From Fredinandcohnia onubensis (GTDB lineage: Bacteria; Bacillota; Bacilli; Bacillales; Bacillaceae_L), in the NCBI RefSeq assembly GCF_031181385.1, contig NZ_JAPSKV010000006.1, positions 130,379-194,378 of the forward strand: a DNA stretch of 64,000 bases. The letters are read 5' to 3'. Under the pieces are notes generated by a model. That model made no database searches, was not told the origin of the DNA, and worked only from the letters and a program-made list of their open reading frames with translations. This document shows, one piece after another, positions 1 to 64,000 of the stretch. The first letter of the stretch is position 1. Each line of letters opens with the position of its first letter. Made by a program: the position numbers and the translations under genes.

Positions 1-173
1 TTCGCTTTGTGTCGGAAAGAGCCCCTGATTGGGACACAGAGCATGTCTCTCCGTTCCCTTTGTGTCTGAATGAACCCCTTATTGCGACACAAACAATAGC
101 CAACCGATCCTTATAAGTCCAAATCAGCCCATGAATCCGACACAAACTTTTATTTAAAGAACACGTGTGTCCC
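1..173. repeat. degenerate 53-bp tandem repeat with inverted TGTGTC/GACACA arms
   Basis: GACACA occurs at 33, 86 and 139, exactly 53 bp apart, and TTTGTGTC occurs at 6 and 59 with a degraded copy near 112. Each unit therefore has a left TTTGTGTC arm and a right GACACAAA arm around a C-rich centre. A further GTGTGTCCC lies at 165-173. No reading frame with a ribosome binding site is seen. The array may extend left of the window. Its function is unknown. Confidence 0.7.
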
Positions 174-237
174 AATGCTTTCCTTGACAATTTACAACCT
201 ATTCTATTGGCCCTAGATCCTTCTATAGGGATATTCC

Positions 238-1929
238 TTAATCAATGGAAACCCGATATAAATAAATCCTCCATGCAGATTCTCCAGAATCGAAAGTCTC
301 CTCTAGAACTAAATTATTTTCGGCTGCATTTTGAATAGGCAGAGATGAAATGATAAACCGCCCACCCATGTCGTAAAATGCTTGCATGTTCAGTTCCATT
401 TTTTTAATTTCTTTTTTAGACGTTTTTTTAAACATATAGTGCTTGCCGAGTTCATCTAAAAAGATGTAGCATCGGCCACCCCATTCATCAAAATATTGTC
501 GCAGTTTCTTGTCCTTCTCCAATTCCTTGGCGATAATTTCACGAAACTGATGCTTATAAGAAAGGGGATAAAAATTATTGTATGTATCGAGTGTATAAAA
601 ACCGTTAAACTGAGCGATTGCGGGATGAAGACCGATGCTGGCTACACGATAATCCTCTTGTGGCAAGCCAATATAGTCCTTGATATCCTCGAATTGTTTC
701 TCCGCAAAAAATTGCTGAAAAGAAGGCTTGTTGTTATAAACAATTTCTTCATTAAAAGAAGCCACAATTACTAGTTGTGCTGCTAGGAATAACAAACTTG
801 CACGCTTCCATCCAACCCGGTATTCCCATAAAATCTTTAACGAAATAGCAAACAAAACATAAATAACCATTGGCCTTAGAAAATGGTATCTTGCAAAATT
901 AAAAGTATCTAGAAAATGAAATCGTTCCGTTAAAGGAACCCATCCCTTATAAAACCAAAAAGCATACCAAATGGACAAAACTGCATTTAGGACGTGTAAG
1001 AAAAGAAAAACTTTCTCTTGTTTCCATTGTTTCTTCATGATAACAACATTCAAGGCCAGTATGGTAACAGGCAAAATGACCAAGCCGTGAACACTCATTA
1101 CATGGGTATGTCCAAGTACATAATTTTTTAAGGATAGGCGGAGAGCACGTAAAAATGATAATCGTGCATGAAAATATTCATCCCGACTATTTGGTTCATC
1201 CATAAATAAAAAAGAGTACACAAGTCGATATTCAACTACCATAAAAATTAATGTGAAATAAATGAGTGCCCATAAAAAGCGAAGGTTCAAACCCTTACCA
1301 CGGAAACAATCGACTAGCCAAAAAATACCCATCGCGCTAATAAAAAAGAAAAATCCAAGAACAATGCTTGCATAGAATGGGATCAAGGTCAGTGTCAACC
1401 AGTTTATCCATGACTTCTCTCCAGTCCGGATATTAAGCAGTGCCCATAAAGCAAGTGGCATCCCGAGTGTACTCAGCATTCCAGAAGGCCAAAAAGGTGT
1501 AAGGGCAAAGGCTAATGAAACCCCAACTCGGATCCAAGCCCATTCATTGCGGGCGAGAATATGCTTTTTTAATAATAAATACATGCCTAAAAACGCAAAG
1601 ATCCTTGTGATAAATTGGCTTAGTCCATAGGCAATCATTGGTGGAAAAACGGCATGTAGCCATACAATCCCACTAAGTTCGGTTCCAAATGCACCTCTTT
1701 GAAGATTACCGTTAATAATTTGAGGGATTGAGGCATCAACTGGCCCGAGCATTTGATTGCTCTCTGCAAGAACCTTATACCATGCAAGATTCGAATCTAA
1801 GTTGTCGTGAACTCGTAGATGAGCATTCTCACCAAGGATAAAATAAGGAGATACAAAAATGCCTATGAGTAGGAGGGCAGCTATGATGAGACGAAACTCA
1901 CTTCGTTGTTGAGTCCTAGTTTGCGACAA
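238..1929 (-). CDS. polytopic membrane protein, YkoS-like (DUF6044 family)
   Basis: A 563-residue integral membrane protein starting at a TTG codon preceded by a GGAGGGAGG ribosome binding site. About ten or more hydrophobic segments run from residue 14 to about 395, followed by a soluble C-terminal part of roughly 160 residues. The first extracytoplasmic loop holds the acidic stretch HDNLDSN (around residue 42), reminiscent of acidic loops in GT-C type glycosyltransferases. I recognise the family as DUF6044, represented by B. subtilis YkoS, whose function is not established. It lies downstream of, and in the same direction as, the subtilase gene but beyond a strong terminator, so it is probably transcribed alone. 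A role in cell-surface sugar transfer is only inference. Confidence 0.8.
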   Translation of the reverse strand: MSQTRTQQRSEFRLIIAALLLIGIFVSPYFILGENAHLRVHDNLDSNLAWYKVLAESNQMLGPVDASIPQIINGNLQRGAFGTELSGIVWLHAVFPPMIAYGLSQFITRIFAFLGMYLLLKKHILARNEWAWIRVGVSLAFALTPFWPSGMLSTLGMPLALWALLNIRTGEKSWINWLTLTLIPFYASIVLGFFFFISAMGIFWLVDCFRGKGLNLRFLWALIYFTLIFMVVEYRLVYSFLFMDEPNSRDEYFHARLSFLRALRLSLKNYVLGHTHVMSVHGLVILPVTILALNVVIMKKQWKQEKVFLFLHVLNAVLSIWYAFWFYKGWVPLTERFHFLDTFNFARYHFLRPMVIYVLFAISLKILWEYRVGWKRASLLFLAAQLVIVASFNEEIVYNNKPSFQQFFAEKQFEDIKDYIGLPQEDYRVASIGLHPAIAQFNGFYTLDTYNNFYPLSYKHQFREIIAKELEKDKKLRQYFDEWGGRCYIFLDELGKHYMFKKTSKKEIKKMELNMQAFYDMGGRFIISSLPIQNAAENNLVLEETFDSGESAWRIYLYRVSID

Positions 1930-2016
1930 TGTCCTCCCTCCACTAACAAAATTTCCATAATTGGATTTCCATTTTTTATCGTATCCATAATCGTATGTAA
2001 TATGAATGTGAAAAGA

Positions 2017-2041
2017 AAAAAGTGGGGAAACCCCACTTTTT
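2017..2041 (-). terminator. terminator of the subtilase gene
   Basis: An 11-bp perfect stem (AAAAAGTGGGG with CCCCACTTTTT, 3-nt loop) is flanked by A and T runs. Read on the minus strand it ends in a U-rich tail just after the peptidase stop codon. Confidence 0.85.
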
Positions 2042-2080
2042 ATGAATGGTTTTACATGAGTACCGACCGCTGTTCAACGA

Positions 2081-3451
2081 TTAATCGGTTCCTCCTTTTG
2101 CTTTTTCAAGGGCTTGGACTATATCGATTAATCCCTCACCAAAATAGATATCCTTTCCAGCTTTTCCAAGGTCTAAGCTTGTCCCTTTGATAATTTCCAT
2201 GATTTCTTTATTAGATAAGTTTGGATTAATTGAGCGCATTAAAGCAGCAAGCGCAGCAACATGTGGTGCTGCCATCGAAGTTCCAGACAATGCAGCATAC
2301 TGTTCATCAATATAGGTGCTCGGTATTGTAACACCTGGGGCTGAAACATCGATATAATCTCCATAATTGGAGAATTCTGCTTTATCGCCGTTTAAATCAA
2401 CGGCTGCGACACTTAACACTTGCGGGTACGCAGATGGGAAGCTCGGTTGACTGGAATTATCGTTACCAGAAGCAGCAACCATCACAACGTCATGTCTATA
2501 TGCATAATCAACTGCTTGTTTCAGCAATTTTGATCCTTGGTAATTACCAAGACTAAGATTAATCACATCAGCTCCATGATCAGTTGCCCAGATAATTCCA
2601 CGAGAAATGTCAAAGGTTGATCCATATCCATCTGAGCCCATTACTTTTATTGGCATAATTGGGTTAAACCACGTGACTCCTGCAGTACCTTCATGATTAT
2701 TTGTTTGCGAGGCAATGATGCCGGCAACATGTGTACCATGCCCATTGTCATCATCTGGAACATTATTGTCCTTTAGGATATTGTATCCGTCCGTAATTCG
2801 GTTCACCAAATCAGGATGATCCAAATCTACTCCCGTATCAATAATGGCGATTTTAACCTTATCTGAGCCTTGTGTTATACCCCAGCCATTTTCGGAATCA
2901 ATCATACGTAAATTCCATTGGAAATCGTTATACAGCAGGTCATTTGGTGATTGCTGATTTTGCATTAATATATAGTTAGGCTCGGCAAACTCGACGTCCT
3001 TCCTTTTATCGAAATAAGAAATCATCGCAGGTGTCTTCATGTTATCTGATTCAAAGATGTAAGAAGAATCTAGTTTGCGTAGTAGCTTTCCTTCAATGTC
3101 CTTTTCAATTTGTTTAATTTCATCAGATTTTAAGTGATGTTTAAAATCAACAATAACCTGGTGGTGATGATAATGGCTTTTGTCTTTGCCATTATGGTCA
3201 ATTACGTCTATTTCTTCATGATTATCTAATTGCCTTTGCACATTGTTGTATAGTTGAATCGAGTCTACATTCATCACTTGAGGGGAGGTATCAATCGTTT
3301 CATTTTCCATTTGGTGGGGGGTGTTACGGGTAGAAGATGTTTTTGAATTAGCTTGATCCCCATTATTATCAAATAATCTAAAAGAAACGAAAATCGATAA
3401 CCCCACTGCAATTATTAATGCAACTATAGCAAGTCTCTTTTTATTCCACAT
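2081..3451 (-). CDS. secreted subtilisin-like serine protease (S8 family)
   Basis: A 456-residue S8 peptidase. The start is the ATG at 3451, eight bases after a GAGG site; a GTG three codons upstream is part of that site. A basic N-terminus and one hydrophobic segment (about residues 7-23) form a signal peptide or membrane anchor. A propeptide-like region follows to about residue 165, and the catalytic domain carries D205 (IIDTG), H238 (NGHGTH) and S393 (GTSMA), with the oxyanion Asn in ASGND. The propeptide-like part has a histidine-rich patch. The closest type is a thermitase-like secreted subtilase. It is divergent from the ger operon, with about 100 bp between starts, which might mean sporulation-linked expression, but I see no clear sporulation promoter. 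Confidence 0.93.
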   Translation of the reverse strand: MWNKKRLAIVALIIAVGLSIFVSFRLFDNNGDQANSKTSSTRNTPHQMENETIDTSPQVMNVDSIQLYNNVQRQLDNHEEIDVIDHNGKDKSHYHHHQVIVDFKHHLKSDEIKQIEKDIEGKLLRKLDSSYIFESDNMKTPAMISYFDKRKDVEFAEPNYILMQNQQSPNDLLYNDFQWNLRMIDSENGWGITQGSDKVKIAIIDTGVDLDHPDLVNRITDGYNILKDNNVPDDDNGHGTHVAGIIASQTNNHEGTAGVTWFNPIMPIKVMGSDGYGSTFDISRGIIWATDHGADVINLSLGNYQGSKLLKQAVDYAYRHDVVMVAASGNDNSSQPSFPSAYPQVLSVAAVDLNGDKAEFSNYGDYIDVSAPGVTIPSTYIDEQYAALSGTSMAAPHVAALAALMRSINPNLSNKEIMEIIKGTSLDLGKAGKDIYFGEGLIDIVQALEKAKGGTD

Positions 3452-3550
3452 TAATTTCACCTCAACTACACTTTTCTTTTAGTATCTTGCTTACACCTCC
3501 CTTTCATGCCTTACTTTCATTCCAATAAATTGAAAGGAGGAAGAAAAAGC

Positions 3551-5128
3551 ATGCATAATTTCCATACATTTCATGGAATAACTAACAGAAGGGAAAGAAG
3601 TAGAAAATTAAAGAAACATGTTAAAAGCAAAAGGGTGATAGCAATGGCAAATTGGTTCAAAAAGGAAGATAAGAAACCCAGGTTAACGGAGGAAATATAT
3701 CAAACCTTTCGAAAATCAGAAGATTTCATTTGCCAATTTAATAGTCAAGCAATTCGCCCGTATTGGATTTGTTATCAACGCAATATTATTGATACAAAAA
3801 CCCTTAACGAACACATACTACCTTATTTACTTTATGCGAAGGTCTATTCAATTCGAGATCTTAAAGCAATTATTCCTAATAAGGAGATTGTGATTTCTAA
3901 AAATCCTAGGGAAATTGAAGATAAACTTTTACAGGGCAGTATTATGATTCAATTTCACAAACATGAAGGTTATTGTGCGCTTATAAATGCTGTGAAATTT
4001 GAAAAAAGATCAGTCAACTCGCCTGAAGTGGAATTTAGTGTAACTGGCCCAAAAGAGGCATTTGTCGAATCACTTGATACCAATTTAAACCTAATCCGAA
4101 AGCGACTTCCTGTGCCTGAATTACGAGTAAAGGAACTGACCGTCGGTAAATTATCAAAAACAAAGGTAGCAGTGGTTTATATTGAAGATGTTGTTGAGAA
4201 GGAAAATGTACAAACTGTATTACAGCGTATAAATGACATTGAGTTTGATCATATAAGTGATAGTTCTTTTATTACACAAATAATTGTTGATAATACGAAC
4301 TCACCATTTCCTCAAATGCTTGAAACGGAACGGCCTGACAGGGTTGCGTCTGTATTAGTTGAGGGTAAGGTAGTGGTGCTATCAGAAGGATCACCTCAAG
4401 CCATTATTACCCCAACTACACTTGTTGAGTTTTTCTCATCATTTGAAGACTATTTCTTGAATTGGTACATTGCTTCCTTTGTTCGTTTGCTTCGCCTTTT
4501 TTCAGTCGTCTTTTCAATTTTAATAACACCGATATATGTTGCCGTTCTAACTTATCATCATGAATTAATTCCGAGGGATCTTCTGGCAACTTTAGTTATC
4601 TCAAGGCGTGAGGTTCCATTGCCACCGATATTAGAGGCCTTGTTTTTAGAAATAGTCATTGAGCTACTTCGTGAGGCTGGAGCAAGGCTACCTGCAAAAG
4701 TTGGTCAAACAATCGGTATCGTGGGAGGTATCGTTATCGGAACGGCATCTGTTGAAGCGGGCCTTACGAGTAATGTATTGTTGATTATGGTCGCATTGGC
4801 TGCATTAGCATCATTTACAACACCTGTATATACAATGGGTAACACTATCCGTATAATCCGTTTTCCTTTTTTACTGTTTTCTCAGCTTTGGGGTTTAATT
4901 GGAATTGTTGTATGTTTTTGTTTTCTATTAGCTCATTTAATTCGATTAACATCTTTAGGTCGTCCATTCTTAGAACCGATTTACCCATTACGTGTTGGAG
5001 ATTTAAGGGATGCATTTATTCGGTTGCCATATTCTCAGCTTGCAAAACGTCCGGGGTATTTACGTCCTGAAGATAAAAATCGTTTTAGTAAAAATAAAGC
5101 AGAAGCGAAAAAAGATATTGATGAATAG
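3551..5128 (+). CDS. spore germination receptor subunit A (GerAA/GerKA family)
   Basis: A 525-residue GerA-family protein, the A subunit of a nutrient germinant receptor in the inner spore membrane. The chosen ATG lies ten bases after GAAAGGAGG; an earlier in-frame ATG at 3506 lacks a site, and one at 3644 is a weaker alternative. A basic N-terminus and a soluble domain of about 290 residues precede a membrane domain of about five segments, with a basic, cytoplasmic tail. It is the first gene of the order A-B-C, the usual ger operon order. The germinant cannot be read from sequence, so I give no letter-specific symbol. Confidence 0.95.
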   Translation: MHNFHTFHGITNRRERSRKLKKHVKSKRVIAMANWFKKEDKKPRLTEEIYQTFRKSEDFICQFNSQAIRPYWICYQRNIIDTKTLNEHILPYLLYAKVYSIRDLKAIIPNKEIVISKNPREIEDKLLQGSIMIQFHKHEGYCALINAVKFEKRSVNSPEVEFSVTGPKEAFVESLDTNLNLIRKRLPVPELRVKELTVGKLSKTKVAVVYIEDVVEKENVQTVLQRINDIEFDHISDSSFITQIIVDNTNSPFPQMLETERPDRVASVLVEGKVVVLSEGSPQAIITPTTLVEFFSSFEDYFLNWYIASFVRLLRLFSVVFSILITPIYVAVLTYHHELIPRDLLATLVISRREVPLPPILEALFLEIVIELLREAGARLPAKVGQTIGIVGGIVIGTASVEAGLTSNVLLIMVALAALASFTTPVYTMGNTIRIIRFPFLLFSQLWGLIGIVVCFCFLLAHLIRLTSLGRPFLEPIYPLRVGDLRDAFIRLPYSQLAKRPGYLRPEDKNRFSKNKAEAKKDIDE

Positions 5129-5170
5129 TTCAAGGTATTCATGCGTATTTGATTCCAAGGAGTTGCAACG

Positions 5171-6259
5171 ATGGAAAGGATCAAAGAATCATTTTTAGTT
5201 TCTCCTATTTTTGTGTTTTTCCTAATTCATTCCATGCAAGTAGGGGTAGGAATGCTTGGTTTCCAACGAATCATTGCCAAATCGGCAGGGTATGACAGTT
5301 GGATTTCTGTCATACTAGCCGGAGTAGCTGTACACATCATTGTATGGATTATCTATAAAATCTTAGATTATTCAGGGGGGGACATTGTTGATGTTCATAA
5401 AGAGATTTTTGGAAAGTGGATAGGAGGCTTTCTTAGCCTATTATTTGTTTTCTATCTTATGGCATTAGCAGTTACCGTTTTACGTACCTATATTGAGGTT
5501 ATTCAAGTATGGATGTTCCCAGAATTCAATAGTTGGGTTTTTGGTTTTTTTACAATTGTACTAGCGTACTATATTATTTTAGGTGGTTTTAGAACGGTAA
5601 CGGGGATTAGTTTTTTTAGTATTGTCCTCCCATTATATATACTTCTTTTAGTTTTCTTTCCTTTGGATTACGGCCATGTTCGTAATTTGGTACCAATTAT
5701 GAATCATTCGGTAATAGATATTGCAAAGTCTACGAAGGATATGTCCCTAAGCATCATGGGATTTGAAACGCTTTTGCTATTTTATCCATTTATTAAAAAT
5801 CCACCAAAATCCCAAAAATGGGCTCACCTAGGAGTCTTAGCAACAACGATTTTATACCTAATTGCTACTGTTACCGCAATCATGTATTTTAGCGCTGACC
5901 AAATGGATAAAATAATTTGGGCAACCCTAACCATGTTTAAAAGTATCAACATGCCGTTCGTAGAGCGATTTGAGTATATTGGAATCGCATCATGGTTTCT
6001 TGTAATCCTTCCCAATATTTGTATTGCAATGTGGGGAGCTGGTAGAGGAATTAAAAAAGTGTTTTCGGTGCAACAACGAAAATCGTTACTTTGGATATTA
6101 CCAGTTGTATTGGTTGCAAGCAGTCTCATTAAATCACGTCAACATATAGACATGCTCAGTGGATATATGTCAAAATTTGGACTTTATTATATTTTTGCTT
6201 ATATTCCAATCCTCTTCATAATTACACTAGTTGTTCGTAAAATGAGGGAGAAAAAATGA
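5171..6259 (+). CDS. spore germination receptor subunit B (GerAB-type permease)
   Basis: A 362-residue, almost wholly hydrophobic protein with about ten transmembrane segments, of the endospore germination permease family, which is related to amino acid/polyamine/organocation transporters. Known GerAB proteins hold the germinant-binding site within the membrane. The start is ATG 5171 with AAGGAG eight bases upstream. The gene follows the A subunit after 42 bp and overlaps the C subunit by 4 bp (ATGA), so B and C are probably translationally coupled. Length is normal for the family. Confidence 0.95.
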   Translation: MERIKESFLVSPIFVFFLIHSMQVGVGMLGFQRIIAKSAGYDSWISVILAGVAVHIIVWIIYKILDYSGGDIVDVHKEIFGKWIGGFLSLLFVFYLMALAVTVLRTYIEVIQVWMFPEFNSWVFGFFTIVLAYYIILGGFRTVTGISFFSIVLPLYILLLVFFPLDYGHVRNLVPIMNHSVIDIAKSTKDMSLSIMGFETLLLFYPFIKNPPKSQKWAHLGVLATTILYLIATVTAIMYFSADQMDKIIWATLTMFKSINMPFVERFEYIGIASWFLVILPNICIAMWGAGRGIKKVFSVQQRKSLLWILPVVLVASSLIKSRQHIDMLSGYMSKFGLYYIFAYIPILFIITLVVRKMREKK

Positions 6260-7338
6260 AAAAAATACTAACAGGAATTGCGATCTGTACCATTATATTA
6301 TTAACAATTATTTATGGGAGAGTATCAGTAGAAATTATTGATGAAATTAACATGGTGGCAGCAGTTGGGTTTGATAGAGCTGAGGGTCAAAAAATTAAAG
6401 GTACAGCTGTTATCCCCGTTTTTAAGGCAGACAAAAGCATCGAGAATGCTAGCTTCACTGGGGAATCCGTGTTAGCTAAGGAAATCATTAATGTGCTACA
6501 AAAGAAATCAGCGGATCCATTAGTGACAGGTGCTGTCCGTGTTGTTTTGTATGAGGATGAGCTTGCAAAAAACGGAATACTACGGTATATTGACGCCCTT
6601 CAACGTGATGCAAGCATCGGATCGAAAATTAATTTAGCCATTATAGAAGGAAAGACAAATGAGGTATTAGAAAAGAGTTTAGGTAACAGGGGTACTGGGG
6701 AATACTTATCAATCATGTTACAACATAATATTGAGAAACGAGATTTGCCTAGGTCTGATCTTCATACTTTTATGTATAAACATTATATGGAGGGTATGGA
6801 TCCATTTCTCCCAACGATGAAACTGCTTTCTAATAAGATGGAGATTACTGGGCTTGGACTATTTAAACATGGAAAAATGGTGGCTAAAATCGATGAGCCT
6901 GATTTGTTTTTTTTTAAGGCAATGGTCGAAAATTATGGTGAAGGTTCCTATACAATCCGATTAAAAGGGACCGATGAATACGCTTCCATTAAGCGCATCA
7001 AATCAAAGAGAAAAATAAAGGTCGAGGAAGTAGATGGGGAGCCAGAGGTAAACATTACGATTAAGTTTGAAGGAATACTAAGTGAGTTTTCCGGTCAAAA
7101 AGCAACACCAGATGTTATCCAAGAAATAGCGGAGGAACTCGAGAGCAAAATTCAAAATAGATCCGAAGAAATGTTAAAAGATTTTCAAGAAAAAAATATT
7201 GACCCAGTTGGGATTGGATATATGGCTCGCCATTCAATTCGAGGACTAGATTTTAAAAAATGGGAACTTGATTACCCGAATATAAAGATAGAGGTTCATT
7301 CAGATGTAACGATAACTGAGACGGGTATTACGCAATAA
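6256..7338 (+). CDS. spore germination receptor subunit C (Ger(x)C family), lipobox missing
   Basis: A 360-residue Ger(x)C-family protein, normally a lipoprotein on the outer face of the inner spore membrane. The family-typical start of the mature domain (EIINMVAAVGFD-like, here around residues 25-40) and the three-domain C-terminal part are present. However, the usual signal-peptide end with a Cys before a Trp-Asp is replaced by YGRVSVEIIDE: there is no cysteine at the cleavage point, and the only nearby Cys (residue 11) lies inside the hydrophobic segment behind Ile, a poor lipobox. The protein is probably held by an uncleaved N-terminal helix. The start overlaps the B subunit stop. No terminator of note follows. 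Confidence 0.93.
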   Translation: MKKILTGIAICTIILLTIIYGRVSVEIIDEINMVAAVGFDRAEGQKIKGTAVIPVFKADKSIENASFTGESVLAKEIINVLQKKSADPLVTGAVRVVLYEDELAKNGILRYIDALQRDASIGSKINLAIIEGKTNEVLEKSLGNRGTGEYLSIMLQHNIEKRDLPRSDLHTFMYKHYMEGMDPFLPTMKLLSNKMEITGLGLFKHGKMVAKIDEPDLFFFKAMVENYGEGSYTIRLKGTDEYASIKRIKSKRKIKVEEVDGEPEVNITIKFEGILSEFSGQKATPDVIQEIAEELESKIQNRSEEMLKDFQEKNIDPVGIGYMARHSIRGLDFKKWELDYPNIKIEVHSDVTITETGITQ

Positions 7339-7437
7339 GGTTGTAACGAAGAGGATCTTATATCAACCGTTTTCAAGAGTGTATGGTATACTTATTTGTA
7401 AATAGTGGTTAAGATAAAGGTAATAGGAGTGTCTTAT

Positions 7438-8193
7438 TTGAAATATTTTATTATTACTGGAACATCTAGGGGACTAGGAGAATCTATCGTTAAGCAGATT
7501 TTGGACAAGAATCACACCTTATTTTGTATCTCTAGAAAGCAAAATAATGAGTTAAAAGAATTAGCGTTTGAAAAGGGAATTAATCTTTATTATTTTTCTT
7601 GTGATCTCCAGAAGAGCGAAGAAATCGAAAAAGTGATGGAACGAATTTTTTCATCTATCGACTTCTCAAATGCTGAAGGAATTTACTTAGTGAATAATGC
7701 TGGAATGATTGATCCAATTAAACCGATTGGAAAGGCAACTCCAAAAGAACTAACTGAAAATATTCATGTGAATCTGTTGGCGCCAATGTTGTTAAGTTCA
7801 TATTTCATTCGCCATACGGCATCGTTTGCAACTAAAAAGGTAATTGTGAATATTTCATCAGGCGCTGCAAACCGTGCTAGACATGGATGGACTGCATACT
7901 CTTCGTCAAAAGCAGGAATCGATATGTTTACAAAATCAGTTGGCTTTGAGCAGGAAACGATTGAAAATCCCGTAACCATGATTTCATTCTCACCAGGCGT
8001 TATGGATACAGAGATGCAAGAAGTAATCAGAAAGACAAATAAAGAGGACTTTACCGAAGTTGAGCAATTCATCGAATTCAATGAGAAAGGGATGCTACGA
8101 TCACCAGACTTTGTTGCAGGTGTTGTCCTAGACCTCATTTTTAACCAAGAATTAATCAATGGTCATGTCTATGATATAAAATCATTCGTATAA
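7438..8193 (+). CDS. yueD: short-chain dehydrogenase, YueD-like (benzil reductase type)
   Basis: A 251-residue classical SDR. The start is the TTG at 7438, seven bases after AGGAGTG; this gives the usual short N-terminus before the Rossmann motif TGTSRGLG (residues 7-14). NNAG is at 86-89 and the catalytic pair at Y154 and K158, with Ser near 140. The motif SFSPGVMDTEMQ matches my memory of B. subtilis YueD, an NADPH-dependent (S)-benzoin-forming benzil reductase; the natural substrate is unknown. It is a single gene with its own terminator. Confidence 0.88.
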   Translation: MKYFIITGTSRGLGESIVKQILDKNHTLFCISRKQNNELKELAFEKGINLYYFSCDLQKSEEIEKVMERIFSSIDFSNAEGIYLVNNAGMIDPIKPIGKATPKELTENIHVNLLAPMLLSSYFIRHTASFATKKVIVNISSGAANRARHGWTAYSSSKAGIDMFTKSVGFEQETIENPVTMISFSPGVMDTEMQEVIRKTNKEDFTEVEQFIEFNEKGMLRSPDFVAGVVLDLIFNQELINGHVYDIKSFV

Positions 8194-8200
8194 AAGAACC

Positions 8201-8235
8201 CCTTCCTGAGTGAATTTTCAGGGAGGATTTTTTTT
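8201..8235 (+). terminator. terminator after yueD-like gene
   Basis: CCTTCCTGA pairs with TCAGGGAGG (9 bp, one G-U, 8-nt loop), followed by A and eight T. Confidence 0.85.
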
Positions 8236-8294
8236 GTCGTGATAGACGATTTTGCTGGCTGGAATTATAATGGGGAATGGGGAGGAGAGAGAAA

Positions 8295-9245
8295 ATGAAA
8301 CATGTAAGAGTAGGAGTAATTGGCCTTGGTGCAATTGGCGAAAGGTTAATCCAAGGATTTAATGCGAACAAACATACAACAGTAACTGCAGTTGTGGATA
8401 AGGAAAAAAGACGCGCTGTAGAAATGGCTAAAAAATTAGGCGGTATTAATTGGTATGATAACCATAAGGATATGCTAGCCAATGAGGAGTTGGACCTTGT
8501 CTATGTAGCGGTCCCACCAAAATATCACCATGCTTTAACAATGGATGTAATCGATAAAGGGATACATATCTTATGTGAGAAGCCTTTAGCAAATTCAGTT
8601 GAAGAGGCTAAGGAAATGTTAGAAAAAGCAGAGCAAGCAGGAATCATTCATGCTATGAATTTCCCTCTAAATTATAGCACCTCTGCTAATAGCTTTGATC
8701 GGTTAATTAAAGAAGGGTACATAGGTAAATTAAGAAAGCTTGAACTTTCAATGAATTTCCCAAATTGGCCCCGTTTATGGCAACAGAATGATTGGGTTGC
8801 GGGACGAGAACAAGGCGGATTTGTGCTGGAGGTAGGGGTTCATTTTATTCAATTAACCCAACGAATTTTTGGTTCTATAACATATCAAAATTGCACAATA
8901 GAGCTTCCTGAAGATGAGACAAAGTGTGAAACTGGGGTAATTGCTTCACTACAGATAGAGAATGGTACCCCATTTTTAATAAATGGAATTAGTCAAATTG
9001 CTGGAGCTGAACGAATCGCCTATACGGCATATGGTACAGACGGAACATTATCCCTTATAGATTGGGGGAAACTTGAAGGTGGCAAGCTGGGAGAAGAAAT
9101 TCAATCAATTGAGATAGAGACGACAGAAACAGTCACACTCATTGACAATCTCGTTGCTGCCATTGCAGGTAAAGAAAACCGACTCTTTACCTTTAAAGAT
9201 GGATATGAGGCACAAGTTATTTTAGAAAAACTAAGAGACAAATAA
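8295..9245 (+). CDS. Gfo/Idh/MocA family NAD(P)-dependent oxidoreductase
   Basis: A 316-residue oxidoreductase of the Gfo/Idh/MocA family. The start is ATG 8295, seven bases after GGAGGAG. The N-terminal Rossmann fold has GLGAIG at residues 10-15 and the family motif EKP at 95-97 (LCEKPLAN); the C-terminal half is the alpha/beta substrate domain. Members oxidise or reduce sugars, inositols and related polyols; the substrate here cannot be told. The gene stands alone between two terminators, with no sugar-catabolic neighbours, and runs tail to tail with the iron-binding protein gene. Confidence 0.9.
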   Translation: MKHVRVGVIGLGAIGERLIQGFNANKHTTVTAVVDKEKRRAVEMAKKLGGINWYDNHKDMLANEELDLVYVAVPPKYHHALTMDVIDKGIHILCEKPLANSVEEAKEMLEKAEQAGIIHAMNFPLNYSTSANSFDRLIKEGYIGKLRKLELSMNFPNWPRLWQQNDWVAGREQGGFVLEVGVHFIQLTQRIFGSITYQNCTIELPEDETKCETGVIASLQIENGTPFLINGISQIAGAERIAYTAYGTDGTLSLIDWGKLEGGKLGEEIQSIEIETTETVTLIDNLVAAIAGKENRLFTFKDGYEAQVILEKLRDK

Positions 9246-9251
9246 ATGAAA

Positions 9252-9285
9252 AGCTCCCGCCAAAAAGGTGGGAGCTCCATTTTTA
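9252..9285. terminator. bidirectional terminator
   Basis: A 10-bp stem AGCTCCCGCC/GGTGGGAGCT with a five-A loop is followed by T5 on the plus strand and by CTTTTC on the minus strand. It sits between the convergent oxidoreductase and the iron-binding lipoprotein gene. Confidence 0.9.
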
Positions 9286-10257
9286 TTTTGCTAAATATTT
9301 TTCAATGTCATCTAGCATGAGGTTTGCTGCTAGAACGCCGCCTGCAGTATTCCAAATAGGGTCACTTACTTTGTGCACTTTTCCTTCCTTCACTGCATTT
9401 AAACCTTGCCATAACGGATTGTTAATCCAGTCTTCCTCGACCTTTGTAGCTTCTCCATTACCGGTTTCATAAGTGAAATAAAAGATTTCATCAGCATCCA
9501 TTAATGGAATTTTTTCTTGGTCAACTTCTCTTGCAAACTGATCTTCAGGATTTTCAGCAAATAAATCAACCTGATGCTGTGGACGTTTCAAGCCTAATTG
9601 TTCGAAAATCACACCTGAAAAAGAATCAGTATAATAAATCCGAGTTCTTCCTTCCATAAAACGCACAACTGACACTTCAGCATCGGTATTGATTTTTTCC
9701 TTAACTTGATTTAAATGGTCTTCAAATTCAGCAAGGACTTTTTTTCCTTCTTCTTCTTTATTGATGGCTTTTGAATAAAGGGTAAAGTTCTTTTGCCAAT
9801 CACCACGTAAATCCTCAGCAAAAACAGTTGGAGCAATCGCTTTTAGTTGCTCATAGATATCTTCCTGTCGCATTTTATTACCGATAATTAAGTCTGGCTC
9901 AAGTGCAGCAATGGCTTCGATATTTACATTGCTTTCTTCACCGACAACTTCTACACCTTCCATTTGATCCTCGATATGCTCGTACCATGGGTCGCCAATC
10001 CATGAACGAACAGCACCAACTGGTTTAACTCCCATTGCTAATAAGGCTTCTGTTCCTTCATTTGTTAAAATGACAATTCTTTCTGGATTTTTGCTAATTG
10101 GAGTCGTACCCATGGCATGTTCAACCGTGTATGTATTTGCTCCTTCAGTTTCATTGTTTCCTTTGTCTGTGTTATCTGCTGCACCACAAGCAGCTAAAAG
10201 AAGTGATAATACAGCTAAGGTTAGGAATCCTAGATAAGCTTTCTTTCTAAAGTTCAT
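9283..10257 (-). CDS. iron(III)-siderophore/citrate ABC transporter binding lipoprotein
   Basis: A 324-residue FecB-type (helical-backbone, two-lobed) solute-binding protein. The signal peptide ends in the lipobox LAAC with Cys24, so it is lipid-anchored outside the membrane. Family features are the NPERIVIL start of lobe 1, the EAIAALEPDLIIG region, and IWNTAGGVLAANLMLDDIEKYL at the C-terminus. The stretch YTVEHAMGTT resembles B. subtilis YfmC (ferric citrate) more than YfiY by memory, but the ligand is not certain. It is divergent from the permease genes, with three Fur-like boxes between, and has an AGGAGGAGA ribosome binding site. Confidence 0.93.
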   Translation of the reverse strand: MNFRKKAYLGFLTLAVLSLLLAACGAADNTDKGNNETEGANTYTVEHAMGTTPISKNPERIVILTNEGTEALLAMGVKPVGAVRSWIGDPWYEHIEDQMEGVEVVGEESNVNIEAIAALEPDLIIGNKMRQEDIYEQLKAIAPTVFAEDLRGDWQKNFTLYSKAINKEEEGKKVLAEFEDHLNQVKEKINTDAEVSVVRFMEGRTRIYYTDSFSGVIFEQLGLKRPQHQVDLFAENPEDQFAREVDQEKIPLMDADEIFYFTYETGNGEATKVEEDWINNPLWQGLNAVKEGKVHKVSDPIWNTAGGVLAANLMLDDIEKYLAK

Positions 10258-10277
10258 TATGTCTCCTCCTATTAATT

Positions 10278-10296
10278 GATAATGATTTTCAATTAC
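10278..10296. promoter_or_regulatory. Fur box 1
   Basis: The 19-mer GATAATGATTTTCAATTAC matches the Fur consensus (GATAATGATAATCATTATC) in its left half and in the TTTCA-type centre. It lies between the start codon and the -10 element of the binding-protein gene, a position expected to block transcription when iron is plentiful. Confidence 0.75.
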
Positions 10297-10300
10297 TTAT

Positions 10301-10330
10301 GATGATAAAATGAATTTAAACTTTAGTCAA
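10301..10330 (-). promoter_or_regulatory. sigma-A promoter of the iron-binding lipoprotein gene
   Basis: On the minus strand TTGACT is followed by a 17-bp spacer and TATCAT. It is immediately upstream of Fur box 1. Confidence 0.65.
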
Positions 10331-10338
10331 TACAAAAT

Positions 10339-10374
10339 TGAGAATGATTTTCATTTCGTTGACAATCATTCTCA
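10339..10374. promoter_or_regulatory. overlapping Fur boxes 2 and 3
   Basis: TGAGAATGATTTTCATTT (10339-10356) and GACAATCATTCTCA (10361-10374) are Fur-like half-site arrays. The two blocks also mirror each other (TGAGAATGA and TCATTCTCA). They cover the -35 element of the plus-strand promoter, so iron repression of the permease operon is expected. Confidence 0.8.
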
Positions 10375-10387
10375 CTTCAAATAGACT
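10359..10387 (+). promoter_or_regulatory. sigma-A promoter of the iron permease operon
   Basis: TTGACA, 17-bp spacer, TAGACT. The spacer holds Fur box 3. The start codon of the first gene is about 280 bp downstream, an unusually long leader filled by the repeat-like element at 10524-10644. Confidence 0.65.
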
Positions 10388-10523
10388 AAAAGAGAACTAA
10401 ATTACTAATTTCGCTTTCTTTTTCCGATGAATAAGAAGGCGTATGAAAAGTAAAGCCTAACAAAAAACGACCTAATAATAACATAAACATGTTTGTACAA
10501 AGTCATACATGTCTTTCTTACAA

Positions 10524-10644
10524 TGTCTAGCTCCGGGAGCCATCGGCTCGAGGTCATAAGCCAATCGTTTCGGAAGGCAAAAAGCGTCTTCTGTCAGCGC
10601 TCGTCTTATGCTTGTCGCCTAAATCTGTGCACCTTGCGCTTTTC
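10524..10644. repeat. dispersed-repeat-like structured element in the leader
   Basis: From TGTCTAGCTCC to GCGCTTTTC the sequence is GC-rich compared with its surroundings and contains nested inverted segments: GAGCC/GGCTC around ATC, CATAAG/CTTATG as outer arms, and an A5-looped GAAGGC/GCGTCTTC hairpin. From memory the frame GTCTAGCTCC...CTTATGCTTGTC...TTGCGCTTTTC recurs between genes in many Bacillaceae, but I cannot search to prove it. It is non-coding in practice: an open frame runs through it but lacks a ribosome binding site. Confidence 0.55.
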
Positions 10645-10669
10645 TAATTATTCAAGGAGTCTTACTATA

Positions 10670-11674
10670 ATGGTTTTGAAATCAAATCAAGCTAAATTTG
10701 CTGGACTTATTATCGGAATTTTATTATTACTTTTTTCAATGTGTGCAAGTATTGTGTATGGGTATACCGATACATCTTGGAAAATGGCCTATCAAACATT
10801 CACAGCTTTTGATGGTTCAAATGAACATATTATTATTGAAACAATTCGCTTACCTCGCGCACTTATTGCTGCAGCTGTTGGAGCAAGTTTAGGAATTGCG
10901 GGAGCATTAATGCAGGCTTTAACGAAAAATCCATTGGCATCACCAGGTATCTTCGGTGTAAATGCAGGAGCGGGATTTTTTATTGTAGCAGGTGTCTCGA
11001 TCTTCTCGATCAACTCCTTACAAGCCTTTACATGGGTTGCTTTTTTAGGAGCAGCGATTGCAGCATTTATCGTTTATTTTATTGGTTCACTAGGTCGAGA
11101 AGGTCTTACTCCAATGAAATTAACATTAGCGGGTGCGGCGATAGCCGCGATGTTCTCTTCCTTTACACAAGGATTACTGGTTATTGATGAAATGGCATTA
11201 GACCAAGTATTATTTTGGCTTGCTGGCTCTATTCAAGGACGAAAGCTTGAAATGTTAACGAGCGTTCTTCCTTATTTAGCAGTGGCATGGGCCGTCTCGC
11301 TTCTATTGGCCAATAAAATAAATGTTCTAACAATGGGTGAGGATGTTGCAAAAGGCTTAGGACAGCGAACTGGAACTGTTAAGCTATTAACAGCCTTTAC
11401 GATAATTCTACTTGCTGGTGGTGCAGTGGCAGTTGCCGGACCAATTGGATTTATTGGGATAGTCATTCCACACCTTGCGAGGAGCTTAGTAGGAATTGAT
11501 CATCGATGGATCCTGCCATTCTGTGGGATTCTTGGTGGCGTATTACTTCTACTAGCTGACATAGCTGCCAGATATATTGTTATGCCAGAAGAGGTGCCAG
11601 TCGGTGTTATGACAGCTTTAATTGGAACACCTTTCTTTATTTATGTGGCAAGAAAGGGGTTTCGTAAAGCATGA
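10670..11674 (+). CDS. FecCD-family iron-siderophore ABC permease (first)
   Basis: A 334-residue membrane protein of the FecCD/BtuC family with the usual length and about ten transmembrane helices. The ATG at 10670 lies ten bases after AAGGAG; the upstream frame reads through the repeat element and has no site. Family motifs are IRLPRALIAAAVGASLGIAGALMQ-type TM2-3 (around residues 60-90) and the GPIGFIGIVIPHLAR cytoplasmic coupling loop near residue 260. It forms a heterodimeric channel with the next gene, which it overlaps by 4 bp (ATGA). Confidence 0.93.
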   Translation: MVLKSNQAKFAGLIIGILLLLFSMCASIVYGYTDTSWKMAYQTFTAFDGSNEHIIIETIRLPRALIAAAVGASLGIAGALMQALTKNPLASPGIFGVNAGAGFFIVAGVSIFSINSLQAFTWVAFLGAAIAAFIVYFIGSLGREGLTPMKLTLAGAAIAAMFSSFTQGLLVIDEMALDQVLFWLAGSIQGRKLEMLTSVLPYLAVAWAVSLLLANKINVLTMGEDVAKGLGQRTGTVKLLTAFTIILLAGGAVAVAGPIGFIGIVIPHLARSLVGIDHRWILPFCGILGGVLLLLADIAARYIVMPEEVPVGVMTALIGTPFFIYVARKGFRKA

Positions 11675-12729
11675 ATAAATATCGATCCGTTCGATTTGGA
11701 AAAAAGGCAAACATCTCTTATTTAATTGATCATAAATCATTTATAACGGTTCTCGTTCTAATGGTAGTAACAATTATTTTATTTTTAGTCAGTACAGGTT
11801 TAGGTGAAATGAAGATAGACCCTGTTACTGTTGTAAAAACATTGTTTGGATATGGCTCTAGAATGGAACAATTGGTTGTCACCTCGTTTCGTTTACCAAG
11901 AATTATCATTGCATTTTTTGTGGGTATGGCGCTTGCAGCTGCAGGTAGTATTCTGCAAGGAATTATTCGTAACCCATTAGCGTCGCCAGATATTTTAGGA
12001 ATTACAGGTGGTGCGTCTGTTGCGGTTGTTGCCTTCTTAACCATTTTTTCGAATTCTAGTAATGCTTTAACAGTTAGTATAAAATGGATGCCTGTCGCTG
12101 CATTTATTGGTGCGACTGTTGTCGCCTTTTTAGTCTATGTTTTGGCATGGAAAAATGGTGTTTCGCCCATTCGCCTTGTGCTCATCGGAATTGGTGTTTC
12201 TGCCCTCACACAAGCATTGACAACAACATTTATGGTAATGGGTCCAATTTATCAAGCTAGCCAGGCAAATATTTGGATTACAGGTACTGTCAATGGTTCA
12301 ACATGGGCAAATGTACAAATACTAAGTCCTGTTGTCATTATTTTATTGATCATCTGCTTCATGCTTGCACGACACCTAAACATTCAAGAACTAGGCGAAG
12401 AGCTAGCAACCGGAGTAGGAAGTGCCGTTCAAAAACATAGATTTCTTTTATTGTTACTAAGTACTGCATTAACAGGTAGTGCAGTTGCGTTTGCCGGCGG
12501 GATTGGTTTCGTTGGATTAATGGCACCACATATGGCACGGAGATTGGTCGGTTCAGCCTTTGGAGCATTACTCCCAACTGCTGCCCTTTTAGGGGGGATT
12601 CTTGTCATGCTGGCTGATTTAGTAGGGAGAACCGCTTTCTCTCCAACTGAAGTACCAGCAGGCGTGTTCACAGCTGCCATCGGAGCACCTTATTTTATTT
12701 ACTTGCTTTATAAGTCTAGAAACAGCTAG
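11671..12729 (+). CDS. FecCD-family iron-siderophore ABC permease (second)
   Basis: A 352-residue FecCD-family permease paralogous to the preceding gene. The FRLPRIIIAFFVGMALAAAG segment and the GIGFVGLMAPHMARRLVG coupling loop are present. A basic 25-residue cytoplasmic leader precedes the first helix. Its ATG overlaps the stop of the first permease, indicating translational coupling, and the ATPase gene starts 24 bp further on. Together they should import a ferric siderophore with the divergent binding lipoprotein. Confidence 0.93.
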   Translation: MNKYRSVRFGKKANISYLIDHKSFITVLVLMVVTIILFLVSTGLGEMKIDPVTVVKTLFGYGSRMEQLVVTSFRLPRIIIAFFVGMALAAAGSILQGIIRNPLASPDILGITGGASVAVVAFLTIFSNSSNALTVSIKWMPVAAFIGATVVAFLVYVLAWKNGVSPIRLVLIGIGVSALTQALTTTFMVMGPIYQASQANIWITGTVNGSTWANVQILSPVVIILLIICFMLARHLNIQELGEELATGVGSAVQKHRFLLLLLSTALTGSAVAFAGGIGFVGLMAPHMARRLVGSAFGALLPTAALLGGILVMLADLVGRTAFSPTEVPAGVFTAAIGAPYFIYLLYKSRNS

Positions 12730-12753
12730 AAAAAGTTAAAGGGGGCGAATTGG

Positions 12754-13563
12754 ATGAATGCACTGAAAACGGAAAGCTTAACATTATCGTACGGAGACTC
12801 CATTATCATTGAAGACTTGCATCTTGAAATTCCAAAAGGGGAGATCACCGTCTTCATTGGTGGAAATGGTTGTGGGAAATCAACTTTGTTGCGTTCTCTA
12901 GCAAGACTATTAAAGCCAAAACAAGGTGCTGTTCTCCTTGAAGGGGAGAAAATCGCTAAACTTCCGACAAAAGAAATAGCAAGAAAGCTTGCCATCCTTC
13001 CCCAAGGACCAACTGCACCAGAAGGGCTAACCGTCCTCCAATTAGTGAAACAAGGGCGTTATCCTTACCAAAATTGGCTTAAGCAATGGACAGAGGAAGA
13101 CGAAAAAATGGTTAATCACGCACTAGAAGCTACCAATATGAAGGATTTCGCAGAACGCACGGTGGATTCCCTCTCGGGTGGACAACGTCAGCGTGCTTGG
13201 ATTGCAATGACACTTGCGCAGCAAACCGATATTATCTTACTTGATGAACCAACAACATATCTTGATATGACACACCAAATCGAAATTTTAGATCTGTTAT
13301 TTGAACTTAATGAAACAGAACAACGAACCATCATAATGGTACTGCATGATTTAAATTTAGCATGCCGCTATGCCCATCATATTGTCGCAATTAAAAACAA
13401 ACAAATATACGGGCAGGGCAAGCCTGAATTTGTTGTGAATAAGAGTCTTGTCAAAGATGTGTTTGGCATGGATTGTGATGTAGCCACTGATCCATTGTTT
13501 GGAACGCCTCTATGCATTCCGCACGGCAAAGGAAGACGTATACTAAATAAGGTAGGAGTTTAA
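12754..13563 (+). CDS. yusV: iron-siderophore ABC transporter ATPase, YusV-like
   Basis: A 269-residue ABC ATPase with Walker [10 protein letters not shown] (K42), signature SGGQRQR (141-147), Walker B ending D164-E165, and the switch His in [12 protein letters not shown]. The start has AAAGGGGG upstream. Sequence and position next to a DUF2573 (YusU-like) gene fit B. subtilis YusV, which there energises several siderophore systems encoded elsewhere. Here the ATPase sits in one operon with both permeases, and it may also serve unlinked transporters. Confidence 0.9.
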
Positions 13564-13564
13564 T

Positions 13565-14371
13565 ATGTCAAACCTCCTTTTGGAAACAGAAATCGAACAA
13601 TTAAAGGAATTTCGTTTTAGTCATCAACAATTCCAATCAAACCTATCAAGTCCTGTGATAGAGCTTTTAGAGGACGAGAAGATCAAACAATATTTGGAGA
13701 ATGTCCAGCAGAAGATATCTGCACCAGATAAACGAGTAGCGGCCTCCATGTTCATGAAACGTTATGGATTTTTTGCTGTCTTGAATTTGTATGCAATGAC
13801 AGTTTTAAATAAGCGATTAGATGTTTCATTGACTAATATTTCATTAGAAACAAGTGAAGAAGAGGAAATCTGGTATTGGAATCCGAAGTTCTACTTTTTT
13901 AACCTTCATACAGTATCCAGTCCTTCTGAATCTAGAGAGCAATGGCGAAACGAAACGATTCGGGCTATTTTTCATGAGAATATCCATAATGTCTTAATGG
14001 CTCTATCTGAGCATTCTGGCCTCTCGAAGAAAGTCCTTTGGGAAAATATTGCGATATATGTGTATTGGCTCTATGAATCTGTACTGGCAAAACCGAAGTT
14101 TGATGAAAAACGAGAGATGATCCAAGACGATTTTAAGTATCTTGTAAAGAATGCGGAAGGGGAACTATTTGGTCCGATAGATTTTAACCCCTTATCACGT
14201 TATTACGGTATAAAGGTGTATCGCCCAGAATACGAACAGAACATTCGAACAAGGACAACATGTTGTCTTTACTATAAAACCAAAAGTACCGGAGACCGTT
14301 GCAAAACCTGTCCGCTAAACTGCAAAATAGGAGTTAATAAAAATGAATCAAAAAATAGAAGAACAAGTTGA
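13565..14371 (+). CDS. FhuF-like ferric-siderophore reductase (2Fe-2S)
   Basis: A 268-residue cytoplasmic protein beginning one base after the ATPase stop. The C-terminal end has the FhuF-type 2Fe-2S ligand set: C233-C234, then C246 and C249 (CC, eleven residues, CxxC), with an extra Cys253. FhuF proteins reduce the imported ferric siderophore to release Fe(II). The rest is weakly conserved, as in the family, with a His-containing segment FHENIHN near residue 137. It overlaps the next gene by 29 bp. The general call is secure; the siderophore is not. Confidence 0.88.
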   Translation: MSNLLLETEIEQLKEFRFSHQQFQSNLSSPVIELLEDEKIKQYLENVQQKISAPDKRVAASMFMKRYGFFAVLNLYAMTVLNKRLDVSLTNISLETSEEEEIWYWNPKFYFFNLHTVSSPSESREQWRNETIRAIFHENIHNVLMALSEHSGLSKKVLWENIAIYVYWLYESVLAKPKFDEKREMIQDDFKYLVKNAEGELFGPIDFNPLSRYYGIKVYRPEYEQNIRTRTTCCLYYKTKSTGDRCKTCPLNCKIGVNKNESKNRRTS

Positions 14372-14591
14372 TGGATTACTAGAAAAATACACAGAGCTTT
14401 TACTTGGAGAAAGTTCCCCAGAACTAAAGGAAAAAGTGAAGCTATGGTCCTTATATATGCATATTTCAAAATCAATGCCACCTCTAGCAAAGCACTGGAA
14501 CGAAACCTATCCAGATGCAAAGGATGGCATTAAGGAAATCATTGCAGAAATCAAAAAATTAAATGAGGAACATCGTTCAAAAAATAAATAG
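14343..14591 (+). CDS. yusU: DUF2573 family protein, YusU-like
   Basis: An 82-residue, highly charged, mostly helical soluble protein, of the DUF2573 family (B. subtilis YusU) by memory of the motif WxLYxHIxKxMPPLxKHWNExxP. The ATG sits inside the end of the FhuF-like gene, six bases after TAGGAG, so it is translated from the same mRNA. Function is unknown; conserved linkage with YusV suggests a link with iron uptake, but this is inference. It is last in the operon. Confidence 0.8.
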   Translation: MNQKIEEQVDGLLEKYTELLLGESSPELKEKVKLWSLYMHISKSMPPLAKHWNETYPDAKDGIKEIIAEIKKLNEEHRSKNK

Positions 14592-14630
14592 AGATGAGGC
14601 ACCAACAAATGGGCTTCATCTCTTTTTTTC

Positions 14631-14984
14631 TTATTGAACCGTATTATGGTTTGGGAATTGCGTTGTTGTATAGTTATAAAATTGTTGCAGCTTTTGTTGA
14701 ACCTTTTGAGTTTCTTCTTCCTCAAGCTTATACCAGCCATTCTTGAACATAAGATTGTATAGCTCTCTTTGGCAGTCCTGTGTTTCATTAAAAATGGAAC
14801 GGATATCTTCATAAAGTCCATCATGACTCATCTCATTCAAGGCAGTGCTATATGCAGCGGTCATATATTTTTCCGTTGCAAGCATGTCATTGATAAAATC
14901 ACGATCATTCATTGCTGGTGTTTTTGGAACGCTCGTTTTTGGATTACTTACCTGATTTGGATTTTGGTTCATTTGCTGATTCAT
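14631..14984 (-). CDS. CotF-like spore coat protein
   Basis: A 117-residue protein with an Asn/Gln/Pro-rich N-terminus (about 22 residues) and a CotF-family helical domain: NDRDFINDMLATEKYMTAAY followed by EMSHDGLYEDIRSIFNETQDCQRELYNLMFKNGWY-type core (about residues 26-88). The ATG has GAAGGAGGG upstream. It lies 15 bp after the second coat-like gene in the same direction and probably shares its transcript. CotF proteins are spore coat components; paralogues are common in Bacillus. Confidence 0.88.
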   Translation of the reverse strand: MNQQMNQNPNQVSNPKTSVPKTPAMNDRDFINDMLATEKYMTAAYSTALNEMSHDGLYEDIRSIFNETQDCQRELYNLMFKNGWYKLEEEETQKVQQKLQQFYNYTTTQFPNHNTVQ

Positions 14985-14999
14985 TATGTAGCCCTCCTT

Positions 15000-15320
15000 C
15001 TATTGCATTTGCTGGCTTTGTTGATTTTGGCTCGGTTGCTGTGGTGCTTGACCCGTATGCTTTTGCATATGATCTAAAATTTGTCGATAATGGCGCTCAT
15101 GCATTTGGCATGCTTTTTCGAGTGCTTGAGAGATTTCAGGCATCTGACATTGGCCTGCAAAGAAATGTGCCTTTTTTAAGGCTAAAAGGTTCCAGGACAT
15201 CATATCTGTTAAGTATAAGAGGTCCTTTGATGTAATAACTGCTGGAGTTTCTGACATTTGTCCACTCTTTGGAGTATAAAAAGGTTGCTGTTGCTGCTGT
15301 TGTGATTGCTGTTGTTGCAT
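15000..15320 (-). CDS. yusN: CotF/YusN-like spore coat protein
   Basis: A 106-residue protein with glutamine-rich ends (ten of the first twelve residues are Gln) around a helical core of about 75 residues. The core has the CotF-family layout (ITSKDLLYLTDMMSWNLLALKKAHFFA and HERHYRQILDHM). The ATG follows AAGGAGGG. Its place beside proline dehydrogenase matches B. subtilis yusN. It is the first gene of a two-gene coat unit. Confidence 0.8.
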   Translation of the reverse strand: MQQQQSQQQQQQPFYTPKSGQMSETPAVITSKDLLYLTDMMSWNLLALKKAHFFAGQCQMPEISQALEKACQMHERHYRQILDHMQKHTGQAPQQPSQNQQSQQMQ

Positions 15321-15373
15321 TTAAAAACCCTCCTTATCCTATTTTTCATTATTAGGTTGCCAACAAAACGTTT

Positions 15374-15392
15374 TTGTATGCAGTGCATACAA
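15374..15392. promoter_or_regulatory. 19-bp perfect palindrome, operator-like
   Basis: TTGTATGCAGTGCATACAA is a perfect 9-1-9 inverted repeat in the 218-bp gap between the divergent coat unit and proline dehydrogenase. The length and symmetry are those of a transcription-factor site, for example of GntR type. No matching regulator gene is in the window. Confidence 0.5.
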
Positions 15393-15538
15393 TGAAATAG
15401 GGTAGTAATCCAGAATGTAAGCGTTCGACAAAAATTTCTGGGTATATATCCAAAGTATTTTAAACGTGATAAAATAAATGAGAATTTAGGTAGATTCATA
15501 GACTACAGCTAGAAGTACATTTCGAGGGGGAAATTGAA

Positions 15539-16456
15539 ATGGAACAAATTTTACGTAACTTCTTTTTATTTTTATCAAAAAATAGAGCGTTTACAAAACT
15601 AGCGAGGAAATATGGCTTGCGCTTTGGTGCAGCTAGATTTGTCGCTGGAGAAACAATAGATTTAGCTGTAAAAAAAATCAAAGAGCTAAATGCAAAAGGC
15701 CTCGCGGTCACCATCGATTACCTCGGTGAATTCGTTGACAGTATAGAAGAGGCGAATCGTATGGCTGACGGTTCAATTGAGGCAATCAAAGCAATTGGCA
15801 GAGAAAAGCTAAATGCACAACTATCCTTAAAAATGACCTCAATGGGATTGGATATTTCAGATGAGGTAGTTATGAATAATATGAGACGTATCCTTGATGC
15901 CGCAAAAGAAAACGATGTCTTCGTGACGATTGACATGGAAGACTACTCACGATGCGCAAAGACAATTGAGATTTTTAAAGAACTACGGAAAGACTACGAT
16001 AATGTTGGAACTGTAATCCAATCTTATCTTTATCGAACTGTCCAAGATATAGAAGACTTAAATGAATATCATCCAAATCTACGTCTTGTAAAAGGCGCTT
16101 ATAAAGAATCTCCAGAAGTAGCATTTCCTGACAAGAAAGACGTCGATGAGAACTTTAAGAAAATCATTAAAATGCATTTGTTGAATGGAAACTATACCGC
16201 AGTTGCTTCTCATGATGAGGCAATGATTCAATATACGAAGGAATTAGTAAAGGAACATAATATAAGTAATGACCAATTCGAGTTCCAAATGCTCTACGGG
16301 ATTCGATCAGAACGCCATGAGGAACTTGTAAAAGAAGGATATACAATGCGCGTGTATGTACCATATGGAACGGACTGGTATGGCTATTTCATGAGACGTC
16401 TTGCAGAACGACCAGCAAATGTTGCGTTTGTTTTAAAAGGAGTTTTTGGAAAGTAG
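15539..16456 (+). CDS. fadM: proline dehydrogenase (FadM/YusM)
   Basis: A 305-residue FAD-dependent proline dehydrogenase, oxidising L-proline to pyrroline-5-carboxylate. It is the short, monofunctional Gram-positive type with a TIM-barrel fold. Recognisable elements are VTIDYLGE near residue 58, RLVKGAYKE (around 182) and the C-terminal YVPYGTDWYGYFMRRLAERP with the two Arg that bind the substrate carboxylate. The start ATG follows GAGGGGGAAA. The partner pyrroline-5-carboxylate dehydrogenase is not in the window. The neighbouring fad genes have the same direction, but a strong terminator and about 700 bp lie between. Confidence 0.95.
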   Translation: MEQILRNFFLFLSKNRAFTKLARKYGLRFGAARFVAGETIDLAVKKIKELNAKGLAVTIDYLGEFVDSIEEANRMADGSIEAIKAIGREKLNAQLSLKMTSMGLDISDEVVMNNMRRILDAAKENDVFVTIDMEDYSRCAKTIEIFKELRKDYDNVGTVIQSYLYRTVQDIEDLNEYHPNLRLVKGAYKESPEVAFPDKKDVDENFKKIIKMHLLNGNYTAVASHDEAMIQYTKELVKEHNISNDQFEFQMLYGIRSERHEELVKEGYTMRVYVPYGTDWYGYFMRRLAERPANVAFVLKGVFGK

Positions 16457-16465
16457 GATACTAAT

Positions 16466-16510
16466 AAAGCAGTGCGAGGGAAAACAAGATGTGTATTCTC
16501 GCGCTGCTTT
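16466..16510 (+). terminator. terminator after proline dehydrogenase
   Basis: AAAGCAGTGCGAG pairs with CTCGCGCTGCTTT (13 bp, one G-U) across a 19-nt loop, followed by a broken T run. Confidence 0.75.
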
Positions 16511-16595
16511 TCTGTTTCTTTCTCTAGATTATGAAGATACTTCAGGGTTTGAGTGGATGAAGGGGATTGGGTTGAAGAATTTGCCGCGAATTCCT

Positions 16596-16762
16596 CTTCA
16601 TCAAGGTGATGAAGGCACTTAAGCTCAAGAGTTCGTATCGTAAAGTTCTTCATCGAAGTGATGAAGGCACTTAGGCCCAAGAGTTCGCATTGTAAAGTCC
16701 TTCATCGAAGTGATGAAGTCCCGAAACACAACGCGAGAGCCGCCGTAAAGTCCTTCATCACC
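16596..16762. repeat. 52-bp tandem repeat, each unit with a CTTCATC/GATGAAG hairpin
   Basis: CTTCATC occurs at 16596, 16648, 16700 and 16753, giving periods of 52, 52 and 53. Each full unit reads CTTCATC, 5 nt, GATGAAG (a 7-bp hairpin), then a spacer ending in TAAAGTC or TAAAGTT. Units 1 and 2 are nearly alike, unit 3 diverges in its spacer and a fourth is cut after CTTCATC. No credible gene spans it. It differs in sequence from the 53-bp array at position 1. Confidence 0.8.
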
Positions 16763-16786
16763 CCAGCCCCAAAAAACTACTACCTA

Positions 16787-16936
16787 TTATCCTTCTCCGC
16801 CCGTATTATGAGCTCCGTATTGTTGGTTTGTGGATTGAGTTTTTCCGCTTCTCGCTCTTGTATCAGGACCTGCATTTCCCTTTACACTTGCTGCACTAAC
16901 CGCTCGTTTTGATGGGTTTTTATCAACTTTAGCCAT
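16787..16936 (-). CDS. yuzL: small YuzL-like protein
   Basis: A 49-residue basic, Gly/Ser/Asn-rich protein. The ATG at 16936 is preceded on the minus strand by GGAGGTG seven bases away, and two stop codons lie close together at the end. The N-terminal motif MAKxxKNPSKxxxSAASVKG matches my recollection of the YuzL family of small Bacillus proteins, encoded next to fadN in B. subtilis. The composition resembles minor small acid-soluble spore proteins, but function is unknown. It is divergent from fadN. I am fairly sure that it is a real gene. Confidence 0.78.
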   Translation of the reverse strand: MAKVDKNPSKRAVSAASVKGNAGPDTRARSGKTQSTNQQYGAHNTGGEG

Positions 16937-17132
16937 TTGATTCACCTCCAGTTATTAGAATCACCTGAATCTCAACTTTCAATGCGAATTCCAAAGAAAA
17001 ACAAAAATTGTTTGTTGAATATATTGCGAAAATTAAAATATTGCTTTATATTTAGATATAAAGGAACTCATTCTTCTGGTTGCTCAAAAATCCAATAGCG
17101 AATAGAATATTGATATTTTTTTGAAGCAAAAA

Positions 17133-17150
17133 TGAATGAGCATTCATTCA
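17133..17150. promoter_or_regulatory. FadR operator upstream of fadN
   Basis: TGAATGAGCATTCATTCA is a perfect inverted repeat matching the Bacillus FadR (YsiA) consensus TGAATGANTANTCATTCA. It lies 35 bp before the fadN start codon. FadR of the TetR family represses beta-oxidation genes and is released by long-chain acyl-CoA. Confidence 0.9.
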
Positions 17151-17185
17151 AATGTTCAAAAAGCATAAAAAGGAGGAAACTGTGA

Positions 17186-19570
17186 ATGATCCAAAGCATT
17201 AAAAGAGCTGCAGTTCTTGGTTCGGGAGTTATGGGATCAGGTATCGCTGCACACTTAGCAAATATCGGAATACCCACATTACTATTAGATATTGTTCCTC
17301 GTGAACTTTTAGAAGTAGAAAAAAAGAAAGGGTTTACATTTGAGGATAAACAAGTTCGAAATCGTCTAAGTGATTCAGCAGTACAAAAGTTGTTGAAACA
17401 AAAGCCAGCACCGCTTACTTCTAAGGAAAACATTGCTCTAATCACAACTGGGAACTTTGAAGATGATATGGCAAAGCTTTCAGAGGTTGACTGGATTATT
17501 GAAGTGGTTGTTGAAAACCTTGAAATTAAGAAAAAGGTTTTTAACCAAATCGATCATGTGAGAAAGCCAGGAAGCATTGTGAGCTCTAATACATCTGGTA
17601 TTTCGGTTGAGGCTATGGCTGAAGGACGTTCAGAAGACTTTCAGAAGCATTTTTTAGGAACACACTTCTTCAACCCACCTCGTTATTTAAAATTGCTTGA
17701 AGTGATTCCAACAAAAAACACAAGCCCAGAAGTACTCTCTTTTATGAAAACATTTGGTGAAGATGTACTTGGAAAAGGAGTCGTTGAAGCGAAGGATACC
17801 CCGAACTTCATCGCAAACAGGATTGGAACATATGGGTTGCTTGTTACCGTTCGTGAAATGCTAAAAGGCGGATATAGCATAGGAGAAGTAGACTCAGTTA
17901 CAGGCCCAATGATTGGACGTCCGAAGAGCGCAACATTCCGCACCCTCGATGTCGTGGGGCTAGATACATTTATACACGTGGCCAATAATGTTTATGAACA
18001 AGTTGAGGGAGCAGAAAAAGAAGTTTTCGATGTTCCTGACTTTATGAAAGCCATGCTGGAAAAAGGGTGGTTGGGAAGCAAATCAGGGCAAGGCTTCTTC
18101 CTGAAAAAAGGTAAGGAGATCTTAGAATTAAACCCTGAAACTCTCCAATACCAAGAGAGAAAGAAGCTACAAACTCCAGTTACAGCTTCGATTAAGCAAG
18201 TGAAAGGAACAGCGAATAAGTTAAAAACTCTTTTATACGCGGAGGATCGTGCCGGAAAGCTATTATGGAATATTACAAGCCCAGCACTTATCTATTCAGC
18301 CGCTCTTTTAACTGAAATTGCAGATGACATCGTTGCCATAGATGAGGCAATGAAGTGGGGCTTCGGCTGGCAATTAGGTCCATTTGAAACATGGGATGCA
18401 ATCGGCCTTGAAAAATCTGTGAAGAAGATGGAAGCAGAAGGTGCCAAAGTGCCAGCGTGGATTAAAGAAATGCTAGCAAATGGACATACTTCGTTCTATA
18501 AAAAAGAAAATGGTTCTGTCTCTTATTATCATAACGGTGAGTACAAAGCAGTAAAGGTGAATCCAAAGAATATAAATATCAAGACATTAAAAGAAACAAA
18601 TGGTGTCATTAAGAAAAATAGTGGTGCTAGTTTAATAGATTTAGGCGATGATGTTGCCCTTTTAGAATTTACATCACCGAATAATGCAATCGGTTTCGAT
18701 ATTATTCAGATGATCAATTACTCAATTGATGAAGTAGCAAAAAACTATAAAGGCTTAGTGATTGGTAACCAGGCGAAAAATTTCTGTGTCGGTGCTAACC
18801 TTGCGATGATCTTAATGGAAGCACAGGATGACAATTTTTATGATATCGAACTTGTTGTTCGTCAGTTCCAACAAGCAATGATGAATATCAAATATAGTGA
18901 AAAACCAGTGGTCGTAGCACCTTTTGGCATGACGCTTGGTGGAGGAGCAGAAATCTGTTTACCTGCTGCTAAGGTTCAAGCTTCAAGTGAAACCTATATG
19001 GGGCTAGTAGAGGTTGGGGTAGGTGTAATCCCTGGCGGTGGTGGAAATAAAGAGCTTTACATTAACCATCTTCAAGGAATGCCAGCAGGAGTAGAGGTGA
19101 ATCTTCAAAATGTCGCAAACAAAGTATTCGAAACAATAGCCATGGCGAAGGTTTCAACATCAGCCGATGAAGCACGTACGAATAATTTCTTAACAAAAGA
19201 AGACGGCATCAGCTTCAATGGAGATCACCTCATCCATGATGCGAAACAATCAGTGCTAGCATTGTCCGCACAAGGGTATAAAGCTCCAGTACGTAAGAAG
19301 GTACCGGTTGTTGGTGAGTCAGGATACGCAACCTTGTTATTAGGTGCACAAGCAATGAAATACTCTGGTTACATTTCAGACCATGACCTAAAGATCGCGA
19401 AAAAGCTTGCTTGGGTACTTGCAGGTGGAAATGTTCCATATGGTACTGAGGTAGATGAACAATACTTATTAGACATTGAACGTGAAGCATTCCTTAGCCT
19501 TGTTGGTGAGCCAAAGACGCAAGCCAGAATGCAACACATGCTTGTAAAAGGAAAACCATTACGTAACTAA
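17186..19570 (+). CDS. fadN: 3-hydroxyacyl-CoA dehydrogenase / enoyl-CoA hydratase FadN
   Basis: A 794-residue bifunctional beta-oxidation enzyme. The order is dehydrogenase first: NAD-binding [12 protein letters not shown] (about residues 11-22), the [15 protein letters not shown] and ANRIGTYG segments of the 3HCDH domains (to about 410), then a crotonase domain in the C-terminal half with the oxyanion-hole segments [10 protein letters not shown] (about 530) and [13 protein letters not shown] (about 580). This is the Bacillus FadN arrangement, reversed relative to E. coli FadB. The start has AAGGAGG. It is the first gene after the FadR site and forms the multienzyme pathway with FadA and FadE. 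Confidence 0.96.
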
Positions 19571-19585
19571 ACATATATGTTCTAA

Positions 19586-19608
19586 GGAGATTGGATACTT
19601 CAATCTCC
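19586..19608 (+). other. intercistronic hairpin fadN-fadA
   Basis: GGAGATTG and CAATCTCC form a perfect 8-bp stem with a 7-nt loop and no U tail, 16 bp after the fadN stop. It is not a typical terminator and may affect mRNA stability or processing. Confidence 0.55.
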
Positions 19609-19638
19609 TGCTCGGTTAAAAAGTTAGGAGGGAATGTG

Positions 19639-20817
19639 TTGAGAGAAGCAGTCATCGTAGCGGGTGCGAGAACACCTGTTGGTAAAGCGAAAAAAGGTAC
19701 ACTTGCAAATGTTAGACCAGATGATTTAGGAGCACTAGTTGTAAAAGAAACATTAAAACGAGCAGGTAATTATGAAGGAAATATTGATGATTTAATCATC
19801 GGATGTGCAATGCCTGAAGCAGAACAGGGCTTAAATATGGCAAGAAATATTGGGGCATTAGCAGGACTGTCGCATACAGTTCCGGCAATTACGATCAATC
19901 GTTATTGTTCATCTGGTCTTCAATCGATTGCCTATGCAGCAGAAAAAATAATGATAGGACATTCTGATACAGCAATTGCAGGTGGAGCAGAATCTATGAG
20001 TCTAGTACCAATGATGGGCCATGTTATCCGTCCGAATGCAAGGCTTGCGGAAACAGCACCTGAATACTATATGGGAATGGGCCATACAGCAGAGCAGGTA
20101 GCGGTAAAATACGGTGTAAGTCGTGAAGATCAAGACGCTTTTGCTGTAAGAAGTCATCAAAGGGCAGCAGCAGCAATTAAAGCGGGTAAGTTTGTGGATG
20201 AGATTGTTCCAGTAGACGTTACCCTTCGTCATGTGGATGCAAATAATAAATTAGTAGAAAAACATGTCCTTTTCTCTCAGGATGAAGGCGTCCGAGAAGA
20301 TACAAATCTTGAAGTGCTTGCAAAATTAAGACCAGCGTTCTCAGTGACTGGTTCTGTTACAGCAGGAAATGCTTCACAAACAAGTGATGGTGCAGCTGCT
20401 GTAATGGTGATGGACCGTGAAAAAGCAACGAGCCTTGGCTTGACTCCATTCGTGAAGTTTAGATCGTTTGCCGTTGCTGGAGTTCCACCAGAAGTTATGG
20501 GGATTGGTCCAGTTGCAGCGATTCCAAAGGCACTTAAAATGGCAGGGCTTGAGCTCTCAGATATTGGGTTATTTGAGTTAAACGAAGCATTTGCGTCTCA
20601 GTCTCTTCAAGTTATTCGTGAATTAGGACTTGATGAAGAAAAAGTAAACGTAAATGGTGGAGCAATCGCACTTGGTCATCCACTTGGATGTTCAGGAGCA
20701 AAATTAACACTTACATTGATGAATGAAATGAAGCGTCGTAATGTACAATTTGGTGTTGTCACAATGTGTATCGGTGGCGGAATGGGAGCTGCCGGAGTAT
20801 TTGAATTACTAGCTTAA
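19639..20817 (+). CDS. fadA: acetyl-CoA acyltransferase (thiolase) FadA
   Basis: A 392-residue degradative thiolase that cleaves 3-ketoacyl-CoA. TTG 19639 is chosen as start because AGGAGG lies eight bases upstream and this gives the family N-terminus [14 protein letters not shown]; the adjacent GTG 19636 is too near the site, and upstream codons are not conserved in character. The nucleophile is C90 (NRYCSSG); the GHPLG His and the second Cys in [12 protein letters not shown] complete the active site. It is preceded and followed by intercistronic hairpins in the fadN-A-E unit. Confidence 0.95.
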
Positions 20818-20824
20818 AAAATAT

Positions 20825-20843
20825 GGCTAACAAAGAGTTAGCC
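20825..20843 (+). other. intercistronic hairpin fadA-fadE
   Basis: GGCTAAC and GTTAGCC form a 7-bp stem with a 5-nt loop just after the fadA stop, without a T run. Like the hairpin before fadA, it probably does not end transcription. Confidence 0.5.
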
Positions 20844-20872
20844 TCGGAATAAAACTTTTAGGGGGAAACAAA

Positions 20873-22657
20873 ATGTCAAATGCAACTGATAAAGTCGTTT
20901 TAGGTGGGGGCTTTTTAATCGAAGATCTTGAAGCAGATCGTGTCTTCACACCGGAAGATTATACAGATGAACATAAAATGATTGCAAAAACTACAGAAGA
21001 CTATGTAGCAAACGAAGTTCTTCCACAGGTTGAGCAACTTGAAAACCATGAATTTGATCGCTCAGTAAAATTATTGAAAAGTGCAGGAGACCTTGGACTA
21101 TTAGGTGTAGACGTACCAGAAGAGTACGGTGGATTAGGTCTAGACAAAGTTAGCTCTGCTTTAATTGCTGAAAAAATGGCAAGAGCCGGTGGATTCTCAA
21201 TTTCGCATGGAGCACATGTTGGAATTGGTTCACTTCCAATTGTTCTCTTTGGTAATGAAGAGCAAAAACAAAAGTATCTTCCTAAATTAGCTACAGGTGA
21301 GCTTCTAGCGGCATATGCGTTAACAGAGCCAGGTTCAGGTTCTGACGCTCTAGGTGCAAAGACGACTGCAAAATTAAATGCAGAAGGGACGCACTATGTA
21401 TTAAATGGTGAAAAGCAATGGATTACAAATGCTGGCTTTGCTGATGTATTTGTAGTCTATGCAAAAATAGATGGCGATAAATTTTCGGCGTTCATTGTTG
21501 AACGTGAGTTTCCTGGCGTATCAACTGGTGCTGAAGAAAAGAAAATGGGGATCAAGAGTTCCTCAACACGTACACTAATTCTAGAAGATGCACAGGTACC
21601 TGTGGAAAACCTTTTAGGTGAAGTTGGCCGTGGTCACATAATTGCCTTTAATATTTTAAATATCGGCCGTTATAAGCTGGGTGTAGGTGCAGTTGGCGGT
21701 GCTAAGAGTGCGTTTGAACTTGCAGTAAAATATGCAAACCAACGACAACAATTTAAAACGCCAATTTCAAAATTTGGTTTAATCCAGGAAAAATTAGCGA
21801 ATATGGCATCAAAGATTTATGCGGCTGAATCCAGCGTGTATCGTACTGTTGGATATTTTGAAGACCGTATGGGCCAATTATCCGAAGAGGAAGTAAAGAA
21901 TGGTAAAGAAGTTGCTAAATCAATTGCTGAATATGCAATAGAGTGTTCGATTAATAAATTCTTCAACACTGAAGTATTAGATTATGTAGTTGATGAAGGT
22001 GTACAAATCCATGGAGGCTATGGATTTATGCAGGAATACGAAATCGAAAGAGCATACCGTGATTCTCGTATTAACCGTATTTTTGAAGGAACAAATGAAA
22101 TCAACCGTCTACTCGTTCCTGGAACTTTCTTACGTAAAGCATTAAAAGGGGAATTACCTTTACTGGAAAAAGCAACACAGCTTCAAGAGGAGCTAATGAT
22201 GCTGATGCCTGAAGAGGTGGGTGATGGCGTTCTAGAACAAGAGAAATTCCTAGTTCGCAATGCAAAGAAGATCGGCCTTATGATTGCTGGACTTGCAGCG
22301 CAAAAATTTGGTCCTAAGCTTGAGAAAGAACAAGAAATTCTGGCAAATATTGCCGACATTGCTGCAAATATTTATGCGATGGAATCTGTGGTTCTTCGTA
22401 CAGAAAAAGCAATCATAAAATCAGGTGAAGATAAAAATCAACAAAAGATCCTTTACACTCAAGTATTTGTTCAAGAAGCATTTAATGAGATTGAAGCTCA
22501 TGCTAAAGAAACACTTGTAGCGACAGAAGAAGGCGATGTTTTACGGATGATGACATCTGCACTACGTAAATTAACTCGTCATACACCTGTGAATGTAATT
22601 GCGAAAAAACGTGCAATTGCAGCTACACTTATTGAAGCTGAAAAATACACTGTGTAA
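20873..22657 (+). CDS. fadE: acyl-CoA dehydrogenase FadE
   Basis: A 594-residue FAD-dependent acyl-CoA dehydrogenase, the first oxidation step of beta-oxidation. Family motifs YALTEPGSGSDA (about 159-170) and GYGFMQEYEIERAYRDSR, with the likely catalytic Glu in IFEGTNE, are present. It is about 200 residues longer than canonical enzymes: the C-terminal extension (from about 410) is a second helical region, as in the Bacillus FadE/YusJ and VLCAD-type enzymes. The start has AGGGGGAAAC. It is last in the fad unit, before a terminator. Electrons should go to an electron-transfer flavoprotein encoded elsewhere. Confidence 0.95.
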   Translation: MSNATDKVVLGGGFLIEDLEADRVFTPEDYTDEHKMIAKTTEDYVANEVLPQVEQLENHEFDRSVKLLKSAGDLGLLGVDVPEEYGGLGLDKVSSALIAEKMARAGGFSISHGAHVGIGSLPIVLFGNEEQKQKYLPKLATGELLAAYALTEPGSGSDALGAKTTAKLNAEGTHYVLNGEKQWITNAGFADVFVVYAKIDGDKFSAFIVEREFPGVSTGAEEKKMGIKSSSTRTLILEDAQVPVENLLGEVGRGHIIAFNILNIGRYKLGVGAVGGAKSAFELAVKYANQRQQFKTPISKFGLIQEKLANMASKIYAAESSVYRTVGYFEDRMGQLSEEEVKNGKEVAKSIAEYAIECSINKFFNTEVLDYVVDEGVQIHGGYGFMQEYEIERAYRDSRINRIFEGTNEINRLLVPGTFLRKALKGELPLLEKATQLQEELMMLMPEEVGDGVLEQEKFLVRNAKKIGLMIAGLAAQKFGPKLEKEQEILANIADIAANIYAMESVVLRTEKAIIKSGEDKNQQKILYTQVFVQEAFNEIEAHAKETLVATEEGDVLRMMTSALRKLTRHTPVNVIAKKRAIAATLIEAEKYTV

Positions 22658-22680
22658 TTTAAAACCGAACGGCGAGAAAT

Positions 22681-22706
22681 AGCTCCTATATATAGGGGCT
22701 TTTTTT
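22681..22706 (+). terminator. terminator of the fad unit
   Basis: AGCTCCTA pairs with TAGGGGCT (one G-U, TATA loop), followed by a run of T. Confidence 0.8.
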
Positions 22707-22850
22707 CTTAAATGAAAGAGTAATTTCTTTATTAAGCAGGATAAACGGGAAATGCGTCGAAATTAATCCTTGGAATATAGAGAATCATTGTTATTTCAAA
22801 ATTTTATATGTTAAAATATTTAGGTAGTATGTTGTAGGGGTGGTGAGAAT

Positions 22851-23210
22851 ATGGCTTTAACATTTTACTGGTATCCAAAATGTGGAACCTGTCGAAAAGC
22901 GAAAAAATGGCTTGAGGAACATCAGGTTGCTTTTGAGGAAATACATATTGTGGAGAATCCCCCATCAAAAGAGCAGTTAAGAGAAATGTACCAAAACAGT
23001 GGATTGGAATTAAAGAAATTCTTCAATACGAGTGGTCAAAAATACCGCGAACTTGGATTAAAGGACAAAGTAGGTACAGCCTCCGAGGATGAATTGTTAG
23101 AACTTTTAGCCTCTGATGGTATGCTAATTAAGCGCCCCCTCACAAGCGATGGTAAGAAGGTAACTGTTGGTTTTAATGAGGCGCAGTTTGAAGGCACTTG
23201 GGCAAAATAA
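22851..23210 (+). CDS. yusI: ArsC/Spx-family thioredoxin-fold protein YusI
   Basis: A 119-residue protein of the ArsC/Spx/MgsR family with the redox motif C11-G-T-C14 in a thioredoxin fold and the family elements KKFFNTSG, LLASDGMLIKRPL and VGF. It matches B. subtilis YusI closely by memory. Arsenate reductase activity is not implied: the residues needed for RNA polymerase binding (Spx) or arsenate reduction cannot be assigned from here. The start has TAGGGGTGG. Monocistronic. Confidence 0.9.
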   Translation: MALTFYWYPKCGTCRKAKKWLEEHQVAFEEIHIVENPPSKEQLREMYQNSGLELKKFFNTSGQKYRELGLKDKVGTASEDELLELLASDGMLIKRPLTSDGKKVTVGFNEAQFEGTWAK

Positions 23211-23320
23211 ATCGGATGAAAGACCTTAATAAAGGACTTTTACATAATCCATTTTGTTGAAATTATTCATCAAAATGCACACTAATTATTTCATAATATC
23301 GAATTAATGGAGGGTACAAG

Positions 23321-23704
23321 ATGAGCACGCCAAAAGAATTACGTTATTCTGAAGAACATGAATGGGTGAAAGTCGAAGGGGAAAAAGTACGTATTGGGAT
23401 TACAGATTTTGCACAATCTGAGTTAGGTGATATCGTATTCGTTGAACTGCCAGAGGTAGGCGATGAAATACAAGCAGATGAGCCATTCGGTAGTGTTGAA
23501 TCTGTTAAAACAGTTTCTGAACTTTATGCACCTATCAGTGGTAAAGTTGTAGAAATAAATGAAGACCTTGATGATAGCCCAGAATTCGTAAATGAATCTC
23601 CATATGAAAAAGCATGGATGATCGTAATTGAGCCTGCAAATGCTGGTGATATTGAAAACCTAATGACAGCTGAGCAATATGAAGAAATGATAAAAGAAGA
23701 CTAA
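23321..23704 (+). CDS. gcvH: glycine cleavage system H protein
   Basis: A 127-residue lipoyl carrier. The lipoylated Lys is K63 in [13 protein letters not shown], within a biotinyl/lipoyl-type beta barrel. Besides shuttling aminomethyl groups in glycine cleavage, GcvH in Bacillus is the obligatory acceptor from which lipoyl groups are passed to other dehydrogenases by LipL. The lipoyl synthase lipA is 23 kb away in this window. The start has ATGGAGGG. The other gcv genes are not here, as in B. subtilis. Confidence 0.97.
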
Positions 23705-23718
23705 TCTTTTTATTAAAG

Positions 23719-23757
23719 GAGCCGAAAACAGGAAAATTCCTATCGGCTCTTTTATTT
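23719..23757 (+). terminator. terminator after gcvH
   Basis: Outer GAGCCGA/TCGGCTC and inner AGGAA/TTCCT stems form a long hairpin followed by TTTTATTTTTTT. Confidence 0.85.
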
Positions 23758-23847
23758 TTTTCCATACTTGTGAGGACATTGACAAACAGAATGAAGTTTC
23801 TCTTAATGGACACTCTAAAATTAAATACCGATGGAAGGGTGTTCGTA

Positions 23848-24093
23848 ATGGTATTGAAACATACTCGAATTGAAGTGACTGACCGAGTGGTTGGTAAGCT
23901 TGGAGATAACGAAATGAAATTATATGTTGAAAAAGAACCAATTGGAAAAATTCGATTTACAAATGAAGGGGCTCAATATGAATTAAAGCAGGGGTACGAG
24001 CAAGAGGAGAGTAAAATTTTCACTTATGCTGATATACCTACTAACCCAGATATGAAATATGTAGATTGTGATGATGAAAATGGTTGGTGTTAA
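23848..24093 (+). CDS. yusG: small YusG-like protein
   Basis: An 81-residue acidic protein with three Cys-free strands and a C-terminal CDDENGWC tail. The ATG 23848 has GAAGGGTG eight bases upstream; a longer frame from 23770 has no site. Position between gcvH and yusF matches B. subtilis yusG. Function is unknown. The two C-terminal cysteines and acidic residues could bind a metal, but this is speculation. It has its own terminator. Confidence 0.8.
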   Translation: MVLKHTRIEVTDRVVGKLGDNEMKLYVEKEPIGKIRFTNEGAQYELKQGYEQEESKIFTYADIPTNPDMKYVDCDDENGWC

Positions 24094-24122
24094 GACAGTG
24101 GAAACCCACTGTCTTTTTTTCC
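24094..24122 (+). terminator. terminator after yusG
   Basis: GACAGTGG/CCACTGTC, 8-bp stem with AAAC loop and nine T, starting at the stop codon. Confidence 0.9.
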
Positions 24123-24240
24123 CTATTGTTTCCTAATGATTCACCAAAATATAATCTTCGCTATAAAATGAAGGAAAAGCAGTTGTACACATCGAAGAAG
24201 TATATAACAGATTAATGTACACTTGAAACAAGGTGATGAA

Positions 24241-24594
24241 ATGGTGGCTTTTGACGATATTGAAAAAGTAATCATTGTTGAGGGGAGAACAGATAAAAAG
24301 AAAGTCGAAACGGTTGTGAATGAACCCGTTGAGATTATTTGTACCAACGGAACGATTAGTATCTCCAAACTCGATGAATTGATTGAACATTTGTTTAATA
24401 AAGATGTTTATATTTTAGTGGATGCCGACAGTGCAGGAAATAAGCTTAGAAAACAGTTTAAACGCGAATTTCCAGAAGCACGGCATTTGTTTATCGATAA
24501 AATGTATCGCGAGGTTGCGACTGCCCCTGAACAACATATTGCAACGGTTCTTCTTTCAGCAAACATTGATGTGCACGCTGAATACTTACTGTAG
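24241..24594 (+). CDS. yusF: toprim domain protein YusF
   Basis: A 117-residue stand-alone toprim domain of the small-primase/RNase M5-like group. The glutamate motif is IIVEGRTD (about residues 10-17) and the DxD motif is LVDADSAG (about 59-66). Such domains are found in primases, topoisomerases and ribonuclease M5; B. subtilis YusF has no settled role. The ATG at 24241 follows AAGGTGAT by three bases after its last T; an ATG six codons earlier has no site. It lies between yusG and yusE, as in B. subtilis. Confidence 0.87.
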   Translation: MVAFDDIEKVIIVEGRTDKKKVETVVNEPVEIICTNGTISISKLDELIEHLFNKDVYILVDADSAGNKLRKQFKREFPEARHLFIDKMYREVATAPEQHIATVLLSANIDVHAEYLL

Positions 24595-24675
24595 TGCAAA
24601 GTGTGAATCCTATACTTTTTCAAAAAATATGGTAAAATAAACAACAATTAAGATGATAAAAAGGTTGTAGTAAAG

Positions 24676-24981
24676 ATGATGGAATGGAATGAACACGAAA
24701 TTGACACTCACCTTACGAACACGGGGGAGTTTTGGCTTTATTTATTTACACCGATGTGCGGAACCTGTCAGGTAGCTTCAAAAATGATGACTGTCGTCGA
24801 TGAATTGTTACCAAACGTAATAATCGGTAAGAGTGATCTGAATTATTTACCAAAAAAGGCAATTGATTGGCAAATCGAAAGTGTTCCTTGTTTAATGCAT
24901 GTAAAAGAAGGAAAAGTTGCGAAAAAGTATTATGCCTTTCACTCAGTTCCTTACTTAGTTGAAATCTTATCAAAGAAATAA
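24676..24981 (+). CDS. yusE: thioredoxin-like protein YusE
   Basis: A 101-residue thioredoxin-fold protein with CGTC at C28-C31 and the cis-Pro segment SVPCLMH. The first of two adjacent ATG codons is taken; the second is equally possible, and the upstream site (AAAGGTTG) is weak. The active-site dipeptide Gly-Thr differs from the Gly-Pro of true thioredoxins, and this protein keeps the YusE signature YTPMCGTCQxASKM-like. It may be a bacillithiol or thiol-disulfide exchange partner, but no client is known. Confidence 0.88.
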   Translation: MMEWNEHEIDTHLTNTGEFWLYLFTPMCGTCQVASKMMTVVDELLPNVIIGKSDLNYLPKKAIDWQIESVPCLMHVKEGKVAKKYYAFHSVPYLVEILSKK

Positions 24982-24982
24982 G

Positions 24983-25017
24983 CCCAGGAATGTTGATATC
25001 AGCATTCTTGGGTTTTT
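24983..25017 (+). terminator. terminator after yusE
   Basis: CCCAGGAATG pairs with CATTCTTGGG (10 bp, one G-U, 10-nt loop), then TTTTT. Confidence 0.85.
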
Positions 25018-25185
25018 GTTTTTGAACGAGTTAATGTTCTAGCCAAGGAAAATTTTAAACAAATTACCTAAAACAACTCCGGTTATCGTTTTTCATTGTA
25101 CTCATACTAAAAAGAGTACTATAAGTAAAAGGGAAAACTCATGAAATTTCTGCACGATATTTCTTAAAAGTTGGGGGAGACGTTC

Positions 25186-25965
25186 ATGGAGTCAATATGG
25201 CTTGAATATGCCTGGGCATTGTTAATTTTAATCGGCTTGGAAGGATTATTATCTGCCGACAATGCTCTAGTGCTAGCAATCATAGCCAAACATTTACCCG
25301 AAGAACAGAAAAAGAAGGCAATCAATTACGGAATACTCATGGCTTTTGTTTTCCGTTTTGGAGCACTCTTTGCTATTTCCTTTATTGCAAACGTTTGGCA
25401 AATACAAGCGATAGGAGCAGCTTATCTTCTTTATTTAGGATTAAAGCATATCATCCAAGCAAGGTTTGGCAAAGAAAATAAGAACATTCATAAGGATGAT
25501 GAAAAAGAGTCTGCTGGTAAAGGATTTTGGCCAACTGTAGGAAAGATCGCATTAGCGGATCTTGCTTTTGCTATTGATTCAATCTTAGCTGCGGTAGCTC
25601 TTGCACTTGGTCTCCCAGAATCACCTCTTGGCAATTTCGGTGGTATGGATGGAGGGCAATTCCTTGTTATTCTTCTTGGAGGTATTGCTGGCCTCGTCTT
25701 GATTAAGTTTGCTGCAACTTGGTTTGTGCAACTTCTTGAGAAACGTCCCGCATTGGAAACAACCGCATATGCAATTGTAGCCTGGGTCGGTGTCAAACTT
25801 GCTGTAATTACCCTTGCTCATGAGGATATTGGTATCTTAGATCATGATTTCCCTCATAGTACTGTTTGGACAATTATCTTCTATGGAGTATTAGTCGGTA
25901 TTGCATTACTTGGTTGGTTTGCGCCGAGTAATAAGAATAATTTACAAAACCGTGAAGCTTCTTAA
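25186..25965 (+). CDS. TerC family membrane protein (YceF/YkoY type)
   Basis: A 259-residue integral membrane protein with about seven helices. The ATG 25186 follows GGGGGAG; a TTG five codons upstream is part of that site. The family motif LEGLLSADNALVLA (about 18-31) and the second acidic helix ADLAFAIDSILAA (about 125-137) carry the intramembrane Asp residues. In Bacillus the related YceF and YkoY (MeeF, MeeY) load manganese onto secreted enzymes or export it. No yybP-ykoY riboswitch is seen upstream, only a GTACTC/GAGTAC inverted repeat (25098-25119). Confidence 0.9.
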   Translation: MESIWLEYAWALLILIGLEGLLSADNALVLAIIAKHLPEEQKKKAINYGILMAFVFRFGALFAISFIANVWQIQAIGAAYLLYLGLKHIIQARFGKENKNIHKDDEKESAGKGFWPTVGKIALADLAFAIDSILAAVALALGLPESPLGNFGGMDGGQFLVILLGGIAGLVLIKFAATWFVQLLEKRPALETTAYAIVAWVGVKLAVITLAHEDIGILDHDFPHSTVWTIIFYGVLVGIALLGWFAPSNKNNLQNREAS

Positions 25966-25985
25966 AAAGTAAATTCGTTTCTTTG

Positions 25986-26012
25986 ATGAACCGAAAGAGT
26001 GTTTCGCTTCAT
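25986..26012. other. hairpin before the TerC terminator
   Basis: ATGAA/TTCAT and CGAAA/TTTCG stack with one C-C mismatch around a GAGTG loop. It has no T run of its own and lies just before the terminator at 26024. Confidence 0.45.
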
Positions 26013-26023
26013 GTCTGTTAACT

Positions 26024-26051
26024 GCGATAATCCAATTGGATTATCGCTTTT
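26024..26051 (+). terminator. terminator of the TerC gene
   Basis: GCGATAATCC and GGATTATCGC form a perfect 10-bp stem with an AATT loop, followed by TTTTCTTT. Confidence 0.85.
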
Positions 26052-26089
26052 CTTTATTAAAAAAACACTTCTTTATATTATTCGATATA

Positions 26090-26117
26090 TTGCAATTTTT
26101 TTAAAAAGTTGTATGAT
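26090..26117 (+). promoter_or_regulatory. likely promoter of the MFS gene
   Basis: TTGCAA, 16-bp T/A-rich spacer, TATGAT, about 50 bp before the start codon. Confidence 0.5.
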
Positions 26118-26166
26118 ATTTAGGGAGTCGAAATATCATAATTATCATGGAGTTATAGGAGCACAT

Positions 26167-27441
26167 ATGAGCATTGTCACCGGATGGAAAACGCAATATA
26201 AAGCATACAATCAAAACATTAAATTATTTATACTAGCGACTGTTTTTACACAATTAGGCATGGGTATGTTCACAATTATGTATAACTTTTATGTAAGAGA
26301 GCTAGGTTACTCCGAGCAAACGAATGGAACGATTATCGCAATGACGGCTTTAGCATCTGCATTAATCCTCGTACCCGCAGGGCTTATGAGTGATAAATTT
26401 GGCCGAAAAAAAGTGATGGTGCTTGGATTAGCGATTTCTACATTCGCTTTCTTTGCTAGAAGTATACTTGATGTTGAGCAGTTACTTATTGCCACAGCTT
26501 TTATTACAGGCTTATCGACTGCATTTATTCAAGTATCAGGAATCCCATGGTTAGCGGAAAACTCGACCTCTGCACAAAGGGTTCACCTTTTTAGTTTTCA
26601 TTCAGCAATAATGATGGTCGCACAAGTGGCAGGAAATATTGCGGGTGGAGCATTTTCTGATGCTTTTCAATTTGTCTTTCATATGAGTGGGCTTTGGAGT
26701 GTAAGAATCACATTAATAATTGCAACTATCATTTATATGGCTGGCATTTTACCAATACTTAAAATGAATGAACAGCCAAGGAAACAACCAGAGATTAAAA
26801 ACGTGGAGTCCTTTAGTCAAAAGCTACGAACAAATAAATCTCAAATAAAGCTAATTGCGATGTTTGCATTTGCTCAAATGATCATAGGATTTGGATCAGG
26901 ATTAGTTATTCCTTATCTAAATTTGTATTTTGCTGACCGCTTTTTAGCGAGTAATACTGTAATTGGTCTCATTTTATCGTTGGGACAAGCAGCAACAGCC
27001 ATCGCGATGATTATTGGACCAGCTATTGTTAGTAAGGTAGGAGAAGTTCGTGCAGTGGTGTATCTACAATTATCATCATTACCATTCCTCTTGCTGACAG
27101 GATATACCGAGAATCTTTACATAGCGGCGATTGCCTTTTTATTTAGACAAGCATTAATGAATGCAGGAAACCCGATTCAAGCGTCTCTGGTTATGGGGCG
27201 GGTAAATGATTCTATGAAAGGACTAGCCAACTCAGTTAACCAAATGGTATTTTCATTAGGATGGGCTTTAATGGGCCCAGTATCAACCTCGATTGTCATG
27301 CTGCATGGTGCTTATTGGGGCTATGCTTATGTATTTACAATTACTTCTATTTTATATTTAATCGGGTCTCTCTATTTCCTATTTGTTTTTACTGGGAAAT
27401 CCTTTCAAAAAGAGGAAAAACAAATCGCGAAAATATCTTAA
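26167..27441 (+). CDS. MFS transporter
   Basis: A 424-residue 12-helix major facilitator. The ATG at 26167 has ATAGGAG upstream; a longer frame runs through the terminator and promoter. The loop 2-3 motif GLMSDKFGRKKV and the charged central loop (about 205-235) are typical. Conserved elements FAQMIIGFGSGLVIPYLNLYF and NPIQASLVMGRV place it with Bacillus multidrug-like or sugar-efflux-like MFS proteins of unknown substrate. No regulator or enzyme gene is adjacent that would suggest a ligand. Confidence 0.9.
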   Translation: MSIVTGWKTQYKAYNQNIKLFILATVFTQLGMGMFTIMYNFYVRELGYSEQTNGTIIAMTALASALILVPAGLMSDKFGRKKVMVLGLAISTFAFFARSILDVEQLLIATAFITGLSTAFIQVSGIPWLAENSTSAQRVHLFSFHSAIMMVAQVAGNIAGGAFSDAFQFVFHMSGLWSVRITLIIATIIYMAGILPILKMNEQPRKQPEIKNVESFSQKLRTNKSQIKLIAMFAFAQMIIGFGSGLVIPYLNLYFADRFLASNTVIGLILSLGQAATAIAMIIGPAIVSKVGEVRAVVYLQLSSLPFLLLTGYTENLYIAAIAFLFRQALMNAGNPIQASLVMGRVNDSMKGLANSVNQMVFSLGWALMGPVSTSIVMLHGAYWGYAYVFTITSILYLIGSLYFLFVFTGKSFQKEEKQIAKIS

Positions 27442-27567
27442 TATGTCGTATTTCCCGGGAAAAAGGAACGAATTTTGTAGCAATTACATGAATGTGTCAT
27501 TTGGGATGTCGATTTTTACGAAAAATACAAGTAATTTGGAATTTCTTGTTTTTTCTAAATATTTTCA

Positions 27568-27596
27568 TTGACTTGTAAATAGAAAAGGGTTAACAT
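27568..27596 (+). promoter_or_regulatory. promoter of the metY leader
   Basis: TTGACT, 17-bp spacer, TAACAT, about 30 bp upstream of the SAM aptamer. Confidence 0.65.
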
Positions 27597-27632
27597 CTAA
27601 TTAATCATAAAATTACAAAACTTAATAGTTTA

Positions 27633-27777
27633 TCTTATCACGAGTGGTGGAGGGAATGGCCCTATGAAGCCCGGCAACCGGTAATTTACACGGTGCTAAA
27701 TCCAGCAGGCATATTTTTGCCTGAAAGATAAGAAGAGAAATAATACATACAACCTCTTCTTATCGAAGAGGTTTTTT
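27633..27777 (+). promoter_or_regulatory. SAM-I riboswitch (S box) upstream of metY
   Basis: The S-box core GAGTGGTGGAGGGAATGGCCC, GAAGCCCGGCAACCGG and AAATCCAGCAGGCA-type P3-P4 elements are present. P1 pairs TCTTATC (27633-27639) with GATAAGA (27727-27733). The same 3' strand, GATAAGAAGAG (27727-27737), is an exact 11-nt complement of CTCTTCTTATC (27754-27764), forming the antiterminator. The terminator is CCTCTTC/GAAGAGG (27753-27771) with six T. So SAM binding should stabilise P1, free the terminator and stop transcription. The logic is complete on inspection. Confidence 0.95.
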
Positions 27778-27804
27778 ATTTTATTAAAAGAGGGAGAGAT
27801 TCAA

Positions 27805-29127
27805 GTGAGTGAAAAACAAAGAAACTTTAGACCAGAAACGATTGCGATACATGGAGGTCTTGAGGCAGACCCAGTAACCGGAGCTAGAGCAGTTCCTATC
27901 TATCAATCAAATGCGTTTAAATTTAACACTACTGAGCATGCGGCAAATCTCTTTGGCTTAAAAGAAAATGGTTATATATATACTCGAATCCATAACCCAA
28001 CTACTACAGTTTTTGAAGAAAGAGTTGCCCAATTAGAAGGTGGAGTTGGTGCGCTAGCAGTTTCAAGTGGAATGGCAGCCATTACAACTTCTATCCTTAA
28101 TATTGCAGGAGCAGGAGATGAGATTGTATCTGCTTCTACACTATATGGTGGAACGTATAATCTATTTGCTAACACGCTACCTAAATATGGAATTAAAACA
28201 CATTTAGTAGATCCAAAAAATCCTGAAAATTTCCGTCAAGCCATTACACCAAATACAAAAGCGATCTTTGCTGAGACGATCGGAAACCCAAGCTTAGATA
28301 TCCTTGACATTGAAGCCGTTGCAAACATTGCTCATGAGGCTGGAATTCCTCTAATCGTTGACAATACATTTGCTACACCATACTTATGCAGACCAATTGA
28401 GCATGGTGCTGACATTGTTATCCATTCTGCTACAAAGTGGTTACTAGGAAATGGAACAACCATGGGTGGAATTATTGTAGACGGCGGCAAATTTGATTGG
28501 AACTCGCCAAAATTCCCTGGATTTACAACACCAGATCCAAGCTACCATGATTTAGTCTACGCTGAAGCATTAGGACCAGTAGCCTTTATTATTAAAGCTA
28601 GAGTTCAGCTACTTCGTGATTTAGGGCCAACTATAAGCCCATATAATTCATTCCAATTTAACTTAGGTCTTGAAACTTTACATGTTCGTATGAAGGAGCA
28701 TATTGCAAATACAGAAAAAGTTGTTTCCTATCTTAAAAATCATCCTGGGGTTGAATGGGTATTGTATCCAGGTGAAGAGAACCACCCAAATAAACAATTA
28801 GCTGATAAATATTTACCTAAAGGTGCAGGAGCGGTAATTGTGTTCGGTATTAAAGGTGGAAGAGAAGCTGGCGAAAAGCTAATCAATAGTGTAGAGCTTT
28901 GGTCACATGTTGCAAACGTTGGTGATGCAAAAAGCTTAATTATTCACCCTGCTAGTACTACACACCAACAATTAAGCCCAGAAGATCTTAAGGCATCTGG
29001 TGTAACAGAAGACTTGGTTCGCTTATCTGTTGGTATTGAAAATGTTGAAGATATTTTAGAAGATTTGGAGCAAGCCATTAAAGCAGCTAATGGAACAAGT
29101 TCAGCTTTATCGGTGCCGACAGCATAA
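27805..29127 (+). CDS. metY: O-acetylhomoserine sulfhydrylase (homocysteine synthase)
   Basis: A 440-residue PLP enzyme of the Cys/Met metabolism family, making homocysteine from O-acetylhomoserine and sulfide. GTG 27805 is the start, eight bases after AGAGGGAGAG. The PLP lysine lies in HSATKWLLGNG (about residue 212); YTRIHNPTT and SSGMAAITT are family landmarks. The length of about 430 and the loop after the active site (GGKFDWNSPKFPGFT) mark the MetY subgroup rather than cystathionine gamma-synthases of about 380 residues. It stands alone behind a SAM riboswitch, which fits its place in methionine synthesis. Confidence 0.95.
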   Translation: MSEKQRNFRPETIAIHGGLEADPVTGARAVPIYQSNAFKFNTTEHAANLFGLKENGYIYTRIHNPTTTVFEERVAQLEGGVGALAVSSGMAAITTSILNIAGAGDEIVSASTLYGGTYNLFANTLPKYGIKTHLVDPKNPENFRQAITPNTKAIFAETIGNPSLDILDIEAVANIAHEAGIPLIVDNTFATPYLCRPIEHGADIVIHSATKWLLGNGTTMGGIIVDGGKFDWNSPKFPGFTTPDPSYHDLVYAEALGPVAFIIKARVQLLRDLGPTISPYNSFQFNLGLETLHVRMKEHIANTEKVVSYLKNHPGVEWVLYPGEENHPNKQLADKYLPKGAGAVIVFGIKGGREAGEKLINSVELWSHVANVGDAKSLIIHPASTTHQQLSPEDLKASGVTEDLVRLSVGIENVEDILEDLEQAIKAANGTSSALSVPTA

Positions 29128-29152
29128 CCAAAAATTGTTCACAATATTTTCG

Positions 29153-29181
29153 TTGACACCCTTATATCGAGATGATAAGAT
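29153..29181 (+). promoter_or_regulatory. promoter of the metN leader
   Basis: TTGACA, 17-bp spacer, TAAGAT, about 55 bp upstream of the second SAM aptamer. Confidence 0.7.
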
Positions 29182-29231
29182 AACTCACGTGTTGTTTTAG
29201 TATGATAATGAAAGTTAAATAATCTGATAAC

Positions 29232-29395
29232 TCTTATTCAGAGTGGTGGAGGGACGTGCCCGATGAAACCCAGCAACCGTCAACGTCTGTTGAAAAGGTG
29301 CCAATTCACACAAAGCTATGGGCTTTGGAAGATGAGAGGAAGGAATCACTGAATTGTGCCTTTCTGCTCGTTTTTGCAGGAAGGCTTTTATTTTT
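29232..29395 (+). promoter_or_regulatory. SAM-I riboswitch (S box) upstream of metNIQ
   Basis: The core CAGAGTGGTGGAGGGACGTGCCC, ATGAAACCCAGCAACCG and AAAGGTGCCAATTC elements are present from 29232. P1 is CTCTTAT with ATGAGAG (one G-U). The terminator is GCCTTTCTGC/GCAGGAAGGC (10 bp, 29358-29385) with ten mostly T bases. AGAGGAAGG (29336-29344) can pair with CCTTTCT of the terminator as antiterminator. About 95 bp separate it from metN. Confidence 0.94.
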
Positions 29396-29490
29396 ATATG
29401 CAGGGGCATATTTGATTAATTATCATCTTTATTTATTTACATTATCGCATACACTAAACATAGTTTTCTCTGAATAGAAGGTGTGACAAC

Positions 29491-30516
29491 GTGATAACAC
29501 TAAAAAATGTTAAAAAGATTTATCAAACAAAAACAAATTCTGTAACAGCAGTTAATAATATTGACTTACAGATTAATGAAGGTGAAATTTTCGGGATCAT
29601 TGGATACAGCGGCGCGGGTAAAAGTTCACTCATCCGTTTATTGAATGGTCTTGAAACACCAACAGAAGGAAATGTTACTGTTGCTGGTCATAATATCACT
29701 TCCATTAAAGGAAAAGCATTACGTGATGCTCGTAAAGAAATAAGTATGATTTTTCAGCACTTTAATCTATTATGGTCGCGAACAGTTAGGGAAAATATCT
29801 CCTTTCCCCTGGAAATTGCAAAGGTGCCAAAATCTAAACGAGAAGAACGGGTTAATGAGCTTATTAAGTTAGTAGGACTGGAAGGGCGAGAAGATGCTTA
29901 CCCATCACAGCTAAGCGGTGGCCAGAAACAAAGAGTTGGAATTGCAAGAGCACTTGCTAACAACCCAAAGGTTTTACTGTGTGATGAAGCAACATCTGCA
30001 TTAGACCCACAAACAACTGACTCTATTTTGGACTTGCTAGTTGATATTAATGAACGTTTAGGATTAACAATCGTGTTAATTACCCATGAAATGCATGTGA
30101 TTCGTAAAATCTGTCATCGTGTCGCAGTTATGGAAAATGGAAAGTTTGTTGAACAAGGACGAGTGCTTGATGTATTTAAAAAGCCTCAAGCCAACATCAC
30201 AAAACGTTTTGTCCAGCAAGTGACAGAGCCTGAAGAAACAAAAGAAACGGTTGAGCATTTATTAGATCGTTATCCAAACGGAAAAATGGTACAGCTTAGC
30301 TTCGTTGGCGAAGATGCTGAAAAGCCATTAATCACAAGATTGACCCGAGATTTTAACGTGGAAGTGAATATTTTACAAGGGAAAATTTCACAAACCCAAA
30401 ATGGAGCTTATGGAACATTGTTTATTCATCTTGATGGTAATGCTAATGAAGTCACTTCAGCCATCGAATTTATTCGACAACAACGAGTAGAAGCTGAGGT
30501 GATTGAAAATGCTTGA
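29491..30516 (+). CDS. metN: methionine ABC transporter ATPase MetN
   Basis: A 341-residue methionine importer ATPase. Walker A is GYSGAGKSS (about 38-46), the signature LSGGQKQRVGIARAL (about 140-154) and Walker B LLCDEATSALDP. The C-terminal 100 residues form the NIL domain, which in MetN binds methionine and inhibits transport when the cell is full. The start is GTG 29491 with GAAGGTGTGA upstream. It overlaps metI by 8 bp and is governed by the SAM riboswitch. Confidence 0.97.
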   Translation: MITLKNVKKIYQTKTNSVTAVNNIDLQINEGEIFGIIGYSGAGKSSLIRLLNGLETPTEGNVTVAGHNITSIKGKALRDARKEISMIFQHFNLLWSRTVRENISFPLEIAKVPKSKREERVNELIKLVGLEGREDAYPSQLSGGQKQRVGIARALANNPKVLLCDEATSALDPQTTDSILDLLVDINERLGLTIVLITHEMHVIRKICHRVAVMENGKFVEQGRVLDVFKKPQANITKRFVQQVTEPEETKETVEHLLDRYPNGKMVQLSFVGEDAEKPLITRLTRDFNVEVNILQGKISQTQNGAYGTLFIHLDGNANEVTSAIEFIRQQRVEAEVIENA

Positions 30517-31213
30517 ACAATTTCAAGAATTACTTAAATGGGAAAAACAGGTTAATGATTATCAAGCACTCAATTGGGGGAATCTTTGGGAAGCAACCTT
30601 AGAGACCTTATACATGACCTCAATCTCCGTGCTTGCTACTTTTATTATCGGTTTATTTTTAGGTTTAGTTCTCTTCTTAACAGATAAAGGGAATGCCTGG
30701 GAGAATACAGTGGTAAATCGGATCGTATCTGCATTTGTTAATATTTTTCGATCCATACCATTCATTATCCTGATTGTCCTATTAATACCGTTCACGAAAA
30801 TTATGATGGGTTCTATGTTGGGGCCAAGTGCTGCATTACCATCTTTGATTATAGGGTCAGCACCGTTCTATGCAAGAATGGTTGAAATTGCTCTGCGTGA
30901 AATCGATAAAGGTGTAATTGAGGCATCTCATTCGATGGGAGCTACAAACTCGACAATTATTTTTAAAGTGTTAATTCCTGAATCTTTACCAGCCTTAATT
31001 TCTGGGATTACCGTTACTGCGATCTCGCTAGTAAGCTTTACCGCAATGGCTGGTGTTATCGGTGCAGGTGGGTTAGGACATTTCGCCTATTTATATGGAT
31101 TCCAAAGCAATAAACCTATCATTACATTTATTGCTACTGTTGCAATTCTAATATTGGTATTTATCATTCAATTTGTGGGTGATTTCTTTACAAAACATAC
31201 AGACAAGAGATAA
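30509..31213 (+). CDS. metI: methionine ABC transporter permease MetI (MetP)
   Basis: A 234-residue permease with five to six helices and the coupling EAA-type motif in EASHSMGATNSTIIFKVLIPESLP (about residues 136-160). The ATG 30509 lies inside the end of metN, with GAGGTGATTG before it; a TTG two codons upstream is less likely. The Bacillus name MetP is also used. It forms the homodimeric channel of MetNIQ. Confidence 0.96.
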   Translation: MLEQFQELLKWEKQVNDYQALNWGNLWEATLETLYMTSISVLATFIIGLFLGLVLFLTDKGNAWENTVVNRIVSAFVNIFRSIPFIILIVLLIPFTKIMMGSMLGPSAALPSLIIGSAPFYARMVEIALREIDKGVIEASHSMGATNSTIIFKVLIPESLPALISGITVTAISLVSFTAMAGVIGAGGLGHFAYLYGFQSNKPIITFIATVAILILVFIIQFVGDFFTKHTDKR

Positions 31214-31230
31214 CAGGAGGAAAAACAACA

Positions 31231-32073
31231 ATGAAAAAAATACTTTATGTACTACTATTTGGTCTACTTTCAATTGCCCTAGTTGCTTGTGGCGGAAATG
31301 ATGACGCTGGCGATGGAGGAGATACTCAAGAAGCAGAAGGAAATAAAAAACTTGTTGTAGGTGCATCAGCTGTTCCACATTCGGAAGTCCTTGAACAAGC
31401 AAAACCTTTATTAAAGGATAAAGGTATTGACCTTGAAATAGAAGTTTTTACAGACTATATCTTACCGAACGTAGCTTTACATGAAAAAGAACTTGACGCA
31501 AACTACTTCCAAACACCAGGTTATTTGGATTTACAATTAAAGGACAACCCTGACTTTGATTTTGTAAGTGTTGGCGAAATTCATAAAGAGCCAATCGGTA
31601 TTTATTCAAAGGAATATAAAAATCTAAATGAGCTTCCAGATGGTGCAAAAATTATTATGAGTAACTCTTTTAGTGACCATGGACGTATCTTACCGATTTT
31701 TGAAAGAGAAGGCATCATCAAACTAAAAGAAGGTGTTGGTGATCAAGCAAGAGTTGAAGATATTGTAGATAATCCAAAAAATCTTGATTTTTCTACTTTA
31801 ATCGAAGCAAAACTTCTTGCTACATCCTTTGAAAATGGTGAGGGAGATGCGGTTGTGATCAACACAAACTACGCTCTTGAGGGTGGAGTAAATATTGCGG
31901 AAGACGGTATTGCCTTTGAAGGTGATGATGTCGTACCTGCAAACCTAATCGTTGTCAACAAAGGTGACGAAGAACGCGAAGAAATTAAAGCATTAGTAGA
32001 AGTGTTAAAATCTGAAGAAATTCAAAAGTTTATTGAAGAAGAATATGCTGGTGCTGTTACTGTAGTTGAATAA
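31231..32073 (+). CDS. metQ: methionine-binding lipoprotein MetQ
   Basis: A 280-residue NlpA/MetQ-family binding protein. The signal peptide ends in the lipobox LVAC with Cys20, followed by an acidic, Gly/Asp-rich linker. The ligand domain has the typical GASAVPHSEVLEQAKPLLKDKGIDLEI and ANYFQTPGYLD features. It would bind L- (and perhaps D-) methionine for MetNI. RBS CAGGAGG. It ends at a strong terminator. Confidence 0.96.
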   Translation: MKKILYVLLFGLLSIALVACGGNDDAGDGGDTQEAEGNKKLVVGASAVPHSEVLEQAKPLLKDKGIDLEIEVFTDYILPNVALHEKELDANYFQTPGYLDLQLKDNPDFDFVSVGEIHKEPIGIYSKEYKNLNELPDGAKIIMSNSFSDHGRILPIFEREGIIKLKEGVGDQARVEDIVDNPKNLDFSTLIEAKLLATSFENGEGDAVVINTNYALEGGVNIAEDGIAFEGDDVVPANLIVVNKGDEEREEIKALVEVLKSEEIQKFIEEEYAGAVTVVE

Positions 32074-32076
32074 ATA

Positions 32077-32109
32077 AAAAAGAGGCTCGCCAAGTGGTAA
32101 GCCTCTTTT
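32077..32109 (+). terminator. terminator of metNIQ
   Basis: AAAAAGAGGCT and AGCCTCTTTT form an 11-bp-class stem around a 12-nt loop. Confidence 0.88.
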
Positions 32110-32147
32110 CAATTTTTGCATATTCTTGAGGAAAACAAAGGAAATTG

Positions 32148-32486
32148 ATTGAATTGTATCTCTCGTGTTCCTATTGTAAGCCATATCGTCAAATAAGGAT
32201 TGGTAGCTTAAAATACTGGAATATCCTGTTGTTGAGGCAAAAGGTTGCTAGTGATAGCATTAAATATGTGCAAGCACGATAAAAACGAAGGGATTGGTCC
32301 ATTATCAATCAAATCCGTTTAAATTATACGGGCGAAATGGAAAAGGCAATGCATCAGGCACATGGGATTGGATACAAGGATTACTGTCGAAAATTCAAAG
32401 AGCGTATGCGGGTTGAGAATAACCGAGAACAGGACTATAAACAAGGTCGAATGATTATTGCGCAAATAGGTAGAATGAACATGTAA
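32148..32486 (+). pseudogene. decayed reading frame of unknown origin
   Basis: One frame is open from about 32148 (ELYLSCSYCKPYRQ) to a TAA at 32280, then open again to the TAA at 32484-32486 with a charged, helical translation (MEKAMHQAHGIGYKDYC and onward). The ATG at 32337 would give 49 residues but has no ribosome binding site. A good hairpin follows 20 bp later. The picture is of a small gene broken by an in-frame stop, or of a chance frame; I recognise no family. Confidence 0.35.
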
Positions 32487-32505
32487 ATAGACATATTTCG
32501 TTTAC

Positions 32506-32533
32506 GAAACCCAGTGTTCACTCACTGGGTTTC
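32506..32533 (+). terminator. hairpin terminator in the metQ-sufC gap
   Basis: GAAACCCAGTG and CACTGGGTTTC form a perfect 11-bp stem with a 6-nt loop. The T run is short (TATATTATA). There is no intact gene before it. Between it and the suf promoter (32534-32761) I see nothing but A/T-rich sequence. Confidence 0.65.
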
Positions 32534-32761
32534 TATATTATAGAATGAATTATCGGAATCTGTGAAAAATAAACTGAGGATTTGAATACTTACCCATTAG
32601 ATAGCACCTATTCTTCCTTACATATCCTTTTATTTTATGTTATCTTATTGATGGACAAGATTTAACTTATCCTTCTCATTTAAAGGCCACAATACATCAA
32701 AACTTATATTAAAAAAATGTATCACTAGTGTGAATGTGTAAAGGTTGATATCACTTTGAAT

Positions 32762-32790
32762 TTGATATAAGATTGTAATGAGAATAAAAT
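32762..32790 (+). promoter_or_regulatory. promoter of the suf operon
   Basis: TTGATA, 17-bp spacer, TAAAAT, about 70 bp before sufC. Confidence 0.6.
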
Positions 32791-32858
32791 GAGAATGAAG
32801 TTTTGGCTTAATGTGTCAATACTATACAAAATATTTTCGTTTAATGGAGGTAGTAGTT

Positions 32859-33644
32859 ATGGCAGGATCAACTTTAGTTATTAAGGATCTTCATGTCGAA
32901 ATCGAAGGCAAGGAGATTTTAAAAGGGGTTAACCTTGAAATAAACGGTGGAGAAATTCACGCAATTATGGGACCTAATGGTACAGGTAAGTCAACTTTAT
33001 CATCTGCAATCATGGGTCATCCTAAATATGAGGTAACAAGCGGTAGCATCACTCTTGATGGTGAAGATGTGTTAGAAATGGAAGTTGATGAGCGTGCACG
33101 CGCTGGTCTTTTCTTAGCAATGCAATATCCAAGTGAAATCAACGGTGTTACAAACGCTGACTTCCTTCGTTCCGCAATTAATGCACGTCGTGAAGAAGGT
33201 GATGAAATTTCATTAATGAAATTCATCCGTACAATGGATAAAAATATGGAATATCTAGAAATGGATCCTGACATGGCTCAACGTTACCTTAACGAAGGCT
33301 TCTCAGGTGGGGAAAAGAAACGTAATGAAATCCTACAATTAATGATGCTTGAACCTAAGATTGCAATCCTTGATGAGATTGACTCAGGACTTGACATCGA
33401 TGCGTTGAAGGTTGTTTCTAAAGGAATTAATGAAATGCGCGGAGAAGAGTTTGGTTGCTTAATCATCACTCACTACCAACGCTTACTTAACTACATTACA
33501 CCAGATAAAGTTCATGTAATGATGCAAGGACGTGTTGTGAAATCAGGTGGACCAGAACTTGCACAGCGTCTAGAAGCAGAAGGATATGATTGGATTAAGA
33601 AAGAATTAGGAATCGAAGATGAAACTGTAGGTCAAGAAGCGTAA
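32859..33644 (+). CDS. sufC: Fe-S assembly ATPase SufC
   Basis: A 261-residue soluble ABC-type ATPase of the SUF scaffold SufBCD. Walker A is GPNGTGKST, the signature is FSGGEKKRNEI and Walker B ends in LDEIDSGLD, all typical of SufC rather than of transporter ATPases. The ATG 32859 follows TGGAGG; a frame start at 32811 has no site. It begins the order sufC-D-S-U-B, the Bacillus arrangement, with SufU instead of SufE. Confidence 0.97.
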   Translation: MAGSTLVIKDLHVEIEGKEILKGVNLEINGGEIHAIMGPNGTGKSTLSSAIMGHPKYEVTSGSITLDGEDVLEMEVDERARAGLFLAMQYPSEINGVTNADFLRSAINARREEGDEISLMKFIRTMDKNMEYLEMDPDMAQRYLNEGFSGGEKKRNEILQLMMLEPKIAILDEIDSGLDIDALKVVSKGINEMRGEEFGCLIITHYQRLLNYITPDKVHVMMQGRVVKSGGPELAQRLEAEGYDWIKKELGIEDETVGQEA

Positions 33645-33661
33645 GCGTAAGGAGGATTATT

Positions 33662-36625
<2,964 letters not shown>

Positions 36626-36683
36626 GTGATTTCTCATAGCAGTTCGACATGAGGATGCCTCACATAGAATGGAGTGAAGTAGA

Positions 36684-38081
36684 ATGGCAAAGAAAATGCC
36701 TGAAATTGGCGATTATAAATATGGCTTTGCAGATAAAGACGTTTCCATCTTCCGTTCAGAACGTGGTTTAACAAAGGAAATTGTTGAAGAAATCTCTCGC
36801 ATGAAAGAAGAGCCTCAATGGATGTTAGATTTCCGTCTTAAATCCTTAGAGCATTTTTACAACATGCCTATGCCACAATGGGGTGGAGACCTTAATAGCT
36901 TAAACTTTGATGAAATTACGTATTATGTAAAACCATCTGAGAAATCCGAAAAGTCATGGGATGAAGTTCCTGAAGAAATCAAAGCGACTTTTGATAAGTT
37001 AGGTATTCCTGAAGCTGAACAAAAATATCTTGCAGGTGTTTCTGCTCAGTACGAATCAGAGGTTGTATACCATAATATGAAGGAAGACCTTGAAGAACTG
37101 GGAATTGTATTTAAGGATACAGATTCAGCTCTTAAAGAAAATGAAGATATTTTCCGTGAGCACTGGGCGAAGGTTATTCCTCCAACTGATAACAAGTTCG
37201 CGGCTTTGAACTCAGCAGTTTGGTCGGGTGGATCATTTATCTACGTACCACCAGGTGTAAAGGTTGATACACCGCTTCAAGCATATTTCCGTATCAACTC
37301 TGAAAACATGGGTCAATTTGAGCGTACATTAATAATCGTTGATGAAGGTGCAAGTGTACACTATGTTGAAGGATGTACGGCTCCTGTTTATACAACAAAC
37401 TCACTACACAGTGCAGTTGTTGAAATCATCATTAAAAAAGATGCGTACTGCCGTTATACAACTATTCAAAACTGGGCTAACAACGTTTATAACCTTGTTA
37501 CAAAGCGTGCAGTTTGTGATTCAAATGCAACAATGGAATGGATTGATGGTAACATTGGTTCAAAATTAACAATGAAATATCCAGCTGTTATCCTTCGTGG
37601 TGAAGGAGCTCGTGGTATGACTCTTTCCATCGCAATTGCTGGTAAAGGTCAACACCAGGATGCGGGTGCGAAAATGACTCACCTTGCTCCAAATACATCT
37701 TCTACTATCGTATCGAAGTCTATTGCTAAACACGGTGGTAAAGTAACATACCGTGGTATTGTACACTTCGGACGTAGAGCACATGGCGCACGTTCTAATA
37801 TCGAATGTGATACGTTAATCATGGATAATCAGTCTACTTCTGATACAATTCCTTATAATGAAATTTTAAATGACAATATTTCATTAGAACATGAAGCGAA
37901 GGTATCGAAAGTATCTGAAGAACAATTATTCTATCTAATGAGCCGTGGTATTTCTGAGCAAGAAGCTACTGAAATGATTGTAATGGGCTTCATCGAGCCA
38001 TTTACAAAAGAGCTTCCAATGGAATACGCCGTTGAAATGAACCGCTTAATCAAGTTCGAAATGGAAGGTTCTATCGGATAA
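36684..38081 (+). CDS. sufB: Fe-S assembly scaffold protein SufB
   Basis: A 465-residue SufBD-family scaffold on which the cluster is built. Family landmarks are [16 protein letters not shown] (about 173-188), EGCTAPVY with its Cys, the HLAPNTSS and [17 protein letters not shown] segments with the functional Cys and the conserved C-terminal [15 protein letters not shown]. The start ATG has a GGAGTGAAG site. It is the last suf gene, ahead of a strong terminator. Confidence 0.97.
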
Positions 38082-38097
38082 TAAGAACACATGCAAT

Positions 38098-38132
38098 AAC
38101 TCGTTTGAGATACTCTCAAGCGAGTTATTTTT
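38098..38132 (+). terminator. terminator of the suf operon
   Basis: AACTCGTTTGAG pairs with CTCAAGCGAGTT (12 bp, one G-U, 5-nt loop), followed by ATTTTTG. Confidence 0.88.
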
Positions 38133-38160
38133 GTACATAATAGTAATAGGAGGTGACTCC

Positions 38161-39009
38161 ATGATCTATATTGGTGTAACTGGCTGGGGTGACCATGATA
38201 GTCTCTATACAGCAGGAACCTCACCAGGTGATAAACTGAAGGAATATGCCGGTCATTTTCCAATCGTCGAGGTGGATGCGTCTTTCTATGCGATTCAGCC
38301 TAAACGTAATGTGGAAAAATGGCTGAAAGACACACCTGAATCTTTTCAATTCATTGTTAAAGCTTATCAAGGAATGACAGGTCATCAACGTGGTGAGATT
38401 CCATTTGAAACAAAGGAAGACATGTTTGATGCCTTTCGTTTGTCACTTGAACCTTATCAACAAGTAAATAAGCTCGCCATGGTTTTATTTCAATTTCCAC
38501 CATGGTATGATTGTAAACGTGAAAATGTAGACTACTTAAGGTGGTGCAAGCAGCAGATGGGAGAAATTCCTGTAGCTCTTGAATTCCGCCACCAATCATG
38601 GTTTTCACCACAACTAAAACAACAAACATTACAGTTTATGGAAAAAGAAGGCTGGATACATAGTATTTGTGATGAGCCGCAGGCATGCCAAGGGTCAATC
38701 CCGACAGTCCTCCATCCAACAAATCAACAAAAAACACTCGTACGTTTCCATGGCAGAAACGTCCATGGCTGGACAAAGCCAAAAGAAGGCAATTGGCGTG
38801 ATGTTCGTTATTTATATAAGTATAATAAAGAAGAGCTAGAAGAATGGATTCACCACGTTCAGGAACTTAATCAAACAAGTGAAACCATCTACGTATTGTT
38901 CAATAACAACTCAGGTGGAGATGCAGCAGACAATGCTAAGCAATTTATCGATATGCTCGGAATCGAATATCGAGGTCTAGCCCCGAGGCAATTAGACTTT
39001 TTTAGTTAG
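38161..39009 (+). CDS. yunF: DUF72 family protein YunF
   Basis: A 282-residue TIM-barrel-like DUF72 protein. The ATG 38161 follows AGGAGGTGA. Conserved family elements: IGVTGWGDHD at the N-terminus, YAGHFPIVEVDASFYAIQ (around 32-50), FQFPPWY, EFRHQSWF and YVLFNNNSGGDAADNA at the C-terminal end. The biochemical role of DUF72 is not known. In B. subtilis yunF lies near yunD and yunE, agreeing with the order here. Confidence 0.9.
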   Translation: MIYIGVTGWGDHDSLYTAGTSPGDKLKEYAGHFPIVEVDASFYAIQPKRNVEKWLKDTPESFQFIVKAYQGMTGHQRGEIPFETKEDMFDAFRLSLEPYQQVNKLAMVLFQFPPWYDCKRENVDYLRWCKQQMGEIPVALEFRHQSWFSPQLKQQTLQFMEKEGWIHSICDEPQACQGSIPTVLHPTNQQKTLVRFHGRNVHGWTKPKEGNWRDVRYLYKYNKEELEEWIHHVQELNQTSETIYVLFNNNSGGDAADNAKQFIDMLGIEYRGLAPRQLDFFS

Positions 39010-39105
39010 TACAAGCTATAAGCATATTTTAGATTACATACATAAGTGAGGTACCTAAGGTGGAAAGTCCACAGCATTTTAATCAGGCAGAAGGAGGTGT
39101 AGGGA

Positions 39106-40509
39106 TTGATTGAAACCGTACATATTTATCACACAAACGATCTCCATAGCCATTTTGACCGATGGCCTAAAATCACAAAATATATCACAGAAATGAGAAA
39201 TCTGCATCAAGCAAACAATGAGGAAATGCTCTTAATCGATATCGGTGACCATATTGATCGCTTTCATCCGATTTCTGAAGCATCCCATGGTAAAACGAAT
39301 GTTCAACTCTTAAACCAGCTTCAATACGATTATGCTACTATCGGTAACAACGAAGGGATTACGATGTCTTATGAACATCTGGATTCCTTATATGACGAGG
39401 CAGAATTTAAGGTGTTGCTTGCAAATCTATTCGACCGAGATGGGAAGCTACCTAACTGGGCAGATCCTTACTATATTCATGTCTTGCCAAGTGGATTTAG
39501 GATCGGAATCATCGGTTTAACGGTTCATTATATTGGGCTTTATAAGCTGCTCGGCTGGAACGTCAAAGACCCTTTGGTTATCCTACAAGAAACAATCAAT
39601 GAATTAAAAGACAAAACAGATATGATTCTTTTGATGTCCCACTTAGGAATCAATGAGGATGAGCAAATTGCAAGAGATTTCCCAGATGTTGACGTGCTAC
39701 TTGGTGGCCATACACATCATCTTTTAGAAAATGGGAAGAGAATCAATAACACACTTCTATGCTGTGCGCAAAAATACGGGAATTATATCGGACATGTCAC
39801 TCTTAAAATTGATACTGAACACAAAAGGCTTATTGAAAGTGCTGCAAATGTAATCCCTACGAAAACATTGTCAGAAAGTAAGGAAACAACTGAAATCCTT
39901 TCAGAGTACATGGCAAAAAGTATACACACCTTACAACATGATGTTGTTGCTGAGATTGAACAACCACTTCTAAGTGACTGGTTTGCGGAAAACTCATTTT
40001 CCAAGCTTTTAGCTGAGGTGCTTCGAGAATGGTGTGGAGGAGACATATCCATGGTGAACGCAGGGCTATTGCTTGACTCGCTTCCAATAGGAAAGGTAAC
40101 AAGAGAAGACTTGCATCGAATTTGTCCACATCCTATTAATCCATGTAAGGTCTGGGTTAAGGGAGATGAGCTGAAGGAAATCATTTTACAGGCAAACACG
40201 AAGGAAATGGAAAATCTCAATATAAAAGGTCTAGGCTTCCGTGGAAAGGTAATGGGCAAAATGGTATATGACGGTGTAGAGCTTAAAACCTCAAAGCTTT
40301 CGGATGGATTAGACCATATTACCGATATTAAAGTCAATGGGGAGGAGCTAGATCCCGATATAACGTATTCAATCGCTACGATTGATATGTTCACATTCGG
40401 ATCACTTTTTCCTGCCATACGGGATGCTAAGGATAAAAAATACTATATGCCAGAATTCTTACGAGATCTTTTAGCTGAAAAATTAAAAACAATCAGCAAA
40501 ACGTTCTAA
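39106..40509 (+). CDS. yunD: bifunctional metallophosphatase / 5'-nucleotidase-like protein YunD
   Basis: A 467-residue protein of the 5'-nucleotidase/UshA type. The metal-binding motifs are HTNDLHSHF (about 8-16), GDHIDRF, GNNEG, and GGHTHH (about 202-207); the C-terminal domain holds substrate residues around AGLLLDSLPIG. The start is TTG 39106 with AAGGAGGTG six bases upstream. There is no signal peptide, so unlike UshA it is cytoplasmic. Bacillus YunD is of this type and its substrate is not established. Confidence 0.91.
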   Translation: MIETVHIYHTNDLHSHFDRWPKITKYITEMRNLHQANNEEMLLIDIGDHIDRFHPISEASHGKTNVQLLNQLQYDYATIGNNEGITMSYEHLDSLYDEAEFKVLLANLFDRDGKLPNWADPYYIHVLPSGFRIGIIGLTVHYIGLYKLLGWNVKDPLVILQETINELKDKTDMILLMSHLGINEDEQIARDFPDVDVLLGGHTHHLLENGKRINNTLLCCAQKYGNYIGHVTLKIDTEHKRLIESAANVIPTKTLSESKETTEILSEYMAKSIHTLQHDVVAEIEQPLLSDWFAENSFSKLLAEVLREWCGGDISMVNAGLLLDSLPIGKVTREDLHRICPHPINPCKVWVKGDELKEIILQANTKEMENLNIKGLGFRGKVMGKMVYDGVELKTSKLSDGLDHITDIKVNGEELDPDITYSIATIDMFTFGSLFPAIRDAKDKKYYMPEFLRDLLAEKLKTISKTF

Positions 40510-40619
40510 AGATACTTAGTCAAAAGAATTAGAGAAAGATAGGTCTATGACTAGTACCATTTCAAACACAAATCACTTTCCCGTTACATAAATTAGTTAG
40601 GGAAAGGAGTGTGCTAGGA

Positions 40620-40922
40620 ATGGTCTCAATGACACCAATAGTAATTGATAATCATCAATTTACAGCCATTACCGTTAAACTACCTAAGACAAATTTTATG
40701 GCAGTCACAAATGAAAATGGCTATATTATGTGTGGAGCTCTCGACGTTGCACTGTTGAATGAAAAACTTAAAGAACGAGGCATTATTGCTGGTAGGGCAG
40801 TTGGTGTTCGTACAATCGAGCAATTACTGGATGCCCCTCTTGAATCAATTACGATTGAAGCCGAAAACCGAGGCATTACAGTAGGAATGAAAGGCAAAGA
40901 CGCCCTACTAAAAATGATCTAA
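40620..40922 (+). CDS. yunC: DUF1805 family protein YunC
   Basis: A 100-residue protein of DUF1805. The ATG at 40620 lies ten bases after AAAGGAG; a GTG at 40611 is too close, and ATG 40629 is a second option. The conserved stretch KTNFMAVTNENGYIMCGALDVALLN and RAVGVRTIEQLLDAPL match B. subtilis YunC by memory. It forms a swivelling beta/alpha fold in a solved structure; function unknown. It precedes yunB as in B. subtilis order. Confidence 0.9.
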   Translation: MVSMTPIVIDNHQFTAITVKLPKTNFMAVTNENGYIMCGALDVALLNEKLKERGIIAGRAVGVRTIEQLLDAPLESITIEAENRGITVGMKGKDALLKMI

Positions 40923-40998
40923 AATTAACCTGAGAAGGTATACCATATAAAAGAATCTTGCATCACTTAAGTGTTGTCGAACAAAATAGTTATCGTAC

Positions 40999-41039
40999 AT
41001 CCCCCCCTACTTGCATACACATAGCTTGTAAGGGGGGAT
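40999..41039 (+). promoter_or_regulatory. hairpin covering the yunB ribosome binding site
   Basis: ATCCCCCC (40999-41006) pairs perfectly with GGGGGGAT (41032-41039), extended by TAC/GTA and GC/GC with three mismatches. The G run is the yunB ribosome binding site, seven bases before its TTG start. As it is followed by TTTTCG it could also end yunC transcription. Either way yunB translation would be affected. Confidence 0.6.
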
Positions 41040-41045
41040 TTTCGT

Positions 41046-41804
41046 TTGGGAAAGTACAAAGCTCGTCTACAACCAAGAAGGAAAGGGCCCTTGCCTTTCC
41101 GCTACGTCTTTATATTAACATTTGTATTTTTTATTCTCTCGACTGTTATTGGTTTATTCATTATTAACAAAGCGATAGAGCCAGCACTTATGGCATATGC
41201 TGAAAATGAAACAAAGAAGGTTGCTGCAACAGTTATTAAAAACGCTATTAACCAACAATTAAACGAGGAAGAATTAGTCCAAGAGGATCTAAGTATTGTA
41301 CAAACGGATGAAAATGGGAAAGTGATTAGCTATAATACTCAGGTTGTCAATAAAATGGCGACAAAGACACTCGGAAATATTGAGCGATACTTAAAGTATG
41401 TAAATGAAGGTGAAGTTAATAAACTTGAATATCCTGATTTAGAAATTGAGACGGATGATGCAAGTGGACAAACGGGCTTTGTTTTTAAAGTACCCCTTGG
41501 GGAAGCAACAAATAATGCCCTCTTGGGAAACTTAGGTCCGGAAATACCGATTCGTTTTCATATGATTGGATTTGGGGAAACAACGCCACAAGGAAGAATT
41601 GACGAGTGGGGAATTAATAATGGGTGGTTTCAATATAATGTTCTTGCGACAGTGACGATGCAGGTTATTTTACCTTTCTCAACAGGAGAGGTTGAAATTG
41701 AAACCATTATCCCCGTTATCAATCAAAACATTTTACATGATGTTCCAGATTTCTATAATAACGGTGGGGAATCATCTCCTTCTATAGAGATACCGACAAA
41801 TTAG
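41046..41804 (+). CDS. yunB: sporulation protein YunB
   Basis: A 252-residue protein with a basic cytoplasmic leader (PRRKGPLPFR), one transmembrane helix (about 20-45) and an external domain. The start is TTG 41046, after GGGGGGATTTTCG. YunB is a mother-cell sporulation protein under sigma-E in B. subtilis, required for normal spore formation, conserved in endospore formers. The domain has VFKVPLGEATNNALLGNLGPEIPIRF, which I recognise as the family core. lytH, another sporulation gene (yunA), is 4 kb away; in B. subtilis they are adjacent, so the two transporters are inserted between. Confidence 0.9.
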   Translation: MGKYKARLQPRRKGPLPFRYVFILTFVFFILSTVIGLFIINKAIEPALMAYAENETKKVAATVIKNAINQQLNEEELVQEDLSIVQTDENGKVISYNTQVVNKMATKTLGNIERYLKYVNEGEVNKLEYPDLEIETDDASGQTGFVFKVPLGEATNNALLGNLGPEIPIRFHMIGFGETTPQGRIDEWGINNGWFQYNVLATVTMQVILPFSTGEVEIETIIPVINQNILHDVPDFYNNGGESSPSIEIPTN

Positions 41805-41827
41805 CAAAAAATACTATACTAGAATAG

Positions 41828-41856
41828 TTGAATCTAAGCGAAAAATCGTATATACT
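41828..41856 (+). promoter_or_regulatory. promoter of the lysine riboswitch leader
   Basis: TTGAAT, 17-bp spacer, TATACT, some 40 bp before the aptamer. Confidence 0.65.
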
Positions 41857-41892
41857 AGCGAAGGAATTAATAAATGAATACACCACCTTATC

Positions 41893-42142
41893 GGATCGAT
41901 GGGGTAGAGGTGCAGAAAATAAGAGTAAACTATGTGAGGATGACAACGTAGACCATAGTTGAAAGGATTTTTTGCCGAAGCAAAAATAAACTCGTCAATG
42001 TTATTTTTGTTGGGGTTGCCTTGAAAAAGGGTAACACTGTCATTATAGAAATGATCTATAATGGAGGGCTACTGATCGTGATGGAGGATAACATAACATT
42101 ACGGAGAGTAATGATAGTTATTTTCTATCATACTCTCTTTTT
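41893..42142 (+). promoter_or_regulatory. lysine riboswitch (L box) upstream of the NhaC-family gene
   Basis: Consensus L-box elements appear in order: GGGGTAGAGGTGC, AAGAGTAAACTATG, TAGTTGAAAGGATTTTTTGCCGAAGC, then CTCGTCAATG, TTGTTGGGG, AAGGGTAACACTGTCATTATAG, and AATGGAGGGCTACTGATC. An expression platform follows: GAGAGTA-A-TGATAG with CTATCA-TACTCTC (42104-42137, one bulged A) and a TTTTT tail, a terminator. Lysine binding should therefore stop transcription before the NhaC gene. Confidence 0.93.
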
Positions 42143-42204
42143 GTCTTCTAAAGAGTATCTTCTTTCACCACGCCCTCCATAAAAATACTTGGAGGAATCA
42201 CATC

Positions 42205-43788
42205 ATGTCTGGAACAATATATTCAATTATCCCACCAATCATTGCACTTCTCATGGTTATTTTAACAAGAAGAGTTTTACTATCACTTGGAGTCGGCATT
42301 GTATCGGCCGCCTTCGTATTACATGGAAATGTACTTAAGAATGAAGGAGTCGGAGCTTGGCTGCAAGACGTTTTACTTACAATCTGGAATAGCATTAAAG
42401 GAGTCTTTGTTTCAGAAGGCGCACTTAATACTTGGAATGTATATATTATTTTATTTTTATTCCTATTAGGAGTTATCACTGCCTTTATCTCCATTTCTGG
42501 CGGTAGTCGTGCCTTTGGTGAATGGGCCCAAACAAAAGTAAGAACAAGAACGGGTGCACAGCTTTTAGCTGCTGTTTTAGGTATTATTATTTTTATTGAT
42601 GATTATTTTAATGCTTTGGCTGTTGGACAAGTAAGTAGACCAATTACAGACCGGAATAAGGTTTCTCGTGCAAAGCTAGCTTATATTATTGATTCAACAT
42701 CCGCTCCAATTTGTGTTGTCTCACCGATTTCCAGCTGGGGTGCTTATATTATCGCAATCTTGGCACCTATTTTGGTCACACATGGAGTAGCAGAGTATTC
42801 ACCATTATCTGCTTTTATTCAAATGATTCCGTTAAATCTATATGTATTGGTTTCGATTTTAATGGTAATAGCTGTAGCCGTCTTTAATATTAATTTTGGT
42901 AGTATGAAAACCCATGAAAACCGTGCACTAACAACTGGGGAAGTAACAGACCCTGAAAAACCGGTATTAGGGGAATTAAAGCAGGAATTACCTCAAAGTG
43001 AGAAAGGTACTGTCGGTGATTTAGTTTGGCCGATTATTGCATTAGTTGTCGGTACGGTTGGATCCTTATTAGGGACAGGCTACAAAGCTTCTGAAGGCGA
43101 TATAACCATTTTTACGATTTTTGAAAATACTGATGTAACAGGTTCGCTATTATCCGGTGGAATCCTAGGGATTATTGTTACACTTATTTTGTTCTTTGTT
43201 CAAGTTTTCGCGAAAAAGGCTTTAAACATTGGACTTCTTCCTAAGGGAATAGTTGAAGGGATAAAATCAATGCTCCCTGCTGTATACATTTTACTATTTG
43301 CTTGGGTAATTGTTGACTTAATTGGACAAATTGAAACAGGAAAATATCTGGCAAGCCTTGTAGAAAGGTCAAATTTAAATATAGCATTTTTACCAGTGAT
43401 ATTATTTGTTGTAGCAGGATTTATGGCGTTTGCAACTGGAACGTCTTGGGGAACCTTTGGGATGATGCTTCCGATTGCAGGAGACATTGCAGCTGCTTCA
43501 GATATTAATTTATTACTTCCAGCCTTAGCTGCTGTACTAGCGGGTTCCGTGTTTGGTGATCATTGCTCACCAATATCGGATACAACTATTCTTTCCTCTA
43601 CTGGAGCCGGAAGCCATCATATTGATCATGTAATGACACAGCTACCCTATGCCGTCACTTCTGCCGTTATCGCTGTAGTCGGATATATAGTACTAGGTCT
43701 AACAGGCAGTACCCTATTAGGAGTGCTTACTACCATAGTATTATTTGTTATTTTTGTTTTTACAATGAAAAACAGACAAAACGCATAG
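42205..43788 (+). CDS. NhaC-family transporter under lysine control (likely lysine uptake)
   Basis: A 527-residue membrane protein with about 12 helices of the NhaC Na+/H+ antiporter family (IDDYFNALAVGQVSRPITD; FGDHCSPISDTTILSSTGAG near the C-terminus). The ATG has TTGGAGGAATC upstream. Its leader is a lysine riboswitch, so it is best read as a lysine transporter rather than a sodium/proton antiporter; regulon studies of lysine riboswitches made the same assignment for NhaC-type genes. Not proven for this protein. Monocistronic. Confidence 0.92.
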   Translation: MSGTIYSIIPPIIALLMVILTRRVLLSLGVGIVSAAFVLHGNVLKNEGVGAWLQDVLLTIWNSIKGVFVSEGALNTWNVYIILFLFLLGVITAFISISGGSRAFGEWAQTKVRTRTGAQLLAAVLGIIIFIDDYFNALAVGQVSRPITDRNKVSRAKLAYIIDSTSAPICVVSPISSWGAYIIAILAPILVTHGVAEYSPLSAFIQMIPLNLYVLVSILMVIAVAVFNINFGSMKTHENRALTTGEVTDPEKPVLGELKQELPQSEKGTVGDLVWPIIALVVGTVGSLLGTGYKASEGDITIFTIFENTDVTGSLLSGGILGIIVTLILFFVQVFAKKALNIGLLPKGIVEGIKSMLPAVYILLFAWVIVDLIGQIETGKYLASLVERSNLNIAFLPVILFVVAGFMAFATGTSWGTFGMMLPIAGDIAAASDINLLLPALAAVLAGSVFGDHCSPISDTTILSSTGAGSHHIDHVMTQLPYAVTSAVIAVVGYIVLGLTGSTLLGVLTTIVLFVIFVFTMKNRQNA

Positions 43789-43832
43789 AATTACTATTCA
43801 AATGTTAACAATCGAACTTAACTAGTATATAA

Positions 43833-43867
43833 GAGACAAAGGGAATTAGAACCTTTGTCTCTTTTTT
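43833..43867 (+). terminator. terminator after the NhaC-family gene
   Basis: GAGACAAAGG/CCTTTGTCTC, 10-bp perfect stem, 9-nt loop, TTTTTT tail. Confidence 0.92.
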
Positions 43868-43898
43868 GTTAAAAGTAAATTTCATTTTAAAATAACTT

Positions 43899-43927
43899 TT
43901 GACATAGAGATAAAGACTGGCTATACT
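43899..43927 (+). promoter_or_regulatory. strong sigma-A promoter of the NSS gene
   Basis: TTGACA, 17-bp spacer, TATACT: near consensus. The leader to the start codon is about 100 nt and shows no riboswitch I know. Confidence 0.75.
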
Positions 43928-44037
43928 AATAAATAGATTATAAAAAATAATCTGAAAATAGAAAAATTTCCAACATAAGCCTAGTACTAAATGACTAATA
44001 CGGTAACGGGCTAAAGCGGGAAAGGGGAGGTTTGTTT

Positions 44038-45579
44038 ATGGATAATCGTCCACAGTGGGGGACACGGGCAGGATTCGTAATGGCTGCAATCGGTTCTGCG
44101 GTTGGTTTAGGTAATATATGGAGATTTCCATATGTTGCTTATGAAAATGGAGGAGGCGCATTCTTTCTACCGTACCTATTTGCGATTTTAACAGCTGGAA
44201 TACCAATCCTAATTCTAGAATTTACAATCGGACAAAAGTTTAGAGGATCAGCACCTTTGTCATTTTTCCGTTTAAATAAAAAGTTAGAATGGCTTGGGTG
44301 GTGGCAGGTATTAATTTCTTTCGTAATTGCCACCTATTATGCAGTCATTATCGCATGGGCAATTTCGTATACTTTCTTCTCATTTAATAAAGCATGGGGA
44401 GAAGATACAGGAGGATTCCTATTCTCTAAATACTTGCATTTAGCTGAAACTCCTGGAGACATAGGAGCACCAGTACTTGGGGTTTTTGGACCTTTAGTTG
44501 TTGTTTGGGCAATTACACTATTTATTCTATTTAAAGGCGTGAAGAAGGGGATTGAAAAAGCAAATAAAATTTTCATTCCTACACTATTAGTTATTTTTAC
44601 AATTATCGTTATTCGTGCAGTAACACTTGAAGGAGCAAGTACGGGACTAAATTCATTCTTCCAACCTAACTGGGATAAGATCATGTCTGGAGAGGTTTGG
44701 GTAGCGGCATACGGACACATTTTCTTTAGTTTATCAATTGGTTTTGCAATTATGATTACTTATGCAAGTTATTTACCTAAAAAGTCCGATGTAGTAAACA
44801 ATGCATTTATTACCGGTTTTGCGAACTCAGGTTTTGAACTGTTAGCAGGTATAGGGGTATTCGCTGCATTAGGCTTTATGGCAGCGCAAGCGAACGTACC
44901 TGTAGAAGAAGTAGCAAGTGCAGGGGTAGGTCTAGCATTTGCGGTCTTCCCGCAAATTATTAACCAAATGCCATTTGGTGAATTTTTCGGAGCGCTTTTC
45001 TTTTTATCGTTAGTATTTGCCGGATTAACATCACTTATTTCGATTTGTGAAGTGTTCATTGCTGCAGTTCAGGACAAATTTAATCTTACACGTAACAAGG
45101 CAGTTATATATGGTGCAGGGTTAGCATCACTTATTTCAATCCTATACTCTACAAATGGAGGCTTATACTTCCTAGATGTAGTTGACTATTTCATTAACCA
45201 ATTTGGTATTGCTGTTGCCGGATTAGTTGAAGTAATACTTATTGCTTGGGTATTCAAGCAAATGAATCCATTACAAGCACACGCAAATGCAATCTCGGAT
45301 ATTCGTGCAGGTGGATGGTGGAAGATTTGTTTAGGCGTAATAACACCAGTCGTTTTAGGATATATGATGTTTGATTTATTCAAACAAAATATCCTTCAAC
45401 AATTTGATAATGCAACTGGAAACTATGAAGGGTATGCAACTTCATTTATACTCTTCCCAGGGGTTTTCATTGCAGCAGGAGTCATTATACTAGGAATTGT
45501 GTTCTCACTTAAAAAGTGGGGTAGTGCAGCTTTAAATGACAACTATTCTTCTGGTAGTGACAAGGAGGTAGGACTATGA
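44038..45579 (+). CDS. NSS-family sodium-dependent amino acid transporter (MetP-like)
   Basis: A 513-residue neurotransmitter:sodium symporter with about 12 helices. The TM1 signature GSAVGLGNIWRFPYVAYENGGGAFFLPYL (residues about 18-46) and GFANSGFELLAGIGVFAALGF are clear. The ATG follows AAAGGGGAGG by seven bases. The small MetS-like subunit encoded in overlap suggests a member of the group with methionine/alanine transport in Corynebacterium (MetPS). Methionine is a reasonable but unproven substrate. Confidence 0.92.
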   Translation: MDNRPQWGTRAGFVMAAIGSAVGLGNIWRFPYVAYENGGGAFFLPYLFAILTAGIPILILEFTIGQKFRGSAPLSFFRLNKKLEWLGWWQVLISFVIATYYAVIIAWAISYTFFSFNKAWGEDTGGFLFSKYLHLAETPGDIGAPVLGVFGPLVVVWAITLFILFKGVKKGIEKANKIFIPTLLVIFTIIVIRAVTLEGASTGLNSFFQPNWDKIMSGEVWVAAYGHIFFSLSIGFAIMITYASYLPKKSDVVNNAFITGFANSGFELLAGIGVFAALGFMAAQANVPVEEVASAGVGLAFAVFPQIINQMPFGEFFGALFFLSLVFAGLTSLISICEVFIAAVQDKFNLTRNKAVIYGAGLASLISILYSTNGGLYFLDVVDYFINQFGIAVAGLVEVILIAWVFKQMNPLQAHANAISDIRAGGWWKICLGVITPVVLGYMMFDLFKQNILQQFDNATGNYEGYATSFILFPGVFIAAGVIILGIVFSLKKWGSAALNDNYSSGSDKEVGL

Positions 45580-45689
45580 CCGGTGGTGCAATTGCTATGA
45601 TGATCGTTGGGATGGTTATCTTATGGGGAGGTCTAGCAGCAAGTATTGCACATGCTGCAAAAAAGGCTAAACAGGCGAAACAAGGTTAA
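45576..45689 (+). CDS. MetS-family small subunit of an NSS transporter
   Basis: A 37-residue protein with a single transmembrane helix (about residues 4-27) and a basic tail AAKKAKQAKQG. Its ATG overlaps the transporter stop (ATGA), and AAGGAGGT lies eight bases upstream. The size, composition and location match the MetS small subunit described for the methionine NSS carrier MetP of Corynebacterium. It is too short for most automatic callers. Confidence 0.9.
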   Translation: MTGGAIAMMIVGMVILWGGLAASIAHAAKKAKQAKQG

Positions 45690-45733
45690 AGAAAGAAATA
45701 AATATAAAAAGAGGGTCTAAAAGAGAACGGAAA

Positions 45734-45765
45734 AAAGGCTGTGGTAACCAATGACCACAGCCTTT
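45734..45765. terminator. bidirectional terminator
   Basis: AAAGGCTGTGG and CCACAGCCTTT flank a 10-nt loop with an A run before and a T-rich stretch after. It serves the convergent NSS/MetS genes and lytH. Confidence 0.88.
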
Positions 45766-45769
45766 CATT

Positions 45770-46765
45770 TTATTTGCGTTTTTTTGACTGTCTTTCTGAT
45801 CGTTCCCAAGCCCGAAGATGTGGATATGGATCAAAGGACCATTCTGTATATCCATTGTCTTTGTACATTCCGTAGTGAAGATGTGGAGGGAACTTTCCGG
45901 CAGTTCCTGGTGGTCCATAGCCAGAACTTCCAACAGAGCCAATCACTGTACCGGGCTCAACAACCTGCCCGATTGCAATGTCCTTTGCAAATCCATTTAA
46001 GTGGGCAAAGTAATGGTACGTATTATTTACGTCGCGGATTCCGATACGCCATCCACCAAATCGGTTCCAACCTTTCATTTCGATAATCCCATATGAGGTT
46101 GCCCTTACTGGTGTTCCGTAGCTTGCAAAGATGTCAGTACCTTCATGCATTCTACGACCTCCCCAGCCACGCGCATCTCCCCAAGTATTTTTATAGCTGT
46201 GATTATAGCCAAGAGGAACAGGAAAGGCGTGTTTATCTAAATCAAGTGTGCCATATGTTGAATAGATTTTTGCGATTCCCGTAATCAGTGAAACGGATTT
46301 GTCCCGTTTGTAATAATCCCATAAACCGATCTTGATATTATCAGGATCAGTTCCGTACGCTAAAATTTGCTCGGAAATTGTAAGTAGGATATCCTCATCA
46401 TTTGTTTGATCGGCAACACCATCCCCGTTGCCATCAAGACCAATTCCTCCAAAGAGCTGAATGCTATATGGATTCGAATCATTTGGATTTGGGTTTAAAG
46501 CCCCCGCCCAAGACTCAGGTTTAATATAAATTCCAATTAACCCAGTTTCTTTCGGAATATCCTTTCGGGCACGACGGATGCTTCTTTCATACTGGTCAAT
46601 AGCCGCATAATAGTACCAAGGAATTTGTGTTACTGTTTCCATCTTTGTATAGAGGTTCATTCGTTCCTGAAAAACTTTTTGTTGATCCTCATTTGCACTT
46701 GCATCCAAAGGCATACACGTAAAAAGTAAGCAAATAACAACTACTATACCAAGTTTTATGTTCAC
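45770..46765 (-). CDS. lytH: M23 peptidase LytH (YunA), L-Ala-D-Glu endopeptidase
   Basis: A 331-residue secreted M23 metallopeptidase. GTG 46765 is the start (AAGGAG ten bases upstream); the basic-hydrophobic signal peptide ends around ASANED. A helical N-terminal region (QERMNLYTKMETVTQIPWYYYAAIDQYE) precedes the lysostaphin-type domain with zinc ligands in MHEGTD and HLHYG. In B. subtilis LytH cuts muropeptides during cortex formation and is mother-cell expressed. Position beside the yun genes supports the name. Confidence 0.9.
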   Translation of the reverse strand: MNIKLGIVVVICLLFTCMPLDASANEDQQKVFQERMNLYTKMETVTQIPWYYYAAIDQYERSIRRARKDIPKETGLIGIYIKPESWAGALNPNPNDSNPYSIQLFGGIGLDGNGDGVADQTNDEDILLTISEQILAYGTDPDNIKIGLWDYYKRDKSVSLITGIAKIYSTYGTLDLDKHAFPVPLGYNHSYKNTWGDARGWGGRRMHEGTDIFASYGTPVRATSYGIIEMKGWNRFGGWRIGIRDVNNTYHYFAHLNGFAKDIAIGQVVEPGTVIGSVGSSGYGPPGTAGKFPPHLHYGMYKDNGYTEWSFDPYPHLRAWERSERQSKKRK

Positions 46766-46958
46766 GCATGCAAATCTCCTTTCACAAAAATAACACAAGC
46801 ATGTATTGTTCTTAAAAGCATCTATAGGTATTTAAAAGAGGAATTTGTGTAATTGAAATTAAATAAAAAGAAGTACTCTTCCCTGTTAGTTTGTTAAATA
46901 ATCTCACTTTCATAATCACTAATTGTTGGAAGCTAAATAATACAAATAAATCGAATAC

Positions 46959-46988
46959 TTGGATTCTTAAAGAAGTTAGGAGTATAAT
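46959..46988 (+). promoter_or_regulatory. likely promoter of lipA
   Basis: TTGGAT, 18-bp spacer, TATAAT, about 30 bp before the start codon. Confidence 0.5.
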
Positions 46989-47019
46989 AGGGATAGCCTT
47001 TGCAATGGAGTGATGAAGT

Positions 47020-47919
47020 ATGTCAAAAAAACAAGAATATCTTCGAAAGCCGGAATGGCTAAAAATAAAACTGAATACGAATGAGAGCTACACAGGCTTA
47101 AAGAAAATGATGAGAGAAAAGCAATTACATACCGTTTGTGAGGAAGCAAAATGTCCTAACATTCATGAATGCTGGGCTGTAAGAAAAACAGCTACTTTTA
47201 TGATTCTTGGGGATACTTGTACTCGCGCTTGTCGCTTTTGTGCGGTTAAGACTGGACTTCCAAATGAATTGGATTGGGCAGAACCAGAGCGTGTAGCTGA
47301 TTCTGTAGCAATGATGGGATTAAAGCATGTTGTTATTACAACAGTTGCTCGTGACGATTTGAAGGACGGGGGAGCTGCGGTATTTGCAGAAACTGTTCGT
47401 GCAATTCGTAAAAAGAATCCATTTACATCAATTGAAGTACTACCATCTGACATGGGTGGAGTGTACGAAAATTTAAAAACATTAATGGATGCAAAGCCCG
47501 ACATTATGAACCATAATATTGAAACGGTTCGCCGTTTATCTGACCGTGTTCGTGCACGTGCGAAATATGAACGTTCACTTGAATTTTTACGTCGTGCAAA
47601 AGAGATGAATGCAGACATCCCAACAAAATCAAGTATCATGATCGGCCTTGGCGAAACGAAGGAAGAAATCATTGAAACAATGGACGACCTTCGTGCAAAC
47701 GATGTGGATATCATCACAATTGGTCAATATTTACAACCAACGAAAAAGCACTTGAAAGTTGAAAAATACTATCATCCAGATGAATTTGCAGAATTAAAAG
47801 AGATTGCATTAAGTAAAGGCTTCAGTCATTGTGAAGCTGGTCCTCTTGTACGTTCTTCTTATCATGCGGATGAGCAAGTAAATGCAGCTAAATCAAATCA
47901 ACAAGTTAAACAAGCATAA
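47020..47919 (+). CDS. lipA: lipoyl synthase LipA
   Basis: A 299-residue radical SAM enzyme that inserts two sulfur atoms into octanoyl-lysine. It has the N-terminal auxiliary cluster ligands [12 protein letters not shown] (about residues 37-48), the SAM cluster CTRACRFC (about 67-74) and the C-terminal RSSYHA serine ligand. The first Fe-S cluster is sacrificed as the sulfur source, so SUF, NfuA and ErpA in the window are its likely suppliers, and GcvH its key acceptor. The start ATG is preceded by AATGGAGTGATG. Confidence 0.97.
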
Positions 47920-47944
47920 AAAAAAGGGGGAATCCCCTTTTTTT
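47919..47944. terminator. bidirectional terminator lipA / yutC
   Basis: AAAAAGGGG/CCCCTTTTT stem with a GAAT loop and T run, directly after lipA and at the end of the convergent yutC. Confidence 0.88.
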
Positions 47945-48743
47945 AGTGCGTTCCTTTTTGCAATAATTCTCTACCGTCATCTCTCTTTTGGTCTTCATTC
48001 CCTTTATTATCGGTTGTTCGATCAATTTCAGGGTTGAATTCCATTCCACCTTTATTTTTGATACTAGGGTTTTTGAGGAAGTCTTGGTTCTCCCTTGCCC
48101 GACGCTCATACTCGGGGTTTAGTCCACCTTCCATTTCCCCATTTTCATTTTCACCATCACTTACTTTATATCCCTGTGGTGATTTAATCATTTGTTGAAT
48201 GGTAGAAGTAATAATTTGATCAACATTTCGACTGTCTGAATCAAGTCTACCGAATCGCTCAATTTGGTTCATCATGTCAGGATTATCCGAAACGTATACA
48301 TGAAAGTACCTCGGAACAACTGACATTGCGGAACGTTTTACCTGGTCTGCCGTTAACATACGATCCTCAGAATCCGTATCGTATACGACAAGGACCTCTT
48401 CATCCGTTACAAGTGTACCAACATCTTTAACATTTGGAATGGTTGTACAGATTTTACTGATCAAATCTGCTACTTTTTCCCTGTCCATTGTTGGCAAATT
48501 ACTGTATACATTCGCACCGCCAGGGACTGGGTTCTTTTGGTGACGAACATAGCCAAAGTTCGTCATTTCCTTACCATCATTTTTGACACCCTTTGCATTG
48601 TAAAGCTCGTTTTGGTCAATACGATATATTGTATTTCCACTTTCATGGTTGACTCCTGCATTGTCGTCAGAAGTACCACAACCTGTTAATGCAGTTAAGG
48701 CAATTAAGCCTGAGATGATTGTGTGTTTTTTCAATCTTGACAC
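47943..48743 (-). CDS. yutC: YhcN/YlaJ-family sporulation lipoprotein YutC
   Basis: A 266-residue lipoprotein: signal peptide with lipobox LTGC (Cys22), then a YhcN/YlaJ-family domain (about 90-190) whose DREKVADLISKICTTIPNVKDVGTLVTDEEVLVVYD core recalls an ACT/BON-type sporulation domain. The C-terminal 70 residues are acidic and probably disordered. Such proteins are made in sporulating cells and sit on membranes of the forespore. The ATG follows GGGGTG. The name rests on synteny beside lipA (yutB). Confidence 0.85.
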   Translation of the reverse strand: MSRLKKHTIISGLIALTALTGCGTSDDNAGVNHESGNTIYRIDQNELYNAKGVKNDGKEMTNFGYVRHQKNPVPGGANVYSNLPTMDREKVADLISKICTTIPNVKDVGTLVTDEEVLVVYDTDSEDRMLTADQVKRSAMSVVPRYFHVYVSDNPDMMNQIERFGRLDSDSRNVDQIITSTIQQMIKSPQGYKVSDGENENGEMEGGLNPEYERRARENQDFLKNPSIKNKGGMEFNPEIDRTTDNKGNEDQKRDDGRELLQKGTH

Positions 48744-48859
48744 CCCCTCAGTTGTAGGGTGACCAATTCAACAAAAATTTCGCATAGTAATTGATGGATT
48801 GATTGGCTATAATGGTTATATAGTGAACATCCTGTAGTATGGGGTACGAGGTGATTAAA

Positions 48860-49135
48860 GTGATTAGCATAGGTAATACTACATATGAGCTTATTGATGA
48901 GCTAAAAGATGGATTTAATGAAGAAGCTTTTCGTGCGAGATATAGTGATATCTTAGCGAAGTATGATTATATAGTTGGGGACTGGGGATATGAACAACTT
49001 CGCTTAAAAGGTTTTTTTGATGATAAAAACCAAAAAGCGTCATTTGATACAAAAATAAGTACCCTTTCTGAGTATTTATACGAATATTGCAATTTCGGTT
49101 GCGCCTATTTTGTCTTAAAAAAGGTAAAAAAATAA
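48860..49135 (+). CDS. yutD: YutD family protein (DUF1027)
   Basis: A 91-residue conserved protein. GTG 48860 is chosen since GAGGTGAT lies six bases upstream and this gives a family-like N-terminus (ISIGNTTYELI); an ATG at 48839 lacks a site. Highly conserved stretches are KYDYIVGDWGYEQLRLKGFF and STLSEYLYEYCNFGCAYFVLKK. Function unknown. It is present across Bacillales and Lactobacillales next to yutE-like genes. Confidence 0.88.
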   Translation: MISIGNTTYELIDELKDGFNEEAFRARYSDILAKYDYIVGDWGYEQLRLKGFFDDKNQKASFDTKISTLSEYLYEYCNFGCAYFVLKKVKK

Positions 49136-49164
49136 AGTACAGGCTAACTCATCTGCCTGTACTT
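49135..49164. terminator. bidirectional hairpin terminator
   Basis: AAGTACAGGC/GCCTGTACTT, 10-bp stem. The minus-strand tail is richer in T than the plus tail. It separates yutD from the convergent small gene. Confidence 0.8.
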
Positions 49165-49187
49165 ATATTATGGCTTGAACCATCATT

Positions 49188-49475
49188 TTAGTCATAGGGT
49201 GGTTCGGCATTTTCATCCTTGTCATCATGTGTGGGATGAGCCCCAGGGAATTGTCTTGGAGTATCCTGGTGAAGTGATTTGAACTCATAGTTAAAGTTGC
49301 TATAGGTTCGTTGTCCTTCTTTCCACGGTGTGCTTTTGTTCTCTACAGGCGTATCCTTACCGCGCGGTGTCCCATAAGGCCCTTCCGGATATTCCTCAAA
49401 GGTTAAGAAATTTCTCATCGTCTCCACATTTGAAAAATCGGTGTACTTTTTTTCTTCCTTGTCTTTATCTGCCAC
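49188..49475 (-). CDS. small hydrophilic cytosolic protein, possibly DUF3905
   Basis: A 95-residue acidic, Pro- and Gly-rich protein with no hydrophobic segment. Features are NFLTFEEYPEGPYGTPRGK and a charged tail ending EPPYD; likely poorly ordered. I think that it is a DUF3905-type protein of Bacilli, but this is memory only and function is unknown. Start ATG 49475 follows GAGGTG on the minus strand. It lies in the same direction as the DUF3055 gene, about 55 bp away. Confidence 0.75.
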   Translation of the reverse strand: MADKDKEEKKYTDFSNVETMRNFLTFEEYPEGPYGTPRGKDTPVENKSTPWKEGQRTYSNFNYEFKSLHQDTPRQFPGAHPTHDDKDENAEPPYD

Positions 49476-49530
49476 CTGAAAAACACCTCACTTCTTACTT
49501 CTAGTGTTTTCGTAGCATTACGTAATTATG

Positions 49531-49797
49531 TTAGACAATTTCATACAGAAAAGAACGCAATTCCTCTGCTTCCTCTTCAGACAGCTGATAAGCATGTTCA
49601 ATATAGCCGGGCTCATCTAGGTCATCTCTGCCGATAATTGCAAAGCGATTGCTCAAAATATTTAGAACAATATGCTTGCCATAATAACGGTCAGATTTGA
49701 CAACAGCTAAGTCGTAACGCTGGTGTTCCCCCATAAAGCTTACAAACCGTGTTTGTGTGTCAATTGTATCGTCATATAAGAAAAAACGTTCAGACAT
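49531..49797 (-). CDS. DUF3055 family protein
   Basis: An 88-residue small soluble protein, MSERFFLYDDT to ELRSFLYEIV. The conserved YDDT, VSFMGEHQRYDLA, DRYYGKxIV and RFAIIGRDDLDEPGYIEHAY pattern is that of DUF3055 (S. aureus SAV0927 type), which has a solved structure but no known role. RBS AGGAGAG. Likely cotranscribed with the downstream gene. Confidence 0.83.
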   Translation of the reverse strand: MSERFFLYDDTIDTQTRFVSFMGEHQRYDLAVVKSDRYYGKHIVLNILSNRFAIIGRDDLDEPGYIEHAYQLSEEEAEELRSFLYEIV

Positions 49798-49982
49798 AAT
49801 GGATTCTCTCCTTCTAAGAAACAGTCATTTACACTTATCATAACAAAGGTATACGAATTAGAAAACGAAATTATATAGATGCAATGAATGAGGGGCACAA
49901 CATGAATGATGATAAACTTTATGGTAAAATAATGTGGTATATAAAAGATGGTAGGTAAAGATTATAAATTGAAGGTGATACT

Positions 49983-50420
49983 ATGTATTTTGTTGACCGG
50001 GAAAAGATTGAAAAAACCCTTCTTTTTTACGAAGAGAATTTAAACTTAATTGAAGCAAATTCAAATTGGACAAGCGTGGTCGAAAAGAAAGCGTTAGAGA
50101 GAATCTCTCATCTTACAATTGAGGCAATTTTAGATGTTGGGAATTCGATGATTGACGGCTTTATTATGCGTGATCCAGGTAGCTATGAGGATATCATTGA
50201 TATACTTGAGGATGAAAAAGTCGTGACAACTGGAGTAGCGAATGAACTTAAAGAAATTATCCGATTTCGAAAAGTGATTGTTCAAGATTATCTTGAGATT
50301 AATCATACTGAATTAATCTCAAGCCTCCAAAATAATAAAGAAAGTCTTGCAAGTTTTCCACAAGCGGTACGATCTTATCTTGAAAATGAATTAGGACCGG
50401 TTTCAGCATTTAAAAATTAA
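49983..50420 (+). CDS. yutE: HepT-like DUF86 protein YutE
   Basis: A 145-residue helical protein of the DUF86/UPF0331 family, in the HEPN superfamily. HEPN RNases carry Rx4-6H; here the candidate is FRKVIVQDYLEINH (R and H around residues 101-113) with the typical helix ERISHLTIEAILDVGN. No minimal nucleotidyltransferase (MntA) gene is adjacent, so it is an orphan HepT-like protein, as in B. subtilis YutE, and not evidently a toxin system. The ATG follows GAAGGTGATA. Confidence 0.87.
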   Translation: MYFVDREKIEKTLLFYEENLNLIEANSNWTSVVEKKALERISHLTIEAILDVGNSMIDGFIMRDPGSYEDIIDILEDEKVVTTGVANELKEIIRFRKVIVQDYLEINHTELISSLQNNKESLASFPQAVRSYLENELGPVSAFKN

Positions 50421-50438
50421 AAAAAGGTGATAATAGTA

Positions 50439-51209
50439 GTGAAAACATACAAAGGATACTTATTTGACTTAGACGGTACCATGTACCGAGGAACAGAGCG
50501 TATTACTGAAGCATGTGATTTTGTAAATAAATTAAATCAAAAGCAAATTCCATATTTATTTGTTACGAATAATTCATCTAGAACACCCGAACAGGTGGCA
50601 GTTAAACTTCGTGACTTTGATATTGCGTGTACAGCAGACCAGGTTTTCACCACTAGTCAAGCAACGGCAAATTATATGTATGATATGAAACCAGGAGCAA
50701 GTGTATATGTAATTGGTGAAGATGGTATCTACCAAGCATTAGAGGAAAAAGGCTTTACATTTCAAGAGGAAAACCCGGATTTTGTGGTTTGTGGAATAGA
50801 CCGTTCCCTTACATATGAAAAATTCGCCATTGCTTGTTTAGCAGTACGTAATGGTGCCACCTTTATTTCAACGAATGGTGATATCGCTATTCCAACTGAG
50901 CGTGGGCTTTTACCAGGGAATGGTTCATTAACTTCGGTGATCACTGTTTCAACAACAGTAAAACCCACATTTATTGGGAAGCCGGAAAAAATCATCATGG
51001 AGCAAGCGCAAAAGCAACTAGGGATTCCAAAAGAGGATACCATTATGATTGGTGATTATTATGATACCGATATTATGGCAGGTATGAATGCAGGTATCGA
51101 TACATTGCTTGTCCATACAGGTGTTACAACCCCTGAACTACTAAAAGGATATGACCGTCCTCCTACCTACGCAATCCATAGCTTAAAGGAATGGATGGAT
51201 CGAATTTAA
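50439..51209 (+). CDS. yutF: HAD-superfamily IIA phosphatase YutF
   Basis: A 256-residue NagD-family phosphatase, TIGR01457-like. Motif I is FDLDGTMYRG (D10 nucleophile, D12 acid), motif II is in FVTNNSS (about 47-53), motif III has the Lys near GKPEKII (about 176) and motif IV is IGDYYDTDI (about 200). GTG 50439 is taken as start since AAAGGTGAT is placed properly upstream. It follows yutE after 18 bp and is probably its operon partner. Substrates are unknown; such enzymes hydrolyse small phosphometabolites. Confidence 0.9.
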   Translation: MKTYKGYLFDLDGTMYRGTERITEACDFVNKLNQKQIPYLFVTNNSSRTPEQVAVKLRDFDIACTADQVFTTSQATANYMYDMKPGASVYVIGEDGIYQALEEKGFTFQEENPDFVVCGIDRSLTYEKFAIACLAVRNGATFISTNGDIAIPTERGLLPGNGSLTSVITVSTTVKPTFIGKPEKIIMEQAQKQLGIPKEDTIMIGDYYDTDIMAGMNAGIDTLLVHTGVTTPELLKGYDRPPTYAIHSLKEWMDRI

Positions 51210-51233
51210 AAACGCTCAATTTGAGCGTTTTTT
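51209..51233 (+). terminator. terminator after yutF
   Basis: AACGCTCAA/TTGAGCGTT inverted repeat starting at the stop codon, with six T. Confidence 0.82.
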
Positions 51234-51262
51234 CTATGGACAAAATCGGAATATAATCCAAT

Positions 51263-51298
51263 AAAAAAAGACCAAATCGCTTGGATTTGATCTTTTTT
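51263..51298 (-). terminator. terminator after yutG
   Basis: AAAAAAGA/TCTTTTTT and CAAATC/GATTTG stems with one A-C mismatch, GCTTG loop; on the minus strand it is followed by a T run. Confidence 0.8.
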
Positions 51299-51302
51299 AT
51301 CC

Positions 51303-51803
51303 TTATTCTACGTTTGCAGCTCTATGTGCTAAACGACTTGATGCTGCGGCTGCAATTGCGCCCACAATATCATCTAAAAATGTATGACATTCCCCAGTTG
51401 ATTTATCGTTAAGGCGTTCTAATATACCAGGTTTTTTCTTATCAATGTATCCGTAGTTTGTAAATCCGATTGAGCCGTAAACGTTCACAATTGAAAAGGC
51501 AAGAATTTCATCTACTCCATAAAGTCCTTCGTCAACTTTGATTGTTGATAGTAGTGGCTCCTCAAGTAAGCCTTTCTCAGCAAGTTTATCTAATTGAATC
51601 CCAGTTAACACTGCATTTTGGATTTCACGCTTTGTTAATACGCGGTCAACATTATGAATACATTCTTCCATTTTTAAATCTGGGTGATATTTACTTTGGA
51701 GATAATACACCAACTCCGCAATATCCTGAATAGTGACGCCTCTTTCCTCTAGCCACTTTCTGGCAGTTTTTTCAATCTCATTCATTTTATTTTCTTGACT
51801 CAT
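51303..51803 (-). CDS. yutG: phosphatidylglycerophosphatase A-like protein YutG
   Basis: A 166-residue PgpA-family protein; members remove phosphate from phosphatidylglycerophosphate. The ATG at 51803 follows AGGTGA; a GTG upstream is part of that site. Conserved acidic clusters are VDEGLYGVDEILAFSIVNVYGSIG and ECHTFLDDIVGAIAAA. The family N-terminus is longer in E. coli, and B. subtilis YutG has the same size. No membrane segment is evident. It is convergent with yutF. Confidence 0.85.
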   Translation of the reverse strand: MSQENKMNEIEKTARKWLEERGVTIQDIAELVYYLQSKYHPDLKMEECIHNVDRVLTKREIQNAVLTGIQLDKLAEKGLLEEPLLSTIKVDEGLYGVDEILAFSIVNVYGSIGFTNYGYIDKKKPGILERLNDKSTGECHTFLDDIVGAIAAAASSRLAHRAANVE

Positions 51804-51947
51804 CTTGTTCACCTAATTTCTTTTGATTTCAAAATAATTTTTACTAATATTTCCTAGTTTACCACAAGTAATGAAGTTTTGTTTCATATAGATGTTTTAT
51901 ACACATCAATACGTAGTTTTAATAGTATGAGCGGGGAGCGATGTTTT

Positions 51948-52952
51948 ATGAAAGAAACACTCTTGGAGCAATACAAATTAAAAGTGGATCAATCTGTAAA
52001 AGTATTCGGCTATGAAGCGATCATCTATCGAAATATAGTATATTGTATTGTGCCAATCTCAAATTTGGAACAAGAAGAACTGTTTGAAATTAAACATCTT
52101 AGTGATTATATGATTCAAAAGGGAGATATTCGTGTCGGCTCCATATTACCTACTACAGATGGAAAGTTAAGCACCATTATCAATGACGGGGAAGTAGTTA
52201 TTATTAGATGTCCAGTATATAGCCATAGGGTTTCCAATTCATTAGGGTATGAGTTGGCACGGTTTCATAAACGAGGCAGAAGCTTTCCCTATCAAGTAAA
52301 GAAGGTTAATCGAATCGGACAGTGGAAAATCTTATGGGAAAAAAGATTGGATCAAATGGAGCTGTTCTGGAGGGAAAAGGTAAAGCAACATCCGCAAAAC
52401 GAGTTTGAAACCTTATTTGTCGAAGCTTTTCCATATTATATAGGCTTAACAGAAAATGCAATCCAGTATCTTGTTGATACAGAAATAGATGAAACCCCTT
52501 CTGCAGTCGATTCGGCCACGATATGTCACCATCGTTTTACGGAAAATTCTTGGGATCGGAATTCATATACGAAGCTACCTACGGATTGGGTTTTTGACCA
52601 TTATACAAGGGACCTCGCAGAATTTATTCGGGACCAATATGTTAATGGAGAATCAAGACAAAACGGGCAAATCGTACATTTTTTGAAGGAATATGAGCGG
52701 GTCAGCCCACTTTCTGCATTCTCCTGGAGACTTCTATATGCACGCCTTTTATTTCCACTTCATTTTTTTGAGTGTATTGAAGGTTTTTATATGACAGGTT
52801 CAGAGATACAAATGGAAAGGCAGTGTAAAAGATTAGAATCCATTCTGAAGCATTCCAGTGAACATGAGCACTTTTTAGCAACCTTTTTATCAAGTGTAGG
52901 AGTAGAAGAAAAAAGACTAACAATTCCAACTATCAGCTGGCTTCAAAAATAA
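51948..52952 (+). CDS. yutH: spore coat kinase-like protein YutH
   Basis: A 334-residue CotS-family, aminoglycoside-phosphotransferase-fold protein. ATG 51948 follows GGGGAG; the longer frame to 51879 lacks a site. The kinase-like core with HHRFTENSW (about 195-203) replaces the usual HGDxxxxN catalytic loop, and VFDHYTRDLAEFIRD stands where the DFG-like element is expected, so it may be a pseudokinase. YutH localises to the spore coat in B. subtilis and lies next to thrB there. Here it is 1.3 kb upstream of hom. Confidence 0.87.
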   Translation: MKETLLEQYKLKVDQSVKVFGYEAIIYRNIVYCIVPISNLEQEELFEIKHLSDYMIQKGDIRVGSILPTTDGKLSTIINDGEVVIIRCPVYSHRVSNSLGYELARFHKRGRSFPYQVKKVNRIGQWKILWEKRLDQMELFWREKVKQHPQNEFETLFVEAFPYYIGLTENAIQYLVDTEIDETPSAVDSATICHHRFTENSWDRNSYTKLPTDWVFDHYTRDLAEFIRDQYVNGESRQNGQIVHFLKEYERVSPLSAFSWRLLYARLLFPLHFFECIEGFYMTGSEIQMERQCKRLESILKHSSEHEHFLATFLSSVGVEEKRLTIPTISWLQK

Positions 52953-52998
52953 AAATGTATGGTACTATAGAGAAAGATATATTTTTTAGAGGTGAAAC

Positions 52999-53982
52999 AT
53001 GACTAGGCCATATGTTTTTATTACTAGAAAACTTTCCGAAAACGCAATTCAACCACTAATGGAAATAGCAGATGTACATATTTGGAATGAAGAAGAAAAA
53101 GCCGTTCCAAGAGAAATTCTACTTGAAGAGGTAAAAAAGGCAGACGCTCTTTTAACAATGCTTTCAGATAAAGTCGATAAAGATCTTCTCGATGCAGCAC
53201 CAAAATTAAAGGTAATCGCAAACCTTGCTGTAGGTTATGACAATATTGACGTAGAATATGCAAAGCAAAAGGGAATTGCAATATGCAATACACCTGATGT
53301 TTTAACAGACACTACAGCCGATTTAGCCTTTGCTTTATTGCTTTCAACTGCAAGACGAGTTGTGGAAGCAGCTGAATTTGTAAAAAAAGGCGAATGGAAA
53401 AGTTGGAGCCCGTTATTGCTAGCAGGAAGCGATGTCCATCATAAAACAATTGGGATCGTTGGGATGGGTAAAATCGGTGAAGCAGTTGCAAAACGCGCAA
53501 AAGGGTTTGATATGAATATTTTGTACCATAACCGCTCCCGTAATGTCGTTGCAGAGGAACGCATTGGCGCTTCTTACGCATCCTTTGATGAACTAATTGA
53601 AACATCTGATTTTATTGTTTGCCTTACTCCACTAACGGATGAAACAAGAGGTTTATTCAATAAGGAAAGCTTTATGAAAATGAAAAATTCTTCAGTTTTT
53701 ATTAATGTCTCTAGAGGGCCAGTTGTGGATGAAGATGCTTTATATCAAGCGTTAGTCAATGGTGAAATTGCCGCAGCAGGCCTTGACGTTTTTGAACAAG
53801 AGCCTGTAGATGCAGATCATCCATTATTAACACTTCCAAATGTCGTAGCATTGCCACACATCGGAAGCTCAAGTACTGAAACCCGTGAAAAAATGATGAA
53901 ACTCTGCTGTGAAAATATTGAACTTGTTCTTATCAATCAACAACCAAAAACACTTGTTAACAAAGAATGGGTCTTTCAGTAA
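52999..53982 (+). CDS. D-2-hydroxyacid dehydrogenase (D-glycerate dehydrogenase type)
   Basis: A 327-residue NAD(P)-dependent enzyme of the glyoxylate/hydroxypyruvate reductase class. NAD-binding GMGKIGEAVAKR (about 155-166); catalytic residues expected: Arg in NVSRGPVVDE (about 237), Glu in FEQEPVD (about 266) and His in LPHIGSS (about 287). The nucleotide specificity helix starts HNRSRN, an Arg-rich end that favours NADPH. The start follows AGAGGTGAAAC. Substrate could be glyoxylate, hydroxypyruvate or glycerate. Confidence 0.9.
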   Translation: MTRPYVFITRKLSENAIQPLMEIADVHIWNEEEKAVPREILLEEVKKADALLTMLSDKVDKDLLDAAPKLKVIANLAVGYDNIDVEYAKQKGIAICNTPDVLTDTTADLAFALLLSTARRVVEAAEFVKKGEWKSWSPLLLAGSDVHHKTIGIVGMGKIGEAVAKRAKGFDMNILYHNRSRNVVAEERIGASYASFDELIETSDFIVCLTPLTDETRGLFNKESFMKMKNSSVFINVSRGPVVDEDALYQALVNGEIAAAGLDVFEQEPVDADHPLLTLPNVVALPHIGSSSTETREKMMKLCCENIELVLINQQPKTLVNKEWVFQ

Positions 53983-54000
53983 TCATATATTTATCGGAGG

Positions 54001-54024
54001 CACCTTCGTAAGGAAGGTGTTCTT
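54001..54024 (+). terminator. weak terminator after the dehydrogenase
   Basis: CACCTTC/GAAGGTG, 7-bp stem with a short loop, then TTCTTTT. Confidence 0.6.
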
Positions 54025-54125
54025 TTATAAGTTGAATTTTTACAAAATAAAAACTTTTTTATAAAATGTATCCCTTTTATATCAGTGTGTTAAACGTTTT
54101 CAAACAAAAAGTTTAAAAAAACCAC

Positions 54126-54154
54126 TTGTAAAAGTATAGTATTACCACTATAAT
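54126..54154 (+). promoter_or_regulatory. promoter of hom-thrC-thrB
   Basis: TTGTAA, 17-bp spacer, TATAAT, about 55 bp before hom. Confidence 0.7.
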
Positions 54155-54210
54155 GTCTTTTATAGGAAGACAATTGTATTTCTCAGAAATACAGGAGAGG
54201 CGGATGAATA

Positions 54211-55509
54211 ATGAAAAAAATTTCAGTTGGATTATTAGGATTAGGTACGGTTGGTAGTGGCGTTGTTACGATTTTAAAAAATCATCAAGATAAATTAATG
54301 CATCAGGTTGGTTGCCCAATCGAGGTTAAGAAAGTATTAGTGAAAGACATACATAAGCATAGAACGGTAGACATTGAACCTTCCCTTTTGACAACAAATG
54401 CAAACGAGGTAATTGAAGACCCAGAAATCGATGTTGTCATTGAAGTAATGGGGGGAGTAGACGACACTAGACAGCTTATTCTTCAATCTTTACGTAACAA
54501 AAAACACGTTGTCACAGCAAACAAGGATTTAATGGCATTATACGGTTCAGAGTTATTAACTGTTGCAAGTGAAAATGGCTGTGACCTATTTTATGAAGCA
54601 AGTGTTGCCGGTGGGATTCCGATCCTTCGAGGGTTAGCAGATGGCTTTGCCTCAGACCGAATCATTAAAATGATGGGAATCGTGAACGGAACCACTAATT
54701 TCATTTTAACAAAAATGACGAAGTTCGGCAGTGCTTATGAAGAAGTATTAAAAGAAGCACAAGAGCTTGGCTATGCAGAAGCAGATCCTACAGCAGATGT
54801 TGAAGGTCTAGATGCAGCAAGAAAGATGGCCATCCTTGCAACATTAGGATACTCCATGAATATCGACCTTAAAGATGTTCGAGTTCAAGGAATTTCAACT
54901 GTAACAAGTGAGGATATCGAATACAGTAAACGATTAGGATATGTTGTTAAGTTGATTGGTACTGCCCATCGTAAGGGGGAAAAAGTTGAAGTTAGTGTTC
55001 AACCAACACTTCTTCCTGAAACACACCCACTTGCTGGAGTAAATGATGAATTTAATGCAGTATATGTGTATGGAGAAGCAGTAGGAGAAACGATGTTTTA
55101 CGGACCTGGTGCAGGAAGTTTACCAACTGCAACATCAATTGTTTCAGATTTAGTTGGTGTCATGAAAAACATGAGACTTGGGGTAAATGGTAAAAGTAGC
55201 GTGTCCCCTCAGTATGAGAAAAAATTAAAAGATGATTCAGAGATCTTCTCAAAATACTTCTTACGTATTCACGTAAAAGATCAAGTGGGAGCATTTGCAA
55301 AACTTACATCCCTATTCTCAGAACGCGGTGTAAGCTTTGAGAAAATTCTTCAATTACCGCTTAAAAATAAAGATTTAGCTGAAATTGTTCTTGTTACTCA
55401 TCAAGCATCATTACGAGATTACGAGGAAATTTTAGTACAACTAAGAGACTTACAGATTATTCAAGAGGTTAAGAGCTCTTACCGAGTTGAAGGAGGAAAC
55501 CTAGCATGA
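54211..55509 (+). CDS. hom: homoserine dehydrogenase
   Basis: A 432-residue enzyme reducing aspartate semialdehyde to homoserine, at the branch to threonine and methionine. NAD(P)-binding GLGTVGSGV (about 11-19), catalytic segments [12 protein letters not shown] (about 102-113) and NGTTNFIL, and a C-terminal ACT domain from about 350 ([27 protein letters not shown]) for threonine feedback. The start has AGGAGAGG. First gene of the threonine operon; its product also feeds MetY at 27.8 kb after acetylation. Confidence 0.97.
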
Positions 55510-56573
55510 GATGGCAAGGACTATTACAGCAATTTCGTGAATATTTACCGGTGAATACAAATACTCCAATGCTTTCCTTAAATGAAGGGAATACACCATT
55601 AATTCCGCTACATTCAATTTCAGAGGATCTTGGGGTTGAATTATATGTAAAAGTAGAAGGTGCAAACCCAACTGGTTCCTTCAAGGACCGTGGGATGGTA
55701 ATGGCGGTTGCTAAAGCAGTTGAAGAAGGCAGCAATACGATTATTTGTGCATCAACTGGGAATACTTCAGCAGCAGCTGCTGCATATGCCGCACGTGCAG
55801 GACTACGTTGTATTGTCGTCATTCCAGAGGGCAAGATTGCGATGGGTAAACTAGCGCAAGCCGTTATGTATGGAGCTGAAATCATTTCAATTGAAGGAAA
55901 CTTTGACCATGCCCTACAGATGGTTCGTAATATTAGTGAAACAGCACCTATTACTCTTGTAAACTCTGTAAATCCATATCGAATTGAAGGACAAAAAACA
56001 GCAGCATTTGAAATCTGTGTGCAATTAGATGGAGCTCCTGATGTACTAGCGATTCCGGTTGGAAATGCTGGGAACATTACAGCGTACTGGAAAGGTTTCA
56101 AAGAATATAATGAGCGTCACAATACAGGTCTTCCTGAAATGCGTGGGTTTGAAGCAGAAGGTGCAGCTGCAATTGCAAAGAACCAAGTGATTGAAAATCC
56201 TGAAACAGTAGCAACTGCAATCAGAATCGGAAATCCAGCAAGCTGGGATAGTGCTGTGGTGGCTGCAAGTGAGTCAAAAGGTAAAATTGATGAGGTTTCA
56301 GATGACGAAATCCTTGAAGCATATCAATTATTAGCTAGAAAAGAAGGCGTGTTTGCTGAACCAGGTTCTTGTGCCTCTATTGCTGGAGTAATCAAACAAG
56401 TACGCAGTGGTGAAATTAAAAAAGGAAGCCGAATCGTTGCTGTTCTAACTGGAAATGGACTAAAGGACCCTAATATTGCAATTGAAGCAACTTCTATCAA
56501 GCCTGTGGTATTGCCGAACGATGAAAAGCTTGTCTATGAACATATCAGAGGAGCAGTACTACATGAAGTTTGA
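55506..56573 (+). CDS. thrC: threonine synthase
   Basis: A 355-residue PLP enzyme making threonine from O-phosphohomoserine. The PLP lysine is in [10 protein letters not shown] (about residue 60), with [12 protein letters not shown] upstream and the phosphate-binding VGNAGN loop (about 185). The short Gram-positive form. The start overlaps hom by 4 bp (ATGA), with AGGAGG upstream, and thrB begins inside its end. Confidence 0.97.
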
Positions 56574-57480
56574 TCAAGCCTTTCAAATTAAAGTACCAGC
56601 AAGTACGGCAAATCTTGGACCTGGATTTGATTCAGTAGGGCTAGCGGTCAATCGCTATTTAACTCTCCAAGTTGAACCAAGTAAAGAGTGGGAGTTTGTC
56701 CTACAATCAGCAGAAATTGCAGATACTCCAACGGGTAAAGAAAATTTTATCTATCAAATTGCAGAAAAGGTAGCTCATGCTTTCTCCTATGAGCTTCCTC
56801 CCTGCAAGGTATATGTTCATAGCAATATTCCACTAGCTAGAGGTCTGGGAAGTAGTGCAGCCGCTATAATCGCTGCAATCGAACTAGTTAATGAACTTTT
56901 TAATCTTCAATTAACAAACCAACAAAAGCTTGATTTAGCCTGTGAATTTGAGGGACATCCCGATAATGTAGGTGCATCGCTATATGGTGGCTTAGTCATT
57001 GGCAGTCATCGTGAAAGCAAAGACACTGATCTTGTCCATGTGAATGAGCTATCCTTTGATTTGGTGGTTGTCATTCCGCCCTATGAACTAAAAACAAAGG
57101 ATGCCCGAAGTGTGCTTCCGAGGGAATTATCCTATCCTGAGGCGGTTAAGGCAAGCTCGATAAGCAATGTAATGGTCGCTGCTCTTTTAACCAAAAACCT
57201 TGAATTAATGGGGAAAATGATGGAGCTCGATCTTTTCCATCAACAATACCGAGCAAAGCTTATTCCTGAATTTAGTCACATCCATCAGGTTGCAAAAAAG
57301 GCAGGAGCATTTGGAGTAGCAATAAGCGGAGCGGGGCCAACAGTCATTTGCTTCACTGAATGTGGACAAGGAAAACAGCTAAGAGATGAGTTATCATCTG
57401 AATTTGAAGGATATCAGGTTGAAGAAGTATCAATTGAGAAAAACGGCAGTGTGTTAACTTCACTTTCATTACATGAATAA
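56563..57480 (+). CDS. thrB: homoserine kinase
   Basis: A 305-residue GHMP kinase phosphorylating homoserine. ATP-binding [12 protein letters not shown] (about 88-99), N-terminal [17 protein letters not shown] and the C-terminal [12 protein letters not shown] are diagnostic. The ATG 56563 overlaps thrC by 11 bp and follows AGAGGAG; an upstream in-frame start at 56476 is inside thrC and lacks a site. It completes hom-thrC-thrB, the usual Bacillus order. Confidence 0.97.
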
Positions 57481-57482
57481 AG

Positions 57483-57512
57483 AAGCGAAACCGAAATGGG
57501 TTTCGCTTTTTT
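57483..57512 (+). terminator. terminator of the threonine operon
   Basis: AAGCGAAACC/GGTTTCGCTT, 10-bp perfect stem, 6-nt loop, T6. Confidence 0.9.
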
Positions 57513-57527
57513 GAGTACAGAATACTT

Positions 57528-57561
57528 AAATACTGCCACTAATTCGGAAATACTGCCACTA
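57528..57561. repeat. short direct repeat
   Basis: AAATACTGCCACTA occurs at 57528-57541 and 57548-57561, a 20-bp period, between the convergent terminators. Confidence 0.6.
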
Positions 57562-57575
57562 GCATTTTTAATCAT

Positions 57576-57603
57576 AAAAAAATGCCTCAATAACTTGAGG
57601 CAT
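57576..57603 (-). terminator. terminator of the NifU-type gene
   Basis: ATGCCTCAA/TTGAGGCAT, 9-bp stem with TAAC loop; on the minus strand followed by a T6 run. Confidence 0.85.
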
Positions 57604-57617
57604 CACTCATTTATCTA

Positions 57618-57854
57618 TTAGAAAACTTGTTCAACTTCAACGATTCCTGGGACTTCTTCTAATAACGCACGTTCAATCCCAGCTTTTAAAGTAATTGTAG
57701 AGCTTGGGCAGCTTCCACAAGCACCTAAAAGACGAAGCTTTACAACACCATCTTCAATATCAACTAAATCACAGTCTCCGCCATCACGAAGTAAAAATGG
57801 ACGAAGTTTATCTAATACTTCTTGTACTTGCTCTCTAATATCTAATTCAGCCAT
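57618..57854 (-). CDS. yutI: NifU C-terminal domain Fe-S carrier (YutI, NfuA type)
   Basis: A 78-residue stand-alone NifU-like domain. The cluster ligands are C46 and C49 in [10 protein letters not shown], and the family core [20 protein letters not shown] precedes it. Such proteins carry a 4Fe-4S cluster at a dimer interface from SUF to clients, for example aconitase or LipA. The ATG follows AAAGGAG on the minus strand. Divergent from yuzD across a palindrome-rich gap. Confidence 0.93.
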
Positions 57855-57918
57855 TTCGATTGACTCCTTTCCTCATACCTTTATAATTATTATAATCTGT
57901 TTGCTGGAAAAAATCTAT

Positions 57919-58010
57919 TAACTTTATTTAGTAGATGTTCCACTCCCAAATGTAAATAATACTAAAATAAAAGTATACAATTTAGTTTGGGTACCGTCTA
58001 AATAAAGTTA
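57919..58010. repeat. inverted repeat pair flanking 66 bp
   Basis: TAACTTTATTTAG (57919-57931) and its exact complement CTAAATAAAGTTA (57998-58010) are 13-bp arms 66 bp apart. No open frame lies between. The shape recalls a small non-autonomous element, but I see no target duplication. Confidence 0.5.
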
Positions 58011-58100
58011 ATGCCTCCGGCGGATGCCACAGATTTTCAAAGGAAAGTTTTCGAGCATGCTCGAAAAAATCTGGGCGCAATTGCGCCAAAGCGCATTTGA
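58011..58100. repeat. cluster of palindromes
   Basis: Within 90 bp: TTTTCGAGCATGCTCGAAAA (58048-58067, 20-bp perfect palindrome), GGCGCAATTGCGCC (58074-58087, 14-bp perfect palindrome), and CAGATTTT (58030) with its near-reverse AAAATCTG (58066). The stretch GCCTCCGGCGGATGCC before them is also nearly symmetrical. The GC content is well above that of the surroundings. It looks like an extragenic repeat; the rest of the 406-bp gap before yuzD holds nothing else I can name. Confidence 0.65.
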
Positions 58101-58260
58101 TTACCAAATAATGCATTTTTCCAGTTTTTAATTACAAACCCTTATTGAGAATCCTAAGATGTGTACTTTGTATCTTTTGGTGTCTATTCTAACAGATTTT
58201 TAGTACAATTAAAAAAGAAATGATTGTAGACGATTTAGTTGGGGAAAAGGAGAGCATAAA

Positions 58261-58590
58261 ATGGAAAAGCAAAAGGTCGAGATTTGTGTGTACGGTGCAG
58301 AAATATTATGTCCGAGTTGTGTCAATCTTCCTTCTTCAAAGGAAACTTATGAGTGGCTTGAAGCGGCATTAAGCAGAAAGTTCCCAAACCAACCATTCGA
58401 TATTACTCATGTTGATATTTTTGACCCACCTGGGGACGAAGAGAAAAAAACATTTGCCACACGAGTAATTGAGGAAGATATGTTTTACCCAGTTGTAGTT
58501 CTAGAGGGCACCATTGTCGGAGAAGGAAGCCCAAAGCTAAAAACCATTTATGCAGAAATGCAGAAATACGGATACAAAGCAGCTGAATAA
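58261..58590 (+). CDS. yuzD: YuzD family protein, thioredoxin-like (DUF1462)
   Basis: A 109-residue DUF1462 protein with a CxxC (C17-P-S-C20) at the first strand end of a probable thioredoxin fold and the conserved EETFYPVVVLEGTIVGEG-like region (here about 76-93). The family is common in Bacillales, and Staphylococcus aureus has a homologue of solved structure, function unknown. ATG follows AAAGGAG. In B. subtilis yuzD is next to yutI, as here. Confidence 0.85.
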   Translation: MEKQKVEICVYGAEILCPSCVNLPSSKETYEWLEAALSRKFPNQPFDITHVDIFDPPGDEEKKTFATRVIEEDMFYPVVVLEGTIVGEGSPKLKTIYAEMQKYGYKAAE

Positions 58591-58597
58591 TGTACAT

Positions 58598-58637
58598 AAA
58601 AAAACACGGAAAGTCATTGACTATCCGTGCTTTTTTT
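58598..58637. terminator. bidirectional terminator yuzD / yutJ
   Basis: CACGGA/TCCGTG and inner AGTC/GACT stem flanked by a seven-base A run and a seven-base T run. Confidence 0.85.
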
Positions 58638-58638
58638 A

Positions 58639-59706
58639 TCACCCATTATGATACTTATACATCCATAATACCCCGGATTTCAACATACGAGGTACGCGTC
58701 CTGTGAGAGCTCGTTCTGCAACTAATCCAAATCCTTCTTTTTTACCTAGAGATCCAAGAACACCTTTTAGCTTAATTTTTGGAAACTCAGCAGGTGGTTC
58801 TTCGCCCTTCCAACGCTTTAAAAGGACTTGAACAATTTGTTCAGCCTGGCCTTCTGCAAGTTGAGCACTTGGCGCATGTGGTAAGCTTGCACAGTCACCA
58901 ACAACATATACATGTTCATCATTTGGGAGATTGTGTTGCTTTGTTAATACCACTCGGCCACTTCCGTCTTTTTCAACCTCTAAGTCACGAACAACTTTAT
59001 TAGGTTGGATACCAGCTGTCCACACAACAACATCACTTTGAACAGGTTGGTCGTTATTAAAGAGTACGTTCTCTTCCACTCTTGTAATATTTGAGTTATT
59101 GATAATCTCAACTTCGTTCTTATCAAACCAGTTCTCTACATACATACTCAATTTTTCTGGGAAAGCTGAAAGTATATGTTTCCCTCTATCGAATAGTTTG
59201 ATTTGTAAGTCGGGTCTGCTTTCATAAAGCTCACTCGCAAGTTCAACTCCACTTAGGCCTGCTCCAACAATGGAAACAGTAGCACCAGCGGGAAGATTAT
59301 TAAGTTTCTGATAGGTTTTTCTGGCTTTATCGATGGTTTGGATGCTGTATGTGTATTCCTTCGCACCTGGAACATTGTGATATTTGTCCTCGCACCCTAA
59401 TCCAATTATTAAATCATCATACCTAACTGATTCTTCATCATTAATGTGAACAAGCTTTTCATTCATATCGATGCCCGTAATCTCCCCATACTTTACGTGC
59501 AAACGTGGATGTTCTGGAAATGTTACACGTACATGGGAGTCTGAAATAGTCCCTGCTGCAAGCGCGTAAAATTCCGTTTTTAAACTATGATAAGGCGCAC
59601 GGTCAATTAAGGTTATCTGTATATCCTCGGGTAATTGATTTGGCAAAAGGCGTTGTAAAACCCGCATTCCACCATACCCTCCACCTAAAATGACAAGATT
59701 TTTCAT
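58639..59706 (-). CDS. yutJ: type-II NADH dehydrogenase-like flavoprotein YutJ
   Basis: A 355-residue pyridine nucleotide-disulfide oxidoreductase-fold protein. FAD-binding GGGYGGMRVLQ (about 8-18), NAD-binding GAGLSGVELASEL (about 153-165) and the second FAD motif VYVVGDCAS (about 269). It lacks a long C-terminal membrane-anchoring part, as its family members do in Bacillus. It is a paralogue of the yumB product further on, yet the two proteins diverge strongly. Electron acceptor unknown; menaquinone is likely by family. Confidence 0.9.
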   Translation of the reverse strand: MKNLVILGGGYGGMRVLQRLLPNQLPEDIQITLIDRAPYHSLKTEFYALAAGTISDSHVRVTFPEHPRLHVKYGEITGIDMNEKLVHINDEESVRYDDLIIGLGCEDKYHNVPGAKEYTYSIQTIDKARKTYQKLNNLPAGATVSIVGAGLSGVELASELYESRPDLQIKLFDRGKHILSAFPEKLSMYVENWFDKNEVEIINNSNITRVEENVLFNNDQPVQSDVVVWTAGIQPNKVVRDLEVEKDGSGRVVLTKQHNLPNDEHVYVVGDCASLPHAPSAQLAEGQAEQIVQVLLKRWKGEEPPAEFPKIKLKGVLGSLGKKEGFGLVAERALTGRVPRMLKSGVLWMYKYHNG

Positions 59707-59901
59707 GATGATTATCCCCTTTGTTACTCTCTTTAGTTAAGCGTATTCATCCAATGTTAGTACAAAGTTTTAGCTAATTCGTTATCGATTACAAACACTA
59801 AAAGTATAGCGAAATTATGACAAAATAACAACCGATATTCACAAAATTGACGAATCGAAAAAAAGAGAGTACGATAAGTAGTTGTAGTGAGGTGAATACC
59901 A

Positions 59902-60138
59902 GTGAATCCTATTATTGAGTTTTGTGTTAGTAATTTGGCAAGTGGCTCACAGAAAGCAAAGGAAATTCTTGAACAGGATCCAAACCTTGATGTGATTGAA
60001 TACGGATGCCTTAGCTATTGTGGTCAATGCTTTGAGTCGCTATATGCTCTTGTAAATGGGGATATAGTTACTGGTGAAACGGCTGATGAGCTAGTTGAAA
60101 ATATCTATGCCTATTTAGAAGAAAACCCGATGTTCTAA
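59902..60138 (+). CDS. yuzB: YuzB family protein (DUF1450)
   Basis: A 78-residue DUF1450 protein with four cysteines, C8, C36, C40 and C43, in a thioredoxin-like ferredoxin-type pattern (CVSNLASGS ... GCLSYCGQC), so it may bind an Fe-S or zinc site. GTG 59902 has GAGGTGA upstream. Synteny with yutJ and erpA as in B. subtilis. No function is known. Confidence 0.87.
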
Positions 60139-60159
60139 TACAAAACATTTTATATACAA

Positions 60160-60186
60160 AAAAGCAGTCAATGATGACTGCTTTTC
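60160..60186 (+). terminator. terminator after yuzB
   Basis: AAAAGCAGTCA/TGACTGCTTTT, 11-bp perfect stem, ATGA loop. Confidence 0.85.
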
Positions 60187-60207
60187 TTAAATTTTGGAAA
60201 AAAAAGA

Positions 60208-60236
60208 AAACTCTTCATTAAATGAATGAAGAGTTT
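60208..60236 (-). terminator. orphan terminator-like hairpin
   Basis: AAACTCTTCATT/AATGAAGAGTTT, 12-bp perfect stem with a 5-nt loop. The T run (TCTTTTTTTT) is on the minus strand only, but there is no minus-strand gene within 3 kb upstream of it. Confidence 0.6.
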
Positions 60237-60405
60237 CTAAAAAAAACGGGGGATAATCTTATTGTGCTCCAAATAATACCATTTTATACTAGGAGTAAGA
60301 AAAAAATTTACTATTAGACAGATTATTTGTATCAATTTCCGATTACCATTATACTAATAGTAATAACTTATTTTAGTAAGCTTGAAAAAGAAGGAGGTTA
60401 CAAAC

Positions 60406-60771
60406 ATGACAGATCGTGTAGTTACCATTTCTGAAGCGGCTGCTTTTCAAATTAAAGATATGATGAAACAGAATGAGGAAGAAGGATCATTCCTACGTGT
60501 TGCTGTTAAGGGTGGAGGTTGTACGGGACTTTCCTACGGAATGGGCTTTGAACAAGAAGTAAGTGAAAATGATCGCCAAGATGAACAGCATGGTATCAAG
60601 ATTATCATTAATAAAGAAGATGCTCCGATACTAAATGGTGTAAAAATAGACTTTAAACAATCCCTTATGGGTGGCGGATTTACCATCGATAATCCGAATG
60701 CAATTGCATCTTGTGGATGTGGTTCTTCCTTCCGTACTGCAGCTGTTGCAGGAACACCTGAAAATTGCTAA
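60406..60771 (+). CDS. erpA: Fe-S insertion protein ErpA/IscA type (YutM)
   Basis: A 121-residue A-type carrier (HesB/IscA). Cluster ligands C39 (GGGCTGLSY), C103 and C105 (CGCGSSF). ATG 60406 follows AGGAGG; the frame's earlier ATG has no site. A-type carriers deliver 4Fe-4S clusters to apoproteins, downstream of SUF. A last Cys ends the protein. Monocistronic. Confidence 0.95.
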   Translation: MTDRVVTISEAAAFQIKDMMKQNEEEGSFLRVAVKGGGCTGLSYGMGFEQEVSENDRQDEQHGIKIIINKEDAPILNGVKIDFKQSLMGGGFTIDNPNAIASCGCGSSFRTAAVAGTPENC

Positions 60772-60776
60772 TTGTA

Positions 60777-60807
60777 AGTTGGGCTTCTATGTGGGCCCAA
60801 CTTTTTT
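60777..60807 (+). terminator. terminator after erpA
   Basis: AGTTGGGC/GCCCAACT, 8-bp stem, 10-nt loop, T6. Confidence 0.88.
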
Positions 60808-60853
60808 AACCTATAATATGGCAATTTTTAGACTAAAAAAATAACAATTTTCC

Positions 60854-60885
60854 AACAACCTCCAAAAAGGGTTGTTTTTTATTTT
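60854..60885 (+). terminator. second terminator-like hairpin after erpA
   Basis: AACAACC/GGTTGTT, 7-bp stem, 9-nt loop, followed by TTTTATTTTTTT. No gene between it and the preceding terminator. The rest of the 348-bp gap to yumB is A/T-rich, likely holding the yumB promoter. Confidence 0.7.
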
Positions 60886-61119
60886 TTTAATATTCAAAAA
60901 GGTCGTCAAACACTTGAAAAAACAATATAAAAGGCCTAATATAGGATGTGGATATTAAATAGTACAACTTTTTGACAAATATCGGAATCCTTTTTGTCCA
61001 ATAATGGTATCTTACGTGAAGGATATCACAAACTATTTTATCAATAAAATTAGAGCTTACAGTTGAAAATAGAAATAAGTGTTTTTGACTGCAAAAAAGA
61101 AAAGGTGGGCGTGATTACA

Positions 61120-62337
61120 GTGAGAAAGCCAAAAATCGTAGTTTTAGGTGCAGGATACGGTGGATTAACCACTATTGTTAACTTACAAAAAACTTTAGGT
61201 GTAAATGAAGCTGATATTACACTAGTTAATAAAAATGATTATCACTATGAGACTACATGGTTACATGAAGCTTCTGCAGGTACTTTAGAAGCAGACCGTG
61301 TACGTTACCAAATTGAAGACGTAATTAGTGGACATAAAGTTAAATTTGTAAAAGGCTCTGTAGCAAAGATTGATCGTGAAGGCAAACGTGTAATTCTTGA
61401 GGACGACACACAGGTTGATTATGATTATTTAGTTGTAGCACTTGGTGGAGAATCCGAGACTTTTGGAATTAAAGGCCTAAAAGAATACGCATTTTCAATT
61501 TCAAATGTAAATACAGCTCGTCAAATTAAAGAACATATTGAATATCAATTCGCAACATATAACACTGAAGAAGAAAAAGACGATACTCGTCTAACAATTG
61601 TTGTCGGTGGAGCAGGATTTACTGGTATTGAGTTTCTAGGAGAACTTGTTAATAGAGTTCCTGAGCTTTGCCGTGAATTCGATGTTGATCAAAATAAAGT
61701 AAAGATCATTTGTGTTGAGGCAGCACCAACTGTATTACCTGGTTTTGATGCTGAATTAGTTGAATATGCAGTGAACCACTTAGAGAAAAAAGGTGTGGAA
61801 TTCAAAATCGGAACTGCGATTAAAGAAGGAACACCTGAAGGAATCATCGTTGGAAAAGACGATGTAACAGAAGAAATTAAAGCGAAAACTGTTGTATGGG
61901 CAGCAGGTATTCGTGGAAACAGCGTAATCGAAGCTTCTGGTTTTGAAGCAATGCGTGGACGTGTGAAAGTTGACAAAGACCTTCGTGCTCCTGGCCATGA
62001 AGATGTTTTCTTTGTTGGAGATAGCTCACTAGTTATTAATGAAGAAATCAATCGTCCATACCCACCAACTGCACAAATCGCAATGCAACAAGGTGCATTA
62101 GTTGCGAAGAACATTGCGGTACTAGTTCGTGGACAAGGAGAAATTGGCGAATTTACATTTGATAACAAAGGAACTGTATGTTCACTTGGTGAGCATGATG
62201 GAATCGGTGTTGTATTTGGCAGAAAAATTTGGGGCTCGAAAGCAGCATTCATGAAGAAAGTAATTGATAACCGTGCACTATTAATCGTAGGCGGACCATC
62301 ACTTGTTCTTAAAAAAGGTAAATTAAAATTCATTTAA
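61120..62337 (+). CDS. yumB: type-II NADH dehydrogenase-like protein YumB
   Basis: A 405-residue flavoprotein of the NDH-2 family, passing electrons from NADH to menaquinone. GTG 61120 gives the family start [15 protein letters not shown] (with FAD motif GAGYGG at about 9-14); AAAAGGTGG is upstream, and GTG 61111 is an alternative. NAD-binding [14 protein letters not shown] (about 167-180), FFVGDSS second FAD motif (about 303), and the quinone-site-like [13 protein letters not shown] (about 315). C-terminal hydrophobic residues could touch the membrane. Paralogous to yutJ. Confidence 0.92.
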
Positions 62338-62348
62338 CAAAATTAACA

Positions 62349-62380
62349 AAGGAATGCTTTTATCTTAGCATTCCTTTTTT
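62349..62380 (+). terminator. terminator after yumB
   Basis: AAGGAATGC/GCATTCCTT, 9-bp stem with a 10-nt loop and T6. Confidence 0.9.
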
Positions 62381-62474
62381 ACATAATTGTGCGATTTGGT
62401 AAGTGAAATCAATTGACTCATTAATCGTACCTTTAGTAAACTAGGTAGGGATTTGTCCTAGGAGGTGAGTTGCC

Positions 62475-62801
62475 ATGTCACTCAGTTTTTTACCGATATT
62501 TTTAATTTCGATGTTATTGTTTTTCGTATTATTTTTTGGAATTGGATTTATTCTGAATATGCTATTACGTATGTCGTGGATTATGGCCATTATCTATCCA
62601 ATAATTGCCTTGGCAATCATACAAGAGGTATCCTTCCTTGATTATTTTACATCACCATCTAATGCATTTAGTTCTTTAGGGGAGAGTATTACGACCTTAG
62701 CACCTCTAGATATTGCAATTTTACTTAGTGGTCTTGCTGGTGCGGTTTTATCAGGAGTGATTATAAAACTCCTACGAAAAAAAGGATACAGAATGTTTTA
62801 G
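62475..62801 (+). CDS. yuiB: YuiB-like membrane protein
   Basis: A 108-residue protein with three predicted transmembrane helices (about residues 5-28, 33-52, 78-100) and a basic C-terminus (KLLRKKGYRMF). ATG follows TAGGAGGTGAG. It matches B. subtilis YuiB in size and place, before yuiC. Function unknown. Confidence 0.85.
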   Translation: MSLSFLPIFLISMLLFFVLFFGIGFILNMLLRMSWIMAIIYPIIALAIIQEVSFLDYFTSPSNAFSSLGESITTLAPLDIAILLSGLAGAVLSGVIIKLLRKKGYRMF

Positions 62802-62957
62802 GAAGTCACTTCTATATAGAAATTGCAAGAAGAAACGTAAGGATTTTGTTATAAAATCTTTACGTTTATTTTTTTGCTTACAATTATCTTCCACTCTTAA
62901 ACGAATATTTTTTTGCCAAATTGGAAAGAAATAGAGTCGTGAGAGGAGTGGAAAAAT

Positions 62958-63641
62958 GTGTTTCGTTTAAACACAATGATAAGAAGAAGTGCAATGACAT
63001 TCCTATTTGCATTAGCACTAATCACTACGTTCCAATCTTTTTCCGGAGTGCAGACGAAAGACCTTACAAACTGGATAGGCAACCAATATCAAGAGAAGTC
63101 ACAAGCAGTAGGCATTAAAAGTGTAGAATGGGTATCAAAATTTTTATTTTTAGCTAATGGAAATAAGGCGGTCTCAGCCTCTGTTTTAGAAACCACATTA
63201 CCTATTGAAGAAGCCATTGATTTCTCAAAATACCCAACACAAACAGTTGTCGCAACCGGATATACGGCAGGTGTTGAATCAACAGGTAAGGATGCGAATC
63301 ACCCTTCCTATGGGATTACCTATTCAGGTGTTAAGGTAAAACGTGATTTATATTCAACAATTGCTGCGGATTTAGATGTGTTTCCAATCGGAACAATTCT
63401 TTTTATCCCTGACTACGGGTATGGAGTAGTCGCTGACAAAGGCGGAGCCATCAAAGGAAATAAAATAGATCTGTACTATGATACAGTTGATGATGTTTAT
63501 AAAAAATGGGGGAAGAAAACCCTCGATGTTTATGTCATCAAGATGGGTGACGGAAGAATATCTGAAGAAGAAATTGCTGCAATGAATGAGGATAAGTCCA
63601 TGCAAGTATTCCGACAACAAATTTTAGGTGAAAAAAGTTAA
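62958..63641 (+). CDS. yuiC: 3D-domain cell-wall protein YuiC
   Basis: A 227-residue secreted protein. GTG 62958 after AGGAGTG begins a signal peptide ([20 protein letters not shown]). The C-terminal 3D domain (about 95-205) has its three Asp in [26 protein letters not shown], resembling MltA-type lytic transglycosylases and the Sps/Rpf-like proteins of Firmicutes; B. subtilis YuiC has been shown to be a muralytic enzyme of this type. It probably remodels peptidoglycan in stationary phase or germination. Confidence 0.9.
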
Positions 63642-63642
63642 A

Positions 63643-63675
63643 GGCTAATCATTAAGATTAGCCCATTTTGTTTTT
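63643..63675. terminator. terminator between yuiC and yuiD
   Basis: GGCTAATC/GATTAGCC, 8-bp stem, ATTAA loop, with CCATTTTGTTTTTT after. It probably serves both convergent genes. Confidence 0.75.
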
Positions 63676-64000
63676 TATAGGACATGAAGTAATAAAGTTA
63701 ATAAGACCCCAGTTAATCCACCAAAAAATACCTCGATAGGTTTATGACCTAATAATTCCTTTAATTCCTTTCTCTTACTATCTTCATCAAGCTTTGGCCA
63801 TAGTTTTGCATCCTCTGCAAATTTTTGAAAATCCGCAACAAGCTGATTGAGAACTGTCGCCTGTTCACCAGCATGTCTACGGACACCAGAAGCATCGAAC
63901 ATAACTATGACAGCAAACACTGTTGAGATCGCAAAGAAAGGGGAATCTACGCCTTGTTCTAGGGCAATACCAGTAGTTAAGGCAGTTACGGCTGCTGAAT
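63675..64000 (-). CDS. yuiD: divergent PAP2 family protein YuiD, 3' part
   Basis: A partial gene; the 5' end lies beyond the window. The last 107 codons visible encode the C-terminal part of a divergent PAP2 membrane phosphatase: SAAVTALTTGIALEQG, SPFFAISTVFAVIVMFDASGVRRHAGEQATVLNQL, then a charged segment and GHKPIEVFFGGLTG with a last helix. The SAA here follows the expected SH motif. It matches B. subtilis YuiD in memory. It likely acts on isoprenoid or lipid phosphates. Confidence 0.88.
   Translation of the reverse strand, partial: SAAVTALTTGIALEQGVDSPFFAISTVFAVIVMFDASGVRRHAGEQATVLNQLVADFQKFAEDAKLWPKLDEDSKRKELKELLGHKPIEVFFGGLTGVLLTLLLHVL

Follow-up and report, generated by a model that had tools for sequence, protein, structure and literature searches.

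The window, that is, the whole stretch of 64,000 nt analysed here, belongs to the genome of Fredinandcohnia onubensis (G000) and contains a dense cluster of palindromes between two divergent genes, a NifU-domain gene on the minus strand and a DUF1462 gene on the plus strand, which we take to be yutI and yuzD in keeping with a preliminary description of this DNA. All dyads listed in that description are present, although the inverted pair, given there as 13 bp, is a perfect repeat of 15 bp (57917-57931 and 57998-58012, spaced by 66 nt); a perfect 20-bp palindrome, TTTTCGAGCATGCTCGAAAA, lies at 58048-58067 and a 14-bp palindrome, GGCGCAATTGCGCC, at 58074-58087. The region had also been called GC-rich, which holds only in relative terms, as the core of the element described below has 44% G+C. 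Folding of 57912-58100 yielded -55.2 kcal/mol compared to -33.8 +/- 3.9 kcal/mol for 200 dinucleotide shuffles (z -5.5, none of the 200 as good), and the opposite strand folds with a z of -5.0. Fourteen Rfam matches up to an E value of 5 were obtained within 57000-59000; none of them overlaps the element, and its window copy shows no match to Bacillaceae-1 RNA. Terminators of the flanking genes can be rejected as the origin of the palindromes, as had been anticipated, since these belong to a unit that is missing from the orthologous site of the related genome G006.

Alignment of the orthologous site revealed that the window and the related genome G004 carry about 181 bp (57922-58102) which G006 lacks. 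The empty site of G006 reads ...AAAAAATCTATTAA joined directly to AACCAAATAATG..., whereas the filled site of the window reads ...ATCTATTAA, followed by the element (CTTTATTTAG...GCGCATTTGAT) and by TACCAAATAATG.... The locus is organized as follows:

57618-57854, minus strand: neighboring gene with NifU domain (yutI-like, Pfam family match), outside the element
57922-58102, plus strand: inserted element of about 181 bp, oriented towards yuzD, a gap in G006 and present in G004 at the orthologous site
57917-57931, plus strand: left arm of the left hairpin, in which ATTAA (57917-57921) is also found in the empty site and 57922-57931 belongs to the element
57932-57997, plus strand: apical part of the same hairpin, spanning 66 nt (from the tabulated copies)
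57998-58012, plus strand: inner arm of this hairpin, pairing with 57917-57931
58013-58025, plus strand: conserved linker GCCTCCGGCGGAT (core alignment)
58026-58076, plus strand: central hairpin, holding the 20-bp palindrome 58048-58067 (core alignment and structure)
58078-58099, plus strand: right hairpin, consensus CAAATACGCC-AA-GGCGYATTTG (core alignment and right-end pattern)
58100-58102, plus strand: right end of the element, a boundary fixed only to within a few bases
58261-58590, plus strand: neighboring gene of the DUF1462 family (yuzD-like, Pfam family match), outside the element

The anatomy was derived from 104 tabulated copies, 103 of them distinct, as L031 is the orthologue of the window copy. 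In the consensus, a TTTAA-like flank precedes a left hairpin with the outer arm CTTTATTCAG and the inner arm CTGAATAAAGTTAAA, which is followed by the linker GCCTCCGGCGGATGCC, the central hairpin, the right hairpin and a terminal AT. The last base of the window's inner arm departs from this consensus and pairs with the target flank, while the 14-bp palindrome overlaps the 5' half of the right hairpin. The apical part of the left hairpin measures either 0-19 nt or about 50-78 nt in most other copies. On reading the sequences, terminal inverted repeats were found to be lacking, as the left end TTTAACTTTATTCAG is repeated in inverted form internally and not at the right end GGCGCATTTGAT. In most copies the right hairpin is bordered by GGGCG- or GGGCA-like bases and AT, and a GTAG or CGTC tag is absent. 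Two resemblances to known structures were dismissed: the apical segment GGGGTTCAAACCCC, considered as a tRNA-like T-arm, folds as a plain hairpin (folded once, within a consensus), and the AAC/GTT pairs at the base of the stem, which would be in line with an integron attC site, are not kept in L024, L060, L066_1527 and L073.

Reading of individual loci identified single right hairpins (L309, L316, L318, L320, L328), single left hairpins (L338, L339) and copies without the central part (L311, L341), so that modules of the element can evidently be lost, as judged from their sequences. At the leader of a gene that is presumably asnS-like, Bacillus timonensis carries the whole element (L164), whereas G000 retains only the right hairpin with equal borders, which indicates that erosion can leave single hairpins behind.

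A search of 57900-58260 against its own genome returned 66 matches, of which 40 are long. From 39 copies, a covariance model was built for the 105-nt core; it identified 60 copies in G000 (E ≤ 0.01, with 150 of 2946 first-look candidates scored). The core of the window copy (57998-58102) scores 122.7 bits and is the only strong one of the three matches in the window up to an E value of 5, the others reaching 14.7 and 11.1 bits. Nine genomes of the genus hold between 27 and 95 copies each, in sum 524 (E ≤ 0.001), with 60, 61 and 51 copies in G000, G006 and G001, respectively. At E ≤ 1e-5, the element was found in 11 of 17 genomes across the family and, with stricter filters, in 22 of 396 genomes and 9 of 135 genera across the order. 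A pattern scan of named genomes yielded at least 107 stretches, and the loci listed from it (80) include Siminovitchia, Bacillus timonensis, Psychrobacillus, Ureibacillus, Lysinibacillus, Schinkia and an Alkalihalobacillus MAG. A right-end pattern with up to three mismatches occurs at 57 places in G000, 96 in G005 and 41 in G008, its reversed version at none. For the left-end pattern, some chance matches have to be reckoned with, as its reversed control was found at five places in G000 and eight in G008. Viral contigs and phages gave no match to the element, and blastn of a full copy against 72,556 plasmids returned nothing. In a literature search that excluded most subscription journals, no publication describing this hairpin element family was found, which is not a claim that the literature lacks one.

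The flanks of 26 G000 copies were joined without the element and searched in G004 and G006. At 23 of the 26 sites an uninterrupted match through the junction was obtained in one or both relatives, and at 16 of these in both; the remaining three (L027, L066_2223, L103) produced split matches in both relatives and were read as filled. Such a proportion of empty sites indicates, by comparison of sequences, that the element family has moved recently. Since both relatives are empty at 16 of the 23 sites and the junctions are similar, the comparison of G000 with these two relatives argues for insertion rather than loss. No target-site duplication was seen in the empty and filled pairs (the 23 sites and the window site), nor was a duplication of TTTAT found at their junctions. 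At distances of more than 6 bp from the junction, the filled and empty sequences show 0.4-4% difference, compared to 11-37% at positions -6 to -1 and 24-39% at +1 to +6. The left flank is rich in TAA but variable, and a fixed target of 4-5 nt was not seen in the tabulated copies. The earlier suggestion of a mobile repeat is thus borne out, both by the genome search, in which the sequence proved to be far from unique (60 model matches in G000), and by its presence in G004 and absence from G006 at the window site. The attribute "degenerate" that accompanied this suggestion fits less well, as many copies lie close to the consensus, their stems are kept by paired changes and 23 of the 26 tested insertions are missing from at least one close relative.

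The conservation of the hairpins was analysed in two alignments. Standard pairs make up 98.4% of the 1011 cells in the core, and changes on both sides of a stem were found in 48 cells, compared to 17.4 in shuffles, none of 500 reaching 48; sliding the pairing partners destroys this signal. Further pair types in the core stems show no excess (12 compared to 11.3 in shuffles). For the left stem, 87 of the 104 copies were used, 17 being dropped (L031 as the orthologue, the others for more than three mismatches or a missing anchor). Watson-Crick pairs occupy 817 of 870 cells, compared to 743 +/- 4 when the arms were dealt randomly (maximum of 760 in 2000 shuffles), an observed value that is favored by picking the left arm for its best match to the inner arm. 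For the flank portion of the stem, the count is 354 of 414, compared to 324 +/- 4 and a maximum of 336. In L060, L066_1527 and L073, much of the arm is changed on both sides.

The relation of the inner arm to the flank before insertion was assessed at 16 sites, namely the 23 empty sites minus eight (L007, L024, L030, L060, L062, L075 and L100 with gaps at the junction, L070 without an anchor), with the window site added. The fit of the inner arm to the flank amounts to 0.74, compared to 0.61 +/- 0.04 for shuffled arms (2 of 5000 as high). Measured against the consensus arm the gain is slight, with 53 compared to 50 of 74 positions. At the eight sites where the last four bases of the flank are unchanged, the inner arm beats the consensus arm in six cases, ties in one and loses in one. 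It is conceivable, though doubtful, that insertion is guided or templated by pairing between the inner arm and the target flank, with the stem crossing the left border and the bases at the junction being rewritten during insertion, either from the flank to match the arm or from the arm to match the flank. If true, this would amount to a hairpin-templated, duplication-free transposition carried out by an as yet uncharacterised enzyme.

Analysis of the genomic context revealed a pronounced orientation. The next ORF lies in sense to the element for 47 of the 60 copies in G000, compared to 11 in antisense and two undecided, and for 38 of 44 copies elsewhere (five antisense, one undecided). A second set of 66 copies, which partly overlaps in species and leaves out copies near the ends of a locus or without a readable right end, contains 50 sense and 16 antisense cases. 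Between tandem genes, sense prevails over antisense by 69 to 8 and 39 to 5, the 69 including the window copy (L001) and its orthologue L031, which were mis-scored as tandem because yutI, with 78 aa, falls under the ORF cut-off of 80. Only a few copies were flagged inside an ORF (4 of 104 and 4 of 66, with a crude ORF caller). A Shine-Dalgarno motif in sense follows within 40 nt of the right end in 19 of 60 copies in G000 and in 9 of 43 elsewhere, compared to 3 of 60 and 1 of 43 on the mirrored left side. The window copy itself ends 158 nt before the start codon of yuzD, and at this distance and between divergent genes an effect on yuzD is not implied.

Several copies are preceded by known leader elements. 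When the 57 loci with the 60 copies of G000 were scanned against Rfam, a riboswitch or PyrR leader was located ahead of four copies, in sense and 0 to about 105 nt upstream: a purine riboswitch (L062), a SAM riboswitch (L068), a PyrR site (L011) and a cobalamin riboswitch (L024). In other genomes, a T-box precedes copy L087. If these riboswitches and the PyrR site work as usual, the copies associated with them must be located in transcribed leaders. Two further arrangements were observed. In G081, a copy has a TPP riboswitch match on either side, both on one strand (L080 1809-2252), and L073 (G000:C5:111663-111827) is situated between the halves of a terminator-like inverted repeat, TAGGTAGCC and GGCTACCTA, of the upstream gene.

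Of 103 copies scanned for terminator-like sites (stem of at least five pairs, loop of 3-8 nt, T-rich tail), 85 have one on the antisense strand and eight on the sense strand; in a control of one mononucleotide shuffle for each of 104 copies, the numbers were 10 and 4. Because the terminator-like sites are mainly antisense, expression should be cut by an antisense copy within an operon but mostly not by a sense copy, which is a possible reason for the orientation. Part of the bias could also stem from a preference for one replication strand or from insertion itself favoring one strand.

In long copies, a 67-nt match to Bacillaceae-1 RNA (RF01690) was identified with 57-83 bits (gathering score 35). 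It is present in 15 of the 60 copies of G000 and in copies of G023 and G110. Since it occupies three different positions, namely in the central hairpin, on the 5' side of this hairpin (L095, L096) or at the inner left arm, most of which it replaces (L120, L138, L126), it was probably acquired more than once. Bacillaceae-1 RNA is also found outside the element, with 35 matches in all in G000 and 113 in G016. One of these matches, L145 1501-1567 (G007:C3:11256-11322), lies in an apparent 16S-23S rRNA spacer near the start of the 23S rRNA. Bacillaceae-1 RNA is given as a table row in one publication (PMC2864571), and the idea that its reverse strand carries CsrA sites is put forward in another (PMC4333381). 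For this orphan RNA, its occurrence as a module nested at several positions in mobile repeats bears on the question of its nature.

Other repeats were encountered in the same contexts. A second family of hairpin repeats (CGCATTAACTGGCAGTAAG ... CTGCCAGTAAAAGCC ... TGATTGAAGTTTCACTTTA) is nested in the central hairpin of the element in G008 (L322, L323), occurs in L129 (G006) and in L142 and L126 (G001) as well and can carry Bacillaceae-1 RNA. In L178 and L197 (Psychrobacillus), L231 (Ureibacillus) and L153 (Bacillus sp. V3B), the left or the right hairpin of the element is interrupted by small hairpins of about 30-40 nt such as TGTTTTCTGCGACGAGCTTGCGCAGGAGCA. A tandem array of units of about 20 nt (CGTTAGCAAAACTAATTCAG), starting at 3006 of L351 (G008:C12, near 83706), shows a mere resemblance to the left arm.

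Taken together, the palindrome cluster is very probably a copy of a non-autonomous mobile element of Bacillaceae and allied families, consisting of three hairpins. The element is dispersed in many copies, was inserted recently and without target duplication and is placed mostly between genes and in sense, often just upstream of a Shine-Dalgarno motif. In this model, a separate enzyme would move the element in trans, and mainly sense copies would survive, since the terminator-like hairpin and T-run of the antisense strand would stop transcription. In a leader, the element would be transcribed as a row of hairpins, with possible effects on mRNA stability and a possible block to antisense transcripts.

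A cis-regulatory RNA, comparable to a riboswitch-like leader that is kept by selection at fixed positions and is not mobile, would account for the conserved structure with paired changes, the strongly conserved linker, the sense orientation, the leader position and the location behind riboswitches. It is very unlikely nonetheless and refuted as the sole explanation by the empty sites in close relatives, found for the window and 23 of the 26 other copies; the patchy distribution across distant genera and the copies that are nested by another repeat or broken into single hairpins also speak against it. A regulatory role as a later use of the mobile element is possible. The case serves as a warning that conserved structure and leader position are insufficient to call a new regulatory RNA. 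Movement through RNA by a reverse transcriptase, of the group II intron type acting in trans, would explain the sense bias and sites behind terminators. On reading, six of the 60 G000 copies were indeed found to follow a terminator-like hairpin and T-run (L011, L024, L062, L063, L066_1527, L075), and the altered junctions would fit as well. This route is nevertheless highly improbable: PF00078, which matches in six of the nine genomes of the genus, has no match in G000, G006 and G001 despite their 60, 61 and 51 copies. In addition, truncated copies keep either end, so that the 5'-truncation signature of target-primed reverse transcription is lacking, as illustrated by the single left hairpins (L338, L339) and a copy truncated on its 3' side (L347).

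A derivative of the IS200/IS605 family, moved as single-stranded DNA with hairpin ends by a Y1 transposase, is a rather unlikely source of the element. It would be consistent with the missing target duplication, the hairpins at both ends and the TAA-rich left flank, and the complementarity of the target flank to an internal arm recalls the guide-target pairing of this family. The inner arm, however, is located 3' of the hairpin loop, and we know of no IS200/IS605 guide in this position. In spite of its many recent insertions, G000 has only two Y1 (PF01797) matches, L150 and L151 (G000:C37:12430-12756 and G000:C9:97449-97640), both with stop codons, and the end motifs of the element are absent from both loci; the junctions, moreover, are often altered. 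By eye, long open frames in L151 resemble TnpB. The wider search for a mobilising enzyme found no transposase with ends matching the element. The extra right-end places that were read (one in G000, 19 in G008) are element copies, deletion derivatives, nested copies and single hairpins, and no transposase was recognized by eye among the ORFs beside eight right-hairpin places. Likewise, reading of right ends and left ends in G000 and G008 (for the left ends of G008, among the matches listed) revealed no autonomous partner that shares them. Descent from a lineage shared with the MITE-like repeats bcr1-bcr3 of the Bacillus cereus group, of which the element would be a divergent relative, is barely probable. 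These repeats are described in two reports as short, non-coding, of high copy number, intergenic, often transcribed in UTRs and endowed with mobile features (PMC6542083, PMC3446304), with a repeat of the TTTAT motif (PMC6542083). By this description, the element resembles them in size class, copy number and intergenic and UTR location, and TTTAT occurs in its left arm CTTTATTCAG. In contrast, its ends carry no TTTAT repeats, its junctions no TTTAT duplication, and it is unmatched in the 72,556 plasmids although bcr1 is reported on plasmids too (PMC6542083).

What was an unexplained palindrome cluster turns into a member of a family that counts hundreds of copies and has moved recently, so that comparisons between close strains offer a way to study its insertion. 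A mobile element has also come to light that lies ahead of genes mostly in one orientation, for which a terminator-like site only on the other strand would be a simple and testable reason. Among known systems, the element is MITE-like in being short, non-coding, strongly base-paired and present in many copies, but differs from a MITE in having neither target-site duplication nor terminal inverted repeats. With IS200/IS605-derived elements it shares hairpins near the ends and the lack of a target duplication, whereas an intact Y1 gene in G000 and a fixed target of 4-5 nt were not seen and the junctions are altered. An extragenic palindromic unit in the sense of REP, the other possibility raised in the preliminary description, is a palindrome of 20-40 bp with a GTAG or CGTC tag at one end (PMC3733652); this identity does not fit an element that measures about 110-260 nt, lacks such a tag and has its three hairpins in a set order and orientation. 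Bacillaceae-1 RNA, although nested in 15 of the 60 G000 copies, is not part of the window copy and also exists outside the element. The BOX, RUP and SPRITE repeats of Streptococcus pneumoniae are reported to cluster and insert into one another, one BOX forming a compound leader with two T-boxes (PMC3049150). Going by this description, the element resembles BOX elements in its nesting, but those repeats are called currently dormant (PMC3049150), whereas the element shows many recent insertions. It is filed with the small non-autonomous interspersed repeats of bacteria, as a variant of its own.
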